DNA of 64,000 nt, from the NCBI RefSeq assembly GCF_030705305.1, contig NZ_JAUZEE010000006.1, forward strand, positions 1 to 64,000. Direction: 5' to 3'. This document shows positions 1 to 64,000 of this stretch, one piece after another; positions within the stretch are counted from its first letter, which is position 1, and the number at the start of each line of letters is the position of its first letter. Under the pieces are notes generated by a model. It was given only the letters and a program-made list of their open reading frames with translations, made no database searches and was not told where the DNA came from. The translations under genes and the position numbers were made by a program. This stretch comes from Leptothrix discophora (lineage in GTDB: Bacteria > Pseudomonadota > Gammaproteobacteria > Burkholderiales > Burkholderiaceae_C).

Positions 1-692
<692 letters not shown>

Positions 693-694
693 TC

Positions 695-777
695 CACCCC
701 CGGAGCGGCTCACGCTGCTCCCCCTCAAGGGGGCGCACCGGCTGGCCCGGCGGAGCCGGATCCAGCGGTGCCGCTGG
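695..777. repeat. Intergenic palindromic repeat, copy A
   Basis: A GC-rich block following the transporter stop: CCCCCGGAGCG, an arm rich in GCTCCCCCT, AAGGGGGCGC, then CGGCGGAGCCGGATCC and a GCGG tail. The same succession of blocks recurs at about 52147-52230 after another transcription unit. The inverted arms can fold into a strong stem-loop. It behaves like a REP/BIME-type element or a terminator-associated repeat, and such elements are common after genes in Burkholderiales. It also overlaps a possible GTG (768) for the next gene, which argues for a later start there. Confidence 0.6.
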
Positions 778-833
778 GTCACTGCCGCGCTCGGATCATG
801 GATGGCGAAACTCCCCCGACGCGAGAATGGCGC

Positions 834-2803
834 ATGCCCCTTGATTCGACCGTCTTCGGGCCGCCCCGGCCGTGGTGGCGGGCCTTCCTGCGACTGCTGG
901 GCGTGCTGGCGGCGGTCGTCGCGATCGTGCTGGGCTGCTGGGGCGGCTACGTGCTCAGCGAGCGCCAGGGCATGGCGGCGCTGCGGCTGGAGTCCAACCA
1001 CCGGCTGGACCTGTTCGCGGCGGTGGTCGAGGGCCGCATCCGCCGGCTCGAACACGTGCCCGCCACCGTGCAGCTCAGCGCCGACGTGCTGGCGCTGCTG
1101 CGCGCGCCCGACGAGCCGCGTCGCGTGGCCGATGCCAGCGGCTACCTGCGGCGGCTGAACGCGCACCTGGGCAGCCTCGCGGTCTTCGTGCTGGACGAGC
1201 GCGGCGTGGTGCTGGCGTCCAGCAACGCCGACCAGAACGACGACAGCCTGATCGGCTCGGACCTGGCCTACCGGCCGTATTTCCTGGAGGCGCTGGCCGG
1301 CCGCGTCGGCCGCCATTTCGCGATCGGCGCGCGGCGCGGCGAGCCGGGCTACTTCGTCTCGCACCCGATCCGCGACGGCGCGCGCGTGGTCGGCGTCGCG
1401 GCGATCAAGATCAGCCTGTCGCCGATCGAGCAGATCTGGGAGATGCTGGGTGCGCCCGCGCTGCTGGCCGATGCGAACCAGGTCGTGATCCTGTCCTCTC
1501 AGCGCGAGTGGCGCTACACCGCGCTGGCCGAGCTGCCGCTGGAGCGGCGCGTGGACCTGCAGATCAACCGGCTCTACGACGACCTGCGCATCGAGCGCTT
1601 CCCGCTGCCCGTGCAGCTCTCGGTCGACGAGGAGAGCCAGGTGGTCGAAGGCGTCCTGCCGGCCAGCTCGGCCCTGCTGCCGCGCGGCAGTGCCGAGATG
1701 CTGGTGCTGGGCCGCACGCTCGACGGCATGGACTGGCGCGTGCTGATCTTCTCGGACCTGCGCGGCGTGCGCATGCAGGCCATGCGCTACGGCATCCTCT
1801 GCGGCGTCGCGGCGGCCTTCGTGCAGCTGCTGCTGCTCTACCTGCTGCAACGCCGCCGGCTGCTGCGCCAGAAGCTGGAGGCCAAGCAGATGCTCGAACG
1901 CGTCAACACCGAGCTGGAGCACAAGGTCACCAAGCGCACCCGCGCGCTGAGCGAGACCAACGTCCGGCTGCGCAAGGAAGTGGCCGAGCGCGAGCAGGCC
2001 GAGCAGACCCTGCGCGCGGCCCAGGACGAGCTGGTGCATGCCGCCAAGATGGCCGTGCTGGGCCAGCTCGCCACCGGCATCACGCATGAGCTGACGCAGC
2101 CGCTGGGCGCGATCCGCACGCTGTCGGGCAATGCGAGCGAGTTCCTGCGCCGGGGCGACCTGGAGGCCGTCGGCGGCAACCTCGACATCGTCGCGCGGCT
2201 GGCCGACCAGATGGGCGGGATCATCCATCCGCTCAAGAGCTTTGCCCGCAAGTCCGCCGCCCAGCCGGCCGCCACCGATGTCGCGGTGGCCGTGCGCCAC
2301 GCGCTGTTCCTCTACGACCAGCGGCTGCGCCGGGCCGGCGTGCAGCTGGACAACCGCTGCACCGCCGAGGCCGCGCTGCCGCGTGTCTGGTGCGACCCGA
2401 ACCGGCTCGAACAGGTGCTGATCAACCTGATCGGCAACGCCCTCGACGCGATGCACGACAGCCCCGAGAAACGCCTGTGCATCGAGGCGCTGCCGGCCGC
2501 GTCGGGCGACGACGCGCTGCTGCTGCAGGTCATCGACAGCGGCCCCGGCTTCGATGCCGCCACCGCCGAGCACCTGTTTGAGCCCTTCTACACGACCAAG
2601 CCGGCCGGCGCCGGCCTGGGCCTGGGGCTGGCCATCTCGCGCGACATCGTGCGAGAGTTCGGCGGCGAGATCGAGGCGAGCAGCCCGGCCGATCCCGAAC
2701 TGACCGACGCCGATGCCGCCCGGCCACGCGGTGCCCGCTTCGTGCTGCGCCTGCCGCTGCCGCCGACCGCCCCTCCTTCCACGATCGCCCACATCGCCAC
2801 GCC

Positions 2804-2807
<4 letters not shown>
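834..2807 (+). CDS. Sensor histidine kinase of the DctB/AauS type
   Basis: Membrane sensor kinase of about 657 residues. A first membrane segment (LLGVLAAVVAIVLG) starts close to the N-terminus. A periplasmic dCACHE-like sensor region of about 270 residues and a second membrane segment (CGVAAAFVQLLLLYLL) follow. A coiled-coil linker, the H-box (ITHELTQPLGAI) and N, G1 and G2 boxes of a HATPase domain (NLIGNALDA, DSGPGFD, GLGLGLAIS) complete it. ATG 834 was chosen because GTG 768 lies in a repeat and ATG 798 has no ribosome site; 798 remains possible. The stop overlaps the regulator start (ATGA), so the pair is translationally coupled. It probably senses an acidic amino acid or dicarboxylate; the ligand is inferred from the adjacent transporter. 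Confidence 0.88.
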
Positions 2808-4207
<1,400 letters not shown>

Positions 4208-4237
4208 TGGTGCCCCCGGCTGTGGCGTCCCGCAGCC

Positions 4238-4255
4238 ACGGCCCCGACGGGCCGT
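4238..4255. terminator. Bidirectional stem-loop between convergent genes
   Basis: Perfect 7-bp inverted repeat ACGGCCC-CGAC-GGGCCGT in the 60-bp gap between the response-regulator stop and the puhE stop. There is no T-tract on either side, so it may act as a transcription or RNA-decay barrier rather than a classic intrinsic terminator. Confidence 0.5.
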
Positions 4256-4267
4256 GCCGTCGACCGT

Positions 4268-5041
4268 TCAGGCCGGCGGCGTGTGGCCTTCGCGGGAGCG
4301 CAGGCCCCAGCGCCACAGCCGCTCGCTGGGCAGCGGCAGGACCATGAACCAGTGTTCCAGCACGGCCAGGCTCAGCAGCATCGCGACCAGCGCGGCGGCG
4401 CTGGCCTGGTAGGGCGTCGCATCGGGCGCGGCGGCGATGTCCCAGACGGCGACCGCGACGCCGGTCGAGGCGATCACGCTGCTGGCGAACAGCGCGTTGC
4501 CGGGCCGCTGCCGGAAGTAGCTGTGCAGGTAGCGCAGGTGGGCCGGCAGGAAGCTCTCCGACAGGTTGCGCACGCCCAGGAAGACGTTGAGCTTGGCGGA
4601 GGTGCGCATCACCCACAGCACCACGAAGGTCCACAGCGCGACCGGGTTGGGCTGCTGCCAGGTCAGGGCCAGCACGGCCGCGCCGAGCGCGATCAGCGCC
4701 AGCTCGTGGTACAGGATGGCCATCAGAGCATGGCGCAGCCGCTGCCAGCCGCGCGCACCGGCTGGGCAGGCGATGCGGCGCGGGCCGGTCACGTAGCCGA
4801 GCAGGAAGCCCAGTTCCTGCCAGCCCCAGACCGCGATCGTGGCGCTGAAGGCCAGGTAGGCGCCACCCACGCCGGTGTCGGCGGCGGTGGCCGAGACGCC
4901 GCACAGGGCGACGCCCAGCAGCACCGTGGCCACCGCCATCAGGGCCGGATGCCGCTCGCGCGGCAGGCCGTTGAGGTAGAGGATCACGCCCGTGCTCAGC
5001 CACCACACCAGCACGGTGTAGAGCGCGGCGCCGAGCAGCAT
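4268..5041 (-). CDS. puhE: Photosynthetic complex assembly protein PuhE (DUF3623)
   Basis: Inner-membrane protein of 257 residues with about seven hydrophobic segments, beginning MLLGAALYTVLVWW. PuhE-family members sit at the end of puh operons and affect reaction-centre/LH1 assembly. The motif LWVMRTSAKLNVFLGVRN is a recognisable family block. The ATG at 5041 was chosen because the conserved N-terminus starts there; a longer open frame extends upstream but overlaps acsF. It is the last gene of the bchF-to-puhE run, ten bases after the acsF stop, and ends opposite the response-regulator gene with a stem-loop between. Confidence 0.9.
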   Translation of the reverse strand: MLLGAALYTVLVWWLSTGVILYLNGLPRERHPALMAVATVLLGVALCGVSATAADTGVGGAYLAFSATIAVWGWQELGFLLGYVTGPRRIACPAGARGWQRLRHALMAILYHELALIALGAAVLALTWQQPNPVALWTFVVLWVMRTSAKLNVFLGVRNLSESFLPAHLRYLHSYFRQRPGNALFASSVIASTGVAVAVWDIAAAPDATPYQASAAALVAMLLSLAVLEHWFMVLPLPSERLWRWGLRSREGHTPPA

Positions 5042-5051
5042 CACGTCGTGC

Positions 5052-6128
5052 TCACCAGCTCGGGGCGACCCGGATCTGCGCCGGCAGCTCGTGGCGCTGC
5101 ACCGGCAGCAGGTAGAGCCGCACGAAGGTGGCGGCCGCACCGACCGCGCACAGGCCCTGCTGCAGCTTGCCGATCAGGCCACCGCGGGCCTTGGCCGCAT
5201 CGGCCTTGAGCGACCAGTGCAGCAGCCGGTCCAGGCCGGCGCGGAAGGCCGCCGAGCCGGTGTCCAGGCTGATCGGGAAGACCTGGCGCGCGATGGTCGT
5301 GGTGATGTCGAAGACGCGGTGGTCGTACGCGGTGGCATCCATGCCCAGCGCGTCGCACAGCCAGGGCCGGGTGTGGTCACGCACGTACATCGTCGCGTAG
5401 ACCGCCAGCAGGAAGAAGCGCACCCACAGCAGGTTGGCCCCGCGCAGCAGGTGGGGCTGGGCCCGCATGATCAGCGCGAAGGATTCGCCGTGCCGGAACT
5501 CGTCGTTGCACCAGCGTTCGAACCACCGGAAGATCGGATGGAAGCGCAGCTCCGGATGCTTCTCCAGCTGCCGGAAGATGGTGATGTAGCGGGCGTAGCC
5601 GATCTTCTCGGACAGATAGGTCGCGTAGAAGATGTACTTGGGCTTGAAGTAGGTGTAGGACTTGGTCTTCTTCAGCGCCAGCAGGTCCACGCCCAGGCCG
5701 AAGTCCTTCAGCGACTGGTTGATGAAGTTGGCATGGCGCGACTCGTCGCGCGTCATGTAGCGCATCAGCGTGCGGATGTCCGGGTTCTGGATGTGCTTCT
5801 GGATCTCGTTGTAGAGCACGCAGCCGGAGTACTCGCTGGTCAGCGAGCTGACGAGGAAGTCCTGGAAATCGCGCCGCAGCTGCGGCGTCCACTGGGCCGA
5901 CAGCGCGGCCACCTCGTCGGCGAAGTCGGGCGTGCGCTGGAAGTGGTCGTGGTTGTTGTCGCCCTCGTACTCGGCCAGCATCGTGTCCCATTCGGCGCGC
6001 AGCGGCGACATGTCCAGCGCATCCATCGCGGCGTAGTCGGTGGTGTAGAAGCGCGGCGTCAGCAGGCTGTTGCGCTTGGCGAGCGCGGCGGCGTCGTCGG
6101 GGCTGTTCAGGTCGAGGGCTTGTTCCAT
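5052..6128 (-). CDS. acsF: Aerobic Mg-protoporphyrin IX monomethyl ester (oxidative) cyclase
   Basis: Oxygen-dependent di-iron cyclase that forms the fifth (E) ring of bacteriochlorophyll, turning Mg-protoporphyrin monomethyl ester into divinyl protochlorophyllide. The 358-residue protein has ferritin-like metal motifs DESRH (about 128-132) and DEFRHGE (about 209-215), both intact. The start has a clear GGAGA ribosome site (caggagacctcgATG). It sits between puhC and puhE, as in other betaproteobacterial phototrophs. No anaerobic cyclase (bchE) is present in the window, so ring closure encoded here needs oxygen; a bchE elsewhere in the genome cannot be excluded. Confidence 0.97.
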
Positions 6129-6160
6129 CGAGGTCTCCTGGGATCCGGGGATCCGGTGGG

Positions 6161-6625
6161 TCAGGGCGTGATCAGCTGGGCGAACACGGCCGCGTTGGTC
6201 GGTCCGAAGGATTCGAGGTCGATGCGTCGGCCGGTGCCCGGGTCCAGCAGCGTCAGGCGGCCGTCGGCCCGGCCCAGCAGCTCGAAAGGCACTTCCGGGC
6301 CGAGCCCCTGGCGACGCCGTTCGCGCACCAGGCCGCGCACGGTGCTGCGCAGGAAGCCCTGCGTGCCGGGCTCGACGGTGGCGCGCAGCTGGCCGCTGCC
6401 GGCCTCGCGGATCAGGATGGCGCCGTCGCTGCGGTCCTCGAAGCGCAGGCTGATGCTGCGCACCGTGGCCGCGTCGGCGCGCTGCACCGGGCTGATGCCG
6501 GCGCCGCGCACGACCGCCGCGCCGACCAGCGCGCACAGCACCAGCGCGGCCATGGCCGCCAGCGGCAACACGGGGGCGCGGCCGGTGACGGGCGGCGTGG
6601 CGGAGGGCAGGGCAGGCGTGGACAT
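6161..6625 (-). CDS. puhC: Photosynthetic complex assembly protein PuhC
   Basis: Membrane-anchored protein of 154 residues. A single transmembrane helix ([21 protein letters not shown]) after a short cytoplasmic N-terminus is followed by a periplasmic domain with the family pattern [14 protein letters not shown] and [14 protein letters not shown]. PuhC supports assembly of the reaction-centre/LH1 core. It begins ten bases after the puhB stop. The sequence is short but otherwise complete. Confidence 0.92.
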
Positions 6626-6635
6626 GGCGATCCCG

Positions 6636-7340
6636 TCAGGCCAGGCTGGCCGGTGAGGCGTAGCCCGGCAGGCTGTGGCCGGATGAGGCTGGCGCGGTGG
6701 TCGGGAGCCTGGCCGTGGTGGCGGTGGGCGACTCGCCGCGCGCGAGCTGCCAGGCCTGGCTCAGTCGCTGAGCCACCTCGGCGGCTTGCGGCAGGGCGCG
6801 CAGCATCGGCTCGGTCTGGCGCATCCGCCAGGGCCGCACGTGTGGCCACAGGTGCAGGTAGGCGATGCGGTCACCGCCGGCGAGCACCAGCGCGATGTCG
6901 CCGCCGCCGTCGCGGCGCGGCTTGAGGCGGGCGGCCTCGATGCGCGAGAGCGGCAGGTTGAAGGTGATGCCCAGCACGATGCCCAGCCGCATCACGACGC
7001 GACGGTTGGTGAGCGTGTAGAGCGTGGTGCGGGCCATCAGCCAGCCCAGGCCCAGCAGCAGGCCGGTGGCGACCGCGATCGGCGGCAGCAGCCGGGCCAG
7101 TGCCATCGCGGTCTGCGCGGCGCTGTCGCCGTCCATCAGCGACAACACCAGCCGCCAGGCCATCAGGCCAGCGAAGTAGACCGCGATGATGTCCAGCCGC
7201 AGCGCCTGGCGCGCCATGGCCAGCGCCTGCGGCCGGCCTTGCCAGAGCACGGTCTCGCCCGGCGGCAGGGCCTCGGGCAGGCCGGGCACGGCCTCGAACT
7301 CATGTTCGTGCTCGGGTGCGAGCCGGTCGACCGCCTTCAC
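6636..7340 (-). CDS. puhB: Photosynthetic complex assembly protein PuhB
   Basis: Membrane protein of 234 residues needed for reaction-centre assembly. It has the N-terminal GETVLWQGRP motif of bacterial PH-like (bPH2) domains, two or three hydrophobic segments, then a TTLYTLTNRRVVMRLGI block and an Ala/Thr/Pro-rich tail. It starts with GTG overlapping the puhA stop (GTGA), which indicates translational coupling with the H-subunit gene. The C-terminal 30 residues are low complexity. Confidence 0.92.
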   Translation of the reverse strand: MKAVDRLAPEHEHEFEAVPGLPEALPPGETVLWQGRPQALAMARQALRLDIIAVYFAGLMAWRLVLSLMDGDSAAQTAMALARLLPPIAVATGLLLGLGWLMARTTLYTLTNRRVVMRLGIVLGITFNLPLSRIEAARLKPRRDGGGDIALVLAGGDRIAYLHLWPHVRPWRMRQTEPMLRALPQAAEVAQRLSQAWQLARGESPTATTARLPTTAPASSGHSLPGYASPASLA

Positions 7341-8092
7341 AGCAGCGGCTCCTGGCGCTGCGGCGTGGCGTAGAGCGTGCCGGCGCCGTAATAGGCCATG
7401 ACCTTTTCTTCCTCCAGCATCGTGACCTGCTCCGGGTGGCGCGTGGCCGGCACGCCGCGCAGCTGGTGGCCCAGCAGCGACTGCACCCGCACCGCACGCG
7501 GCTGGATGCGGGCGAAGTTCATCGGCAGCAGCACGTGGCCGCCGCCGGCGACCCGCACCTCCAGGTAGCGCAGCAGCATCTCGGAGCGGTCGACCCAGAC
7601 GTCGACCACCTCGCCGCCCTCGACGCCGTCATCGCCCAGCACCGGCAGGCCGCGCGGGTCGATGTCCTTGGACGAGACGCCGAAGCCCGGCGCGACCCGC
7701 AGCGGCACGATGCGCGGCGTGCCGTCGACCTGGGTGTCGGGCACGTCGGCCCGGTCGGCCCAGCTGCCCGGACCGACGCCGGCCAGCAGCGGGTTGCCGG
7801 TGGGCGTCAGCGGCATGCCGCGCCAGACACCCTCGTGCAGCGGCGGCTGGTTGTCGCGCCGGTCGTTCGGGGCCTGGACGGTGCGGCCATCGGCCAGCCG
7901 GTAGCTGACCGGCTCGGGCACGCTCGGGAAGCCCTGCACCTTGATCGAGCCGGAGCGGTCCGATTCGAGCGGATAGCCCTCTCGCTTGTTCTCGCGGTGG
8001 AGGTAGTAGATGAGGCCCGCAAAGAAGATCCAGAACGCGTAGAGCGCGAGCTGCGCCACGTCGATGTAGCCCGTGATGGCACCGGTTTGCAT
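7337..8092 (-). CDS. puhA: Reaction-centre H subunit
   Basis: H subunit of the type-II reaction centre, 251 residues. One N-terminal transmembrane helix (VAQLALYAFWIFFAGLIYYL) is followed by a cytoplasmic PRC-barrel domain (typical block VVDVWVDRSEMLLRYLEV). It caps the L/M dimer and tunes proton delivery to QB. ATG 8092 is preceded by a GGAGA ribosome site; an in-frame TTG four codons upstream is less likely. It is followed by puhB with a four-base overlap, and lhaA lies just upstream in the same run. Confidence 0.97.
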   Translation of the reverse strand: MQTGAITGYIDVAQLALYAFWIFFAGLIYYLHRENKREGYPLESDRSGSIKVQGFPSVPEPVSYRLADGRTVQAPNDRRDNQPPLHEGVWRGMPLTPTGNPLLAGVGPGSWADRADVPDTQVDGTPRIVPLRVAPGFGVSSKDIDPRGLPVLGDDGVEGGEVVDVWVDRSEMLLRYLEVRVAGGGHVLLPMNFARIQPRAVRVQSLLGHQLRGVPATRHPEQVTMLEEEKVMAYYGAGTLYATPQRQEPLL

Positions 8093-8122
8093 GGAAGTCT
8101 CCAACTGTTGGGTGGGGTGGGA

Positions 8123-9610
8123 TCAGCCCGGGAACTCGGCCAGCCCGAGGCGCTGCTGGTGGGGAACGGGCGACGGGTCGTGGGGACGGCCGTGACGCCG
8201 CACCAGAGGACCGATGGCAACGAGCGTCGCGAACAGCAGCGCCAGCTCGGTGTGGTAGACGACGCTGTAGGCGACCTGCGGCTCGGACATCGCCTCGCCG
8301 AGCCAGCCCTGGCTGCCCAGCAGGTGGACCGCGTCGCGCAGCGTGCCGCCCAGGCCGACGGCGACGCCGCCGGCGGTGGCCTGCACGGCGCCCCAGGCAC
8401 CGAGCGCCAGCCCGGCGCCGTCGTCCTGCTTCAGGCCCATGGCGATGACCAGCGTGCACAGCGCGAACAGGCCGCTGCCCAGGCCGATCAGGAAGTTGCC
8501 GGCGCGGAACAGCAGGCCCGAGCCCAGCGGTGCGGCGAACACCACCGCCGAGAAGGCGACGATGCCGACCAGCACGCCGGCGGCCGCCAGCCGGTAGGGA
8601 TCAAAGCCTAGGCGCAGGACCCGCGTGGCGATCAGGAAGGCGCAGGCCGAGCCCAGCGCCATCACCGCGGTGAGCAGGCTGGTGGCCGAGACGCTCAGGC
8701 CGAGGATCTCGCCGCCATAGGGCTCCAGCACGATGTCCTGCATGTTGAAGGCCGCCGTGCCCAGCGCCAGCGCGACCAGGAAGCGCAGCGTCTTGGGCTG
8801 GGCGGCATAACGCGCCCAGACCGTCGAGAACGCCTCGCGGGCTGCTGGCGGCGTGTCCGGTTCATCCGGCTGCGCTCGGCGTGCGCCGCGCGGCTCCTGC
8901 TTCCACAGCGCGAACAGGTTGAGCAGCAGCGTGGCGACCGCCGCGCCCTGCACGACGCCGACCAGCCGGGTCGGGCTGTAGCTGGCCAGCACCAGGCTGA
9001 ACAGCCCGCTGGCGCCGACCATGCCCAGCAGCAGCATCACGTACATCATCGCGACCACGCGCGGCCGGGTCTCGGGCGTGGCCTGGTCGGTGGCCAGCGC
9101 CAGGCCGGCGGTCTGGGTCGTCTGCATGCCCGCGCCGACCAGCAGGAAGGCGCCCAGCGCGGCGGCATGGCCGACCACCTGGGCGGCGACGCTGACGCCG
9201 GCATCGGGCGACAGCAGGATCAGGCTGAAGGGCAGGATGGCCAGGCCGCCGAACTGCAGCAGCGTGCCCAGCCAGAGGTAGGGCACGCGACGCCAGCCCA
9301 GCAGCGAGCGGTGCGTGTCCGAGCGGTGGCCGATGACCGCGCGGAAGGGTGCGGCCAGCAGCGGCAGCGCCACCATCAGCGCGACCAGCCAGCTCGACAG
9401 CCCCAGCTCCAGGATCATGACCCGGTTGAGCGTGCCCACCAGCAGCGCATAGGCCATGCCCACGCTGACCTGGAACAGCGCCAGACGCAGCAGCCGCGAC
9501 ATCGGCAGCGAGGCGCTGACCGCATCGGCGAAGGGCATGACATCCGGCGACAGGCGCGACCATTGCCGCGCCAGGCGGGTGTTCAGGCTGGCGGGCAGGC
9601 TCGCCTTCAT
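8123..9610 (-). CDS. lhaA: LhaA/PucC-family light-harvesting 1 assembly protein (BCD-type MFS)
   Basis: Twelve-helix membrane protein of 495 residues from the bacteriochlorophyll-delivery branch of the major facilitator superfamily. The family N-terminal blocks are present (QVSVGMAYALLVGTLNRVMI; FRAVIGHRSDTHRSLLGWRRVPY). LhaA escorts LH1 polypeptides and pigment into the membrane around the reaction centre. The start overlaps the bchM stop by four bases, and puhA follows after 30 bases, which matches its role in core-complex assembly. A second, more distant family member is encoded at 22390-23757. Confidence 0.94.
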   Translation of the reverse strand: MKASLPASLNTRLARQWSRLSPDVMPFADAVSASLPMSRLLRLALFQVSVGMAYALLVGTLNRVMILELGLSSWLVALMVALPLLAAPFRAVIGHRSDTHRSLLGWRRVPYLWLGTLLQFGGLAILPFSLILLSPDAGVSVAAQVVGHAAALGAFLLVGAGMQTTQTAGLALATDQATPETRPRVVAMMYVMLLLGMVGASGLFSLVLASYSPTRLVGVVQGAAVATLLLNLFALWKQEPRGARRAQPDEPDTPPAAREAFSTVWARYAAQPKTLRFLVALALGTAAFNMQDIVLEPYGGEILGLSVSATSLLTAVMALGSACAFLIATRVLRLGFDPYRLAAAGVLVGIVAFSAVVFAAPLGSGLLFRAGNFLIGLGSGLFALCTLVIAMGLKQDDGAGLALGAWGAVQATAGGVAVGLGGTLRDAVHLLGSQGWLGEAMSEPQVAYSVVYHTELALLFATLVAIGPLVRRHGRPHDPSPVPHQQRLGLAEFPG

Positions 9611-10350
9611 GACCGCACCAGCTCCAGCGCCTGCGAGGTGTAGAAGCCGCTGGCGACGCGGCGCGTGCGGCCCGGCGGCAGTTCGGCCAGCACCGGATCG
9701 GCCGCCAGCCCGCGCCGCAGCGCGGCCTCGGCCACCGGCGCGATCGACGGCGAGCGGTTGCCGCGCGGGAACAGCTTGCCGACCGCCTTGAAGACCGCCA
9801 GCACCGGCGTGCTCGGCGCGAAGGTGAACAGCACCGAGCCGCGGCAGCGCGGTGCCAGCCGGCCCAGCGCGGCCACCACGTCGCGGGCGTCGTAGTGGAT
9901 CAGCGAGTCCATGCAGACGACGTGATCGAAGCGGCCCAGGCCGGCATCGAGCATGTCGCCGGAGCGGAACTCGATGTGGCCGGGTCCGTCGATGACCGGC
10001 TGGCGCGACCGGGCCAGCTCGACCAGCGTCGGCGACAGGTCGATGGCGACCACCTCGGCGCCACGCCGGGCCGCCTCGACCGCCAGCGCGCCGGTGCCGC
10101 AGCCGGCGTCCAGCAGGCGCAGCCCGCGCAGGTCGGCCGGCAGCCAGGACAGCAGGGTGCCGCGCATCTGGTCACGGCCGGCCCGCACGCTGGCGCGGAT
10201 GCGGCCGACCGGCTCGTCGGAGGTCAGGCGTTCCCAGGCCTGCACGGCCGTGCGGTCGAAGTAGGTCTCGACCTCGGCGCGGCGGCGCTCGTAGCGTGCG
10301 TCCTGGACCGGGGCCGGGGCGCTCGATGGGGTGTGGGCATGCGCGCTCAT
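9607..10350 (-). CDS. bchM: Mg-protoporphyrin IX O-methyltransferase
   Basis: SAM-dependent enzyme that methylates the C13 propionate of Mg-protoporphyrin IX, the step between BchH-I-D and AcsF. The 247-residue protein has the SAM-binding motif LLDAGCGTGALAVEAARRG and the Asp loop VVAIDLSPTLVELA. The block FTFAPSTP is typical of BchM/ChlM. The start lies one base after the bchL stop, and its own stop overlaps lhaA. Confidence 0.96.
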   Translation of the reverse strand: MSAHAHTPSSAPAPVQDARYERRRAEVETYFDRTAVQAWERLTSDEPVGRIRASVRAGRDQMRGTLLSWLPADLRGLRLLDAGCGTGALAVEAARRGAEVVAIDLSPTLVELARSRQPVIDGPGHIEFRSGDMLDAGLGRFDHVVCMDSLIHYDARDVVAALGRLAPRCRGSVLFTFAPSTPVLAVFKAVGKLFPRGNRSPSIAPVAEAALRRGLAADPVLAELPPGRTRRVASGFYTSQALELVRS

Positions 10351-10351
10351 G

Positions 10352-15021
<4,670 letters not shown>

Positions 15022-15034
15022 GGGCACACCGGGT

Positions 15035-16693
15035 TCAGCGGCTGAAATGGGCCTTGGCATCGTAGAGGGTCTCCACCGTGATCGCGCTCAGGCCGTGGTC
15101 CAGCGCGTAGCGTTCGGTGTTGCGGCGCGCCTTGCCACGCACGAAGAAGGGCACCTTGCCCAGCTCGCGCTCGGCATCGGCGGTCCAGGTGGTCGAGTGC
15201 GCTGCAAGTGGCGCGGTGGGTGCGGTGGGGGCGACGTTCAACGTGATCGGTTCGGCCGCGCGGGCCGTGGCGGCTGGGGCGACAACCGGCTCGGCGCGAG
15301 GCTCGATGGCATCGGCCCTCGTGGCCGGCACCGGGGTCGCGACGGTGCCCGGCTGGCTGCGGCCGAGGTGCGAGGGCGCGGCGTCCTCGTGGAACTCGAA
15401 GTCGCCGCGGAACATGCCCAGCAGGTGTTCCTCCAGGCCCATCATCAGCGGCTGGACCCAGGTGTCGAACAGCACGTTGGCGCCTTCGAAGCCCATCTGC
15501 GGCGAGGTCCGCGCCGGGAAGTCCTGCACGTGGACCGGCGCGGAGATCACCGCGCAGGGCAGGCCCAGGCGCTTGGCGACGTGGCGTTCCATCTGCGTGC
15601 CCAGCACCAGCTCGGGCGTCGCGGCGGCGATGGCGGCCTCGACCTCCAGGTAGTCGTCGCAGATCAGCGCTTCGAGGCCCAGCGCGGTGGCGGCCTCGCG
15701 CAGCTCGCGGCTGAACTCGCGGCTGTAGCTGCCCAGGCCGACCACCTCGAAGCCCAGCTCGCGCGAGGCGATGCGGGCGGCGGCGATGGCGTGGGTCGCG
15801 TCGCCGAAGATGAAGACGCGCTTGCCGGTCAGGTAGTTGCTGTCGACCGAGCGGGCATACCAGGGCGCGCGCGAGTCCTGCTCGGCATCGGCGACGGCCT
15901 GTTCGGCGTCCAGGCCGGCCAGCGCGGCGACCTCGCGGATGAAGTCGCGCGTCGCGCCCACGCCGATCGGCACGGTGCGGGTGCAGGGCAGGCCGAGCTG
16001 GCGGCTCATCCAGCTGGCCGCCGTCTGCGCGATCTCGGGGTAGAGCATCACGTTGAAGTCGGCCTCGGCCAGGCGCGTCAGGTCGGCCGGCGTCGCGCCC
16101 ATCGGGGCCACCAGCGCGACGTCCACGCCGATGCGGCCGAGCAGCCGGGTGATCTCCTGCACGTCGTCGCGGTGGCGGAAGCCCAGCGCGGTCGGACCCA
16201 GCAGGTTGCAGCGGGCGCGCCGGCCAGCCAGCGGCGCGCGCGGCGTCGTCGGGCGCACGGCCAGGTTGCGCACCAGCTGGTAGAAGGTCTCGGCCGCACC
16301 CCAGTTTTCCTTGCGCTGGTAGGACGGCAGCTCCAGCGGGATCACCGGGATCGGCAGCGCCAGCGCGCGCGCCAGGCCGCCCGGGTCGTCCTGGATCAGC
16401 TCGGCGGTGCAGGATGCGCCGACGATCATGGCCTGCGGGCGGAAGCGCTCATGCGCCTCGGCCACCGCCTGCTGGAAGCGCTCGGCGGTGTCGCCGCCGA
16501 GGTCACGGGCCTGGAAGGTCGTGTAGGTGACGGGCGGGCGCTCGCCGCGCCGCTCGATCATCGTGAACAGCAGGTCGGCGTAGGTGTCGCCCTGGGGCGC
16601 GTGCAGCACGTAGTGCAGGCCGCGCATGCCGGTGGCCACGCGCATCGCGCCGACGTGCGGCGGTCCTTCGTAGGTCCAGAGCGTGAGCTGCAT
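15035..16693 (-). CDS. bchB: Dark-operative protochlorophyllide reductase subunit B
   Basis: Catalytic subunit of the nitrogenase-like protochlorophyllide reductase (with BchN and BchL). The 552-residue protein starts [20 protein letters not shown], a conserved family N-terminus, and carries the [14 protein letters not shown] block. The C-terminal substrate-binding tail is recognisable in [17 protein letters not shown]. Before it is a Pro/Ala/Thr-rich linker of roughly 60 residues encoded around 15190-15380, which makes the protein slightly longer than usual. The gene lies 12 bases after bchN. Confidence 0.97.
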
Positions 16694-16705
16694 GGTGCGG
16701 GGTCC

Positions 16706-18552
<1,847 letters not shown>

Positions 18553-18558
<6 letters not shown>

Positions 18559-18570
18559 TCGAGGTTGACG
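18553..18570. promoter_or_regulatory. PpsR/CrtJ-type operator upstream of bchF
   Basis: TGTCAATCGAGGTTGACG, i.e. TGT-N12-ACG, one base off the TGT-N12-ACA consensus of the PpsR/CrtJ repressor. It covers the predicted -35 element of bchF. A looser TGTCA-TTGACG pair at about 18617-18629 lies further toward ppaA. Confidence 0.7.
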
Positions 18571-18817
18571 TCAGATTTTTTGAACATTGGCCCGACCGGG
18601 GGTTTACGAGCAAGACTGTCAGCTTGACGTTCCTTCAGCCGAGTCCGACAGTAGGTGATCTGGAGCCCACGAACGACAAGAAGACGCGCCGGACGACTGC
18701 ATCAACCTGATAAGCAGCGGCTCTGGCCGACGCGTGACGGGCGTGACGAGAGGGACCTGTGTTCCCGCCCCGTCAAGACTTGTTGCCGCTGTATATCCGC
18801 CCCCGAGGAGACACGTG

Positions 18818-19819
18818 GTGGCAGGATGGAACCTTCATCGACTACCGGGCTTGCGCCGCTCCAGGACCTTGCCAGTGGAAGAGCATTGCGCCGAATTCGA
18901 TCCCGCCATGTTGCGGGACGTCGCTCCGACGCTGGGAGACATGATGGCCCGAGTCGGCAGAGACCTGCTGCGCCAGCGATGGCGCACCCCCGTGGATCCG
19001 GCCAGGCCGGTCGGCGGCGTTCCGCACCTGGTGGCCGGCAACACGGCGCCCGAGCTGCAGCTCTCGCGCATCGTCGAGCTGGAAATCATTCCGCGCCTGA
19101 TGCTGCTGCACGGTGACGTGGCTTCGCCGCGTCAGCCTTCGCGGCAGGACTTCGCGATCACCGCGGCCCACGTCGAGACCCTGGCCCACGTGGCCGTGGT
19201 CGGCGACCCGGAGCGCACGGCGCAGTTCGTCCAGGCCCTGATCGCCGCCGGCGCGCCGCTGGAGCAGATCTTCCTGCAACTGCTGTCACCAGCGGCCAAG
19301 CTGATGGGCGAGTTCTGGGCCGAGGACGTCTACAACTTCTCCGAGGTCACGATCGGCCTGTGGCGCCTGCAGCAGGTGCTGCACGAGCACAGCAGGGGCT
19401 TCCGCCTGAGCGGCACGGCCGGCCAGGGCCGGCGCGCGTTGCTGGCGGCGGCACCGGGCTCGCAGCACACCTTTGGCGTGGCCATGCTGAGCGAGTTCTT
19501 CGCCCGCGACGGCTGGCTTGTCCAGTACGAACCGAAGGCGGTGTGGCACGACCTCCGGGCCGTGGCCAGTGCCGATTGGTACGACCTATTCGGCCTGTCT
19601 GTCGGAATGGACACTTCGGTGGTGTCTGTGGCCTCTGCTATTCTCGATTTGCGTCGTGCCAGCCGGAACCCCAAGCTGTTTGTCATGGTCGGCGGCCCGG
19701 CGATTGCCCAGGTGCCTGATCTCGCAGAACGCTGCGGGGCCGACGCGATGGCCACCGATGCCACGTCGGCGGTGACCACCGCGAACCGCTGGCTGGGGTC
19801 GATGCGACGCGAAGGCTGA
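18818..19819 (+). CDS. ppaA: Cobalamin-binding antirepressor PpaA/AerR
   Basis: B12-binding-domain regulator that in Rhodobacter antagonises or modulates the PpsR/CrtJ repressor; here its gene lies directly beside ppsR. The C-terminal half has the Rossmann-like cobalamin domain. The usual DxHxxG appears as SQHTFG, retaining the His, and the later blocks LFGLSVGMDTSV and KLFVMVGGPAIA are typical. A helical region precedes it. The start is uncertain. GTG 18818 (or 18815) follows a strong GAGGAG at 18805-18810, while ATG 18908 is the first in-frame ATG. An ATG at 18826 is in another frame. About 333 residues from GTG 18818. Confidence 0.85.
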   Translation: MAGWNLHRLPGLRRSRTLPVEEHCAEFDPAMLRDVAPTLGDMMARVGRDLLRQRWRTPVDPARPVGGVPHLVAGNTAPELQLSRIVELEIIPRLMLLHGDVASPRQPSRQDFAITAAHVETLAHVAVVGDPERTAQFVQALIAAGAPLEQIFLQLLSPAAKLMGEFWAEDVYNFSEVTIGLWRLQQVLHEHSRGFRLSGTAGQGRRALLAAAPGSQHTFGVAMLSEFFARDGWLVQYEPKAVWHDLRAVASADWYDLFGLSVGMDTSVVSVASAILDLRRASRNPKLFVMVGGPAIAQVPDLAERCGADAMATDATSAVTTANRWLGSMRREG

Positions 19820-19835
19820 CCCCCTCCCGGGCCGG

Positions 19836-19900
19836 CCGGATGTCCGGGACAACGGACGTCCGGCTCCCATCCATCTGGAAACTGCGGCCGTGAGGCCGCA
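19836..19900. terminator. Two stem-loops between ppaA and ppsR
   Basis: The first hairpin, 19836-19863, has an 11-bp stem (CCGGATGTCCG against CGGACGTCCGG, one G-T pair) with a 6-base loop. The second, 19883-19900, is TGCGGCC-GTGA-GGCCGCA. Neither is followed by a T-tract. They could attenuate read-through from ppaA into ppsR or stabilise RNA ends, setting the ratio of antirepressor to repressor. Confidence 0.5.
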
Positions 19901-19926
19901 TCGGCGAAGAACACACAGGGCGCTCG

Positions 19927-21423
19927 ATGCACAACGTCGGCACATCGATCGAACAATGGTCGGAGAACCCGCGGCTGTACTTCGCTGATCTGGAGGCCGA
20001 GGTGACGGCCGCCGTGATCGCGGCTTCCGCGGATCTGGCGCTCGTGCTCGATGGGCAGGGCGTCATCCGTGACCTGTCGATCCGCGGCCCGCAGCAGACC
20101 GAGTTGTCCGACGTGCGCCAGTGGGTCGGCCGCCGCTGGGTCGAGACCGTGTCCGTCGAGAGCCGCGGCAAGATCAGCTCGATGCTGGAAACGGCGGCTC
20201 GCGAGGCCGCCAGCGGTGGCCCGGAAACCGGTGCCGCGCGGCCCGAGCGTCAGGTCAACCATCCGCTGTCGGGCGGCCAGGAATTGCCGGTCAGCTACAG
20301 CGTCGTGCCACTGGGCAGCCAGGGCCGCGTGCTTGCGCTGGGTCGCAACCTCGGTGCGCTGGCGGCGGTGCAGCAGCGACTGGTCGACGCGCAGCAGTCG
20401 ATGGAACGCGACTACCTGCGCCTGCGCCACACCGAGGCCCGCTACCGCCTGCTGTTCGAGGCCGTTGACGAGGCCTTGCTGGTGGTCGATGCCAACACCT
20501 TCAACGTCTTCGAGCACAACGCCGCCGCTGCCCGCCTGCTCGGCGAGAACAGCCGCCGCATCATCGGTCGGCCGGTGATCGACTTCCTCGCCGTGCCCAG
20601 CCAGGCCGGCGCCCAGGCCCTGCTGGCGCTGGGCCGCAACGCCGGTCGCGGCGAGAGCGATGAGCTCCGTCTGGCCGGCAACGCTGCGCCGATGCGCATG
20701 GTGGTGTCGCTGTTCAGGCAGGAGAACGCCTCGCTGCTGCTGCTGCGCCTGATCGACCTCACCGGCCCGGCCGCCACGGCCGAGGATCGTCCGGTCAGCG
20801 AGGCCGAGAGCCTGAGCCTGACCCAGGTCGTCAACGCGATGCCCGATGCCTTCGTGCTGACCGACATGCACGGCCGTGTGCTGGCCGCCAACCCGGCCTT
20901 CACGAACATGCTTCAACTGCCGCCGGGCGACGCCGTGATCGGCCAGCCGCTGGACCGCTGGCTCGGCCGTTCTTCGGTCGACCTCAACGTGCTGATCAGC
21001 AACCTGCGCCAGCACGGCACGCTGAGGCTGTTCCCGACCACGCTGCGCAGCGCCTACGGCGAGCCCGGCCAGATCGAGATCTCCGCCGTGGCGGTTGCGG
21101 ATGCGCAGCCGCCCTGCCTGGGCTTCTCGATCCGCGATGTCTCGCGTCGCCTGCCGGCCGATGGCCGCAGCAACCGACAGCTGCCGCGCTCGGCCGACCA
21201 GCTCACCAACCTGGTGGGTCGCATGCCGCTCAAGGACATCGTCGGCGAGACCGCCGAGCTGATCGAGCGCCTGTGCATCGAGGCCGCGCTGGAGCTGACC
21301 CGCGACAACCGCGCCTCGGCCGCCGAGATGCTGGGCCTCTCGCGCCAGAGCCTCTACGTCAAGCTGCGCCGCTACGGCATCCAGGACATGGGGCAGGGCG
21401 CCGGGTCGGAGTCCGACGCCTGA
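19927..21423 (+). CDS. ppsR: Photosynthesis gene repressor PpsR/CrtJ
   Basis: Redox-responsive transcription factor of 498 residues that represses bch, crt and antenna genes under oxygen by binding TGT-N12-ACA palindromes. An N-terminal PAS-like region is followed by two PAS domains (RYRLLFEAVDEALLVVDA and VVNAMPDAFVLTDMHGRV) and a C-terminal Fis-type helix-turn-helix (NRASAAEMLGLSRQSLYVKL). Two Cys are visible: one in PPCLGF and one in RLCIEAA (about residue 450). The latter appears to match the redox-active Cys beside the HTH in Rhodobacter PpsR/CrtJ. The ribosome site is weak. Matching operators occur at five loci in this window. Confidence 0.95.
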   Translation: MHNVGTSIEQWSENPRLYFADLEAEVTAAVIAASADLALVLDGQGVIRDLSIRGPQQTELSDVRQWVGRRWVETVSVESRGKISSMLETAAREAASGGPETGAARPERQVNHPLSGGQELPVSYSVVPLGSQGRVLALGRNLGALAAVQQRLVDAQQSMERDYLRLRHTEARYRLLFEAVDEALLVVDANTFNVFEHNAAAARLLGENSRRIIGRPVIDFLAVPSQAGAQALLALGRNAGRGESDELRLAGNAAPMRMVVSLFRQENASLLLLRLIDLTGPAATAEDRPVSEAESLSLTQVVNAMPDAFVLTDMHGRVLAANPAFTNMLQLPPGDAVIGQPLDRWLGRSSVDLNVLISNLRQHGTLRLFPTTLRSAYGEPGQIEISAVAVADAQPPCLGFSIRDVSRRLPADGRSNRQLPRSADQLTNLVGRMPLKDIVGETAELIERLCIEAALELTRDNRASAAEMLGLSRQSLYVKLRRYGIQDMGQGAGSESDA

Positions 21424-21456
21424 AGTTTCATGCCAACGATCGTTGACGGTCGATGG

Positions 21457-21474
21457 TGTAAATTTTGATTGACA
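21457..21474. promoter_or_regulatory. PpsR/CrtJ operator upstream of bchG
   Basis: TGTAAATTTTGATTGACA is a perfect TGT-N12-ACA site, 29 bases before the bchG ATG and just after the ppsR stop. It suggests PpsR control of the bchG-bchP-bchID unit independent of ppsR transcription. Confidence 0.8.
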
Positions 21475-21496
21475 AGGCAGGGCCGAGGACCAGAAT
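21469..21496 (+). promoter_or_regulatory. Predicted bchG promoter
   Basis: TTGACA (21469-21474, the right half of the PpsR palindrome), a 16-base spacer, then CAGAAT (21491-21496). Initiation would fall near 21503, which is the bchG ATG itself. The -10 match is four of six, so confidence is modest. Confidence 0.4.
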
Positions 21497-21502
21497 GGTT
21501 CC

Positions 21503-22393
21503 ATGCAGCGCCCCGCCCTCTCGGCCATCGCCGAACTGCTCAAGCCCATCACCTGGTTCCCGCCGATGTGGGCTTTCGCCTGCGGTGTCGTGGCTTCCGG
21601 GCTGCCTGCACAAGGGCGCTGGCCGCTGATCATCGCGGGCGTGCTGCTGGCAGGGCCCTTCGTCTGCGCGACCAGCCAGGCGGTCAACGACTGGTTCGAC
21701 CGCCACGTCGACGCCATCAACGAACCCCATCGCCCGATCCCGTCCGGCCGCATGCCGGGCCGCTGGGGCCTGGGCATCGCGATCGTCTGGACGCTGCTGT
21801 CGCTGCTGCTGGCGACCTCGCTCGGCGTGACCGCCTTGCTCGCGGCGGGTGTCGGCCTGTTGCTGGCCTGGGCCTACAGCGCGCCGCCGATGCGGCTCAA
21901 GCGCAATGGCTGGTGGGGCAACAGCGCCTGCGCGCTCTGCTACGAAGGGCTGGCCTGGCTGACCGGCGCGGCCGTCATGAGCCTGGGCGACTGGCCCGAG
22001 GCTCGCTCGGTCGGGCTGGCGCTGCTCTACAGCGCCGGGGCCCACGGGATCATGACGCTCAACGACTTCAAGTCCATCGAGGGCGACCGCCGCATGGGCA
22101 TCGCCTCGCTGCCGGTCCAGCTGGGCGTGCAGGGTGCCGCGCGTGTCGCCTGCCTGGCCATGGCGGTGCCGCAGGCCGTTGTGGTGGGGCTGCTGCTGCA
22201 CTGGCAGACGCCGCTGCATGCCGCCATCGTCGCGACGCTGCTGGCCGTGCAACTGCTGCTGATGCGCCGCTTCCTGGCCGATCCGCTGGCGCGCGCCACC
22301 TGGTACAGCGCCAACGGCGTGCTGCTCTACGTGCTGGGCATGCTGGCGAGTGCACTGGCGCTGCGTTCGCTCGCGGTGGGGGTGACGTCATGA
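21503..22393 (+). CDS. bchG: Bacteriochlorophyll synthase (bacteriochlorophyllide prenyltransferase)
   Basis: UbiA-family membrane enzyme of 296 residues that attaches the geranylgeranyl or phytyl tail to bacteriochlorophyllide a. About eight transmembrane helices are predicted. The two Asp-rich motifs that bind the prenyl diphosphate through Mg2+ are intact: NDWFDRHVDAINEPHRP and NDFKSIEGDRRMG. The gene starts after a PpsR site and its stop overlaps the following transporter gene (ATGA). Next come bchP and the chelatase genes, so tail addition and reduction are co-transcribed. Confidence 0.97.
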   Translation: MQRPALSAIAELLKPITWFPPMWAFACGVVASGLPAQGRWPLIIAGVLLAGPFVCATSQAVNDWFDRHVDAINEPHRPIPSGRMPGRWGLGIAIVWTLLSLLLATSLGVTALLAAGVGLLLAWAYSAPPMRLKRNGWWGNSACALCYEGLAWLTGAAVMSLGDWPEARSVGLALLYSAGAHGIMTLNDFKSIEGDRRMGIASLPVQLGVQGAARVACLAMAVPQAVVVGLLLHWQTPLHAAIVATLLAVQLLLMRRFLADPLARATWYSANGVLLYVLGMLASALALRSLAVGVTS

Positions 22394-23757
22394 GCGGTCC
22401 GCAACGATTCGGCTGGGGCGGCATCGCCCGCGTCGGCCTGGTGCAGGCGGCCATTGGCGCGATCGTCGTGCTGACGACCTCGACGCTGAACCGCGTGATG
22501 GTGGTCGAGCTGGCCTTGCCGGCCCTGCTGCCGGGGCTGCTGCTGGCCTTGCACCACGTCGTCCAGGTCAGCCGTCCGCGCATGGGGCATGGCTCGGACG
22601 CCAGCCGGCGGCGCACGCCCTGGATCCTTGCCGGCATGCTGATGCTGGCCTTCGGTGGCCTGCTGGCCACGCTGGCGACCACCTGGATGGGCGCGCACCG
22701 CAGCGCCGGCATCGCTCTTGCAGTGCTGGCCTTCGTGCTGATCGGCCTGGGCGTGGCGGCGGCCGGCACCTCCTTGCTGGCCCTGCTGGCGCAGCGGGTG
22801 GTCCCCGAGCGCCGCGCCGCAGCGGCGACCACGGTCTGGATCATGATGATCGCGGGCTTTGTCGTCACCGCCGGGACGGCTGGCCACTTCCTCGACCCCT
22901 ACTCGCCGCAGCGCCTGCTGTGGGTGTCGACCGCCGTGTGCAGCGCCGCGCTGGCATTGACGGTGCTGGCGCTGGCCGGGCTGGAAGGCCGCGCGGTCGT
23001 GACGGGTCCGGAGGCCGGCACCGGACCGGTGCCCGCTGCGGCCCCGCCGTCGACCTTCCGCGCCGCACTGCGCGAGGCCTGGAACGAGCCCGCCGCCCGC
23101 GGCTTCACCGTCTTCGTCTTCGTCTCCATGCTGGCCTACAGCGCCCAGGACCTGATCCTGGAGCCCTTCGTCGGCACCGTGTTCGGACTGACACCGGGCG
23201 GCTCGACCCAGCTGTCGGGCGTCCAGCACGGCGGCACGCTGATGGGCATGCTGCTGGCGGCTGCGGCCGGCAGCCGCTTCGGTGGCCGCGATTGGGGCAG
23301 CCTGCGCAGCTGGGCCCGTGGCGGCTGCCTCGCCAGCGCGCTGACGCTGATCGGGCTGGCGGCGTCCGCCTGGGCCGGACCGGCCTGGCCGCTGCGCGCC
23401 AACGTCTTCCTGCTCGGCGTCGCGACCGGCGCGTTCTCGATCGCCGCCATCGGCTCGATGATGCGGCTGGCCGGCGCCAGCGGACCGGGCCGCGAGGGCC
23501 TGCGCATGGGCCTGTGGGGCGCGGCGCAGGCCATCGCCTTCGCGCTCGGCGGCGTCGTCGGCACCGGCCTGAGCGACCTGGCGCGCTGGTGGCTGGGCAG
23601 CCCGGCGCTGGCCTATGGCGGCGTCTTCCTGATCGAGGCGGCGCTGTTCGTCTGGGCGTCGCGGCTGGTCCATGCCGTCGAACCTGCCGACCCCGCACCC
23701 GCCCGTCGCCTGTCTGTCACCCCGAGGTCCGCCCATGAAGCAGCCGTCCTGTCTTGA
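22390..23757 (+). CDS. PucC-like BCD-family MFS protein (Orf428/Bch2 type)
   Basis: Twelve-helix MFS protein of 455 residues in the bacteriochlorophyll-delivery family, related to LhaA/PucC. The N-terminal block STLNRVMVVELALPALLPG and the RMGHGSDASRRRTPW loop identify the family. Its position between bchG and bchP is conserved in purple bacteria (orf428 of Rhodobacter capsulatus). It probably handles pigment delivery or assembly; no specific substrate has been shown by sequence. It starts in an ATGA overlap with bchG and overlaps the bchP start by 23 bases. Confidence 0.88.
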   Translation: MSGPQRFGWGGIARVGLVQAAIGAIVVLTTSTLNRVMVVELALPALLPGLLLALHHVVQVSRPRMGHGSDASRRRTPWILAGMLMLAFGGLLATLATTWMGAHRSAGIALAVLAFVLIGLGVAAAGTSLLALLAQRVVPERRAAAATTVWIMMIAGFVVTAGTAGHFLDPYSPQRLLWVSTAVCSAALALTVLALAGLEGRAVVTGPEAGTGPVPAAAPPSTFRAALREAWNEPAARGFTVFVFVSMLAYSAQDLILEPFVGTVFGLTPGGSTQLSGVQHGGTLMGMLLAAAAGSRFGGRDWGSLRSWARGGCLASALTLIGLAASAWAGPAWPLRANVFLLGVATGAFSIAAIGSMMRLAGASGPGREGLRMGLWGAAQAIAFALGGVVGTGLSDLARWWLGSPALAYGGVFLIEAALFVWASRLVHAVEPADPAPARRLSVTPRSAHEAAVLS

Positions 23758-24925
23758 CTGTGTCGTCATCGGTGGCGGTCCGGCCGGTGCCACCGCCGCG
23801 CAGCAGCTCGCGCTGGCTGGCCGGCAGGTGCTGCTGCTGGACAAGGCCGGACGCATCAAGCCGTGCGGCGGCGCGATCCCGCCGCGACTGATCCGCGACT
23901 TCGCCATCCCGCCCGAACAGATCGTCGCCCGGGCCACCGCCGCGCGCATGGTCTCGCCGCGTGCAGCGCAGGTCGACATCCCGATCGAGGATGGCTATGT
24001 CGGCATGGTCGACCGCGAGCATTTCGACGCCTGGCTGCGCGAGCGGGCGGCCGATGCGGGGGCGCGCCGTGCCGACGGCCAGTTCGAGCGCCTGGAGCGC
24101 GATCCCGACGGTGTGCGGGTGGTGGTCTACCGCGACGGCGCCGACGGCCAGACCCGGCGCGTGCGCACCCGCAGCGTCGTCGGTGCGGACGGCGCGCGTT
24201 CGCAGGTGGCCGCCCAGGAAGTGCCCGGCGCAGACCGCGGGCGCTGGGTCTACGCCTACCACGAGGTGGTCGCGGTGCCCGAGCAGCGGCCGGCGGATTA
24301 CCTGCCCAGCCGCTGCGAGGTCCACTACGACGGCCGCCTGTCGCCCGACTTCTACGGCTGGGTGTTCCCACATGGCGGCACCGCCAGCATCGGCACCGGC
24401 AGCGCCGACAAGGGCTTCTCCCTGCGCCAGGCAACCCGCGAGCTGCGCCAGCGTGCCGGCCTGGCCGAGGCGACCACGCTGCGCCGCGAGGGCGCGCCGA
24501 TCCCGATGAAGCCGCTGCCGCGCTGGGACAACGGCCGCGACGTGGTGCTGGCCGGCGATGCCGCCGGCGTTGTCGCGCCGGCCTCCGGTGAGGGCATCTA
24601 CTACGCCATGGTCGGCGGCCAACTGGCCGCGCAGTCGGTCGATGAACTGCTGGCCACCGGCGACGTGCGCGCGCTGGCGCGGGCCCGCCAGCGCTTCATG
24701 CGCGAGCATGGCCGGGTGTTCTGGGTGCTGGGCCTGATGCAGCGCTTCTGGTACGCCAGCGACGCGCGGCGCGAGCGCTTCGTCAGCATCTGCCGCGATC
24801 CCGATGTGCAGCAACTCACCTTCGATGCCTACATGAACAAGCGCCTGGTGCGCCGCCGGCCGATGGCCCACGTGCGGATCTTCTTCAAGGACATGGCCCA
24901 TCTGCTGGGCCTCGTGCGGGTGTGA
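23735..24925 (+). CDS. bchP: Geranylgeranyl diphosphate/bacteriochlorophyll reductase
   Basis: FAD-dependent reductase of 396 residues that saturates the geranylgeranyl tail of bacteriochlorophyll to phytyl. The N-terminal dinucleotide motif is VVIGGGPAGATAAQQLALAG, followed by the family block KPCGGAIPP and the second FAD motif VVLAGDAAGVVAPASGEGI. ATG 23735 has a GAGG ribosome site inside the end of the preceding gene. The stop overlaps the tspO start (GTGTGA). Confidence 0.95.
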   Translation: MKQPSCLDCVVIGGGPAGATAAQQLALAGRQVLLLDKAGRIKPCGGAIPPRLIRDFAIPPEQIVARATAARMVSPRAAQVDIPIEDGYVGMVDREHFDAWLRERAADAGARRADGQFERLERDPDGVRVVVYRDGADGQTRRVRTRSVVGADGARSQVAAQEVPGADRGRWVYAYHEVVAVPEQRPADYLPSRCEVHYDGRLSPDFYGWVFPHGGTASIGTGSADKGFSLRQATRELRQRAGLAEATTLRREGAPIPMKPLPRWDNGRDVVLAGDAAGVVAPASGEGIYYAMVGGQLAAQSVDELLATGDVRALARARQRFMREHGRVFWVLGLMQRFWYASDARRERFVSICRDPDVQQLTFDAYMNKRLVRRRPMAHVRIFFKDMAHLLGLVRV

Positions 24926-25413
24926 GGCGGTGGTGGCAGGACTGGCTTCCGACCGACCGCCGCGCCACCGCGCTGGCGGCCCTGGGTGCCGTCGTGCTGG
25001 CCGGACTCGGTGGTCTGGCAACCGACCTGGGGCCCTGGTATGCCGGGCTGCGCCAGCCGGCCTGGAAGCCGCCGGACCTGTGGTTCGGACCGGTCTGGAC
25101 GCTGATCTTCACGCTCGCCGCCTGGTCGGCCGTGCTCGGCTGGCAGGCCGCCGCGCCGGGTGCGCCGCGGCGGCGCTGGCTGCTGGCGATCGGCCTGAAC
25201 GCGCTGCTGAACCTGGGCTGGAGCCTGCTGTTCTTCACCCTCAGGCGGCCCGACTGGGCGCTTGCCGAGGTCGTGCTGCTGGTGCTGTCGGTCGGGATGC
25301 TGATCCGCATCGCGCCGACCTGGCGTGCGGCGGTGCTGCTGTGGCCCTACCTCGCCTGGGTGACCTACGCCTCGACCATCAACGCCGGGGTGGTGCATCT
25401 CAACCCCGCCTGA
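24922..25413 (+). CDS. tspO: TspO/MBR tryptophan-rich sensory protein
   Basis: Five-helix membrane protein of 163 residues with the Trp-rich TspO signature (GLRQPAWKPPDLWFGPVWT; NLGWSLLFF). In Rhodobacter, TspO binds porphyrin intermediates and acts as an oxygen- and light-related negative regulator of pigment genes. Here it is embedded in a bch operon, coupled to bchP by a four-base overlap with a GTG start. An N-terminal extension of about 20 residues precedes the first helix. Confidence 0.92.
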   Translation: MRRWWQDWLPTDRRATALAALGAVVLAGLGGLATDLGPWYAGLRQPAWKPPDLWFGPVWTLIFTLAAWSAVLGWQAAAPGAPRRRWLLAIGLNALLNLGWSLLFFTLRRPDWALAEVVLLVLSVGMLIRIAPTWRAAVLLWPYLAWVTYASTINAGVVHLNPA

Positions 25414-25444
25414 TCGGTCCGGTCTCGCGACGGGGCCTGTGCTG

Positions 25445-25732
25445 ATGGCCGCCGATGCGCTGCGCCTGCTGGTCGACGTCGCGCTGCTCATCAGCGTGGC
25501 CGAGCTGCTCTGGTCGCTCTGGCGCCTGCCGCCCGGTGGCCGGCGTGCAGCGCTGTTGGCCAACCTGGGCGCCGGTCTGGCCCTGATGCTGGGCCTGCGC
25601 TTGAGCCTTTCCGAACCCGGTCCGGCCGGCCATTGGGCCATCCTCGCCTGCCTGGCGCTGGCCGGCCTGTCACACCTGATCGATGTCCGTCTGCGCGGGT
25701 CCGCGGGTCGCAGCCGGTCGAAACCGGCCTGA
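25445..25732 (+). CDS. Small membrane protein of unknown function between tspO and bchI
   Basis: Predicted 95-residue protein with three hydrophobic stretches (LRLLVDVALLISVAELLWSL; AALLANLGAGLALMLGLRLSL; WAILACLALAGLSHLI) and a basic C-terminal tail. ATG 25445 is used, but GTG 25439 is equally open. There is no recognisable domain. It lies 31 bases after tspO and nine before bchI, all on one strand, so it is probably co-transcribed with the chelatase genes. A role in pigment synthesis or its regulation is inferred from position only. Confidence 0.65.
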   Translation: MAADALRLLVDVALLISVAELLWSLWRLPPGGRRAALLANLGAGLALMLGLRLSLSEPGPAGHWAILACLALAGLSHLIDVRLRGSAGRSRSKPA

Positions 25733-25741
25733 AAGAACACC

Positions 25742-26758
25742 ATGTCCGTGCCGTATCCGTTTTCCGCCATCGTCGGCCAGCAGGAGATGAAGCTCGCGAT
25801 CCTCGTCGCGGCCATCGAGCCGGCCATCGGCGGCGTGCTGGTGCTGGGCGACCGCGGCACCGGCAAGTCGACGGCGGTGCGCGGCCTGGCCGCGCTGCTG
25901 CCCAAGATGCGTGCGGTGCGTGGCTGTGCCTACCACTGCGACCCGGCCTCGCACCACAGCTGCGGCGACTGCGGCGGCGACCGCAAGGCCCGCGTCGAGC
26001 GCGTGCCGGTGCCGGTGGTCGACCTGCCGCTGGGCGCCAGCGAGGACCGCGTCGTCGGCGCGCTGGACCTCGAACGCGCGCTGGGCCAGGGCGTCAAGGT
26101 CTTCGAGCCGGGGCTGCTGGCCAAGGCCCACCGCGGCTTTCTCTACATCGACGAGGTCAACCTGCTGGAAGACCACCTGGTCGACCTGCTGATCGACGTC
26201 GCCGCCTCCGGCGAGAACGTGGTCGAGCGCGAGGGCCTGAGCGTGCGCCACCCGGCCCGCTTCGTGCTGGTCGGCAGCGGCAACCCGGAGGAAGGCGAGC
26301 TGCGCCCGCAGCTGCTGGACCGCTTCGGGCTGTCGGTCGAGGTCCGCACGCCGCGCGAGATCGCCGAGCGGGTCGAGATCGTGCGCCGCCGCGATGCCTA
26401 CGAGCGCGACCCCGAGGCCTTCGCCACCCGCTGGTCCAAGGCCGACGCGGCGGTGCGCCGCCAGATCGAGCGCGGCCGCGACAAGCTCGCCACGCTGGAC
26501 GTCTCCGACGAGGTCCTGACCCAGGCCGCGCGGCTGTGCCAGGCGGTCGGCAGCGATGGCCTGCGCGGCGAGCTGACCCTCATGCGCGCGGCCCGCGCCG
26601 TCGCTGCGCTGGACGGTGCCGAACAGGTCACCACCGCCCACCTGCGCCAGGTTGCCGCCCCGTCGCTGCGCCATCGCCTGCGCCGCAACCCGCTGGACGA
26701 CACCGGCTCGGGCGAGCGCATCGAGCGCGCGCTGGGCGAGCTGTTCGAGCCGGCCTGA
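25742..26758 (+). CDS. bchI: Magnesium chelatase ATPase subunit I
   Basis: AAA+ ATPase (338 residues) that drives Mg2+ insertion together with BchD and BchH. Walker A is GDRGTGKST at residues 36-44 and Walker B is GFLYIDEVN. Sensor and arginine-finger blocks follow (VGSGNPEEGELRPQLLDRFG). The Cys-rich insert (CAYHCDP, HSCGDCGG) is characteristic of bacterial BchI. The stop abuts the bchD ATG directly. Confidence 0.97.
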   Translation: MSVPYPFSAIVGQQEMKLAILVAAIEPAIGGVLVLGDRGTGKSTAVRGLAALLPKMRAVRGCAYHCDPASHHSCGDCGGDRKARVERVPVPVVDLPLGASEDRVVGALDLERALGQGVKVFEPGLLAKAHRGFLYIDEVNLLEDHLVDLLIDVAASGENVVEREGLSVRHPARFVLVGSGNPEEGELRPQLLDRFGLSVEVRTPREIAERVEIVRRRDAYERDPEAFATRWSKADAAVRRQIERGRDKLATLDVSDEVLTQAARLCQAVGSDGLRGELTLMRAARAVAALDGAEQVTTAHLRQVAAPSLRHRLRRNPLDDTGSGERIERALGELFEPA

Positions 26759-28525
26759 ATGGCCCGCGCCGACGACCTGGACCGGATCGCCCGCCTGCTG
26801 GCGACCGATCCGCAGGGCCTGGGCGGCGTCTGGCTGCGCGGCCCGGCCGGCGAGGCGCGCGATGCCCTGGTCACGCGCTTGCGGGCCGCCTGGCCGGTCG
26901 ATGCGCCGTGGCGGCGGGTGCCGCTGCAGATCGACGACGAGCGCCTGATGGGCGGCCTGGACCTGGCCGCCAGCCTGTCGGCCGGCCGGCCGGTGCAGTC
27001 GACCGGCCTGATCGACCAGTCGCGCGGCGGCGTGCTGCTGTTGCCGATGGCCGAGCGGGCGCCCGCCGGTCTGAGCGCCCGGCTCGCCGCAGCGCTGGAC
27101 GCTGACGCGGCCGCACCGGCCCTGCTGGCGCTGGACGAAGGCCAGGGGCCCGACGAGTCGCTGGCGCCGGCGCTCGCCGAGCGGCTGGCGCTGGTGCTGA
27201 CCTGCGAGGACGGCCGGCCGGTCGATCGGTCCGAGCAGCCCGAGCAGCCCGATCCTGCCGAGCCCCGTCACGCCTTCGACCTCGACCGCGCCCGGGCGGC
27301 GCTGGCCGACATCCCCTTCGACGCCGAGGCGGTCGAGGCCCTCTGCGCGGCGGCGCTCGCGCTGGGCCTGGACTCGATGCGGCCGGCCTGGCAAGCCTGG
27401 CGCGTGGCCTGTGTCTCGGCCGCCTGCGCCGGCCACGGGCGGGTCGAGCAGGACGATGCCGAGCTGGCCGCGCGCCTGGTGCTGGCGCCGCGCGCCCGCA
27501 GCCTGCCGGCACCGCCGCAGGACGAGGCGCCGGACGAGCTTCAGGACCCGCCGCCACCCGAGCCACCGGCCGACACGCCACCCGACGAGGCGACCGAGCC
27601 TTGCGCCAGTCCACCGCCGCCGCCCGATGCCGCCGCGATGGCCGAGCAGCTCATCGCCGCCGCGCTGTCGGCGCTGCCGCCTGGCCTGCTGGCGCAGCTC
27701 GCCGCAGGCGGCGTGCGCCGTGGCGGCGCCAGCGACGGCGGGCGCCGGGGCGAGGCGGCGCTCAGCCGCTGCGGCGGCCGGCCGGTCGGTGCCCGGCGGG
27801 GCCTGCCGCGTGGCGGTGCCCGGCTGGACCTGCTGAGCACCTTGCGCGCGGCGGTGCCTTGGCAGCGGCTGCGTCGCCAGGAACGCGACCGGGCGGGCCT
27901 GCCGCCGCCGGTCTCGCGCCTGCTGCTGCGGCGCGACGACCTGCACGTGCGGCGGCTGCGCCGGCCGCAGCCGACCACGACCGTCTTCGTCGTCGATGCC
28001 TCCGGCTCGCATGCGATGCACCGGCTGGCCGAGGCCAAAGGCGCCGTCGAGCTGCTGCTGGCCGACTGCTACGTGCGGCGCGACCAGGTCGCGCTGATCG
28101 CCTTCCGGGGCTCCAGCGCCGAAACCCTGCTCGCGCCGACCCGCTCGCTGGTGCGGGCGCGCCGCTCGCTGGCGGCCTTGCCCGGCGGTGGCGGCACACC
28201 GCTGGCGCTGGGCATCGCGGCGGCGACCGAGCTGGCCGAGCGGCTGCAGGCGCGCCAGTCCGGCCGGGCCCAGCTGGTCTTCCTGACCGATGCCAAGGCC
28301 AACATCGACCGCGCCGGCCAGCCCGGCCGCGAACAGGCCATGCAGGACGCGCTGGCCGCCGCGCGCCAGCTGGCGCTGACGGGGGTGCGCAGCCTGCTCA
28401 TCGACACCTCGCCGCGTCCGCAGCCGCAGGCCCGGGCGCTGGCGCAGGCCATGGCCGGGCATTACCTCGGCCTGCCGCTGGGGCAGGCGCACGCCGTCTC
28501 GGCGGCGGTGCAGGCGCTGACCTGA
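26759..28525 (+). CDS. bchD: Magnesium chelatase subunit D
   Basis: Scaffold subunit of 588 residues that links the BchI ring to BchH. The N-terminal AAA+-like domain lacks a functional Walker A, as is normal for BchD. A Pro/Glu/Asp-rich linker (PPPPEPPADTPPDEATEP region) follows. The C-terminal von Willebrand A domain has the metal-site motif DASGSH and the later TDAKANIDRAG block. It begins immediately after the bchI stop. The convergent bchO gene ends 10 bases downstream. Confidence 0.95.
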   Translation: MARADDLDRIARLLATDPQGLGGVWLRGPAGEARDALVTRLRAAWPVDAPWRRVPLQIDDERLMGGLDLAASLSAGRPVQSTGLIDQSRGGVLLLPMAERAPAGLSARLAAALDADAAAPALLALDEGQGPDESLAPALAERLALVLTCEDGRPVDRSEQPEQPDPAEPRHAFDLDRARAALADIPFDAEAVEALCAAALALGLDSMRPAWQAWRVACVSAACAGHGRVEQDDAELAARLVLAPRARSLPAPPQDEAPDELQDPPPPEPPADTPPDEATEPCASPPPPPDAAAMAEQLIAAALSALPPGLLAQLAAGGVRRGGASDGGRRGEAALSRCGGRPVGARRGLPRGGARLDLLSTLRAAVPWQRLRRQERDRAGLPPPVSRLLLRRDDLHVRRLRRPQPTTTVFVVDASGSHAMHRLAEAKGAVELLLADCYVRRDQVALIAFRGSSAETLLAPTRSLVRARRSLAALPGGGGTPLALGIAAATELAERLQARQSGRAQLVFLTDAKANIDRAGQPGREQAMQDALAAARQLALTGVRSLLIDTSPRPQPQARALAQAMAGHYLGLPLGQAHAVSAAVQALT

Positions 28526-28535
28526 GGCGGCCGGT

Positions 28536-29453
28536 TCAGCCCGGCGGCGCGCCTGTCTCGGCCAGCATCGCCAGGACCAGCGCGGCGATGCGCTCGGGCG
28601 CCTCCTCGTGCGCGAGGTGGCCCAGGCCGTCCAGCGCGACGTGGCGGGCGGTCGGCAGCCGCCGCGCCAGCCGGGCCGACTGTTCCCAGGGCACCGTGCC
28701 GTCCCAGGTGCCGGTGGCCAGCCACAGCGGCTGGCGCAGGTGCGGCAGGCCGGCCAGCAGCGCGTCCAGCTGCCAGGCGCCCATCATGTCCAGCGCGCCG
28801 CGCACATGGCTTTCCTGCGTCAGCAGGGCGCGGTAGCGGTCAACGCCTTCGTTAGGCAGGCGCGAGCCGGTCGAGGCGATCAGCCGGGCCAGCGCGGCCG
28901 GGCGGGCGGCCTGCCGGGCGGCCAGGCGCGGCAGCCAGTCGCTCGCACCGATCAGCCGGGCCAGCGGCGGGAACAGCGTCGCCGCCAGGCCCGGCAACGG
29001 CGCCAGCGCACCGTTGACGGCCAGCAGCGCCTGCGGCGCAAGGCGGCGGTCCAGCGCCATCTGCAGCATCACCGCCGCACCGGCCGAGTGGCCGGCCACC
29101 AGCACCGGCGCACCGCCCTGTGCGGCCAGCAGCGCGGCCAGCGCATCGGCCATGCGCGGCAGGCTGGCGTGGCGATCGGCAAAGCCGTCGGTCTGGCCAT
29201 GGCCGGGCAGGTCGGGCAGCCAGACCTCGTGCCGATCGGCCAGGCGCTGCGCCACCGCGTCCCAGGACGCGCCCGACGAGCCGGTGCCGTGGATCAGCAG
29301 CAGCTGCGGCCCGCGCCCGATGCCCAGCCGCCGCAGGCCCCAGCGCAGCCCGCCGGCCGACACGCGCGGGCTTCCTGAACCGGCGACACGGCGGTCCGGG
29401 GCGACCGGCGCGGGTGCTGGAGCGGGTGCGGTGGGACTCGGGGTGTCTGGCAT
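28536..29453 (-). CDS. bchO: BchO alpha/beta hydrolase associated with magnesium chelatase
   Basis: Alpha/beta-hydrolase of about 305 residues, of the type found beside bchID in purple bacteria. It has the oxyanion block HGTGSSGASWD and the nucleophile elbow VAGHSAGAAV (Ser). The catalytic Asp and His are plausible near ATGTWDGTVPW and DGLGHLAHEE. Its exact reaction is not established. ATG 29453 abuts a PpsR site and has no ribosome site. It is divergent from crtI across a 34-bp region holding two operators. Confidence 0.9.
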   Translation of the reverse strand: MPDTPSPTAPAPAPAPVAPDRRVAGSGSPRVSAGGLRWGLRRLGIGRGPQLLLIHGTGSSGASWDAVAQRLADRHEVWLPDLPGHGQTDGFADRHASLPRMADALAALLAAQGGAPVLVAGHSAGAAVMLQMALDRRLAPQALLAVNGALAPLPGLAATLFPPLARLIGASDWLPRLAARQAARPAALARLIASTGSRLPNEGVDRYRALLTQESHVRGALDMMGAWQLDALLAGLPHLRQPLWLATGTWDGTVPWEQSARLARRLPTARHVALDGLGHLAHEEAPERIAALVLAMLAETGAPPG

Positions 29454-29481
29454 TGTCAATTCAAGTGGACACTTCTATTAT
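29453..29481 (+). promoter_or_regulatory. Predicted sigma-70 promoter of crtI
   Basis: TTGTCA (29453-29458), a 17-base spacer and TATTAT (29476-29481, five of six matches to the -10 consensus). Initiation would fall at about 29488, exactly the crtI ATG, so the transcript would lack a 5' leader. Both PpsR sites overlap the element. Confidence 0.55.
29454..29471. promoter_or_regulatory. PpsR/CrtJ operator 1 in the bchO-crtI intergenic region
   Basis: TGTCAATTCAAGTGGACA, a full TGT-N12-ACA match. It touches the bchO start codon on one side and the crtI promoter on the other, so one bound repressor could control both genes. Confidence 0.8.
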
Positions 29482-29496
29482 CAATTCATGTTGACA
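29479..29496. promoter_or_regulatory. PpsR/CrtJ operator 2, overlapping the crtI start codon
   Basis: TATCAATTCATGTTGACA, one mismatch from TGT-N12-ACA and centred 25 bases from operator 1. It contains the crtI ATG (29488-29490). The tandem arrangement suits cooperative binding of PpsR oligomers. Confidence 0.65.
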
Positions 29497-31077
29497 CCTT
29501 CGACCAGCCCCCGCCCGCTGGACAGCCGGCCCCATGCGGTGGTCATCGGCAGCGGCTTTGGCGGGCTGGCGGCGGCCGTCCGGCTCGGCGCCCGCGGCTA
29601 CCGCGTCACCGTGCTGGAGCAGCTCGACGCGCCCGGCGGCCGGGCCTACGTGCACCGTCAGGACGGCTACACCTTCGACGCCGGCCCGACCGTCATCACC
29701 GCGCCCTTCCTGTTCGACGAGCTGTGGGCGCTGTGCGGCAGGAAGCTGTCCGACGACGTCGACCTGCGGCCGGTGGCGCCGTTCTACCGCGTCCGCTTCG
29801 ACGACGGCACGGTGTTCGACTACTCCGGCGACGCCGAGGCCATGCGCCGCGAGGTCGCGCGCATCGCGCCGGACGACGTCGAAGGCTACGAGGCCTTCGT
29901 GCGTGCCAGCGAGGCGATCTACCAGGTCGGTTTCGAGCAGCTCGGCGACATCCCCTTCGACCGCTGGACCGACATGGCGCGCGTGCTGCCCGACCTCGTC
30001 AAGCTCGAAGGCTGGCGCACGGTACACGGGCTGGCCTCGCGCCACGTCCGCGACGAGAAGCTGCGCGTCATCCTGACCTTCCAGTCGCTGCTGGTCGGCG
30101 GCAACCCCTTCAGCACCACGGCGGTCTATTGCCTGATCGCCTACCTCGAACGCCGCTGGGGCGTGCATTTCGCGATGGGTGGCACCGGCGCGCTGGTGCG
30201 TGGCCTGGTCGGGCTGATCGAGGGGCAGGGCGGCGAGGTCCGCTGCGGCCAGTCGGTGCGCGAGATCCTGGTCGACGGCGGCGCGGCCTGCGGTGTCGAA
30301 CTGACCAGCGGCACGCGCCTCGCGGCCGACGTGGTGGTGTCCAACGCGGACGCGGCCGCGACCTACCGCCACCTGCTGCCGGCGCGCCACCGGCGCCGCT
30401 GGACCGACCGCCGACTGGCCCGCGCGCGCTACTCGATGAGCCTGTTCGTCTGGTACTTCGGCACCCGCCGCCAGTACCCGGACGTGGCCCACCACACCAT
30501 CCTGCTCGGTCCGCGCTACCGGCCGCTGCTGGACGACATCTTCCGCCGCCAGCACCTGGCCGACGACTTCAGCCTCTACCTGCACCGACCGACCGCCACC
30601 GACCCGAGCCTGGCCCCGCCCGGCTGCGACGCGTTCTACGTGCTGGCGCCCGTGCCGCACCTGGGCAGCGGCACCGACTGGCGCGAGCGCGCCGAGCCCT
30701 ACCGCCAGCGCATCGAGCAGCGCCTGCACGAGACCCTGCTGCCGGGCCTGCGCGAGCAGGTCGCGACCTCGCTGATGACCACGCCGCAGGACTTCCAGGA
30801 CCGCCTGGGCAGCGTCAACGGCGCGGCCTTCTCCTTCGAGCCGCTGCTGACCCAGAGCGCCTGGTTCCGGCCGCACAACCGCAGCGAGGAGGTCGACCGG
30901 CTCTACCTCGTCGGCGCCGGCACGCACCCCGGTGCCGGGGTGCCGGGCGTGCTGACCTCGGCCAAGGTGCTCGACCGCATCGTTCCCCACGCCGACACGC
31001 TGCGCCGTGCCCGTCCGCAGCCGGACGACGAATCCACCGGAAGCCCGCATGCCCACGCCGCCCATCGCCTCGCTTGA
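29488..31077 (+). CDS. crtI: Phytoene desaturase
   Basis: FAD-dependent carotenoid desaturase of 529 residues that converts phytoene to neurosporene and/or lycopene. The N-terminal motif VVIGSGFGGLAAAVRLGARG and the FDAGPTVI block are present. The C-terminal FAD signature is YLVGAGTHPGAGVPGVL. The ATG at 29488 lacks a ribosome site, lies inside a PpsR operator and coincides with the predicted transcription start. crtB begins 29 bases before its stop. Confidence 0.96.
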   Translation: MLTPSTSPRPLDSRPHAVVIGSGFGGLAAAVRLGARGYRVTVLEQLDAPGGRAYVHRQDGYTFDAGPTVITAPFLFDELWALCGRKLSDDVDLRPVAPFYRVRFDDGTVFDYSGDAEAMRREVARIAPDDVEGYEAFVRASEAIYQVGFEQLGDIPFDRWTDMARVLPDLVKLEGWRTVHGLASRHVRDEKLRVILTFQSLLVGGNPFSTTAVYCLIAYLERRWGVHFAMGGTGALVRGLVGLIEGQGGEVRCGQSVREILVDGGAACGVELTSGTRLAADVVVSNADAAATYRHLLPARHRRRWTDRRLARARYSMSLFVWYFGTRRQYPDVAHHTILLGPRYRPLLDDIFRRQHLADDFSLYLHRPTATDPSLAPPGCDAFYVLAPVPHLGSGTDWRERAEPYRQRIEQRLHETLLPGLREQVATSLMTTPQDFQDRLGSVNGAAFSFEPLLTQSAWFRPHNRSEEVDRLYLVGAGTHPGAGVPGVLTSAKVLDRIVPHADTLRRARPQPDDESTGSPHAHAAHRLA

Positions 31078-32107
31078 GCCGGCGCTTGCCCAGCACTGGT
31101 GGTCCGACGTGGCTGCCTGCCGCGCCGTGCTGCGGCGTCACAGCAAGACCTTCCACGCCGCCTCGGTGCTGCTGCCGCTGCGGGTGCGCGCACCAGCCAG
31201 CGTGCTCTACGGCTTCTGCCGGCTGGCCGACGACGCGGTTGACGAATCCGAAGGCGGACCCGGCCAGGAACGCGCGGCGGTGCGCCGCCTGCAGCAGCGG
31301 CTGGACCGGGTCTACGCCGGCCAGCCCGAGGCCGTGCCGGCCGACCGGGCGCTGGCCGGCGTGGTGGTGGCCTACGCCATCCCGAAGGCGCTGCCCGAGT
31401 TCCTGCTCGACGGCCTGGCCTGGGATGCCGAGGGCCGCGAGTACGACACGCTCGACCAGCTGCTGGCCTATGCCGCGCGGGTGGCCGGCGCGGTCGGCGC
31501 GATGATGAGCCTGCTGATGGAGACCCGCTCGCCCGCAGCCCTGGCCCGGGCCTGCGACCTCGGCGTGGCGATGCAGCTGTCGAACATCGCCCGCGACGTC
31601 GGCGACGACCTGCGCCTGGGCCGGCTCTACCTGCCCAAGGACTGGCTGCGCGAGGCCGGCATGGACGACGCGGCCATCGCCGCCTGGCGGGCCGCGCCGC
31701 GCCGCGATGCGCGGGTCGAGCAGGTCGTGCTGCGGCTGGTCGACGAGGCCGACCGGCTCTACGCCCGCGCCGCCGCCGGCGTCGCCAGCCTGCCGCTGGC
31801 TTGCCGGCCCGGCATCAACGCCGCCCGCCTGATGTACGCCGCGATCGGCCACCGCGTCCGCGCGGCCGGCGGCGACGGCCTGACGCGGCGGGCCCGCGTG
31901 GGCGGCTGGCACAAGCTGGCGCTGGTGCTGCAGGGCAGCGTCGCCCTGCGGCCGTCGCGCGCCGCGCTGCACGCCCCGCCGCTGGCCGCCCACCAGGTCC
32001 TGCTGGACGCGGTGGCGCAGCAGCCTGGCCCGATGCCGCAAGGTGCCGCCGACTTCGTGCTGACGCTGTTCGATCGGCTGTCCACCGGCCGAGGGGGAAC
32101 CGCATGA
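31049..32107 (+). CDS. crtB: Phytoene synthase
   Basis: Head-to-head prenyltransferase (352 residues) that condenses two geranylgeranyl diphosphates to phytoene. Both Asp-rich motifs are intact: ADDAVDE at about 60-66 and NIARDVGDD in the second half. The start (GGAAG ribosome site) overlaps crtI by 29 bases and the stop overlaps hemA by four. It supplies the CrtI substrate. Confidence 0.95.
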   Translation: MPTPPIASLEPALAQHWWSDVAACRAVLRRHSKTFHAASVLLPLRVRAPASVLYGFCRLADDAVDESEGGPGQERAAVRRLQQRLDRVYAGQPEAVPADRALAGVVVAYAIPKALPEFLLDGLAWDAEGREYDTLDQLLAYAARVAGAVGAMMSLLMETRSPAALARACDLGVAMQLSNIARDVGDDLRLGRLYLPKDWLREAGMDDAAIAAWRAAPRRDARVEQVVLRLVDEADRLYARAAAGVASLPLACRPGINAARLMYAAIGHRVRAAGGDGLTRRARVGGWHKLALVLQGSVALRPSRAALHAPPLAAHQVLLDAVAQQPGPMPQGAADFVLTLFDRLSTGRGGTA

Positions 32108-33447
32108 ACGCGCCCGACCGCGCCGTCACGGCCGGACGCCCTGCCGGCGCCGCCTCGGCCAGCCTGCTGGCCATCGGCCTGAACCACACCAGCGCGCCGC
32201 TGGACCTGCGCGGGCGCTACGCCGTGCCGGTCGACCGGCTCGCGCCGACGCTGCAGGGCCTGCGCGAGCACCTGCTCGCCCGTGGCGCACCGGCCGCCGG
32301 GCTGACCCTGCTGTCGACCTGCAACCGCACCGAGCTGTACCTGGGCGGCAGCGACGCCGCCAGCCTGCTGCCGCCGGTCGAGGCCTGGTTTGCCGCACAG
32401 GGCGGCGCCGGCCCCGAGGACCTGCGCCAGCACCGCTACGTGCGCGAGGGCGCCGAGGTCGCGCGCCATGCCTTCCGCGTCGCCGCCGGGCTGGATTCGG
32501 CCGTGCTGGGCGAGCCGCAGATCCTGGGCCAGCTCAAGACGGCGGTGCGCACGGCCGAGACCGCCGGGCTGCTCGGCGGCACGCTGCAGCAGCTGTTCCA
32601 GCGCAGCTTCGCGGTCGCCAAGGCGGTGCGCAGCGGCACGGAGATCGGCGCGCATCCGGTCTCGCTCGCGGCGGCGGCGGTGCGCATCGCGTTGCAGCTG
32701 TTCGGGGATCTCGGCCAGCAGCGCGTGCTCTTCATCGGTGCCGGCGAGATGATCGAACTGGTGGCCACCCACCTGGCCGCGCGCGCACCGGCCTCGATCG
32801 CGGTGGCCAACCGCAGCCTGGACCGGGCCGAGGCGCTGGCCAGCCGCTTCGGCGGCGAGGCCCTGCCGCTGGTCGGGCTGGACGGCCGCCTGAGCGGGTT
32901 CGACCTGATCGTCAGCTGCACCGCCAGCAGCCTGCCGCTGGTCGGCCTGGGTGCCGTGCAGCGCGCGTTGCGCCAGCGCCGTCGCCGGCCGATGCTGATG
33001 TTCGACCTGGCCGTGCCGCGCGACATCGAGGCCGAGGTCGGCGCGCTCGACGACGTGTACCTCTACACCGTCGATGACCTGGCCGCCCGCGCGGCCGAGG
33101 GCGGCGAGCGTCGCCAGGCGGCGGTGCAGGCGGCCGAGACGCTGGTCGAGGCAGGTGTCGACCACTTCCGCCAGTGGCTGGCGCAGCGCGACAGCGTGCC
33201 CCTGGTGCAGTCGCTGCTGGCCCGTGGCGATGCCTGGCGCGAACAGGAGCTGCAACGTGCCCGCCGTGCGCTGGCGCGTGGCACGCCGATCGACGAGGTG
33301 TTGGAGATGCTGTCGGGCACGCTGACCCGCAAGCTGCTGCACGGCGCGCTGGCCGGCCTGCACCGCAGCCAGGGCGACGAGCACCACGCCTGGGCCGACG
33401 CGGCGCAGCGTTGCTTCCTTCAGCCGGGCGGGCATGGCGTCGACTGA
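32104..33447 (+). CDS. hemA: Glutamyl-tRNA reductase inside the carotenoid operon
   Basis: NADPH-dependent enzyme of the C5 pathway, which makes glutamate-1-semialdehyde from glutamyl-tRNA, the first committed step of tetrapyrrole synthesis. In 447 residues it shows IGLNHTSAPLDLR, the catalytic Cys73 in STCNRTELY, the GEPQILGQLKTA block and an NADPH site around IGAGEMIELVATHL. An N-terminal extension of about 20 residues precedes the domain. It is coupled to crtB by an ATGA overlap and overlaps bciA by 14 bases. Its placement links 5-aminolevulinate supply to photosynthesis genes; whether another hemA exists elsewhere cannot be seen. Confidence 0.95.
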   Translation: MNAPDRAVTAGRPAGAASASLLAIGLNHTSAPLDLRGRYAVPVDRLAPTLQGLREHLLARGAPAAGLTLLSTCNRTELYLGGSDAASLLPPVEAWFAAQGGAGPEDLRQHRYVREGAEVARHAFRVAAGLDSAVLGEPQILGQLKTAVRTAETAGLLGGTLQQLFQRSFAVAKAVRSGTEIGAHPVSLAAAAVRIALQLFGDLGQQRVLFIGAGEMIELVATHLAARAPASIAVANRSLDRAEALASRFGGEALPLVGLDGRLSGFDLIVSCTASSLPLVGLGAVQRALRQRRRRPMLMFDLAVPRDIEAEVGALDDVYLYTVDDLAARAAEGGERRQAAVQAAETLVEAGVDHFRQWLAQRDSVPLVQSLLARGDAWREQELQRARRALARGTPIDEVLEMLSGTLTRKLLHGALAGLHRSQGDEHHAWADAAQRCFLQPGGHGVD

Positions 33448-34414
33448 GCCGGCGGCCACCGGCAGGATCCTCCTGCTGGGCGCCACCGGCACGCAGGGCC
33501 GGGCGGTCGCGCGGGCCTTATGCGCGCGCGGTCACGAGGTGCTGGCGCTGGTCCGTCCGCAGGCCGGCCGGTCCATCCCCGAGGTCGCCGCCAGCCTGCC
33601 AGGTGTCGCGCTGTTCTGGGGCGACATCGCGCAACCCGGCACCGTGACCGCCTGCCTGGCGCAGGCCGGGCCGGTGCGGGCGGTGGTGAGCTGCCTCGCA
33701 TCTCGGACCGGCGCGGCCGAGGACGCCTGGGCGATCGACCACCGCGCCCACGCCGAGGGGCTGGACGCCGCCCGCGCGTTCGGCGTGCGGCAGTTCGTGC
33801 AGCTCTCGGCGATCTGCCTGCAGCGTCCCCGGCTGGTCTTCCAGCAGGCCAAGCTGGCCTTCGAGGCGCAGCTGCAGGCCAGTGCGCTGGACTGGGTCAT
33901 CGTGCGGCCGACGGCCTACTTCAAGTCGCTGTCCGGCCAGGTCGAGCGGGTCCGGCGGGGCCGTGCCTTCCTGGTCTTCGGCGACGGCACCGCCACCGCC
34001 TGCCGGCCGATCAGCGACGCCGACCTGGCGACCTACCTGGTCGACTGCCTCGACGACCCGCGCCGCCAGCGCCGCATCCTGCCCATCGGCGGCCCGCCGC
34101 CGGCGCTGACCCCGCGCGACCAGGCGAGCCTGCTGGCCGAACTGACCGGCCAGCCGCTGCGGCTGCGCCCGGTGCCGATCGGCCTGCTCGACGCCATCGT
34201 CGCCGGACTGTCGCTGGCCGCCCGCCTGACGCCGCGCCGCTGGCGCGCAGCGGTCGAGGCCCGGGCCGAATACGCCCGCATCGGCCGCTACTACGCCAGC
34301 GAATCCATGCTGGTCTGGGACGAAGCGAGCGGCCGCTACCGCGAGGACCTCACCCCCGCGACCGGCCACGAGACCCTGGCCGACCACTACCGCCAGCTGC
34401 TGGCGGGGCATTGA
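33434..34414 (+). CDS. bciA: Divinyl chlorophyllide a 8-vinyl reductase, BciA type
   Basis: NAD(P)H-dependent short-chain/NmrA-like reductase of 326 residues that reduces the C8 vinyl group. The nucleotide motif LLGATGTQGRAVARAL is near the N-terminus. The blocks FVQLSAICLQRP, DWVIVRPTAYFKSLSGQVERV and RPISDADLATYL match BciA/DVR proteins. ATG 33434 lies within the end of hemA. No bchJ is visible, so BciA probably supplies 8-vinyl reduction. Confidence 0.9.
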   Translation: MASTEPAATGRILLLGATGTQGRAVARALCARGHEVLALVRPQAGRSIPEVAASLPGVALFWGDIAQPGTVTACLAQAGPVRAVVSCLASRTGAAEDAWAIDHRAHAEGLDAARAFGVRQFVQLSAICLQRPRLVFQQAKLAFEAQLQASALDWVIVRPTAYFKSLSGQVERVRRGRAFLVFGDGTATACRPISDADLATYLVDCLDDPRRQRRILPIGGPPPALTPRDQASLLAELTGQPLRLRPVPIGLLDAIVAGLSLAARLTPRRWRAAVEARAEYARIGRYYASESMLVWDEASGRYREDLTPATGHETLADHYRQLLAGH

Positions 34415-34442
34415 CCCAACACGCGAGCGGGCGCTCACCGAC

Positions 34443-34604
34443 ATGTCTGCATCCATCTCCTCCCATCTCGGCGGCCTGATCGAGCTGCTGCTGGTCTTCG
34501 GCGTCGTGCTGGTCTGGGCCGGGCGGGAGTGGTGGACGAACCGGAAGTGGCTGAAGGAGCGCGAGGCCGCGAAGAAGGACGGCGAGCCGCCGCCTGCACC
34601 GTGA
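34443..34604 (+). CDS. Small single-helix membrane protein downstream of bciA
   Basis: Predicted 53-residue protein starting MSASISSHLGGLIELLLVFG. One transmembrane helix (LIELLLVFGVVLVWAG) is followed by a basic, charged tail (REWWTNRKWLKEREAAKK) and a Pro-rich end. It is too short to assign. It follows bciA after 28 bases on the same strand and precedes the convergent crtC. The charge pattern fits a cytoplasmic C-terminus, as in small photosynthetic or respiratory assembly proteins. Confidence 0.55.
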   Translation: MSASISSHLGGLIELLLVFGVVLVWAGREWWTNRKWLKEREAAKKDGEPPPAP

Positions 34605-34672
34605 GGATTTGCGCGACCGACCCACCGATGAATGGCGTTGCCGGATGGCGACGGGGATGGCGCGCGGCTCGA

Positions 34673-35638
34673 TCACCCCCGCCTCGGCATCCTGAACGGC
34701 AGCATCGCCTGCACCCACGGCCGGTCAAAGCGGTCGAGCGACAGGCTTTCGTGCACCGCCAGGCGACCGTTGTCGGACTGGAGCAGGGAGCGGGCGTAGA
34801 AGGGGCCGCTCTCCAGCGTGCCGGCCAGCGCCAGCGCGTCCGGGCCGTGGCCGGTGCGGGCGATGCCCCAGGCGGTGTGCGGCAGCGGCCGGGCGGCCGG
34901 CGTGGGCTGGGCATGCAGGCGGCCGTCGCGGGTGACGGCCAGGTGCAGCGCCCGGGCGGGGCCGTCGCGGGGCTGGGTCAGGTAGTCGATCCGGCTGGGC
35001 TGGCCGTCGGCACCCTGCTCGCGCTGCCACTGCCAGTGCGCGAAGTCGTCGGCGAGTGGCCGCTCACCCCGGTTGTGGTCGAGGTAGGCGTCGCCCTGCC
35101 AGCGCAGGGCCGGCTCCTTCAGGTCCAGCATCAGACGGGCCTGCGGCGCGATGGGTTGCCAGCGGTGGCGGCCGGCAGCGTCGAGGTCGAACTCGCGGCC
35201 CGGGCCGATCGACGGCATCAGGCAGAGCTGCCCGCGCAACCGGCGTGGCCAGGGCACGCTGAGCTCGTCGAGGTCGACCAGCAGGTCCGGTCCCTGCCAG
35301 CGCAGCCGGCTCGGGCCGATCGACAGGCTGTGCATGTCGCGCCGCAGCGCGCGTTCGCTGCGTTCGGTCATGCACCAGTGGCGCCGCACCCGGCCGGGCT
35401 GCGGGCCGATGCGGTAGAGCGACAGGTTGACCGCGCAATGCGCCTCGGCCGGCGCGAGCGCCGCGCCCAGCTGGCGTCGGCGTGCGGCGTAGTAGGGCGA
35501 GAACACGCTGCCGATGAAGGCGATCAGCGCCAGGCCATGGCGGCTGCCGTCGGGCTGCGGGTCGCTCAGGGCGTCGACATACCACCAGGCATAGCCACCG
35601 GCCGGGACCGCGAGGTCGAAGCCAGGTCCGCGAGGATC
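34673..35638 (-). CDS. crtC: Carotenoid 1,2-hydratase (hydroxyneurosporene synthase); start unclear
   Basis: Hydratase that adds water to the C1-C2 double bond of neurosporene or lycopene-type carotenoids. About 321 residues are recognisable from GFDLAVPAGGYAWWYVDAL, the usual N-terminal block, to the family ending LPFRMPRR. The 5' end is anomalous. No ATG, GTG or TTG occurs in this frame upstream of the conserved block for more than 45 codons, and the first GTG downstream would delete it. The frame overlaps the end of crtD and is reached from it by a -1 shift. A rare start codon, a frameshift fusion or a sequence error are all possible. The left coordinate is firm, the right is an estimate. 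Confidence 0.85.
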   Translation of the reverse strand, partial: DPRGPGFDLAVPAGGYAWWYVDALSDPQPDGSRHGLALIAFIGSVFSPYYAARRRQLGAALAPAEAHCAVNLSLYRIGPQPGRVRRHWCMTERSERALRRDMHSLSIGPSRLRWQGPDLLVDLDELSVPWPRRLRGQLCLMPSIGPGREFDLDAAGRHRWQPIAPQARLMLDLKEPALRWQGDAYLDHNRGERPLADDFAHWQWQREQGADGQPSRIDYLTQPRDGPARALHLAVTRDGRLHAQPTPAARPLPHTAWGIARTGHGPDALALAGTLESGPFYARSLLQSDNGRLAVHESLSLDRFDRPWVQAMLPFRMPRRG

Positions 35639-37170
35639 TGCGTCGCGGCAAGTCGACCGGACAGCGCCGCCATCGGCACGCCCGGTCCCGGATGCACCGT
35701 GCCGCCGGCCAGGAACAGTCCGGGCAGACGGGTCGTGTGGGCTGGCCGCTGGAAGCTCGCCCGCCAGCCCCGGCTGCTCGGGCCGTAGAGGGCGCCCAGG
35801 CTGCCCGGGTAGCGCTGCGCGAAATCGGTCGGCCGGGTCAGCCGCGGCGGCGCTCCGGTCGGCCGGACCGTCAGGCCTGAGCGGGCCAGCTGCTGCCACA
35901 TCGCTTGTTCGCATGCGGAGATCTCCTGTTCGCCCAGCGGGCGGTTGCCGAGCTGTGCCGGCGCATTGACCAGGCACATCAGGCGCTCGGGGCCGTTGGG
36001 GGCGGCGCTGTCGCGTCGGCCGTCGCGGTCCTGCGCACAGAGGTAGACCGTCGGCACCTCCGGCAGCCGACCGGCGGCGATGGCGTCGAACTCGCGCCGG
36101 TAGCCCTCGTTCTCCGGCGGGCTGAAGACGACGTTGTGGTGCGACGGCTGCCAGCGGCCGCCGATGTCCGCCTCGAGATGCCAGGTCAGCGCCGACAGAG
36201 ACTGCGGCAGCGCGGGCGCGCGACCCAGCGCGGCCTGCACGTCCGCGCCCAGCAGGCCCTGCTGCAGCGCGCGGGCGTCGCCGTTGAACAGCACCGCGTC
36301 GGCCATCAGCCGTTCGCCGCTGGCCAGCCGCACGCCACGGGCCCGGCCGCGTTCGACCAGGACCTCGGCGACCGCCTGGCCGCAATCGACCTGCACGCCC
36401 TGCCAGCGCGCCGCACGGTCCAGCGCCAGCGCCAGCGCATGCATGCCGCCGTCGAGCTGCCAGACCGACTCGCGCTCGACATGGGCGACCAGCATCAGCG
36501 TGGCCGGGGCTTCGAAGGGCGAGCTGCCGCAGTAGGTGGCATAGCGGCCGAACAGCTGGCGCAGGCGCGGGTCGTGGAAGTGGCGACCGAGTTCGTTCCA
36601 CAGGCTGCGGAAGGGCGAGATCGCGGCCAGCTCCGGCAGGTGGCGCCAGCCGACCCGCGCGGCCAGCGACAGCGGGTTGGGCCGGCTGCCCTGCAGGAAG
36701 GGCCGGTCCAGGGTCCGGAAGACGGCCGCTGAGCGGACGCAGAAACCGCGGTAGCGGGCCGCCTCGGCCGCGCCGGACAGCCGGCCGATCGCGTCGACGC
36801 TGGCCTCCAGGTCGGCCAGCAGGTCGAGCCGGTCGTCGCCCCAGGTGTGGCGGGCCAGCACCTCGCAGCGGCGCAGCGCGACACAGGCATCGAAGCGCAG
36901 GCCGAGCGCGTCGAACAGCGCGTCGAAGACCCAGCGCATGGTCAGCACGGTCGGGCCGGCATCGAGCTGCAGCGGCCCGACCGCGATGCGGCCGAGCTTG
37001 CCGCCGGGCTGTGCGGCCTGTTCCAGCACCCGCACCGACAGGCCCTGATGCGCCAGCAGCGCCGCCGCGCACAGGCCGCCCACGCCGGCGCCGATCACCA
37101 GGACCTGAGGGGTGCGGGTGCCTGGAAGGTGGGGAAGGCGGCGCGGGCTAGGCTGCATTGACGGGTTCAT
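35566..37170 (-). CDS. crtD: Carotenoid 3,4-desaturase (methoxyneurosporene dehydrogenase)
   Basis: FAD-dependent desaturase of about 534 residues, related to CrtI. It has the N-terminal motif VLVIGAGVGGLCAAALLAHQ, LDAGPTVLTMRWVFDALF, and the C-terminal FAD block LFLAGGTVHPGPGVPMAALSG. It introduces the 3,4 double bond after CrtC hydration. ATG 37170 or 37158 could start it; neither has a good ribosome site. The last 15 or so residues read through the crtC N-terminal region in another frame. It is divergent from crtE over a region with PpsR-like sites. Confidence 0.93.
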   Translation of the reverse strand: MNPSMQPSPRRLPHLPGTRTPQVLVIGAGVGGLCAAALLAHQGLSVRVLEQAAQPGGKLGRIAVGPLQLDAGPTVLTMRWVFDALFDALGLRFDACVALRRCEVLARHTWGDDRLDLLADLEASVDAIGRLSGAAEAARYRGFCVRSAAVFRTLDRPFLQGSRPNPLSLAARVGWRHLPELAAISPFRSLWNELGRHFHDPRLRQLFGRYATYCGSSPFEAPATLMLVAHVERESVWQLDGGMHALALALDRAARWQGVQVDCGQAVAEVLVERGRARGVRLASGERLMADAVLFNGDARALQQGLLGADVQAALGRAPALPQSLSALTWHLEADIGGRWQPSHHNVVFSPPENEGYRREFDAIAAGRLPEVPTVYLCAQDRDGRRDSAAPNGPERLMCLVNAPAQLGNRPLGEQEISACEQAMWQQLARSGLTVRPTGAPPRLTRPTDFAQRYPGSLGALYGPSSRGWRASFQRPAHTTRLPGLFLAGGTVHPGPGVPMAALSGRLAATQILADLASTSRSRPVAMPGGMSTP

Positions 37171-37176
37171 GAGCTG

Positions 37177-37194
37177 TGTCTATTCTTGGCGTCA
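37177..37194. promoter_or_regulatory. Possible weak PpsR site near the crtD start
   Basis: TGTCTATTCTTGGCGTCA keeps TGT-N12 and ends TCA instead of ACA, 26 bases from the perfect site at 37203. It may serve as the second half of a cooperative pair. Confidence 0.35.
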
Positions 37195-37202
37195 CAGATA
37201 AA

Positions 37203-37220
37203 TGTAAAGCCAAGCTGACA
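37203..37220. promoter_or_regulatory. PpsR/CrtJ operator between crtD and crtE
   Basis: TGTAAAGCCAAGCTGACA, a full TGT-N12-ACA match in the 105-bp divergent region. On the minus strand its TTTACA half could be a -35 element for crtD. Confidence 0.75.
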
Positions 37221-37275
37221 CTTCATGTGGTGCCCATCGGGGGCACCGGGAAGCGCCGGCCCATGAAAGGTTGTC

Positions 37276-38181
37276 ATGCCGACTCTGGACCGGATCGAGC
37301 GTGCCCTGCACGCCAGCCTGCAGGCCATCGAGGGGGCCGGCCGACCACCCCGGCTGGCCGCAGCGATGAACCATGCCGTCTTCCCCAGCGGCGCGCGCAT
37401 CCGCCCGCAGCTGGTGCTGGCAGTGGCCCGTGCCTGCGGCGAGGACGACCCGGCGCTGACCGACGCGGCCGCCGTCGCGGTCGAGCTGCTGCACTGCGCC
37501 TCGCTGGTCCACGACGACCTGCCGTGCTTCGACGATGCCGCCACCCGGCGCGGCCGGCCGTCGGTGCAGAAGGCCTACGGCGAGCGCCTGGCCGTGCTGG
37601 CCGGCGATGCGCTGATCGTCGCGGCCTTCGAGGCCCTGGGCCGTGCGACCGGCCAGCACGTCAGCCGCCTGCCGGCGCTGCTGGCCACGGTCTGCCGGGG
37701 CGTGGGCATGCCGCTGGGCATCGTCGCCGGGCAGGCCTGGGAATGCGAGCCGCAGGTCACGTTGCGCGACTACCAGCAGGCGAAGACGGGCGCGCTGTTC
37801 GCGGCCGCGACCATGGCCGGTGCGCTGTCTGCGGGTGAGCGCCCGGAGCCCTGGCGGGCGCTGGGCGAGCGGCTGGGCCAGGCCTACCAGGTGGCCGACG
37901 ACATCCGCGACGTGGTCGGCGATGCCCAGGCGCTGGGCAAGCCGGTGCACCGCGACATCGCGCTGGACCGGCCCAGCATGACGCGCGAGCTGGGCCTCGA
38001 CGGCGCGCTGGCCGAGTTCCACCGCCTGATGGACGAGACCGAGGCCGCCGTGCCGGTCTGCCCGGGTGCGGCCGGCTTCCGCGCCCTGATCCGCCACGAG
38101 GCCCGCCGGCTGGTGCCCAGCGACCTCGGCGCCATCGTCCGGATCGAGCCCCTGCCGCTGCTGCACGTGCAGGCGGCCTGA
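37276..38181 (+). CDS. crtE: Geranylgeranyl diphosphate synthase
   Basis: Polyprenyl synthase of 301 residues that makes the C20 precursor for both carotenoids and the bacteriochlorophyll tail. The first Asp-rich motif is VHDDLPCFDD and the second DDIRDVVGD, with GKPVHRDIALDRPS between it and the C-terminus. ATG 37276 follows AAAGG. It heads the crtEF-bchCXYZ-puf plus-strand run and is divergent from crtD. Confidence 0.95.
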   Translation: MPTLDRIERALHASLQAIEGAGRPPRLAAAMNHAVFPSGARIRPQLVLAVARACGEDDPALTDAAAVAVELLHCASLVHDDLPCFDDAATRRGRPSVQKAYGERLAVLAGDALIVAAFEALGRATGQHVSRLPALLATVCRGVGMPLGIVAGQAWECEPQVTLRDYQQAKTGALFAAATMAGALSAGERPEPWRALGERLGQAYQVADDIRDVVGDAQALGKPVHRDIALDRPSMTRELGLDGALAEFHRLMDETEAAVPVCPGAAGFRALIRHEARRLVPSDLGAIVRIEPLPLLHVQAA

Positions 38182-38194
38182 CACGGCCCGCGCG

Positions 38195-39433
38195 GTGTCC
38201 GCCTTGACGTGGCGCGACGTCTGGCCGCAGTGGCGCGACCGCCTGCTGGCCCGCGACGACGTGCGCCGCTGGGCCGAGGCGCTGCCGCTGACGCGCTGGA
38301 TTGCACGCCGCCGCGCCCGCCAGGTCTTCGACCTGATGGCGGGATTCGTCTACACGCAGGTGCTGCTGGCCTGCGTCCGGCTGGGCCTGTTCGAGCACCT
38401 GCTGGCCGAAGGGCCGCAGCCGCTGGACCGGCTGGCGCGCGCGCTGGACCTGCCCGAGGACGGCTGCGACCGGCTGCTGCGGGCGGCCCGTTCGCTGGGC
38501 CTGCTCGAACGCCGCAGCGGCGATCGCTGGGGCCTGGGCCCGCTGGGCCTGCCGCTGGCGACCGATGCCGGGCTGCGCGCCCTGGTGCTGCACCACGCTG
38601 CCCTGTACCGGGACCTGGACGACCCGGTGGCCCGCCTGCGCGGTGACGCGCCGCCCGGCGAACTCGCGCGCTTCTGGCCCTATGCCGGCCAGCCCGGCCG
38701 GGACGGCGGGGCGCAGGCGGCCGGTGCCTATTCCGCCTTGATGGCGGCCACGCAACCCATGGTGGCCGCGCAGGTGCTGCAGGCCCATCCGGTCGGCCGG
38801 CACCGTCGCCTGCTGGACGTGGGCGGCGGCGAGGGCGCCTTCGCCGAACAGGCGGCGGCCCGTGCGCCGGGCCTGCAGGTCGAGGTGTTCGACCTGCCGG
38901 ACGTGGCCGAGCGGGCCCGCCAGCGGCTGGCGCGGGCCGGTCTGGCCGGGCGCAGCCGGGTCTGGCCCGGCAGCTTCCTGCACGACCCGCTGCCCGCCGG
39001 TGCCGACCTGGTGACGCTGTTGCGCGTGGTCCACGACCACGACGACGCGGCGGTGGTCCAGCTGCTGCGCGCGGTGCGGGCCTGCCTGGCACCCGGCGGC
39101 CGCCTGCTGCTGGCCGAGCCCATGGCCGGCACGCCTGGCGCGGACGCGATGGGCGACGCCTACTTCGGTTTCTACCTGCTGGCGATGGGGCAGGGCCGGC
39201 CACGACCGGTCGAACGCCTGGAGGCGCTGCTGCACGAGGCCGGCTTCGGCCGCGTGCGCCGGCTCGCCACCCGCATGCCGATGCTGGTGCAGGTCCTGGT
39301 CGCCGAGGTCGGCGACGCGGTGCGAACGGCCGATGCCCAGTCGGTCGGTGTCCGTTCTGCCGGTGTCAGGTCGGCCGGTGTCGCGCCGAAAGCACACCGT
39401 TCGGTTCCGATACCCAGGGAAAACCAAGTGTAA
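38195..39433 (+). CDS. crtF: Hydroxyneurosporene O-methyltransferase
   Basis: SAM-dependent methyltransferase (412 residues) that forms the 1-methoxy group of spheroidene- or spirilloxanthin-type carotenoids. An N-terminal dimerisation/winged-helix region (FDLMAGFVYTQVLLACVRLGLFEHLL) is followed by the SAM motif LLDVGGGEGAFAEQAAARAP and the active-site block LLRVVHDHDD. It begins with GTG, 14 bases after crtE; no ATG is available. A C-terminal extension of about 35 residues with a VRSAG-VRSAG repeat follows the normal domain end, and its coding DNA runs into the bchC operator. Confidence 0.93.
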   Translation: MSALTWRDVWPQWRDRLLARDDVRRWAEALPLTRWIARRRARQVFDLMAGFVYTQVLLACVRLGLFEHLLAEGPQPLDRLARALDLPEDGCDRLLRAARSLGLLERRSGDRWGLGPLGLPLATDAGLRALVLHHAALYRDLDDPVARLRGDAPPGELARFWPYAGQPGRDGGAQAAGAYSALMAATQPMVAAQVLQAHPVGRHRRLLDVGGGEGAFAEQAAARAPGLQVEVFDLPDVAERARQRLARAGLAGRSRVWPGSFLHDPLPAGADLVTLLRVVHDHDDAAVVQLLRAVRACLAPGGRLLLAEPMAGTPGADAMGDAYFGFYLLAMGQGRPRPVERLEALLHEAGFGRVRRLATRMPMLVQVLVAEVGDAVRTADAQSVGVRSAGVRSAGVAPKAHRSVPIPRENQV

Positions 39434-39446
39434 ATTTAGCTTGACG
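39429..39446. promoter_or_regulatory. PpsR/CrtJ-type operator upstream of bchC
   Basis: TGTAAATTTAGCTTGACG (TGT-N12-ACG). It overlaps the last codons of crtF and supplies the -35 hexamer of a plausible bchC promoter. Confidence 0.7.
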
Positions 39447-39468
39447 TTGTGTGACGTCAGCCTAGGAT
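39441..39468 (+). promoter_or_regulatory. Predicted internal promoter for bchC
   Basis: TTGACG (39441-39446), a 16-base spacer, then TAGGAT (39463-39468). Initiation near 39475 would give a leader of about 60 bases before the bchC ATG. Internal promoters before bchC are known in Rhodobacter crtEF-bchCXYZ-puf superoperons. Confidence 0.5.
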
Positions 39469-39534
39469 GACATCCATGGACGAGACACCGATCACACCCC
39501 TGCCGACGGGCATGCACCGCCGAGGAGCGCACGC

Positions 39535-40488
39535 ATGAACACCCAGGCCGTCGTGATCGATCGTCCGGAACACCTGCAACTGGCACGACTGCACCTGCCC
39601 CCGGCCGAGCCGGAGGACGTCGTGGTCGAGGTCGAGTGGAGCGGCATCTCCACCGGCACCGAACGCCTGATCTGGACCGGCCGCATGCCGATGTTTCCGG
39701 GCATGGGCTATCCGCTGGTGCCGGGCTACGAGGCGGTCGGCCGGGTCATCGAGGTCGGTGCCCGCAGCGACCTGCGGCTCGGCCAGCGCGTCTTCGTGCC
39801 GGGTGCCCGCTGCTTCGGCGAGGTGCGCGGCCTGTTCGGCGCCTCGGCCTCGCGTCTGGTGGTGCCGGGCCCGCGCGTCGTGCCGGTGGCCGACTCGCTG
39901 GGCGCCGACGCGGTGCTGATCGCGCTGGCCGCGACGGCCTATCACAGCGTCTCCGGCGGTGGCCTGGGTGCCCCGCACACGCCCCCCGACCTGATCGTCG
40001 GCCACGGCGTGCTGGGCCGCCTGCTGGCGCGCCTGAACGTCGCCGCCGGCCACACCGGCTTCACGGTCTGGGAGACCCAGCCGGCACGCCAGGGCGGTGC
40101 CCTGGGCTACCAGGTCATCTCGCCCGAGGACGACCCGCGGCGCGACTACCACGCGATCTACGACGTCAGCGGTGACGCCGGCCTGCTCGACACGCTGATC
40201 GCGCGCCTGGCGCCCGGTGGCGAGGTGGTGCTGGCCGGCTTCTATGCCGCGCCGCTGAGCCTGAGCTTTCCGCCAGCCTTCATGCGCGAGGCCCGCATCC
40301 GCGTGGCCGCCGAATGGAAGCGCCCCGACCTCCTGGCCGTGCAGCAGCTGCTGCAGGACGGCCGGCTGGATCTGCGCGGCCTGATCACCCACCAGGAGCG
40401 TGCCGAGCACGCCGGGTCGGCCTACCAGCAGGCGTTCACGGACGCCGGCTGCCTGAAGATGGTTCTGGACTGGAGACACGCCGCATGA
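39535..40488 (+). CDS. bchC: 3-hydroxyethyl bacteriochlorophyllide a dehydrogenase
   Basis: Medium-chain dehydrogenase-like protein of 317 residues that oxidises the 3-hydroxyethyl group (made by BchF) to 3-acetyl. The N-terminal GroES-like half has WSGISTGTERLIWTGRMP and PLVPGYEAVGRV; a nucleotide-binding region follows (LIVGHGVLGRLLARL). The stop overlaps bchX by four bases (ATGA). Confidence 0.96.
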   Translation: MNTQAVVIDRPEHLQLARLHLPPAEPEDVVVEVEWSGISTGTERLIWTGRMPMFPGMGYPLVPGYEAVGRVIEVGARSDLRLGQRVFVPGARCFGEVRGLFGASASRLVVPGPRVVPVADSLGADAVLIALAATAYHSVSGGGLGAPHTPPDLIVGHGVLGRLLARLNVAAGHTGFTVWETQPARQGGALGYQVISPEDDPRRDYHAIYDVSGDAGLLDTLIARLAPGGEVVLAGFYAAPLSLSFPPAFMREARIRVAAEWKRPDLLAVQQLLQDGRLDLRGLITHQERAEHAGSAYQQAFTDAGCLKMVLDWRHAA

Positions 40489-41507
40489 GCACCACGACCC
40501 TCCCGGCAGAGGCGCCGGTGCGCTTCATGCAACTGCGCAGCGAAGACCTGCGCGCCGAAGCCGCGATCGAGCCCGATGCCCCATCCGGCGCGCCGGTCAC
40601 CAAGGCCACGCAGATCATCGCGATCTACGGCAAGGGCGGCATCGGCAAGAGCTTCACGCTCGCCAACCTCAGCTACATGATGGCCCAGCAGGGCAAGAAG
40701 GTCCTGCTGATCGGCTGCGACCCGAAGAGCGACACCACCAGCCTGCTGTTCGGCGGCAAGGCCTGCCCGACCATCATCGAGACGAGTTCGCGCAAGAAGC
40801 TGGCCGGCGAGCCGGTCTCGATCGGCGACGTCTGCTTCAAGCGCGACGGCGTCTTCGCGATGGAACTCGGCGGCCCCGAGGTCGGCCGCGGCTGCGGCGG
40901 GCGCGGGATCATCCACGGCTTCGAGACGCTGGAGAAGCTCGGCTTCCACGACTGGGGCTTCGACTACGTGCTGCTGGACTTCCTCGGCGACGTGGTCTGC
41001 GGCGGCTTCGGCCTGCCGATCGCCCGCGACATGTGCCAGAAGGTCATCGTGGTCGGCTCCAACGACCTGCAGAGCCTGTACGTGGCCAACAACGTCTGCA
41101 GCGCGGTCGAGTACTTCCGCAAGCTCGGCGGCAACGTCGGCGTGGCCGGCATGGTCATCAACAAGGACGACGGCACCGGCGAGGCCGCGGCCTTCGCCGC
41201 GAACGCCGGCATCCCCGTGCTGGCCGCGATCCCGGCCAACGACGACATCCGCCGCAAGAGCGCCAGCTACGAGATCGTCGGCCGACCTGGCACGGAATGG
41301 GCGTCGCTGTTCGAGACGCTCGCCACCAACGTTGCCACCGCGCCGCCGATGCGGCCGCGGCCGCAGACGCAGGACCAGCTGCTCGGCCTGTTCTCGGCCG
41401 AATCGACCGGCCGCAACTTCGTCATGGAGCCGGCGACGACCTTCGACATGGTCGGTCGCCACGACACCATCCGCCCCAGCCTCGAAGTCGTCTACGACGC
41501 CTCGTGA
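40485..41507 (+). CDS. bchX: Chlorophyllide a oxidoreductase, iron-sulfur ATPase subunit
   Basis: NifH-like subunit (340 residues) of the reductase that converts ring B of chlorophyllide to the bacteriochlorin. Walker A is [11 protein letters not shown], with Phe after Ser as usual for BchX. The cluster Cys are in GRGCGGRG and DVVCGGFGLP. It is coupled to bchC at the start and shares one base with bchY (TGATG). It is a paralogue of BchL encoded at 10352-11254. Confidence 0.96.
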   Translation: MSTTTLPAEAPVRFMQLRSEDLRAEAAIEPDAPSGAPVTKATQIIAIYGKGGIGKSFTLANLSYMMAQQGKKVLLIGCDPKSDTTSLLFGGKACPTIIETSSRKKLAGEPVSIGDVCFKRDGVFAMELGGPEVGRGCGGRGIIHGFETLEKLGFHDWGFDYVLLDFLGDVVCGGFGLPIARDMCQKVIVVGSNDLQSLYVANNVCSAVEYFRKLGGNVGVAGMVINKDDGTGEAAAFAANAGIPVLAAIPANDDIRRKSASYEIVGRPGTEWASLFETLATNVATAPPMRPRPQTQDQLLGLFSAESTGRNFVMEPATTFDMVGRHDTIRPSLEVVYDAS

Positions 41508-43075
41508 TGAGCGCCGACACCACACCCGCCCCGGCCGCTGCCCAGCCGGCCACAGGCTCATTGCATGAGCCTGTCGACGGCCTCGGCTGCCATGCCGGCG
41601 CCGACACGCTGCGCAGCGCCGCCCAGGCCGCCGGCAAGGGCGAGTTGCTGGCCCAGTACGCGGCCGACTACCCGCGCGCTGCGGCCGCCGGTCCGCACGA
41701 CCAGCCGCAGAGCATGTGCCCGGCCTTCGGCGCGCTGCGGGTGGGTCTGCGCATGCGCCGCACCGAGACCATCCTGAGCGGCTCGGCCTGCTGCGTCTAC
41801 GGCCTGACCTTCACCTCGCACTTCTACGGCGCGCGCCGCAGCGTGGGCTACGTGCCCTTCAACAGCGAGAGCCTGGTGACCGGCAAGCTGTTCGAGGACA
41901 TCCGCGACGCGGTCCATGCGCAGGCCGATCCGGCCAAGCTCGACGCGCTGGTCGTCATCAACCTGTGCGTGCCCAGCGCGAGCGGCGTGCCGCTGCAGCT
42001 GCTGCCCAAGGCGATCAACGGCGTACGCATCATCGGCATCGACGTGCCCGGCTTCGGCGTGCCCACCCATGCCGAGGCCAAGGACGTGCTGGCCGGCGCG
42101 ATGCTGCGCTATGCCCGCGCCGAGGCCGAGACCGGCCCGGTCGCCGCGCCGCAAGGCTGGCGCGAGCGCCAGGTGCCGGGCCGCCGCAGCGTGACGCTGC
42201 TGGGCGAGCTGTTCCCGGCCGATCCGATGGTCATCGCCCAGCTGCTCGAACCGATGGGCCTGGCCGCCGGGCCGACCGTGCCGACGCGCGAATGGCGCGA
42301 GCTCTACACCGCGCTGGATGGCGCGGTGGTGGCCGCCATCCACCCGTTCTACACCGCCAGCGTGCGCGAGTTCCAGGCGGCGGGCCGGCCGATCGTGCCG
42401 TCCGCCCCGGTCGGCCACGACGGCACCGAGGCCTGGCTGCAGGCGATCGGCGAGGCGGCTGGCGTGGACCAGGTCTCGATCGACGTGGCCAAGGCCCGCG
42501 TGCTGCCGGTGATCCGCGCGGTGCTGGCGAAGTCGCCGATCCACGGCCGCATCACGCTGAGCGGCTACGAAGGCTCCGAACTGCTCGTCGCCCGCCTGCT
42601 GATCGAGAGCGGCGCGGAGGTGCCCTATGTCGGCACCGCCTGCCCGCACACGCCCTGGTCCGAGCCGGACCGCGCCTGGCTGGCCGCACGCGGCGTGCAG
42701 GTGCAGTACCGCGCCACGCTGGAACAGGACATCGCCGCGATCGAGCGTCACCGGCCCGACCTGGCCATCGGCACGACGCCGGTGGTGCAGCACGCCAAGG
42801 AACGCGCGCTGCCGGCGCTGTACTTCACCAACCTCATCTCGGCCCGGCCGCTGATGGGGCCGGCTGGCGCCGGTTCGCTGGCCCAGGTCATCAACGCCGC
42901 GATCGGCAACCGTGGCCGCTTCGAGCGCATGCGCGAGTTCTTCGGCGATGCCGGCCAGGGCGATCGGGCCGGTGTCTGGACCGACACGCCGGTGCTGCAC
43001 CCCGAGTTCCGCGCCGAGACGCGTCGCCAGGTCATCCGCATCCAGAAGCGCCGCAAGGCCGAGGAGATGCTGTGA
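41507..43075 (+). CDS. bchY: Chlorophyllide a oxidoreductase subunit Y
   Basis: NifD/K-like catalytic subunit of 522 residues pairing with BchZ. Cys ligands are visible in [21 protein letters not shown] and NLCVPSASG. The N-terminal 30 residues are a Pro/Ala-rich extension. The start and stop each share one base with the neighbouring genes (TGATG at both ends), indicating tight translational coupling of bchX-Y-Z. Confidence 0.96.
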
Positions 43076-44556
43076 TGGTCATCGACCACGACCGGGCCGG
43101 CGGCTACTGGGGCGCCGTCTACGTCTTCACCGCGATCAAGGGCCTGCAGGTCGTCATCGACGGTCCGGTGGGCTGCGAGAACCTGCCGGTGACCTCGGTG
43201 CTGCACTACACCGACGCGCTGCCGCCGCATGAGCTGCCCATCGTCGTCACCGGCCTGGCCGAGGAACAGCTCGGCCGCGAGGGCACCGAGGGCAGCATGA
43301 AGCGCGCCCACGCGGTGCTGGACCCGGACCTGCCGGCGGTGGTCGTGACCGGCTCGATCGCCGAGATGATCGGCGGCGGCGTGACGCCCGAGGGCACCAC
43401 GATTGCCCGCTTCCTGCCGCGCACCATCGACGAGGACCAGTGGCAATGCGCCAACCGCGCGCTGCTGTGGCTGTGGACCGAGCACGGCCCCGGCCGGCAT
43501 GTCCCGAAGCGCCAGCCCTTTGCCGAACGGCCGGCCGGCGAGAAGCCGCGCGTCAACCTGATCGGCCCGAGCTACGGCGTCTTCAACGGCCCGAGCGACG
43601 CGCACGAGATCCGTCGCCTGGTCGAGGGCATCGGGGCCGAGGTCAACCTCGTCTTCCCGCTCGGCAGCCACCTGGTCGACGTGCCGAAGCTGGCCGATGC
43701 CGACGTCAACATCTGCCTCTACCGCGAGTACGGCCGTCTGCTGTGCGAGGCGCTGGAGCGGCCCTACCTGCAGGCGCCCATCGGCCTGCACAGCACGACC
43801 GCCTTCCTGCGCCAGCTTGGCGAGCTGCTGCACCTGGACCCGGAACCCTTCATCGAGCGCGAGAAGCACACCACGATCAAGCCGATCTGGGACCTCTGGC
43901 GCTCGGTCACGCAGGACTTCTTCGGCACCGCGAGCTTCGCCATCGTCGCCAGCGAGACCTACACCCGCGGCGTGCGCCATTTCCTGGAAGACGAGCTGGG
44001 CCTGCCCTGCCGCTTCGCGATCGCCCGCAAGCCCGGCGAGAAGACCGACCACGCGGCGGTGCGCGCGCTGGTCCACGGCAGCACGCCGCTGGTGCTCTAC
44101 GGCAGCGTCAACGAACGCATGTACCTGGCCGAGCTGGCCGGGCAGGGACCGATGCGGCCGACCTACATCGCCGCGAGCTTCCCCGGCGCGGTGATCCGCC
44201 GCGCCACCGGCACGCCCTTCATGGGCTATGCCGGTGCGACGTACCTGGTGCAGGAGTTCTGCAACGCGCTGTTCGATGCGCTGTTCCACATCCTGCCGCT
44301 GGCCACCGACATGGACCGCGCCGCGCCGACGCCCGCCCGGGCCTTGCCCGAGCTGGTCTGGAGCGACGAGGCGAGAGAGCTGCTCGACGAGCTGCTGGAG
44401 GCCCAGCCGGTGCTGGTGCGCATCTCGGCCGCTCGCCGGTTGCGTGACCAGGCCGAGGCCGCCGCACGCGCCGAAGGTGCCGCCGCCGTGCAGGTCACCC
44501 ACCTCGAGGGCCGCACGCGCCAGATGGCGGCGGCGGTGCTCGGGACGCTGGCCTGA
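43075..44556 (+). CDS. bchZ: Chlorophyllide a oxidoreductase subunit Z
   Basis: Second NifK-like subunit, 493 residues, starting [20 protein letters not shown], the standard BchZ N-terminus. The [18 protein letters not shown] block carries the cluster Cys. Together with BchX and BchY it produces 3-vinyl bacteriochlorophyllide. The gene is followed by a 105-base leader and pufB. The puf promoter may lie within the bchZ 3' end, as in Rhodobacter, but no promoter is clear enough to call. Confidence 0.96.
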
Positions 44557-44582
44557 GGGCCACGAGAGACGAAGGTTTGCCG

Positions 44583-44624
44583 GGGATCAGCCCTGGTGAT
44601 CCCAGCCGCGCGGGAGATGCGCGG
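44583..44624 (+). promoter_or_regulatory. Two stem-loops in the pufB 5' leader
   Basis: GGGATCA-gccctgg-TGATCCC (44583-44603) is a perfect 7-bp stem, directly followed by CCGCGC-gggagat-GCGCGG (44606-44624). Both lie between bchZ and the pufB ribosome site. They could protect the abundant puf messages from 5' decay or end bchZ transcription. Confidence 0.5.
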
Positions 44625-44661
44625 TGTCGGCCGCAAGGCCACTGATCGAGGAGAGATCGCT

Positions 44662-44811
44662 ATGGCTGAGGAAAGGAAAGGCTCGTTGTCCGGGCTGACC
44701 GAGAACGAGGCCCGGGAATTCCACGGCATCTTCATGTCCAGCTTCATCGGCTTCACGGCGATCGCCGTCGTGGCCCATGTGCTGGTCTGGATGTGGCGTC
44801 CCTGGCTGTGA
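44662..44811 (+). CDS. pufB: Light-harvesting 1 beta polypeptide
   Basis: LH1 beta antenna polypeptide of 49 residues. One membrane helix carries the two conserved His: H21 (position -18) and H39 (position 0, the bacteriochlorophyll ligand). The WRPW cluster ends the helix. ATG 44662 follows GAGGAGA; an earlier in-frame ATG (44596) would add a non-family extension and is not used. It is the first puf gene and is followed by an unusual 75-residue ORF before pufA. Confidence 0.97.
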
Positions 44812-44840
44812 GTCTTTGAACCAGCGCTGAAGGAACCGTC

Positions 44841-45068
44841 ATGACCCAGCAGTTCACCACCCTGTCCCAGGCGGGACACACCCTGCACGACAGCCTTGCC
44901 AACCAGGCGTTGTTCATCCTGAGTTTCAGTGTCGTGTTCTGTGTGGCCATTGCCGCGCAGCTGTTGTTTGTCCGCTGGCGCAGCTGGTTCCCCGGCGCAG
45001 AGAGCGAGAAATCGCTGATCAAGGGTGTCCGGGCGGGTGTCTACACCTTCCTGTCGCACCTCAACTAG
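44841..45068 (+). CDS. LH1 beta-like single-helix protein with Gln replacing both His (novel puf ORF)
   Basis: 75-residue protein with its own AAGGA ribosome site, 29 bases after pufB and 11 before pufA. One membrane helix spans about residues 23-44 and ends WRSWFPG. Aligned on WRSW/WRPW without gaps, Q40 falls on the bacteriochlorophyll-ligating H39 of PufB and Q22 on H21, with the same 18-residue spacing and the same six residues to the first Trp. A 25-residue tail (ending VYTFLSHLN) has no counterpart in PufB. Codons are less GC-biased (ttg, ttt, agt) than neighbours. It may be a divergent antenna paralogue without normal pigment binding, or an accessory core subunit comparable in role to PufX or protein W. 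The homology is inferred. Confidence 0.8.
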
Positions 45069-45079
45069 GAGAAGAAAGC

Positions 45080-45262
45080 ATGTGGAGAATCTGGCTGCTG
45101 TTCGACCCGCGCCGTGCGCTGGTCGCCTTGTTCGCCTTCTTGTTCGTGCTGGCACTGGTGATTCACTTCGTGCTGCTCAGTACCAACAAGTTCAACTGGC
45201 TCGATGGACCGCGCACCGCGGTGAGCCAGAACTCGTCGATGCCGGCTGCTGCTCCCAAGTAG
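45080..45262 (+). CDS. pufA: Light-harvesting 1 alpha polypeptide
   Basis: LH1 alpha antenna polypeptide of 60 residues starting [20 protein letters not shown]. The bacteriochlorophyll ligand is His29, and the C-terminal Trp (KFNWLDG) tunes absorption. A short Ala/Pro-rich tail follows. The ribosome site (GGAGAAG) overlaps the stop of the preceding ORF. A hairpin-rich 159-base gap separates it from pufL. Confidence 0.97.
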
Positions 45263-45271
45263 GCACCGGTT

Positions 45272-45353
45272 CGGGCCGCACAGGCCCGTTCGCGGCGCGC
45301 CGGCTGCATCGCCGGATGGCCCCTGGCCTGACGGCACGATGGCCTGGCGCGCC
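45272..45353 (+). promoter_or_regulatory. pufA-pufL intercistronic stem-loops
   Basis: CGGGCC-gcaca-GGCCCG (45272-45288) lies 10 bases after the pufA stop. A second, larger fold is bounded by two copies of GGCGCGCC (45294-45301 and 45346-45353) with further GGCC repeats between. In Rhodobacter, intercistronic puf hairpins block 3' decay and raise the amount of pufBA mRNA over pufLM. The same role is inferred here. Confidence 0.65.
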
Positions 45354-45421
45354 CCTTTCGATCCCATGAATAACGACAGACGCTCGGACATGTTCCGTGG
45401 CGCCTCGCGGAGGTGGCAAGC

Positions 45422-46246
45422 ATGTCCATGCTGAACTTCGAGAGAAAGTACCGCGTGCGCGGAGGCACCCTGCTCGGGGGCGACCTGTTCGACTTCTGGG
45501 TCGGACCGTTCTACGTGGGATTCTTTGGCGTGACGACGGCGTTCTTTTCGCTGCTCGGCACGCTGCTGATCGTGTGGGGCGCCTCGCAAGGCGGCACCTG
45601 GAACCTCTGGCAGATCAGCATCGCGCCGCCGGACCTGAAGTACGGTCTAGGCCTGGCACCGCTGATGGAGGGCGGGCTGTGGCAGCTCATCACGGTCTGC
45701 GCGATCGGCGCCTTCGTCTCATGGGCGCTGCGCGAGGTCGAGATCTGCCGCAAGCTGGGGATCGGGCTGCACGTGCCCTTCGGCTTCTCGGTGGCGATCC
45801 TGGCCTACGTGACGCTGGTCGTGGTCCGGCCGGTGCTGATGGGTGCCTGGGGACATGGCTTCCCCTACGGGATCATCAGCCACCTCGACTGGGTGTCCAA
45901 CACGGGCTACCAGTACCTGCACTTCCACTACAACCCGGCGCACATGCTGGCCGTGAGCTTCTTCTTCGCCACCACCTTCGCGCTGAGCCTGCACGGCTCG
46001 CTCATCCTGTCGTCGACCAATCCGGCGCGCGGCGAGGTGGTCAAGACGGCCGAGCACGAGAACACGTTCTTCCGCGACACGATCGGCTATTCGATCGGCA
46101 CCCTGGGCATCCACCGCCTGGGCCTGTTCCTGGCGCTGTCTGCGGCCTTCTGGAGCGCGGTGTGCATCGTCATCAGCGGACCCTTCTGGACCCGCGGCTG
46201 GCCCGAGTGGTGGAGCTGGTGGTTGAACCTTCCGGTGTGGAAGTGA
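45422..46246 (+). CDS. pufL: Reaction-centre L subunit
   Basis: L subunit, 274 residues, starting [20 protein letters not shown]. Five transmembrane helices. The block [15 protein letters not shown] contains the His ligand of a special-pair bacteriochlorophyll. Iron/quinone-site His are in SLHGSLILS and [13 protein letters not shown] 45422 lies eight bases after GGAGG; ATG 45428 is an alternative. pufM begins nine bases after its stop. Confidence 0.97.
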
Positions 46247-46255
46247 GGCACGGTC

Positions 46256-47233
46256 ATGGCTGAATATCAGAACCTCTTCACGAGCGTGCAGGTCACGGCG
46301 CCGTCCTATCCCGGCGTGTCGCTCGGCCGGGATGAACACGAGCGCGTCGGCGGCACGACCCACGTGCACCTGCTCGGTCGCATCGGCGATGCGCAGATCG
46401 GGCCGATCTACCTCGGCTGGCTGGGCATCTGCTCGCTGCTGTGCGGCTTCATCGCCTTCGAGATCATCGGGCTCAACATGTGGGCCTCGGTGGGCTGGGA
46501 CCCGATCCAGTTCGTGCGCCAGCTGCCCTGGCTGGCGCTGGAGCCGCCGCCACCCGGCTACGGCCTGAAGCTGCCGCCGCTCAACCAGGGTGGCTGGTGG
46601 CTGCTGGCGGGCTTCTTCCTGACCGCCGCGATCCTGCTGTGGTGGGCCCGCATGTACCGGCGCGCCCGCAAGCTCGGCATGGGCACGCACGTGGCCTGGG
46701 CCTTCGCCGCGGCGATCTGGCTCTACCTGGTGCTGGGCTTCATCCGCCCGGTGCTGATGGGCAGCTGGGGCGAGGCGGTGCCGTTCGGGCTGTTCCCGCA
46801 CCTGGACTGGACGGCGGCCTTCTCGCTGCGCTACGGCAACCTGTTCTACAACCCCTTCCACATGCTCAGCATCGCCTTCCTGTACGGGTCGACGCTGCTG
46901 TTCGCGATGCACGGGGCGACCATCCTGGCGGTCAGCCGCTACGGCGGCGAGCGCGAGATCGAGCAGATCACCGACCGCGGCACCGCCAGCGAACGGGCGG
47001 CCCTGTTCTGGCGCTGGACCATGGGCTTCAACGCCACGATGGAGTCCATCCACCGCTGGGCCTGGTGGTTCGCCGTGCTGTGCCCGCTGTGCGGCGGCAT
47101 CGGCATCCTGCTGACCGGCACCGTGGTCGACAACTGGTTCCTGTGGGCGGTCAAGCATGGCGTGGCGCCGTCCTATCCGGCGGTCTTCCCGGCGGTCGTC
47201 GACCCGGCCCTGGTCGGTGGGGTGACGCCATGA
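46256..47233 (+). CDS. pufM: Reaction-centre M subunit
   Basis: M subunit of 325 residues with five transmembrane helices. The special-pair His ligand is in [16 protein letters not shown]. Iron/quinone ligands include the His of [11 protein letters not shown], the Glu region [12 protein letters not shown] and the His of [11 protein letters not shown]. The N-terminus ([16 protein letters not shown]) matches purple-bacterial PufM. Its stop overlaps a 78-codon ORF (ATGA) rather than running directly to pufC. Confidence 0.97.
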
Positions 47234-47466
47234 ACGCCGTCGCCACACGACGCCTGGCCGGCTTCGGCCGGATGCTGCTGCGGGGCCTGGCCGGCCCGGC
47301 CTGCCAGCAGCCGATGCAGGCCCACCTGCCGCAGCCGGCGGTGGTCATCGAGGCCTGGATGCGCGCCAGCATCGAGGTCCAGCAAGGTTCGTCCGACGCC
47401 ACGCCCAGCCGCGTGCGCACCGGCAGGGCCGCACACGCCGTTCACCTTCAGGGAGCGCACGCATGA
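47230..47466 (+). CDS. Small ORF coupled between pufM and pufC
   Basis: 78-residue frame that starts in an ATGA overlap with pufM and ends in an ATGA overlap with the pufC start, filling the whole pufM-pufC gap. The product is basic and only weakly hydrophobic ([14 protein letters not shown] near the N-terminus), with no transmembrane helix or known domain. It sits where pufX lies in Rhodobacter but does not resemble PufX. It may be a true protein or a reading frame kept open to couple pufC translation to pufM. Confidence 0.5.
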
Positions 47467-48581
47467 AGCTGCTCAGCCTTGGCGTGTCCCTGATCGGGCT
47501 CACGCTGCTCGCCGGATGCGAGCGTCCGCCGATCGACACGGTGCAGCGCGGCTACCGCGGCACCGGCATGGAACAGATCTACAACCCGCGCACGATGGCC
47601 GAACAGGTCAGCCTGAACGCGGCGCCCGAGGCGCTGCCGCCAGCACCGACCGATGGTCCGAGGGCGCGCGACGTGTTCCAGAACGTCAAGGTGCTGGGCG
47701 ACGTCAGCGTCGCGCAGTTCACCCGGACGATGGCCGCGATGACCGCCTGGGTCGCGCCCGAGCAGGGCTGCGTCTATTGCCACGATCCGCAGAACTTCGC
47801 CGACGACAAGCTCTACACCAAGGTCGTGGCGCGGCGCATGCTGCAGATGACGCAGACCATCAACGCCGACTGGAACAGCCACGTCGGCGCCACCGGGGTG
47901 ACCTGCTACACCTGCCACCGCGGCCAGAACATCCCCAAGGAAGTCTGGTTCAAGCCGCCACCGCCACGCGGCGCGAACAGCTTCGCGGGCGACCGGGCCG
48001 GGCAGAACGCGCCGGCCACCACGGTCGGGCTGACCGCGCTGCCAGGCGATCCGTTCACGCCCTTCCTGCTGGAAGCCGAGCCGATCCGCGTCCAGGGCGA
48101 CCAGGCCCTGCCGGCCGGCAACCGCCAGTCGACCAAGCAGGCCGAATGGACCTACGGGCTGATGGTCCACATGTCCAGCGCGCTGGGCGTGAACTGCACG
48201 CAGTGCCACAACAGCCGTGCCTTCGGCTCGTGGGAGAACAGCTCGCCGCCGCGCGTGACCGCCTGGCAGGGCATCCGCATGGCCCGCAGCCTGAACCGCG
48301 ACTTCATGGTGCCGCTGACCGACACCTTCCCGGCCCACCGCCATGGCCCGACCGGCGACGTCGCCAAGCTGAACTGCGCCACCTGCCACCAGGGCGCGCA
48401 CAAGCCGCTGTACGGCGCGCCGATGGCCAAGGACTACCCGGAGCTGCTGGGCAAGGGTGGGGCACCGGCGGCAGCACCTGCGGCGGCAGCCTCGGGCGTC
48501 TCCGCCTCGGTGATGGCGCCGGCGGCCAAGCCGGTTGCCGTGCCGGGTTCGCCAGCCAAGGTGGCGCTGCGCCAGCCCTGA
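47463..48581 (+). CDS. pufC: Reaction-centre tetrahaem cytochrome c subunit
   Basis: Periplasmic lipoprotein of 372 residues that re-reduces the photo-oxidised special pair. The lipobox LLAGCER gives a lipid-anchored Cys19-20 region. Four haem motifs are present: CVYCH, CYTCH, CTQCH and CATCH. Upstream Met ligands (AAMTAWV, LQMTQTI, VHMSSAL) serve the first three haems. An Ala/Pro-rich C-terminal tail follows the last motif. AGGGAG precedes the ATG. It is the last gene of the PGC. Confidence 0.97.
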   Translation: MKLLSLGVSLIGLTLLAGCERPPIDTVQRGYRGTGMEQIYNPRTMAEQVSLNAAPEALPPAPTDGPRARDVFQNVKVLGDVSVAQFTRTMAAMTAWVAPEQGCVYCHDPQNFADDKLYTKVVARRMLQMTQTINADWNSHVGATGVTCYTCHRGQNIPKEVWFKPPPPRGANSFAGDRAGQNAPATTVGLTALPGDPFTPFLLEAEPIRVQGDQALPAGNRQSTKQAEWTYGLMVHMSSALGVNCTQCHNSRAFGSWENSSPPRVTAWQGIRMARSLNRDFMVPLTDTFPAHRHGPTGDVAKLNCATCHQGAHKPLYGAPMAKDYPELLGKGGAPAAAPAAAASGVSASVMAPAAKPVAVPGSPAKVALRQP

Positions 48582-48668
48582 TCCCATCAGGCGGCCATCG
48601 GGCGGCTATCGGGCGGCAAGCCCGACCAGCGCCCGGCGCCCCGCACCGCCCCGCGCTCCCGAAGCCTC

Positions 48669-48692
48669 GACGCCGTCCTCCGTGACGGCGTC
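48669..48692. terminator. Stem-loop between pufC and the convergent gntR gene
   Basis: Perfect 9-bp inverted repeat GACGCCGTC-ctccgt-GACGGCGTC, six bases from the gntR stop and about 90 after pufC. It has no T-tract. A tandem GCGGC-ATCGG motif at 48588-48615 precedes it. It marks the end of the photosynthesis cluster. Confidence 0.6.
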
Positions 48693-48697
48693 GGCGC

Positions 48698-49372
48698 TCA
48701 GGCCGCGGCCGGCAGATCCCCGGCTTCCAGCCGCGCGACCATGAAGTTGGCGGCGGCGGTGATGTGCTCGCGGGCCAGGCCCTCGGCCAGCGCGGCGTTG
48801 CCGCTGGCGACCGCCTCCAGCATCCTCTCGTGCTCCTGCCAGATGTCGCGCGGCTTGTCGTCGCGCAGCAGCACCTGGCCCATCACGCGCTGCATGTAGG
48901 TCAGGTGCGGGGCGAGCGTCGGCGCGACCAGCGTGTTGCCCGACAGCTCGTGGATGAAGCCGTGGAACTTCATGTCGGCCGCGATCATGCGCGGCACCGA
49001 GCCGCTGGCCACCGCCTTGCGGCCGGCCTCGACCAGCGCCGGCCCGAGCTTGCCGGCCCGATCGGCATTGCGCTGCGCGGCCTGGCCGAAGGCCATGCCC
49101 TCGATCACCGCGCGCATGTCGTACATCTGGCGCACGTACTGCGGATCGAGCGGCGCGACGATCAGCCGCCGGCCTGGCGCATCGCGCAGCACGCCCTGGC
49201 TGAGCAGCAGCGCCAGGGCCTGCTGGACCGGCTGGCGCGACACGCCCAGCGACTCGGCGATGCGCTCCTGCACCACGCGCTCGCCCGGGGGCAGCGCACC
49301 CGACGCGATCTCCTGGAGGATGGCGTCGCGGACCTGGTCGACGAGGTTGGGCTGGGCAGTCAGTTGCTTCAT
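48698..49372 (-). CDS. GntR-family transcriptional regulator, FCD subgroup
   Basis: Regulator of about 224 residues. An N-terminal winged helix (LVDQVRDAILQEIASGALPPGERVVQERIAESLGVSRQPV) is joined to an FCD ligand-binding domain with metal-type His/Asp positions (ADMKFHGFIHELSGN; REHITAAANFM). FCD regulators usually respond to small carboxylic acids. ATG 49372 begins MKQLTAQP. It is divergent from the Rieske-PQQ operon across 272 bases that hold three palindromes. The likely ligand is a substrate or intermediate of the catabolic genes that follow. Confidence 0.9.
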   Translation of the reverse strand: MKQLTAQPNLVDQVRDAILQEIASGALPPGERVVQERIAESLGVSRQPVQQALALLLSQGVLRDAPGRRLIVAPLDPQYVRQMYDMRAVIEGMAFGQAAQRNADRAGKLGPALVEAGRKAVASGSVPRMIAADMKFHGFIHELSGNTLVAPTLAPHLTYMQRVMGQVLLRDDKPRDIWQEHERMLEAVASGNAALAEGLAREHITAAANFMVARLEAGDLPAAA

Positions 49373-49453
49373 GAGCGGGCTCTCGTGACGTCTCGGCGGC
49401 CTCGGGGCGGGGCGCGCCTGCACACGGCCATTCTAGGAGGCCGCACCACCATG

Positions 49454-49469
49454 ATGTAGCCGGGTACAT
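49454..49469. promoter_or_regulatory. Inverted repeat upstream of gntR
   Basis: ATGTA-GCCGGG-TACAT, about 80 bases before the gntR start. Its form resembles a GntR/FCD operator and it could mediate autoregulation. No second copy was seen. Confidence 0.4.
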
Positions 49470-49492
49470 CCTGAGTGCTGCCGCCAGAAGAC

Positions 49493-49511
49493 AGAACTCT
49501 GAATTCAGAAC
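49493..49511. promoter_or_regulatory. Palindromic operator, copy 1
   Basis: AGAACTCTGAATTCAGAAC, with a perfect 12-bp core TCTGAATTCAGA. Near-identical copies occur at 49535, 55669 and 55712. It is the promoter-distal member of the pair before the Rieske gene. Confidence 0.75.
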
Positions 49512-49534
49512 CCACTCGGGATAACACTGCTGTC

Positions 49535-49552
49535 AGAACTCTGAATTCAAAA
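49535..49552. promoter_or_regulatory. Palindromic operator, copy 2
   Basis: AGAACTCTGAATTCAAAA, 42 bases after copy 1 start-to-start, i.e. four helical turns on the same DNA face. A stem-loop CGTTCAG/CTGAACG (49598-49624) and an eight-codon ATG frame (49568-49594) lie between it and the Rieske gene. Confidence 0.75.
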
Positions 49553-49644
49553 ATAGGATCCGCTCCCATGAACCGCCGAGAGGCCGCCGACTGACCCCGT
49601 TCAGACCGGTGCCTGACCTGAACGAGCCTGATGGAGAGCCGTCC

Positions 49645-50274
49645 ATGCCGTCCCCGACGCCCCGAACCCATGAACTTCACGCCAACGCTGGCTGTGGCTG
49701 CACCTGCAAGGCCGCTGCGGCCGCTGCGGCCGTCGACGCGCCGCGCCGTCGCCTGATCCAGATCGCGGCCGCCGGCGTGGTGGCCCCGCTGGCCTTCGCC
49801 GCCGCACCGGCGTGGTCCCGCCCGCAGGCCGGCGACCTGCTGGTCGAGGAGGACGCCGAGGGCACGCCCGCGCCGCTGCGCCTGGCCGACATCCCGATGG
49901 GCAAGCCGATGCTGGCCTTCCCCTACGACGCTGCCGGCAAGAAGGCGCGTGACGAGACCCGCCTGAACAAGGTCGCGCTGATGCGCTTCGCCGAGGCCGA
50001 TCTCGATGCCGAATCACGCGCCCGCTCGGCTGGCGGCGTGCTGGCCTTCTCGGCCATCTGCACCCACCAGGGCTGCGACGTGAAGACCTGGTCCACCAAG
50101 GAGCAGGTGCTGATCTGCTTCTGCCACTCGTCGAAGTTCCGCCTGCGCGAAGGGGGCGTGGTGGCCAGCGGCCCGGCGACGCGTCCGCTGCCATCGCTGC
50201 CGCTCAAGCTGGTCGGCGACCAGCTGGCCATCGCCGACGGCTTCAGCGCCGCTCCGGGCGGCCAGCCGGCCTGA
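49645..50274 (+). CDS. Periplasmic Rieske [2Fe-2S] protein upstream of the PQQ dehydrogenase
   Basis: 209-residue protein with a Tat-like signal (PRRRLIQIAAAG then a hydrophobic stretch). The bc1-type Rieske domain has C139-T-H141 and C158-F-C160-H161 as cluster ligands, and C144/C160 as the usual disulfide pair. The usual CPCH has Phe for Pro. Before the signal is a Cys-rich N-terminus (AGCGCTCK). It is not with cytochrome b or c1 genes but 128 bases before the quinoprotein gene. A role as its electron carrier is inferred. ATG 49645 follows GGAGA; GTG 49609 is possible. Confidence 0.85.
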   Translation: MPSPTPRTHELHANAGCGCTCKAAAAAAAVDAPRRRLIQIAAAGVVAPLAFAAAPAWSRPQAGDLLVEEDAEGTPAPLRLADIPMGKPMLAFPYDAAGKKARDETRLNKVALMRFAEADLDAESRARSAGGVLAFSAICTHQGCDVKTWSTKEQVLICFCHSSKFRLREGGVVASGPATRPLPSLPLKLVGDQLAIADGFSAAPGGQPA

Positions 50275-50402
50275 GCCGGGCGGGGCAATTCCTAGCTTCC
50301 CAGCTTTCCCGATTTCCCGATTTCCCGTGTCCAGGCTGCCCCGAACGAGGGCGGCAGGGACGTCCCTTGCCCCTTCGAAGCCCATCCCAAGAGGAGACAA
50401 CC

Positions 50403-52145
50403 GTGAACCCCAGCCTCAACCGCCTCGCAGCCTGCCTGGCCGCCGCCCTGCCGGCGCTGGTCTCGCTGCCCAGCCTGGCCGCACCCGCGACCTACACGCC
50501 CGTCACCGACGCCCGCCTGGCCAACCCGGAACCGGCCAACTGGCTGCAATACCGCGGCAACTACCAGGGCTGGGGCTACAGCCCGCTGAGCCAGATCACC
50601 GACAAGAACGTCGCCAGGCTGCAGCTGGCCTGGGCCTTCACGACCGGCCAGACCGAAGGCCACCAGTCGCCGCCCATCGTCAACAACGGCTACATGTACG
50701 TGACCACGCCGGGCGCGCAGGTCATCGCGATGGACGCGGCCGCCGGCACCGAGCTGTGGCGCTGGAAGAAGGAGCTGCCGGGCGACCTGATGCAGCTGCA
50801 CCCGACCAACCGCGGCGTCGCGCTGTACGGCGACAAGGTCTATGTCGCGACGGTCGATGCCCACCTCGTGGCGCTGGACGCGAAGACCGGCAAGCAGGTC
50901 TGGCAGGCCGCCGTGGGTGACCCCAAGGCGCTGCAGTACATCACCCTCGCGCCGCTGGCGGCCAAGGGCAAGATCATGGTCGGCTCGTCCGGTGGCGAGA
51001 CCGGCGTGCGTGGCTTCGTGGCGGCCTTCGACGCGGAGACCGGCAAGGAAGCCTGGCGCACCTACACCACCGCCGCACCGGGCGAACCCGGCGGCGACAC
51101 CTGGCCCGGCGACACGCACAAGAACGGCGGCGGCAGCATCTGGATCACCGGCACCTACGACCCGACCAGCAACCTGGCCTACTGGGGCACCGGCAACCCG
51201 GCACCGTGGCCGACCGAGGGCCGCAAGGGCGACAACCTCTACACCACCTCGGCCATCGCGCTGGACGTGGACAGCGGCCGGGTCAAGGGCCATCACCAGT
51301 ACCACCACAACGATGCGTGGGACTGGGACGAGGTCTCCGCGCCGGTGCTGATCGACACCGAGGTCAAGGGCCGCAAGGTCAAGGCCGCGATCCACGCCGG
51401 CCGCAACGGCTACCTGTGGATGCTGGAGCGCCAGACCGACGGCAAGATCGGCTTCATCGACGCGCTGCCCTATGTCCACAACGACGTCTTCAAGTCGATC
51501 GACAAGGTCACCGGCCGTCCGACCTACGACGAGAGCCGCAAGCCCGGCATGGGCAAGGCGGTGGGTTTCTGCCCGTCGCTGTGGGGTGGCAAGGACTGGC
51601 CGCCCGAGGCCTGGAACCCGAAGACCGGCCTGTTCTACATCCCGGCCAACAACAACCTGTGCGCCGAGCTGCCGGCGGCCGAGCCGACGAAGTACAAGAA
51701 GGGCGACCTCTACATCGGCTACCCGATCGAAGGCGTGCTGGGCAGCCTGCGCTACAAGGATGGCAAGAAGCCCGGCACGATCGGCGAGCTGCAGGCCTGG
51801 GACCTGAAGACCGGCAAGCTGGCCTGGGTCCACAAGTTCGACACCCACCTGTGGGCACCGCTGCTGACCACCGGCGGCAACCTGCTGTTCGCCGGTGGCA
51901 CCAACGACCGCCAGTTCCGCGCCTTCGACGCCAGCACCGGCAAGGTCCTGTGGCAGCACGCCATGCCCTCGGGCGTGACGGCGGTGCCGACCTCCTTCGA
52001 GGTCCATGGCGAGCAGTACATCGCCGTGCAGGCCGGCTGGGGCGTCGACGCCCAGCGCATGCAGTCGGGCATCGACAGCCTGACCGGCCAGCCGCACAGC
52101 GTCCCCCAGGGCGGCACGGTGATGGTCTTCAAACTGGGGAAGTGA
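50403..52145 (+). CDS. PQQ-dependent alcohol dehydrogenase (quinoprotein)
   Basis: Periplasmic eight-blade propeller enzyme of 580 residues with a signal peptide (LAACLAAALPALVSLPSLAA). It starts with GTG after GAGGAG. Metal ligands by family alignment are E199 (SSGGETGVRG), N265 (GTGNPAPW) and D307 (DAWDWDE). D309 lies two residues after the catalytic Asp, the position proposed to mark lanthanide-dependent enzymes. The vicinal Cys-Cys normally stacked on PQQ is absent (LHPTNRG there). No haem c motif is present, so electrons must leave through a partner, perhaps the Rieske protein. The substrate alcohol is unknown. Confidence 0.9.
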   Translation: MNPSLNRLAACLAAALPALVSLPSLAAPATYTPVTDARLANPEPANWLQYRGNYQGWGYSPLSQITDKNVARLQLAWAFTTGQTEGHQSPPIVNNGYMYVTTPGAQVIAMDAAAGTELWRWKKELPGDLMQLHPTNRGVALYGDKVYVATVDAHLVALDAKTGKQVWQAAVGDPKALQYITLAPLAAKGKIMVGSSGGETGVRGFVAAFDAETGKEAWRTYTTAAPGEPGGDTWPGDTHKNGGGSIWITGTYDPTSNLAYWGTGNPAPWPTEGRKGDNLYTTSAIALDVDSGRVKGHHQYHHNDAWDWDEVSAPVLIDTEVKGRKVKAAIHAGRNGYLWMLERQTDGKIGFIDALPYVHNDVFKSIDKVTGRPTYDESRKPGMGKAVGFCPSLWGGKDWPPEAWNPKTGLFYIPANNNLCAELPAAEPTKYKKGDLYIGYPIEGVLGSLRYKDGKKPGTIGELQAWDLKTGKLAWVHKFDTHLWAPLLTTGGNLLFAGGTNDRQFRAFDASTGKVLWQHAMPSGVTAVPTSFEVHGEQYIAVQAGWGVDAQRMQSGIDSLTGQPHSVPQGGTVMVFKLGK

Positions 52146-52146
52146 A

Positions 52147-52230
52147 CCCCCCCCCGGAGCGCCCAAGGGCGCTCCCCCCCAGGGGGGCGCCGCTGGCGGA
52201 CCGGCGGAGCCGGATCCGCGGCGGCACGGG
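52147..52230. repeat. Intergenic palindromic repeat, copy B
   Basis: Starts two bases after the PQQ dehydrogenase stop. GGAGCGCCC/GGGCGCTCC arms (52156-52175), then CCCCCCAGGGGGGCGCC, then ACCGGCGGAGCCGGATCC. Block order and much of the sequence match the element at 695-777. It can fold strongly and may end transcription or stabilise mRNA before aldA. Confidence 0.6.
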
Positions 52231-52307
52231 ATGAAGAGCAGGACTGTCTGGCGCCTTGTCTTCACCGCCCCCGATTTCTCGTCTGACGCATCCAACAGGA
52301 GAGCACC

Positions 52308-53741
52308 ATGGACAAGTTCGAACGCAACTACATCGACGGCGAGTGGGTCACGCCCTCGTCGACCCGCACGATCAACGTGCTGAACCCCTCGACGCTGGAG
52401 AGCATCGCCACGGTGCCCGATTCCGACGCGAGCGACATCGACCGCGCGGTGGCCGCCGCCCGTGCCGCCCAGCCGGCCTGGGAGCGCCTGCCCGCCATCG
52501 TGCGTGCCGGCCACATCCGCGCCGTGGCCAACAAGCTGCGCGAGCACAAGACCCGCCTGGCGCGCCGCATCTCGCTGGAGCAGGGCAAGATCCTGCCGCT
52601 GGCCGAGGTCGAGATCGACTTCACGGCCAACTACATGGACTACATGGCCGAATGGGCCCGTCGCATCGAGGGCGAGATCCTCAACAGCGACCGTCCCGGC
52701 GAGACCATCTATCTGCACCGTCGCCCGATCGGCGTGGTCGCCGGCATCCTGCCGTGGAACTTTCCCTTCTTCCTGATCGCCCGCAAGATGGCGCCGGCGC
52801 TGGTCGCGGGCAACACCATCGTGATCAAGTCGAGCGAGGAGACCCCGCTCAACGCCTTCGACTTCACCGAGCTGCTGGCCGAATGCGGCCTGCCCAAGGG
52901 CGTCTTCAACCTCGTCAGCGGCGGCCGTGACACCGGTGCCCGCCTGGCCGAGCACAAGGACGTCGGCCTGATCTCCTTCACCGGCAGCGTTGGCACCGGC
53001 ATGCGGATCATGGAAGCGGCCTCGCGCAACCTGACCCGCGTGAACCTGGAGCTGGGCGGCAAGGCACCGGCCATCGTGCTGGACGATGCCGACCTCGACC
53101 TGACCGCCAACGCGCTGTTCAACTCGCGCGTGCTCAACACCGGACAGGTCTGCAACGCCGCCGAGCGCGTCTACGTGCAGCGTGCCGTCGCCCAGCCGCT
53201 GGCCGAGCGCCTGACCCGCCTGATGTCCGAAGCCCGCTACGGCAACCCGCTGACCGACAGCGCGCTGCACATGGGCCCGCTGATGAACCAGACGGCCGTC
53301 AACAAGATCGCCGGCCTGGTCGATGCCGCACGCCAGCAGGGCGCGCAGGTGCTGACCGGCGGGCGCATCGCCGACCGCCCGGGCTTCCACTACGAGCCGA
53401 CCGTGCTGGCCAGCTGCTCGGACGACATGGCCGTCATGACCCAGGAGATCTTCGGTCCGGTGCTGCCGCTGCGCGTGGTCGACGAGCTGGACGAGGCGCT
53501 GGCCCTGGCCAACGACTCCGAGTTCGGCCTGACCTCGTCGGTCTTCACCCGCAACCTGAACCTGGCGATGAAGGCCACCCGCGAGCTGCGCTTCGGCGAG
53601 ACCTACGTCAACCGCGAGCACTTCGAGGCCATGCAGGGCTTCCACGCCGGCCGCCGCAAGAGCGGCATCGGCGGCGCGGACGGCAAGCACGGCCTGTACG
53701 AGTACATGGAGACCCAGGTGGTCTACCTGCAGACGCCGTGA
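52308..53741 (+). CDS. NAD-dependent aldehyde dehydrogenase, AldA (lactaldehyde/glycolaldehyde) type
   Basis: Cytoplasmic aldehyde dehydrogenase of 477 residues with strong similarity from memory to E. coli AldA throughout. Shared blocks include ILPWNFPFFLIARKMAPAL, the catalytic Glu in VNLELGGKAP, the catalytic Cys in NTGQVCNAAERVYV and GFHAGRRKSGIGGADGKHGL. It probably oxidises the aldehyde formed by the PQQ enzyme to a carboxylic acid. It has a CAGGAG ribosome site. A terminator follows 65 bases after the stop. Confidence 0.92.
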   Translation: MDKFERNYIDGEWVTPSSTRTINVLNPSTLESIATVPDSDASDIDRAVAAARAAQPAWERLPAIVRAGHIRAVANKLREHKTRLARRISLEQGKILPLAEVEIDFTANYMDYMAEWARRIEGEILNSDRPGETIYLHRRPIGVVAGILPWNFPFFLIARKMAPALVAGNTIVIKSSEETPLNAFDFTELLAECGLPKGVFNLVSGGRDTGARLAEHKDVGLISFTGSVGTGMRIMEAASRNLTRVNLELGGKAPAIVLDDADLDLTANALFNSRVLNTGQVCNAAERVYVQRAVAQPLAERLTRLMSEARYGNPLTDSALHMGPLMNQTAVNKIAGLVDAARQQGAQVLTGGRIADRPGFHYEPTVLASCSDDMAVMTQEIFGPVLPLRVVDELDEALALANDSEFGLTSSVFTRNLNLAMKATRELRFGETYVNREHFEAMQGFHAGRRKSGIGGADGKHGLYEYMETQVVYLQTP

Positions 53742-53805
53742 GGCGCCGTGCCGCAAGGCACTGACCGGCCGCCGCGTGCGGCCATTCCTTGGGACAGGAA
53801 CGACG

Positions 53806-53826
53806 GAAGGGGCCTTGTGCCCCTTC
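53806..53826 (+). terminator. Rho-independent terminator after aldA
   Basis: GAAGGGGC-CTTGT-GCCCCTTC stem-loop followed by TTTCGTTTC. It ends the Rieske-PQQ-aldA unit, before the convergent acyl-CoA ligase gene. Confidence 0.75.
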
Positions 53827-54002
53827 TTTCGTTTCGGGCCCGACCTTCCGGGTCCGACATCGTCGTTGCGGCCCCGACATCGTCCTGCCGGTCCTCGCGC
53901 TGGCACCGACCCGCAACAAGGCCCGCGCGGCGGAGCCGGCGGGCCTGGAAGACGAGGTGTCGAACGTCAGGACGGCCTGCGCCGCCGCTGGAGGGCCTTC
54001 AT

Positions 54003-55592
54003 TCAGGCATGGGACTGGGCGGCCAGGCGGTCACGCAGCACGCGGTGCAGGATCTTGCCGGTCGCCGTGCGGGGCATCTCGGTCTCGGCCACGAAGCGGA
54101 TCGCCTGCGGGCGCTTGTAGCCGGCCATGCGGCTGCGGCACCACTGCAGGATCTCCTGCTCGGTGGTCGCCTGGCCCTCGTGCAGCACGACCACCGCCTC
54201 GACCGCCTCGCCCCACTTGTCGTGCGGCACGCCGATCACGGCGACGTCCTTGATCATGGGGTGCGTGCCGAGGATGCTCTCGACCTCCGACGGGTACACG
54301 TTCTCGCCGCCGCTGATGATCATGTTGCTCTTGCGGTCGACCAGCGTGATGTAGCCGTCGGCGTCGCGCAGGGCCATGTCGCCGACCGAGCACCAGGCGC
54401 CGCGGAAGGCCTCGGCGGTCTTCTCGGGGTTCTTCCAGTAGCCGTCGAAGACATAGGGCGTGCGCGAGTACAGCTCGCCGACCTCGCCGTCGGCAACCTC
54501 GCGCCCTTGCGCGTCCAGCAGCCGGATCGCGCCGGAACCGGCCCATTCGCGGCCGACCGTGCCGAGCCGGTCGATCTGTTCCTCGGGCCGCAGCAGCGTG
54601 ACCCAGCCGGCCTCGGTCGAGCCGTACAGCTCGTAGAGCCGGCCGTTGCGGAAGTGCTGGAGGATGGCCAGCTTGGTGTCGCGCCGGGCCGGGGCCGACG
54701 AGATCATCAGCTTCTCGACCGCGCCGACGTCGTGGCGCGCCTTCACCTCGGCCGGCAGGGCCAGCATCATGATGTAGTGGGTCGGCACCAGCGAGGTGAA
54801 GGTCACGCGCTCGCGTGCCAGCGTGGCCAGCAGCGCCTCGGGGTCGAAGCTCTTGCGGTCGTCGATCACGCAGGTCGCGCCCAGGTGCGTGAAGGTGTGG
54901 CTGAAGTACAGCGAGTTGGCATGGCACATCGGCATCACCAGCAGGGCGGTGTCGTGGCGCGTGAAGCCCATCTCCAGGGCGGTCGCCAGGGCGATCAGCG
55001 TGTTGCCCTCGTGGCTGCGCACGGCGCCCTTGGGGCGGCCGGTGGTGCCCGAGGTGTACATCAGCGCGCAGGGGTCGGCCGGGCGCACGTCCTCGACCTC
55101 GGCGGCCAGGGCGGCCGGGCTGACCGAGCCGATCAGCGCCTCGTAGCCTTGCCAGCCCGAGGGCGTCGCGGCCTGCGGCACGGCGGTCGAGAAATGGATC
55201 CAGCCGCGCGGGGCGATGGTCTTGAGCTCCTCGCGCAGCGGCGTCACGCGGTCCAGCAGGTCGTCCTGCACGATGAAGGCGCGGGCCTCGCAGTGCTCGG
55301 CGATGTAGGCGATCTCCGGTGCCGTCAGGCGGAAGTTGATCGGCACGGCGACCAGCCCGGCGCGGGCCAGCGCGGCATACATCTCCATCCATTCGACGCA
55401 GTTGTAGGCCAGCAGCGCGACCCGGTCGCCCTTGGCCAGCCCCAGCTCGCGCAGGCCGGCGGACAGCCGGGTGGCGCGCTCGTGCCATTGCAGGAAGGTG
55501 AGCGAGCGCCGCGAGTCGCGGGCACCGAGCTTGTGCGGGTGCAGGCGGGCGTGGGTGGCCACGGCATCCGCCACGGTGAGCAGGTGGTTCAT
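54003..55592 (-). CDS. Acyl-CoA synthetase (AMP-forming, long/medium-chain fatty acid-CoA ligase type)
   Basis: ANL-family adenylating enzyme of 529 residues. The ATP-binding P-loop is MYTSGTTGRPKGAV, followed by YELYGSTEAGW, the hinge region YITLVDRKSNMIISGGENV and the catalytic Lys in PRTATGKILHRVLR. ATG 55592 has GGAGACTTCC upstream. It is divergent from the TRAP transporter across a 247-base region with two operator copies. It probably activates an imported carboxylic acid, or that made by AldA, to its CoA ester. Confidence 0.9.
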   Translation of the reverse strand: MNHLLTVADAVATHARLHPHKLGARDSRRSLTFLQWHERATRLSAGLRELGLAKGDRVALLAYNCVEWMEMYAALARAGLVAVPINFRLTAPEIAYIAEHCEARAFIVQDDLLDRVTPLREELKTIAPRGWIHFSTAVPQAATPSGWQGYEALIGSVSPAALAAEVEDVRPADPCALMYTSGTTGRPKGAVRSHEGNTLIALATALEMGFTRHDTALLVMPMCHANSLYFSHTFTHLGATCVIDDRKSFDPEALLATLARERVTFTSLVPTHYIMMLALPAEVKARHDVGAVEKLMISSAPARRDTKLAILQHFRNGRLYELYGSTEAGWVTLLRPEEQIDRLGTVGREWAGSGAIRLLDAQGREVADGEVGELYSRTPYVFDGYWKNPEKTAEAFRGAWCSVGDMALRDADGYITLVDRKSNMIISGGENVYPSEVESILGTHPMIKDVAVIGVPHDKWGEAVEAVVVLHEGQATTEQEILQWCRSRMAGYKRPQAIRFVAETEMPRTATGKILHRVLRDRLAAQSHA

Positions 55593-55668
55593 GGAAGTCT
55601 CCGGATGAGGGTGGCGCGCGCGTCGCGGCGCGGCACGCAGGACAGCCTGACGGCGATGCGCCGATGTT

Positions 55669-55687
55669 AGAACTCTGAATTCAGAAC
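55669..55687. promoter_or_regulatory. Palindromic operator, copy 3
   Basis: AGAACTCTGAATTCAGAAC, identical over 19 bases to copy 1 at 49493. It lies in the divergent promoter region, 77 bases before the acyl-CoA ligase start. Confidence 0.75.
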
Positions 55688-55711
55688 GCGATTCGGGATT
55701 CCACCAAAAAA

Positions 55712-55730
55712 GGAACTCTGAATTCAGAAT
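55712..55730. promoter_or_regulatory. Palindromic operator, copy 4
   Basis: GGAACTCTGAATTCAGAAT, 43 bases from copy 3 and 110 before the TRAP solute-binding gene. It retains the perfect 12-bp core. Confidence 0.75.
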
Positions 55731-55839
55731 ACGATTGCGCCAGATCGGGACGGAAGGCCGTCCCGCCGACCTGCCGCAGCGCGGCGCCCGACCCCCGACA
55801 CGCGATACGCGATACGCGACACCGCCACAGGAGACGAAG

Positions 55840-56859
55840 ATGGAACTGACCCGCAGACACTTTCTGGCCAGCAGCGCCGCCACCGGACTGGCCGCCTGCA
55901 GCGGCGTCGCGCTGGCGCAGGGCGGCCGGGCGGCCGAGTTCAAGCTGAAGCTGGGCACCGACCTGCCGGCCACGCACTCGGTCAACGTGCGGCTGCAGGA
56001 GGCGATTGCCGCCATCGCGGCGGAGTCCAAGGGACGCGTGGCCATCGAGCTGTTCCCGAACAACCAGCTGGGCAGCGACTCGGACATGATGTCGCAGATC
56101 CGCTCCGGCGCCCTGGAGCTGGCAACCTTCCCCGGCACGGTCATGTCGACGCTGATCCCGGTCACCGCCATCAGCGGCGTGGGCTTCGCCTTCAGCGGCT
56201 ACGACAAGGTCTGGGCGGCGATGGACGGCGCGGTCGGCAACCACATCCGCGCCGGCATCGAGAAGATCGGCCTGGTGCCGTTCTCGACCGTCTGGGACAA
56301 CGGCTTCCGCCAGATCACCACCAGCACCCGGCCGATCCGCACGCCCGAGGACCTGAAGAACTTCAAGATCCGCGTGCCGGTCGTGCCGCTGTGGGTGTCG
56401 ATGTTCAAGACCATCGGCGCCGCACCGGTCAGCCTGCCGCTGGCCGAGGCCTACCAGGCCCTGCAGACCAAGGTCGCCGACGGCCAGGAGAACCCGCTGG
56501 CGCTGATCGAGTCGGCCAAGTTCTACGAGGTCCAGAAGTACTGCTCGCTGACCAACCACTCGTGGGACGGCTTCTGGTTCGTCGCCGGCGGCAAGGTCTG
56601 GAAGACCCTCCCGGCCGACCTGCAGCAGGTCATCACGCGCCACATCAACGCCGCCGCGCGCAAGCAGCGCGACGACATCGCGCGGGCCAACGTCGACCTC
56701 CAGAAGCAGCTGGAGGCGAAGGGCCTGGTCTTCAACGCGGTCGACAACTCGGCCTTCCAGAAGGCGCTGTCGACCGGCGGCTTCTACGCGCAGGCCAAGG
56801 AGAAGTTCGGCCCCGAGGCCTGGGCGCTGCTGCAGCAGTTCGCCGGCCAGATCGGCTGA
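55840..56859 (+). CDS. TRAP transporter solute-binding protein (DctP family)
   Basis: Periplasmic binding protein of 339 residues. It has a Tat-type signal (TRRHFLASSAATGLAACSG) and the DctP core blocks IELFPNNQLGSDSDMMSQIRSG, FRQITTSTRPIRTPEDLKNFKIRVP and the conserved Arg/Asn ligand region. TRAP binding proteins usually take carboxylates, including hydroxy- and keto-acids. ATG 55840 has a CAGGAGA ribosome site. The membrane component starts 10 bases after its stop. Confidence 0.92.
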   Translation: MELTRRHFLASSAATGLAACSGVALAQGGRAAEFKLKLGTDLPATHSVNVRLQEAIAAIAAESKGRVAIELFPNNQLGSDSDMMSQIRSGALELATFPGTVMSTLIPVTAISGVGFAFSGYDKVWAAMDGAVGNHIRAGIEKIGLVPFSTVWDNGFRQITTSTRPIRTPEDLKNFKIRVPVVPLWVSMFKTIGAAPVSLPLAEAYQALQTKVADGQENPLALIESAKFYEVQKYCSLTNHSWDGFWFVAGGKVWKTLPADLQQVITRHINAAARKQRDDIARANVDLQKQLEAKGLVFNAVDNSAFQKALSTGGFYAQAKEKFGPEAWALLQQFAGQIG

Positions 56860-56869
56860 GGCGCACGAC

Positions 56870-58756
56870 ATGAGCGCCGTCATCACCCCCGCTGCGGGAC
56901 TGGACGTTCCGGCCCTGCCGGCCTCGGCGCTGCGCCGGGGCGCGGCCGGGCTGGACAGGATCCTCGGCTCGACCCTCGAGGCGGGCGCCGGCCTGCTGAT
57001 CGTGGCCGAGATCGCCATCCTGTTCGCGGGCGTGGTGGCGCGCTACTTCCTGGACACGCCGCTGGTCTGGTCGGACGAGGCCGCCTCGCTGCTGTTCCTG
57101 TGGCTGGCCTGCCTGGGCGCGGTGGTGGCCTTCCGGCGCGGCGAGCACATGCGCATGACCGCGCTGGTGGCCAGTCTGCCACCGTCGTCGCGGGCCTTCC
57201 TCGACACGGTGGCGACGGTCGCCTCCATCACCTTCCTGGCGCTCAACGTCTGGCCGGCCTGGGAGCATGCGGTCGACGAGGCGATCGTGACGACGCCGGC
57301 ACTCGACATCTCGGCGGCCTGGCGCGTGTCCGCCCTGCCGGTCGGCCTGGCGCTGATGGCGCTGATGGCGCTGCTGCGGCTGGTCACCACCGCCCGCACG
57401 GCCCACGTCGCCGGTGCGGTCGCGACGACCGTCCTGGCCTGCGGCCTGCTGGTCGCCGCGCGGCCGCTGTTCCAGGACCTGGGGCAGCTCAACCTGGTGA
57501 TCTTCTTCGTCGGCATCACCGCGGTGACGGTGCTGATCGGCGTGCCGATCGCGGTCAGCTTCGGCCTGGCCACCTTCGGCTTCCTGTCGCTGACGACGAA
57601 CCTGCCGGTCGGCGTCATCGTCGGCCGCATGGACGAGGGCATGTCGCACATCGTGCTGCTGTCGGTGCCGCTGTTCGTCTTCCTGGGCCTGCTCATCGAG
57701 ATGACCGGCATGGCCCGCGCGATGGTCGCCTTCCTGGCCGCCCTGCTGGGCCATGTGCGTGGCGGCCTGCAGTACGTGATGCTGGGCGCGATGTACCTGG
57801 TCTCAGGCATCTCGGGCTCCAAGGTCGCCGACATGGCGGCGGTCGCGCCGGTGCTGTTCCCGGAGATGCGCCAGCGTGGCGCCCGCGACGGTGACCTGGT
57901 CGCGCTGCTGTCGGCCAGCGGCGCGCAGACCGAGACCATCCCGCCCAGCCTGGTGCTGATCACGATCGGCTCGGTCACCGGCGTGTCGATCGCCGCGCTG
58001 TTCACCGGTGGCATGCTGCCCGGCCTGGTGATGGGCGTGGCGCTGTGCGCGGTGATCGGCTGGCGCTACCGCGGCGAGGACCTGTCGCACGTGCGCCGGG
58101 CCAGCCTGCCAGTGATCGGCCAGGCGCTGCTGGTGGCGCTGCCGGCCATCGCGCTGCCCTTCATCATCCGCGCGGCGGTGGTCAACGGCGTGGCCACGGC
58201 CACCGAGGTGTCGACGCTGGGCATCGCCTACGCGCTGCTGGCCGGCCTGCTGATCTACCGCCAGAAGGACTGGTCGCGCATCGGCCCGATGCTGGTCGAG
58301 ACGGCGGCGCTGTCGGGCGCCATCCTCTTCATCATCGGCACCGCCACCGGCATGGCCTGGTCGCTGACGCAGTCGGGCTTCTCGCGCGGGCTGGCGCAGG
58401 CGATGGCCTCGCTGCCGGGCGGCCCGGGCATGTTCCTGGCCGTGTCCATCGTCGCCTTCGTGATCCTGGGCAGCGTGCTGGAGGGCATCCCCGCCATCGT
58501 GCTGTTCGGCCCGCTGCTGTTCCCGATCGCCCGCCAGGTCGGCGTGCACGAGGTGCACTACGCGATGGTGGTGGTGCTGGCCATGGGCGTGGGCCTGTTC
58601 GCGCCGCCCTTCGGCGTGGGCTACTACGCCGCCTGCGCGATCGGCCGGGTCGACCCGAAGGACGGCATGCGGCCGATCGTCGGCTACGTGCTGGCGCTGC
58701 TGGCCGGCCTGGCGCTGGTCGCGGCCGTGCCGTGGATCTCGACCGGCTTCCTCTGA
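56870..58756 (+). CDS. Fused TRAP transporter permease (DctQ-DctM)
   Basis: 628-residue membrane protein joining the small four-helix DctQ subunit (about residues 30-190, with WSDEAASLLFLWLACLGAVVAFRRGEHM) to the 12-helix DctM subunit (from about residue 200; PIAVSFGLATFGFL, GISGSKVADMAAVAPVLFPEM, FAPPFGVGYYAACAIG). Fusion of the two is common. With the upstream binding protein it makes a complete sodium-coupled carboxylate importer. Confidence 0.93.
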   Translation: MSAVITPAAGLDVPALPASALRRGAAGLDRILGSTLEAGAGLLIVAEIAILFAGVVARYFLDTPLVWSDEAASLLFLWLACLGAVVAFRRGEHMRMTALVASLPPSSRAFLDTVATVASITFLALNVWPAWEHAVDEAIVTTPALDISAAWRVSALPVGLALMALMALLRLVTTARTAHVAGAVATTVLACGLLVAARPLFQDLGQLNLVIFFVGITAVTVLIGVPIAVSFGLATFGFLSLTTNLPVGVIVGRMDEGMSHIVLLSVPLFVFLGLLIEMTGMARAMVAFLAALLGHVRGGLQYVMLGAMYLVSGISGSKVADMAAVAPVLFPEMRQRGARDGDLVALLSASGAQTETIPPSLVLITIGSVTGVSIAALFTGGMLPGLVMGVALCAVIGWRYRGEDLSHVRRASLPVIGQALLVALPAIALPFIIRAAVVNGVATATEVSTLGIAYALLAGLLIYRQKDWSRIGPMLVETAALSGAILFIIGTATGMAWSLTQSGFSRGLAQAMASLPGGPGMFLAVSIVAFVILGSVLEGIPAIVLFGPLLFPIARQVGVHEVHYAMVVVLAMGVGLFAPPFGVGYYAACAIGRVDPKDGMRPIVGYVLALLAGLALVAAVPWISTGFL

Positions 58757-58822
58757 CCGCAGCGATCTGCCTGAACCCCTGACCCACCCGATCCACCTGA
58801 CCCGCCCCGGCGGCCCCCCGCG

Positions 58823-60559
58823 ATGACCAACCCCCAGATCTCCGAACGCAGCGCCGCCGCGCTGGTGGCGCGCTTCCTGAAGGCGCGTGGCGTGGACCGC
58901 GTGTTCGCGCTCTGCGGCGGCCACATCATGCCGATGTGGATGCGCCTGGACGCCGAAGGCATCCGCATCGTCGACGTGCGCGACGAGCGTGCCGCCGTCT
59001 ACATGGCCCATGCCCATGCCGAGCTGACCGGCGGGCTGGGCGTGGCGATGGTGACGGCCGGCCCCGGCGTGACCAACGCGATGACCGGCATCGCCAATGC
59101 CTACGTCGCCCGTGCGCCGGTGCTGGTGCTCAGCGGCACGCCGCCGCGCGCGCAGGAAAACCGCGGCGCGTTGCAGGACATGGTCCACACCGACTTCGTG
59201 CGGCCGCTGACCCGCTACGCCCGCACCGTGCGCGAGCCTGAACTGGTGCTGCAGGAGCTGGACGAGGCGGTCGCCCGCGCCCTCGGCGAGGCCGGCGGCG
59301 AGCCCGGCCCGGCCTACCTGGACTTCCCGGTCGACACGCTGCGCGCCGATGTGCCGGCCGCCGTGCAGCTGCCCGAGCTGCTGGCGCCCAAGCCGCGCCA
59401 TCGCCTGCGCCCGGAGCCGGAAGCGATCGACGCGGCGGTCGAGCTGCTGTGGTCGGCGAAGCGGCCGCTGGTCATCTCCGGCCGGGGTGCCAAGGGTGCC
59501 GGCCCGCAGCTGACCCGCCTGCTGGACGCGCTGGGTGCGCTCTACCTCGACACCGGCGAGAGCCGCGGCCTGGTGGCCGAGGACCATCCCGGCGTCGTCG
59601 CGGCGATGCGCGGCTCGGTCATGGCCGAGGCCGACGTGATCCTGACCGTTGGCCGCCGGCTCGACTTCCAGCTCGCCTACGGCTCGCCGGCGGTGTTCGG
59701 TGCGGCCCGCTTCGTGCGCATTGCCGACTGCGCGGCCGAGCTGCGCGACAACCGACGGGGCGCGGCCGAGATCCTGGCCACGCCGGCCGAGGCGCTGGCC
59801 GCGCTGGTCGAACGGGCGGGCGATCGACCGCCGGCGGTCGACCGCGACTGGGCCCGCAGCGTGCGCGAGAAGCACCAGGCGCGGGCTGACAAGCTGGTCG
59901 CCTCGATGCGCCAGGCGCCGGACGGCCCGGACGGCCTGATGCACCCGAACCGCCTGATCGCCGCGCTGCGCGAGGCCCTGCCGGCCGATGCCATCGTGGT
60001 GGCCGACGGCGGCGACTTCCTGAGCTTCGCGCGGGTCGGCCTGCCGGCCTCGACCTACCTCGATCCGGGCTCGCTCGGCTGCATCGGCGTGGGCACGCCC
60101 TTCGGCGTGGCGGCCAGCCTGGCCTGCCCGGGCCGCACCGTGGTGGTCGCCACCGGCGACGGCGCCTTCGGCTTCAACGCGATGGAGATCGACACCGCCG
60201 CACGCCACCACGCGCCGCTGCTGATCGTGGTGGCCAACAACGGCAGCTGGGCCATCGAGGTGCGCGACCAGCAGGAGACCCACGGCAAGGTGGTCGGCAC
60301 GCGGCTGCAGTTCGCCGACCATGCCGGCATGGCGCGCGCCTTCGGCCTGCATGCCGAGCGCGTCATGCAGGCGGCCGACCTGGGCCCGGCGATCGCCCGG
60401 GCGCTGGCGGCCGTGGCCGACGGGCAGGCTGCGCTGCTTGACGTCTTGGTGACACCCGATGCAGCCTCTTCCGATGCAAAGTCGGGGCTGGCCTGGGTGC
60501 CCGACCTGCAGGCGCTGGGCGCCTGGGACGAGGCCGAGCGGGCCTGGCGGCGCGGCTGA
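58823..60559 (+). CDS. ThDP-dependent enzyme (acetolactate synthase / 2-hydroxyacyl-CoA lyase-like)
   Basis: Three-domain thiamine-diphosphate enzyme of 578 residues. The catalytic Glu55 is in VRDERAAVYMAHAHAE. The middle domain has the Rossmann-like block RPLVISGRGAKGAG. The ThDP/Mg2+ motif is GDGAFGFNAMEIDTAARH...VVANN. Such sequences include acetolactate synthase, oxalyl-CoA decarboxylase and 2-hydroxyacyl-CoA lyase. The neighbouring CoA ligase and acyl-CoA dehydrogenase favour an acyl-CoA lyase or decarboxylase over acetolactate synthase. No regulatory subunit gene is adjacent. Confidence 0.8.
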   Translation: MTNPQISERSAAALVARFLKARGVDRVFALCGGHIMPMWMRLDAEGIRIVDVRDERAAVYMAHAHAELTGGLGVAMVTAGPGVTNAMTGIANAYVARAPVLVLSGTPPRAQENRGALQDMVHTDFVRPLTRYARTVREPELVLQELDEAVARALGEAGGEPGPAYLDFPVDTLRADVPAAVQLPELLAPKPRHRLRPEPEAIDAAVELLWSAKRPLVISGRGAKGAGPQLTRLLDALGALYLDTGESRGLVAEDHPGVVAAMRGSVMAEADVILTVGRRLDFQLAYGSPAVFGAARFVRIADCAAELRDNRRGAAEILATPAEALAALVERAGDRPPAVDRDWARSVREKHQARADKLVASMRQAPDGPDGLMHPNRLIAALREALPADAIVVADGGDFLSFARVGLPASTYLDPGSLGCIGVGTPFGVAASLACPGRTVVVATGDGAFGFNAMEIDTAARHHAPLLIVVANNGSWAIEVRDQQETHGKVVGTRLQFADHAGMARAFGLHAERVMQAADLGPAIARALAAVADGQAALLDVLVTPDAASSDAKSGLAWVPDLQALGAWDEAERAWRRG

Positions 60560-60596
60560 CCCGCCCACGACCGACGACACACCGGAACACCACACC

Positions 60597-61790
60597 ATGG
60601 ACGCCATGCTGACCCCCGAACTGAGCGCGCTGCAGGCGCGCATCCGCACCTTCATCGCCGACCAGGTCATCCCGCTGGAGGGCGATCCGCGCGGCGGCGC
60701 CCACGGGCCGGACGAGTCGCTGCGCCGGGAGCTGATCGAGCGGGCCCGCCGCGCCGAGCTGCTGTCGCCGCATGCGGCGCGCCGCTACGGCGGCCTGGGC
60801 CTGAGCCACGTCGGCCGGGCGGTCGCCTTCGAGGAGGCCGGCTACTCGATGCTGGGCCCGGTCGCGCTGAATGTCTTCGCGCCCGACGAGGGCAACATGC
60901 ACCTGCTGGAGGAGGTCGCCACGCCGGCCCAGAAGGAACAGTGGCTGCGGCCGATGGCCGAGGGCCACATCCGCTCCTGCTTCTGCATGACCGAGCCGGC
61001 GCCGGGCGCGGGCTCGGACCCGTCGATGCTGGCGACGACCGCCGTGCCGTACCAGGACGCCAGCGGCGAGGGCTACGTCATCAACGGCCTGAAGTGGTTC
61101 ATCACCGGGGCCGACGGCGCCCGCCTGGCCATCATCATGGCCATGGTCCCGCAGGTCGGCGCGACCATGTTCCTGGCCGACATGGCCACGCCGGGCATCA
61201 CGCTCGAACGCAACATGGACACGCTCGACCGCTGCTTCCCGGGCGGCCACGGCGTGGTCCGCTTCAGCGGCCTGCGGGTGCCGGCCTCGGCCATCCTCGG
61301 CGAGCTGGGCCAGGGCTTCCGCTATGCCCAGGTGCGACTGTCGCCGGCCCGCCTGACGCACTGCATGCGCTGGCTGGGCGCGGCCCGCCGGGCCCACGAC
61401 ATCGCGGTGGCCTATGCCCGCACCCGCATGGCCTTCGGCAAGCCGATCGGCCAGCACGAGGGCGTCGGCTTCCAGCTGGCCGACAACGAGATGGACCTGC
61501 ACGTCGCGCGCCTGACCATCCACCACTGCGCCCAGGTGCTGGACGCCGGCCACCTCGGCCTGCACGAGTCCAGCCGCGCCAAGGTGATCGTCTCCGAGGC
61601 GGTCTGGCGGGTGGCCGACCGCTGCGTCCAGGTGCTGGGCGGGCAGGGCGTCACCGGCGAGACGGTGGTCGCCCGCATCTTTGCCGACATGCGCGCCTTC
61701 CGCATCTACGACGGCCCGAGCGAGGTGCACCGCTGGAGCCTGGCCAAGCACATCATCAAGGGCCATCGCCCGGCCGGGACGGCGGCATGA
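60597..61790 (+). CDS. Acyl-CoA dehydrogenase family protein
   Basis: FAD-dependent dehydrogenase of 397 residues. The FAD/substrate blocks are FCMTEPAPGAGSDPS and YVINGLKWFITGADGARL; the C-terminal helices include LGGQGVTGETVVARIFADMRAFRIYDGPSEVHR. The sequence resembles the ACAD10/11-like group, which often pairs with an APH-like kinase such as the one two genes downstream. ATG 60597 was chosen; 60606 is an alternative. The stop overlaps the SDR start by four bases. Confidence 0.9.
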   Translation: MDAMLTPELSALQARIRTFIADQVIPLEGDPRGGAHGPDESLRRELIERARRAELLSPHAARRYGGLGLSHVGRAVAFEEAGYSMLGPVALNVFAPDEGNMHLLEEVATPAQKEQWLRPMAEGHIRSCFCMTEPAPGAGSDPSMLATTAVPYQDASGEGYVINGLKWFITGADGARLAIIMAMVPQVGATMFLADMATPGITLERNMDTLDRCFPGGHGVVRFSGLRVPASAILGELGQGFRYAQVRLSPARLTHCMRWLGAARRAHDIAVAYARTRMAFGKPIGQHEGVGFQLADNEMDLHVARLTIHHCAQVLDAGHLGLHESSRAKVIVSEAVWRVADRCVQVLGGQGVTGETVVARIFADMRAFRIYDGPSEVHRWSLAKHIIKGHRPAGTAA

Positions 61791-62557
61791 CGGTGGATCG
61801 ACTCTCGCTGGCCGGCCGCGTCGCGCTGGTGACCGGCGCGTCCAGCGGCCTGGGCCGGCACTTCGCCGGCGTGCTGTCGCAGGCCGGCGCGACGGTGGTG
61901 CTGGCCGCCCGCCGGCTCGACAGGCTCGACGAGGCGGTGGCGCAGATCCGCGACCGGGGCCAGGCGGCCCAGGCCGTCGCGCTGGACGTCACCGACGCGG
62001 CCAGCGTCAAGGCCGCCTTCGACACGCTGGCCGAGCGCGGCCTGTGCGCCGACGTGCTCGTCAACAACGCCGGCGTGGCGGTCTCGCGCCCGCTGCTGGC
62101 GCAGACCGAGGCCGACTGGGACGGCGTCGTCGACACCAACCTCAAGGGCGCCTGGCTGGTCGCGCAGGAAGCGGCGCGGCGGCTGGTGGCGGCCGGCAAG
62201 CCCGGCAGCATCGTCAACGTCGCCTCGATCACCGGCGAGCGGGTGGCCGGCGGCGTCGCGCCCTACTGCGCCTCCAAGGCCGGCCTGATCCAGCTGACCA
62301 AGGCGATGGCGCTGGAGCTGGCGCGCGTGGGCATCCGCGTCAACGCGCTGGCGCCGGGCTATGTCTCGACCGAGCTGAACCAGGACTTCCTCGCATCGGG
62401 TGCCGGCGAACGGCTGCGCGCGCGCATCCCGCAGCAGCGCTTCGGCCGCGTCGAGGACCTCGACGGCCCGCTGCTGCTGCTGGCCAGCGAGGCCGGCGCC
62501 TACGTCACCGGCAGCGTGCTGGCGGTCGACGGCGGGCATCTCGTCAGCAGCCTGTGA
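61787..62557 (+). CDS. Short-chain dehydrogenase/reductase
   Basis: Classical SDR of 256 residues. The nucleotide motif is [13 protein letters not shown], with NNAG, the catalytic Ser in NVASITGE and YCASK for Tyr/Lys. The C-terminal [12 protein letters not shown] block is present. In this context it probably oxidises or reduces a hydroxyacyl-CoA or its free acid. It is translationally coupled to the dehydrogenase (ATGA). Substrate unknown. Confidence 0.9.
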
Positions 62558-62576
62558 ATCCACCGATCCGAGCGAC

Positions 62577-63608
62577 ATGAGCAGCCCCATCGCCCCTCCC
62601 GATCCCGTCCTGCTGGCCGACTGGCTGCGCGCCCACGTGCGGCCCTTCCACGGCTCGGTGCAGGTCCAGCCGCTGACCGGCGGCCAGTCCAACCCGACCT
62701 ACCGCGTGCAGGCCGGCGAGCACCAGTGGGTGCTGCGCCGCAAGCCGCCCGGCGTGCTGCTGACCTCGGCCCATGCGATCGAGCGCGAGCACCGTGTCAT
62801 GTCCGCGCTGGCCGGCAGTGCCGTGCCGGTGCCTGCCATGCATGTGCTGTGCGAGGACGCGGCGGTGATCGGCTCGCCCTTCTACGTCATGGACTACGTC
62901 GAGGGCCGCGTCTTCGCCAGCCCTGACCTGCCCGGCCTCGCGCCGGCCGAACGTGGGGCGATCTTCGACGAGATGAACCGCGTCGTCGCCGCGCTGCATG
63001 GCGTGGACGTGCAGGCCGTCGGCCTGGCCGACTACGGCCGGCCGCAGAACTACCTGGCCCGCCAGCTCGACCGCTGGACCCGCCAATACCGCGCCAGCGA
63101 GACCGAGCGCCACGAGCCGATGGAGCACCTGATCGATTGGCTGCAGGCCCATCGGCCGGACGACGAGGAGGTCTCGCTGGTGCATGGCGACTTCCGCATC
63201 GACAACCTCATCTTCCACCCCACCGAGCCGCGCGTGCTGGCCGTGCTGGACTGGGAGCTGTCGACGCTGGGCCATCCGCTGGTCGACTTCGCCTACCACC
63301 TGATGACCTGGCGGGTCACGCCCGAGGAGTTCCGCGGCCTCAAGGGCCATGACCTCGCGGCGCTGGGCATCCCGGACGAGGCGGCCTATGTGGCGGCCTA
63401 TGCGCGCCGCAGCGGCCGGGCCAGCCTGCCCCACCTGGACTACCACCTGGCCTTCAACATGTTCCGCATGGCCGCGATCCTGCAGGGCATCCTGGCCCGG
63501 GCGCTGCAGGGCAGCGCGGCCAGCGCGGACGCCGAGCGCACCGGCCGGCAGGCGCGTCCGATGGCCGAGGCCGGCTGGCGACTGGTGCAGCAGCTGGCGG
63601 CGAGCTGA
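62577..63608 (+). CDS. APH-like phosphotransferase (acyl-CoA kinase candidate)
   Basis: Aminoglycoside-phosphotransferase-fold kinase of 343 residues. N-lobe [13 protein letters not shown] and WVLRRKPPG (ATP-binding Lys), catalytic loop [14 protein letters not shown] and metal Asp in [12 protein letters not shown]. Homologues fused or adjacent to acyl-CoA dehydrogenases (ACAD10/11, and LvaA in Pseudomonas levulinate use) phosphorylate 4-hydroxyacyl-CoA. That role fits the preceding ACAD and SDR genes but is inferred. An aminoglycoside-resistance role is unlikely. Confidence 0.88.
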
Positions 63609-63646
63609 ATGCGCGGTCTCGCCCGGCCACGCAGAATCCGCGCCGC

Positions 63647-64000
63647 ATGCTGAAGATCCTCGACGTCACCTTTCCCTTCTTCGCCCTTGTGCTGGTCGGC
63701 TGGTTCGCCGCCCGGCGCCGCTGGATGCCGCTGGAGGCCATCCCGGGGCTGAACCTGTTCGTCCTCTACTTCGCGCTGCCCTGCATGCTGCTGCGCTTCG
63801 CGGCGGCCACGCCGATCGCCCGCATGGTCGATCCCGGCGTGCTCGGCACCTGGCTGGTCTGCGCGCTGGCGATGGTCGCGCTGGCGCTGCTGGCCGCACG
63901 CGGGCTGTCTGGACGGCCGCGCATGGGCTGGGACAACGCCGCCTTCGGCGCGCTGGTGGCGGCCTTCCCGAACTCGGGCTTCATGGGCGTGCCGCTGCTG
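63647..64000 (+). CDS. AEC-family (auxin efflux carrier) transporter, truncated by window end
   Basis: Open frame of 118 codons from ATG 63647 to the window end. The product begins MLKILDVTFPFFALVLVGWF and contains hydrophobic helices with LNLFVLYFALPCMLLRFAA, a typical N-terminal block of bacterial AEC/malonate-type permeases, and ends in the conserved AAFPNSGFMGVPLL. It lies 38 bases after the kinase gene and could export or import a carboxylate of the same pathway. Confidence 0.8.
   Translation, partial: MLKILDVTFPFFALVLVGWFAARRRWMPLEAIPGLNLFVLYFALPCMLLRFAAATPIARMVDPGVLGTWLVCALAMVALALLAARGLSGRPRMGWDNAAFGALVAAFPNSGFMGVPLL

Follow-up and report, generated by a model that had tools for sequence, protein, structure and literature searches.

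Between pufB and pufA, the genes for the LH1 beta and alpha polypeptides, the puf operon of Leptothrix discophora carries a third small gene, here called X, whose 75-residue product is almost certainly, on the strength of sequence comparison, a paralogue of the LH1 beta polypeptide PufB. The X polypeptide still has the one membrane helix, the WRxW belt and a tail at its C-terminus, and no longer has the histidine that ligates bacteriochlorophyll (BChl). X belongs to a family found in many puf operons, in each of which PufB is of a short form and the small gene that elsewhere precedes pufB is absent. As to its role, a helper in pigment supply or assembly and an accessory subunit of the core complex are the two readings that have to be weighed most closely.

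The X gene and its setting

X is a real gene of the puf operon. The window analysed is a stretch of 64,000 nucleotides, and the features of the pufB-X-pufA segment are collected in Table 1. Coordinates, frame and length were recomputed and gave one single-frame ORF, as described in an earlier, sequence-only reading of this DNA. It starts 29 nt past the pufB stop and stops 11 nt ahead of the pufA start codon. The ribosome site of its own with which that reading credited the gene is borne out by the AAGGA ahead of its ATG and by a Shine-Dalgarno (SD)-like motif within 20 nt upstream of 66 of the 69 X genes of the family, in which the median gap from X to the pufA ATG is 12 nt.

Table 1. Features of the pufB-X-pufA segment (positions are those of the window)
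Feature	Position	Strand	Basis
pufB, LH1 beta, 49 aa, short form, ends WRPWL, no tail, His21/His39	44662..44811	+	Pfam LHC 49.6 bits; NCBIfam pufB 92.9 bits, cut-off 61
AAGGA, likely ribosome site of X, before ATG 44841	44830..44834	+	sequence
X (ORF2/ORF74 family), 75 aa, probable LH1-beta paralogue without BChl-ligand His	44841..45068	+	homology, site counts, tree
X residues 21-45, membrane helix; Q40 at the BChl-binding His place of PufB	44901..44975	+	AF2 helix 14-49; site counts
X residues 46-49, WRSW, counterpart of PufB WRPW	44976..44987	+	W 68/69, R 65/69
X residues 50-75, conserved C-terminal tail, predicted helix 58-74	44988..45065	+	conservation; AF2, low confidence
AGGAG, likely ribosome site of pufA, overlaps X stop codon	45067..45071	+	sequence
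pufA, LH1 alpha, 60 aa	45080..45262	+	Pfam LHC 61.8 bits

No promoter pattern was matched in 44540-45430, and the one match there to a terminator-like pattern lies inside X, where shuffled sequences yield a mean of 0.5. A stable hairpin behind pufA was considered and rejected (z -0.65; 50 of 200 shuffles fold as well). A search of the source genome for LHC proteins found only two, PufB and PufA, and revealed no LH2 (puc) gene. The C-terminus of the window PufA (45200-45259) reads SSMPAAAPK and relatives carry motifs like APMPAA, both close to [A/S][P/A][L/M/I]P, a motif that is said in the available part of one paper to bind the cytochrome subunit (PMC9640540).

The claim that no puf gene had been described at this place does not hold, since published counterparts exist in Rvi. 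gelatinosus and, by place and size, in R. depolymerans. The available text on the former describes two puf ORFs without known function, of which ORF2, upstream of pufA, was aligned with PufA/PufA2 proteins and noted to be without His; that text offers no comparison of ORF2 with PufB (PMC12817894). Our loci from Rvi. gelatinosus (L063) and R. benzoatilyticus (L040) have X at the same place as the window, between pufB and pufA. R. depolymerans ORF74 (RD2015_RS05155) is placed between pufB and pufA by locus tag; the accessible portion of the source reports that pufB-ORF74-pufA are cotranscribed in a major 1-kb transcript and that 2.34% of the ORF74 transcript is left in a sigma-factor mutant, and gives no function for it (PMC10037100). 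The likeness of ORF74 to X is one of place and size only, the X of Roseateles puraquae (L015) being 74 aa long, and we infer that ORF74 is probably a member of the X family. In the openly licensed literature, as far as its text was available, no paper was found that assigns X a function, a PufB paralogy or a link to PufQ.

Kinship with the LH1 beta polypeptide

The proposal that X is an LH1-beta-like polypeptide without the usual ligand is upheld by both homology and site counts. In a search of 177,635 PDB sequences, the window X matches the LH1 beta chain 8z81_B (phmmer E 1e-6), and the X of Rvi. gelatinosus (ORF2) matches 9m8m_B (E 6.7e-11) in an alignment that includes the start of the tail. 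In single comparisons, the window X aligns with the tailed PufB of L011 at 33% over 66 aa (BLASTP E 1e-14), and the X profile matches the tailed PufB profile over 73 columns (E 2.5e-22) and the short PufB profile (E 2.7e-11). Tailed PufB thus resembles X over its full length, tail included, and differs from it in retaining the ligand His. The window X gave no Pfam match at E 10 and no NCBIfam match at E 1. Across the family, Pfam LHC (PF00556) matches 3 of 35 X proteins, with a best E of 0.00049, and the best of them (L086) stays below the curated cut-offs, scoring 20.7 with LHC against 23 and 37.6 bits with NF040862 against 61; Rvi. ORF2 reaches 18.3 bits with NCBIfam pufB, cut-off 61.

In a tree of 225 small proteins, made by a quick method from 74 columns only and with a warning of long branches, X forms one side of a branch (64 rows, SH-aLRT 99.9). 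A BchZ tree, which covers 129 of the 137 operons, does not unite those that bear X in a single clade (AU p 0.011), and the distribution of X on it needs 10 changes, at least four of them on well-supported branches. In light of the single branch in the protein tree and the want of a single clade in the BchZ tree, X seems to have arisen once and later to have been moved, lost or replaced several times.

The NG86 dN/dS ratio, as the median of 21 chosen pairs, is 0.21 for X, 0.06 for PufB and 0.11 for PufA. These medians argue that X is a selected protein, and the codon comparisons indicate purifying selection that is looser than that on the antenna chains. The window X and that of Sphaerotilus mobilis, taken alone, give 0.76; their ten differences all fall in the first 37 residues, and the tails are identical.

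Ligand sites, tail and fold

In the ungapped alignment, PufB H21, H39 and W45 stand opposite X Q22, Q40 and W46, and the spacings of 18 and 6 given in the sequence-only reading are exact. The emphasis placed on Gln in place of both His fares less well: Gln40 is common in the family, but Gln22 occurs in only 2 of 69 proteins and the pair is not meaningful. The BChl-ligand His, six residues before WRxW, is gone in 68 of the 69 X proteins, the place being taken by Gln (48), Lys (6), Thr (4), Ser (3), Ala (3), Glu (2), Gly (1) and Leu (1), with His in the remaining one. The first His place is occupied by His in 2 of 69 proteins, and by Glu in that of Sphaerotilus mobilis. A designed ligand pair Gln22/Gln40 was rejected on these counts, and Gln22 is, from the aligned sequences, accidental. 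Because residues other than Gln occupy the ligand place in 21 of 69 proteins, ligation is not a shared function of X. What is retained is W46 (68 of 69), R47 (65 of 69) and Ala36, four residues before the ligand place (62 of 69).

PufB was measured at the same places in 136 operons: 130 of these proteins have His at the second place and 129 at the first. The same six proteins (L175, L176, L178-L180, L182) are exceptions at both places, with a visible His that was missed by motif offset; at the first place the PufB of L173, which has Asn there, is a further one. In the tailed PufB-like protein of L172 no motif was found, and it was left out of the site counts; at the end of its helix it reads ILVAVLWRWPWF, with no His in the stretch, and it is a second possible His-less beta chain.

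It is WRxW and the tail that are conserved among the 69 X proteins, rather than the ligand site: the mean majority fraction is 0.32 in the N-flank, 0.54 in the helix, 0.83 in WRxW and 0.72 in the tail, where the commonest pattern is PGAE..KSL..GVKAAVYTFMSHL. An AlphaFold2 (AF2) model of X has helices at residues 14-49 and 58-74 and a mean pLDDT of 66; only residues 21-40, at 87-88, are modelled well, and helix 58-74 is of low confidence. A Foldseek search of the PDB with this model returned one uninformative match (E 9.5). The tail helix has a mild amphipathic character: in 46 of the 69 proteins its moment is reached by fewer than 5% of shuffles. The K/R values for the positive-inside rule (N side 1.91, C side 1.61) do not decide the side of the membrane; the C-terminus of LH1 beta is periplasmic.

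The tail had been called unique to this ORF, which is contradicted by the C-terminal tail that PufB itself carries in 47 of 137 operons. Tyr seven residues past WRxW marks 45 of the 47 PufB tails vs 0 of 69 X tails. Some PDB beta chains end at GY (6z5r, 9k3q) or one residue past it (1wrg, 7oy8), which would be in keeping with a mature PufB that has lost its tail; others are deposited with 65-75 residues (8z81, 7xxf, 9m8m, 6z5s, 8zjw, 9j2f). Removal of the beta-chain tail from the mature protein is a feature of Rsp. rubrum; a strict search of the openly licensed literature found no paper on removal of the LH1 beta tail. If the PufB tail is removed, then X would, at a guess, retain a tail that PufB gives up.

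Occurrence of X and states of the puf operon

A genome-wide protein search for X in 100 relatives, the own genome included, gave matches in 13, of which 11 are separate genes and two (L011, L013) are tailed PufB itself. All 11 separate genes sit between pufB and pufA, so that the placement is more than chance. Within the window's genus, pufL is present in 2 of 13 genomes and X in both.

To keep the denominator independent of X, puf loci were gathered by PufL. One set comprises 80 loci, the best among at least 594 relatives in named genomes, and is biased to near kin; the other comprises 71 loci from two even samples, by order and by phylum. PufL was found in 47 of 399 genomes of the order sample, of which 44 were fetched (the own genome and two broken pufL genes were left out), and in 31 of 398 genomes of the phylum sample, of which 27 were fetched, the other four being already in the order sample. 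Together with the window this makes 152 loci. Removal of 15, namely 7 duplicates and 8 loci in which pufB and pufA were out of reach, leaves 137 distinct operons.

The search for homologues in other puf operons by which the claim was to be checked finds X in 69 of the 137, in a sample that favours near kin; it is present in close relatives, and occurs in 35 of 44 order-sample loci vs 0 of 27 phylum-sample loci. X was counted only between pufB and pufA, and, duplicates aside, the 152 loci contain no further X-labelled ORF. Hosts include Sphaerotilus mobilis, Roseateles puraquae, Pelomonas, Rubrivivax gelatinosus, R. benzoatilyticus, R. rivuli and Ideonella alba, as well as Rhodoferax, Limnohabitans and Hydrogenophaga records. 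Two records carry unexpected labels. A MAG contig labelled Bordetella parapertussis (L043, CAMDXD010000426.1) has a puf operon with X whose DNA from pufB to pufA is identical to that of a Burkholderiales genome (L119), and its label is probably wrong; a contig labelled Candidatus Fonsibacter lacus (L061, RFXW01000002.1) also bears X, the other X cases here being Burkholderiales, and is probably misbinned.

The operons fall into distinct states. X accompanies a short PufB in 69. A tailed PufB without X is found in 47, with a small gene upstream of pufB in 28 and without it in 19. Short PufB with the upstream gene and no X accounts for 14, the upstream gene being of the Rhodobacter PufQ type in 10 and Q-like in 4. 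Neither X, tail nor upstream gene is present in 7. None of the 69 X operons has a tailed PufB, and none has a Q-like or PufQ gene upstream of pufB; of the 68 operons without X, 61 have a tail or an upstream gene. For the upstream look, 63 of the 69 X operons offered 1,400 bp or more to the pufB stop, and the sequence was too short for a fair look in L048 (none of the three) and L084 (tailed).

The gene in the PufQ slot

The small upstream gene, of about 70-95 aa, lies between bchZ and pufB in many alpha- and gammaproteobacterial operons, and 32 among the 137 have one that is Q-like (L026, L027, L030, L031, L033, L035, L036, L038, L039, L041, L042, L046, L053, L055, L056, L058, L060, L071, L074, L113-L115, L156-L160, L162, L172, L174, L177 and L181); these records are labelled alpha-, gamma- and some betaproteobacteria. 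For the 80 loci of named genomes the search extended up to 4,000 bp upstream of pufL. None of 12 upstream genes examined matches Pfam LHC or PufQ at E 0.1. No upstream gene among those scanned rises above a curated Pfam or NCBIfam cut-off; two score 18.8 and 14.1 bits with NCBIfam pufB (cut-off 61).

Nine of the Q-like genes were first noticed via the X profile, which makes their likeness to X circular. Five Methylobacterium genes, which the Q-like profile and not X had brought to light, gave a profile that was run on 1,774 ORFs from 81 loci; it retrieved other upstream genes first and then, up to E 1, only X, PufB and the upstream gene of L056, and compared with X directly it gave a weak hhalign probability of 35%. 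Against layout-preserving shuffles at the 99% level, the Q-like profile recognises 69 of 69 X proteins, 44 of 47 tailed PufB and 52 of 90 short PufB, and the X profile recognises 29 of the 32 Q-like genes. Over 12 whole X-bearing genomes, the best match of a 12-gene Q-like profile was X in 11 cases and PufB in the twelfth, with best-match E values from 8.9e-10 to 0.04 (0.0018 in the window's own genome); in seven of these genomes 150 of 180-257 first-look candidates were scored. From these profile comparisons, the Q-like upstream genes look like a family of their own, related to X and perhaps to PufQ.

Four Burkholderiales operons with a short PufB and no X (L056, L113-L115) do have the upstream gene; L056 is a Rubrivivax MAG, and one of the other three comes from a single-contig genome. 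Run on the genomes of L113-L115, the X profile has PufB as its top match, then the upstream gene, and nothing else better than E 0.008.

An upstream-type gene also stands near pufL in L066, L075 and L088, without pufBA in reach. The Q-like gene is thus near pufL in a Halieaceae MAG (L066) and in Chromatocurvus halotolerans (L075), which we take to be a member of the Halieaceae. In the available part of a review, pufQ is said to be absent from that family (PMC12654162). Of three plasmid-borne puf loci, the one in Thiodictyon is annotated with a hypothetical gene in the bchZ-pufB interval, the Novosphingobium annotation lists none, and the Methylobacterium aquaticum record is unannotated.

Relation to PufQ

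PufQ is described, in the part of the source available, as a protein with a single membrane helix, conserved in the helix and the C-terminus, that interacts with ferrochelatase and steers porphyrin flux; its C-terminus is predicted by the authors to be cytoplasmic, and a pufQ deletion in Rba. sphaeroides is reported to lower BChl while haem and coproporphyrin accumulate (PMC5725709). X resembles it in being small, in its one membrane helix and conserved C-terminus, in belonging to the puf operon and perhaps in a weak profile similarity that runs via the upstream genes, but differs in place, as PufQ is encoded between bchZ and pufB and X between pufB and pufA.

X as PufQ in the strict sense was rejected, its matches staying below the PF05398 cut-off. 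Ten of 398 genomes, which belong to a single family, have a match above the cut-off of that model; none of the 100 relatives, 13 of which have X or a tailed PufB, has one. Weaker matches, with E up to 0.1, occur in 43 of the 100 relatives, that of the own genome being on another contig, and 1 of 35 X proteins is matched (E 0.015). The X and PufQ profiles give an hhalign probability of 34%. A Rhodobacter PufQ profile run on the 1,774 ORFs has among its top 14 matches 10 X proteins, two upstream genes and two tailed PufB (E 0.05-0.85). At the 99% shuffle level, the X profile recognises 2 of 10 PufQ (1 of 10 in another run) and the PufQ profile 16 of 69 X; the Q-like profile recognises 7 of 10 PufQ, and the PufQ profile 4 of 32 Q-like genes. 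The PufQ profile recognises no PufB (0 of 47 tailed, 0 of 90 short), and neither PufB profile recognises any of the 10 PufQ. Kinship of X and PufQ through the upstream genes is therefore possible from these comparisons, by a weak link.

Roles considered for X

Our leading reading, which we hold with something short of even confidence, is that X is a PufQ-type helper for pigment supply or for assembly of antenna and reaction centre (RC), made from an antenna subunit, and not a pigment-carrying subunit of the ring. Betaproteobacteria would then have in X what other operons have in the small gene between bchZ and pufB. X would lie with its beta-like helix against the alpha and beta chains or against biosynthetic enzymes and would bind a partner through its conserved tail, so that pigment delivery or subunit assembly would be matched to antenna synthesis from the same transcript. 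More speculatively, the tail may once have been the C-terminal part of PufB, shifted to a dedicated trans-acting protein.

The argument for a helper is carried by the mutual exclusion of X with tailed PufB and with the upstream gene. It draws further on the profile likeness of X to the genes in the PufQ slot, on the concentration of conservation in tail and WRxW, on the four Burkholderiales operons that have the upstream gene but neither X nor a tail, and on the lack of any PF05398 match above cut-off in the 100 relatives. Fisher values for the exclusion ignore kinship and are given no weight. However, X, tail and upstream gene are near neighbours that may move as a block, so that exclusion need not mean shared function, and on the BchZ tree the contrast of X with tail or upstream gene comes down to four independent pairs on supported branches, which is not significant (median p 0.125). 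Also against a helper are the weak link of X to true Rhodobacter PufQ, the want of a direct link from PufQ to PufB, the 28 of 47 tailed operons in which tail and upstream gene occur together, the seven with none of the three, and the retention in X of both WRxW and Ala36, which is what one would expect of a packed antenna helix.

That retention leads to the alternative that X is an accessory subunit of the RC-LH1 core, free of BChl and present in one or a few copies in or beside each ring, where it would shape a gap, a quinone path or contacts made through the tail, in the manner of PufX, protein-W or gamma polypeptides, themselves small extra membrane helices of the core complex. Such a subunit is nearly as likely as the helper. 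It accords with the beta-like helix and its near-invariant W46 and R47, with the placement between pufB and pufA at tight spacing and with the pufA SD overlapping the X stop; the cotranscription reported for R. depolymerans supports it as well, a major pufB-ORF74-pufA transcript suiting a structural part too. Chain 4 of 8k5o, a 105-aa beta-type chain that is single both in that entry and among entries of the PDB listing, is a possible precedent for one odd beta chain in a core complex. On the other hand, X finds no match among PDB chains named PufX, protein-W or gamma, all 12 of its matches in that PDB search being named antenna or light-harvesting; its relatives lie upstream of pufB in the PufQ slot; and other operons manage without X, most of them with a tail or an upstream gene instead. 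PufX, according to the accessible text of one paper, is encoded downstream of pufM in Rhodobacteraceae (PMC6052148). The sequence-only reading had proposed a ring-modifying role, which we regard as a real but minority prospect; upstream-slot relatives and exclusion together make a role in assembly or pigment supply at least as likely.

Two further explanations are less attractive. X might bind (bacterio)chlorophyll or a precursor through Gln40 or a water molecule, as an unusual antenna or a pigment carrier: Gln is the commonest residue at the ligand place, Ala is kept four residues before it, and Gln can ligate chlorophyll in other proteins. With other residues at that place in 21 of 69 proteins and the first His place free, we judge this improbable. 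X might instead be a spacer ORF that sets the ratio of pufB to pufA translation, its product hardly mattering, as the overlap of the pufA ribosome site with the X stop, the short gaps across the family and the high dN/dS of the Sphaerotilus pair alone would allow. The median dN/dS over 21 pairs, the nearly invariant tail residues of 69 proteins and the one well-supported X clade, in a tree of few columns, make it very improbable indeed.

Returning to the helper, a wider proposal, which we consider doubtful, the more so as PufQ shows no direct similarity to PufB, is that PufQ, the upstream gene and X are all His-less beta polypeptides, antenna subunits turned into helpers of assembly or pigment flux, and that in Burkholderiales X replaces both the PufB tail and the upstream helper and is the missing PufQ.

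A gene without known function in a textbook operon gains a family, that of an antenna beta polypeptide minus its ligand, turned to other use. X is also a 75-residue chain to be reckoned with in structural work on betaproteobacterial core complexes. It bears, finally, on the question raised by the authors of the PufQ study, who remark, in the text available, that PufQ is not present in all purple bacteria and ask how those without it manage the branch point between haem and bacteriochlorophyll (PMC5725709).
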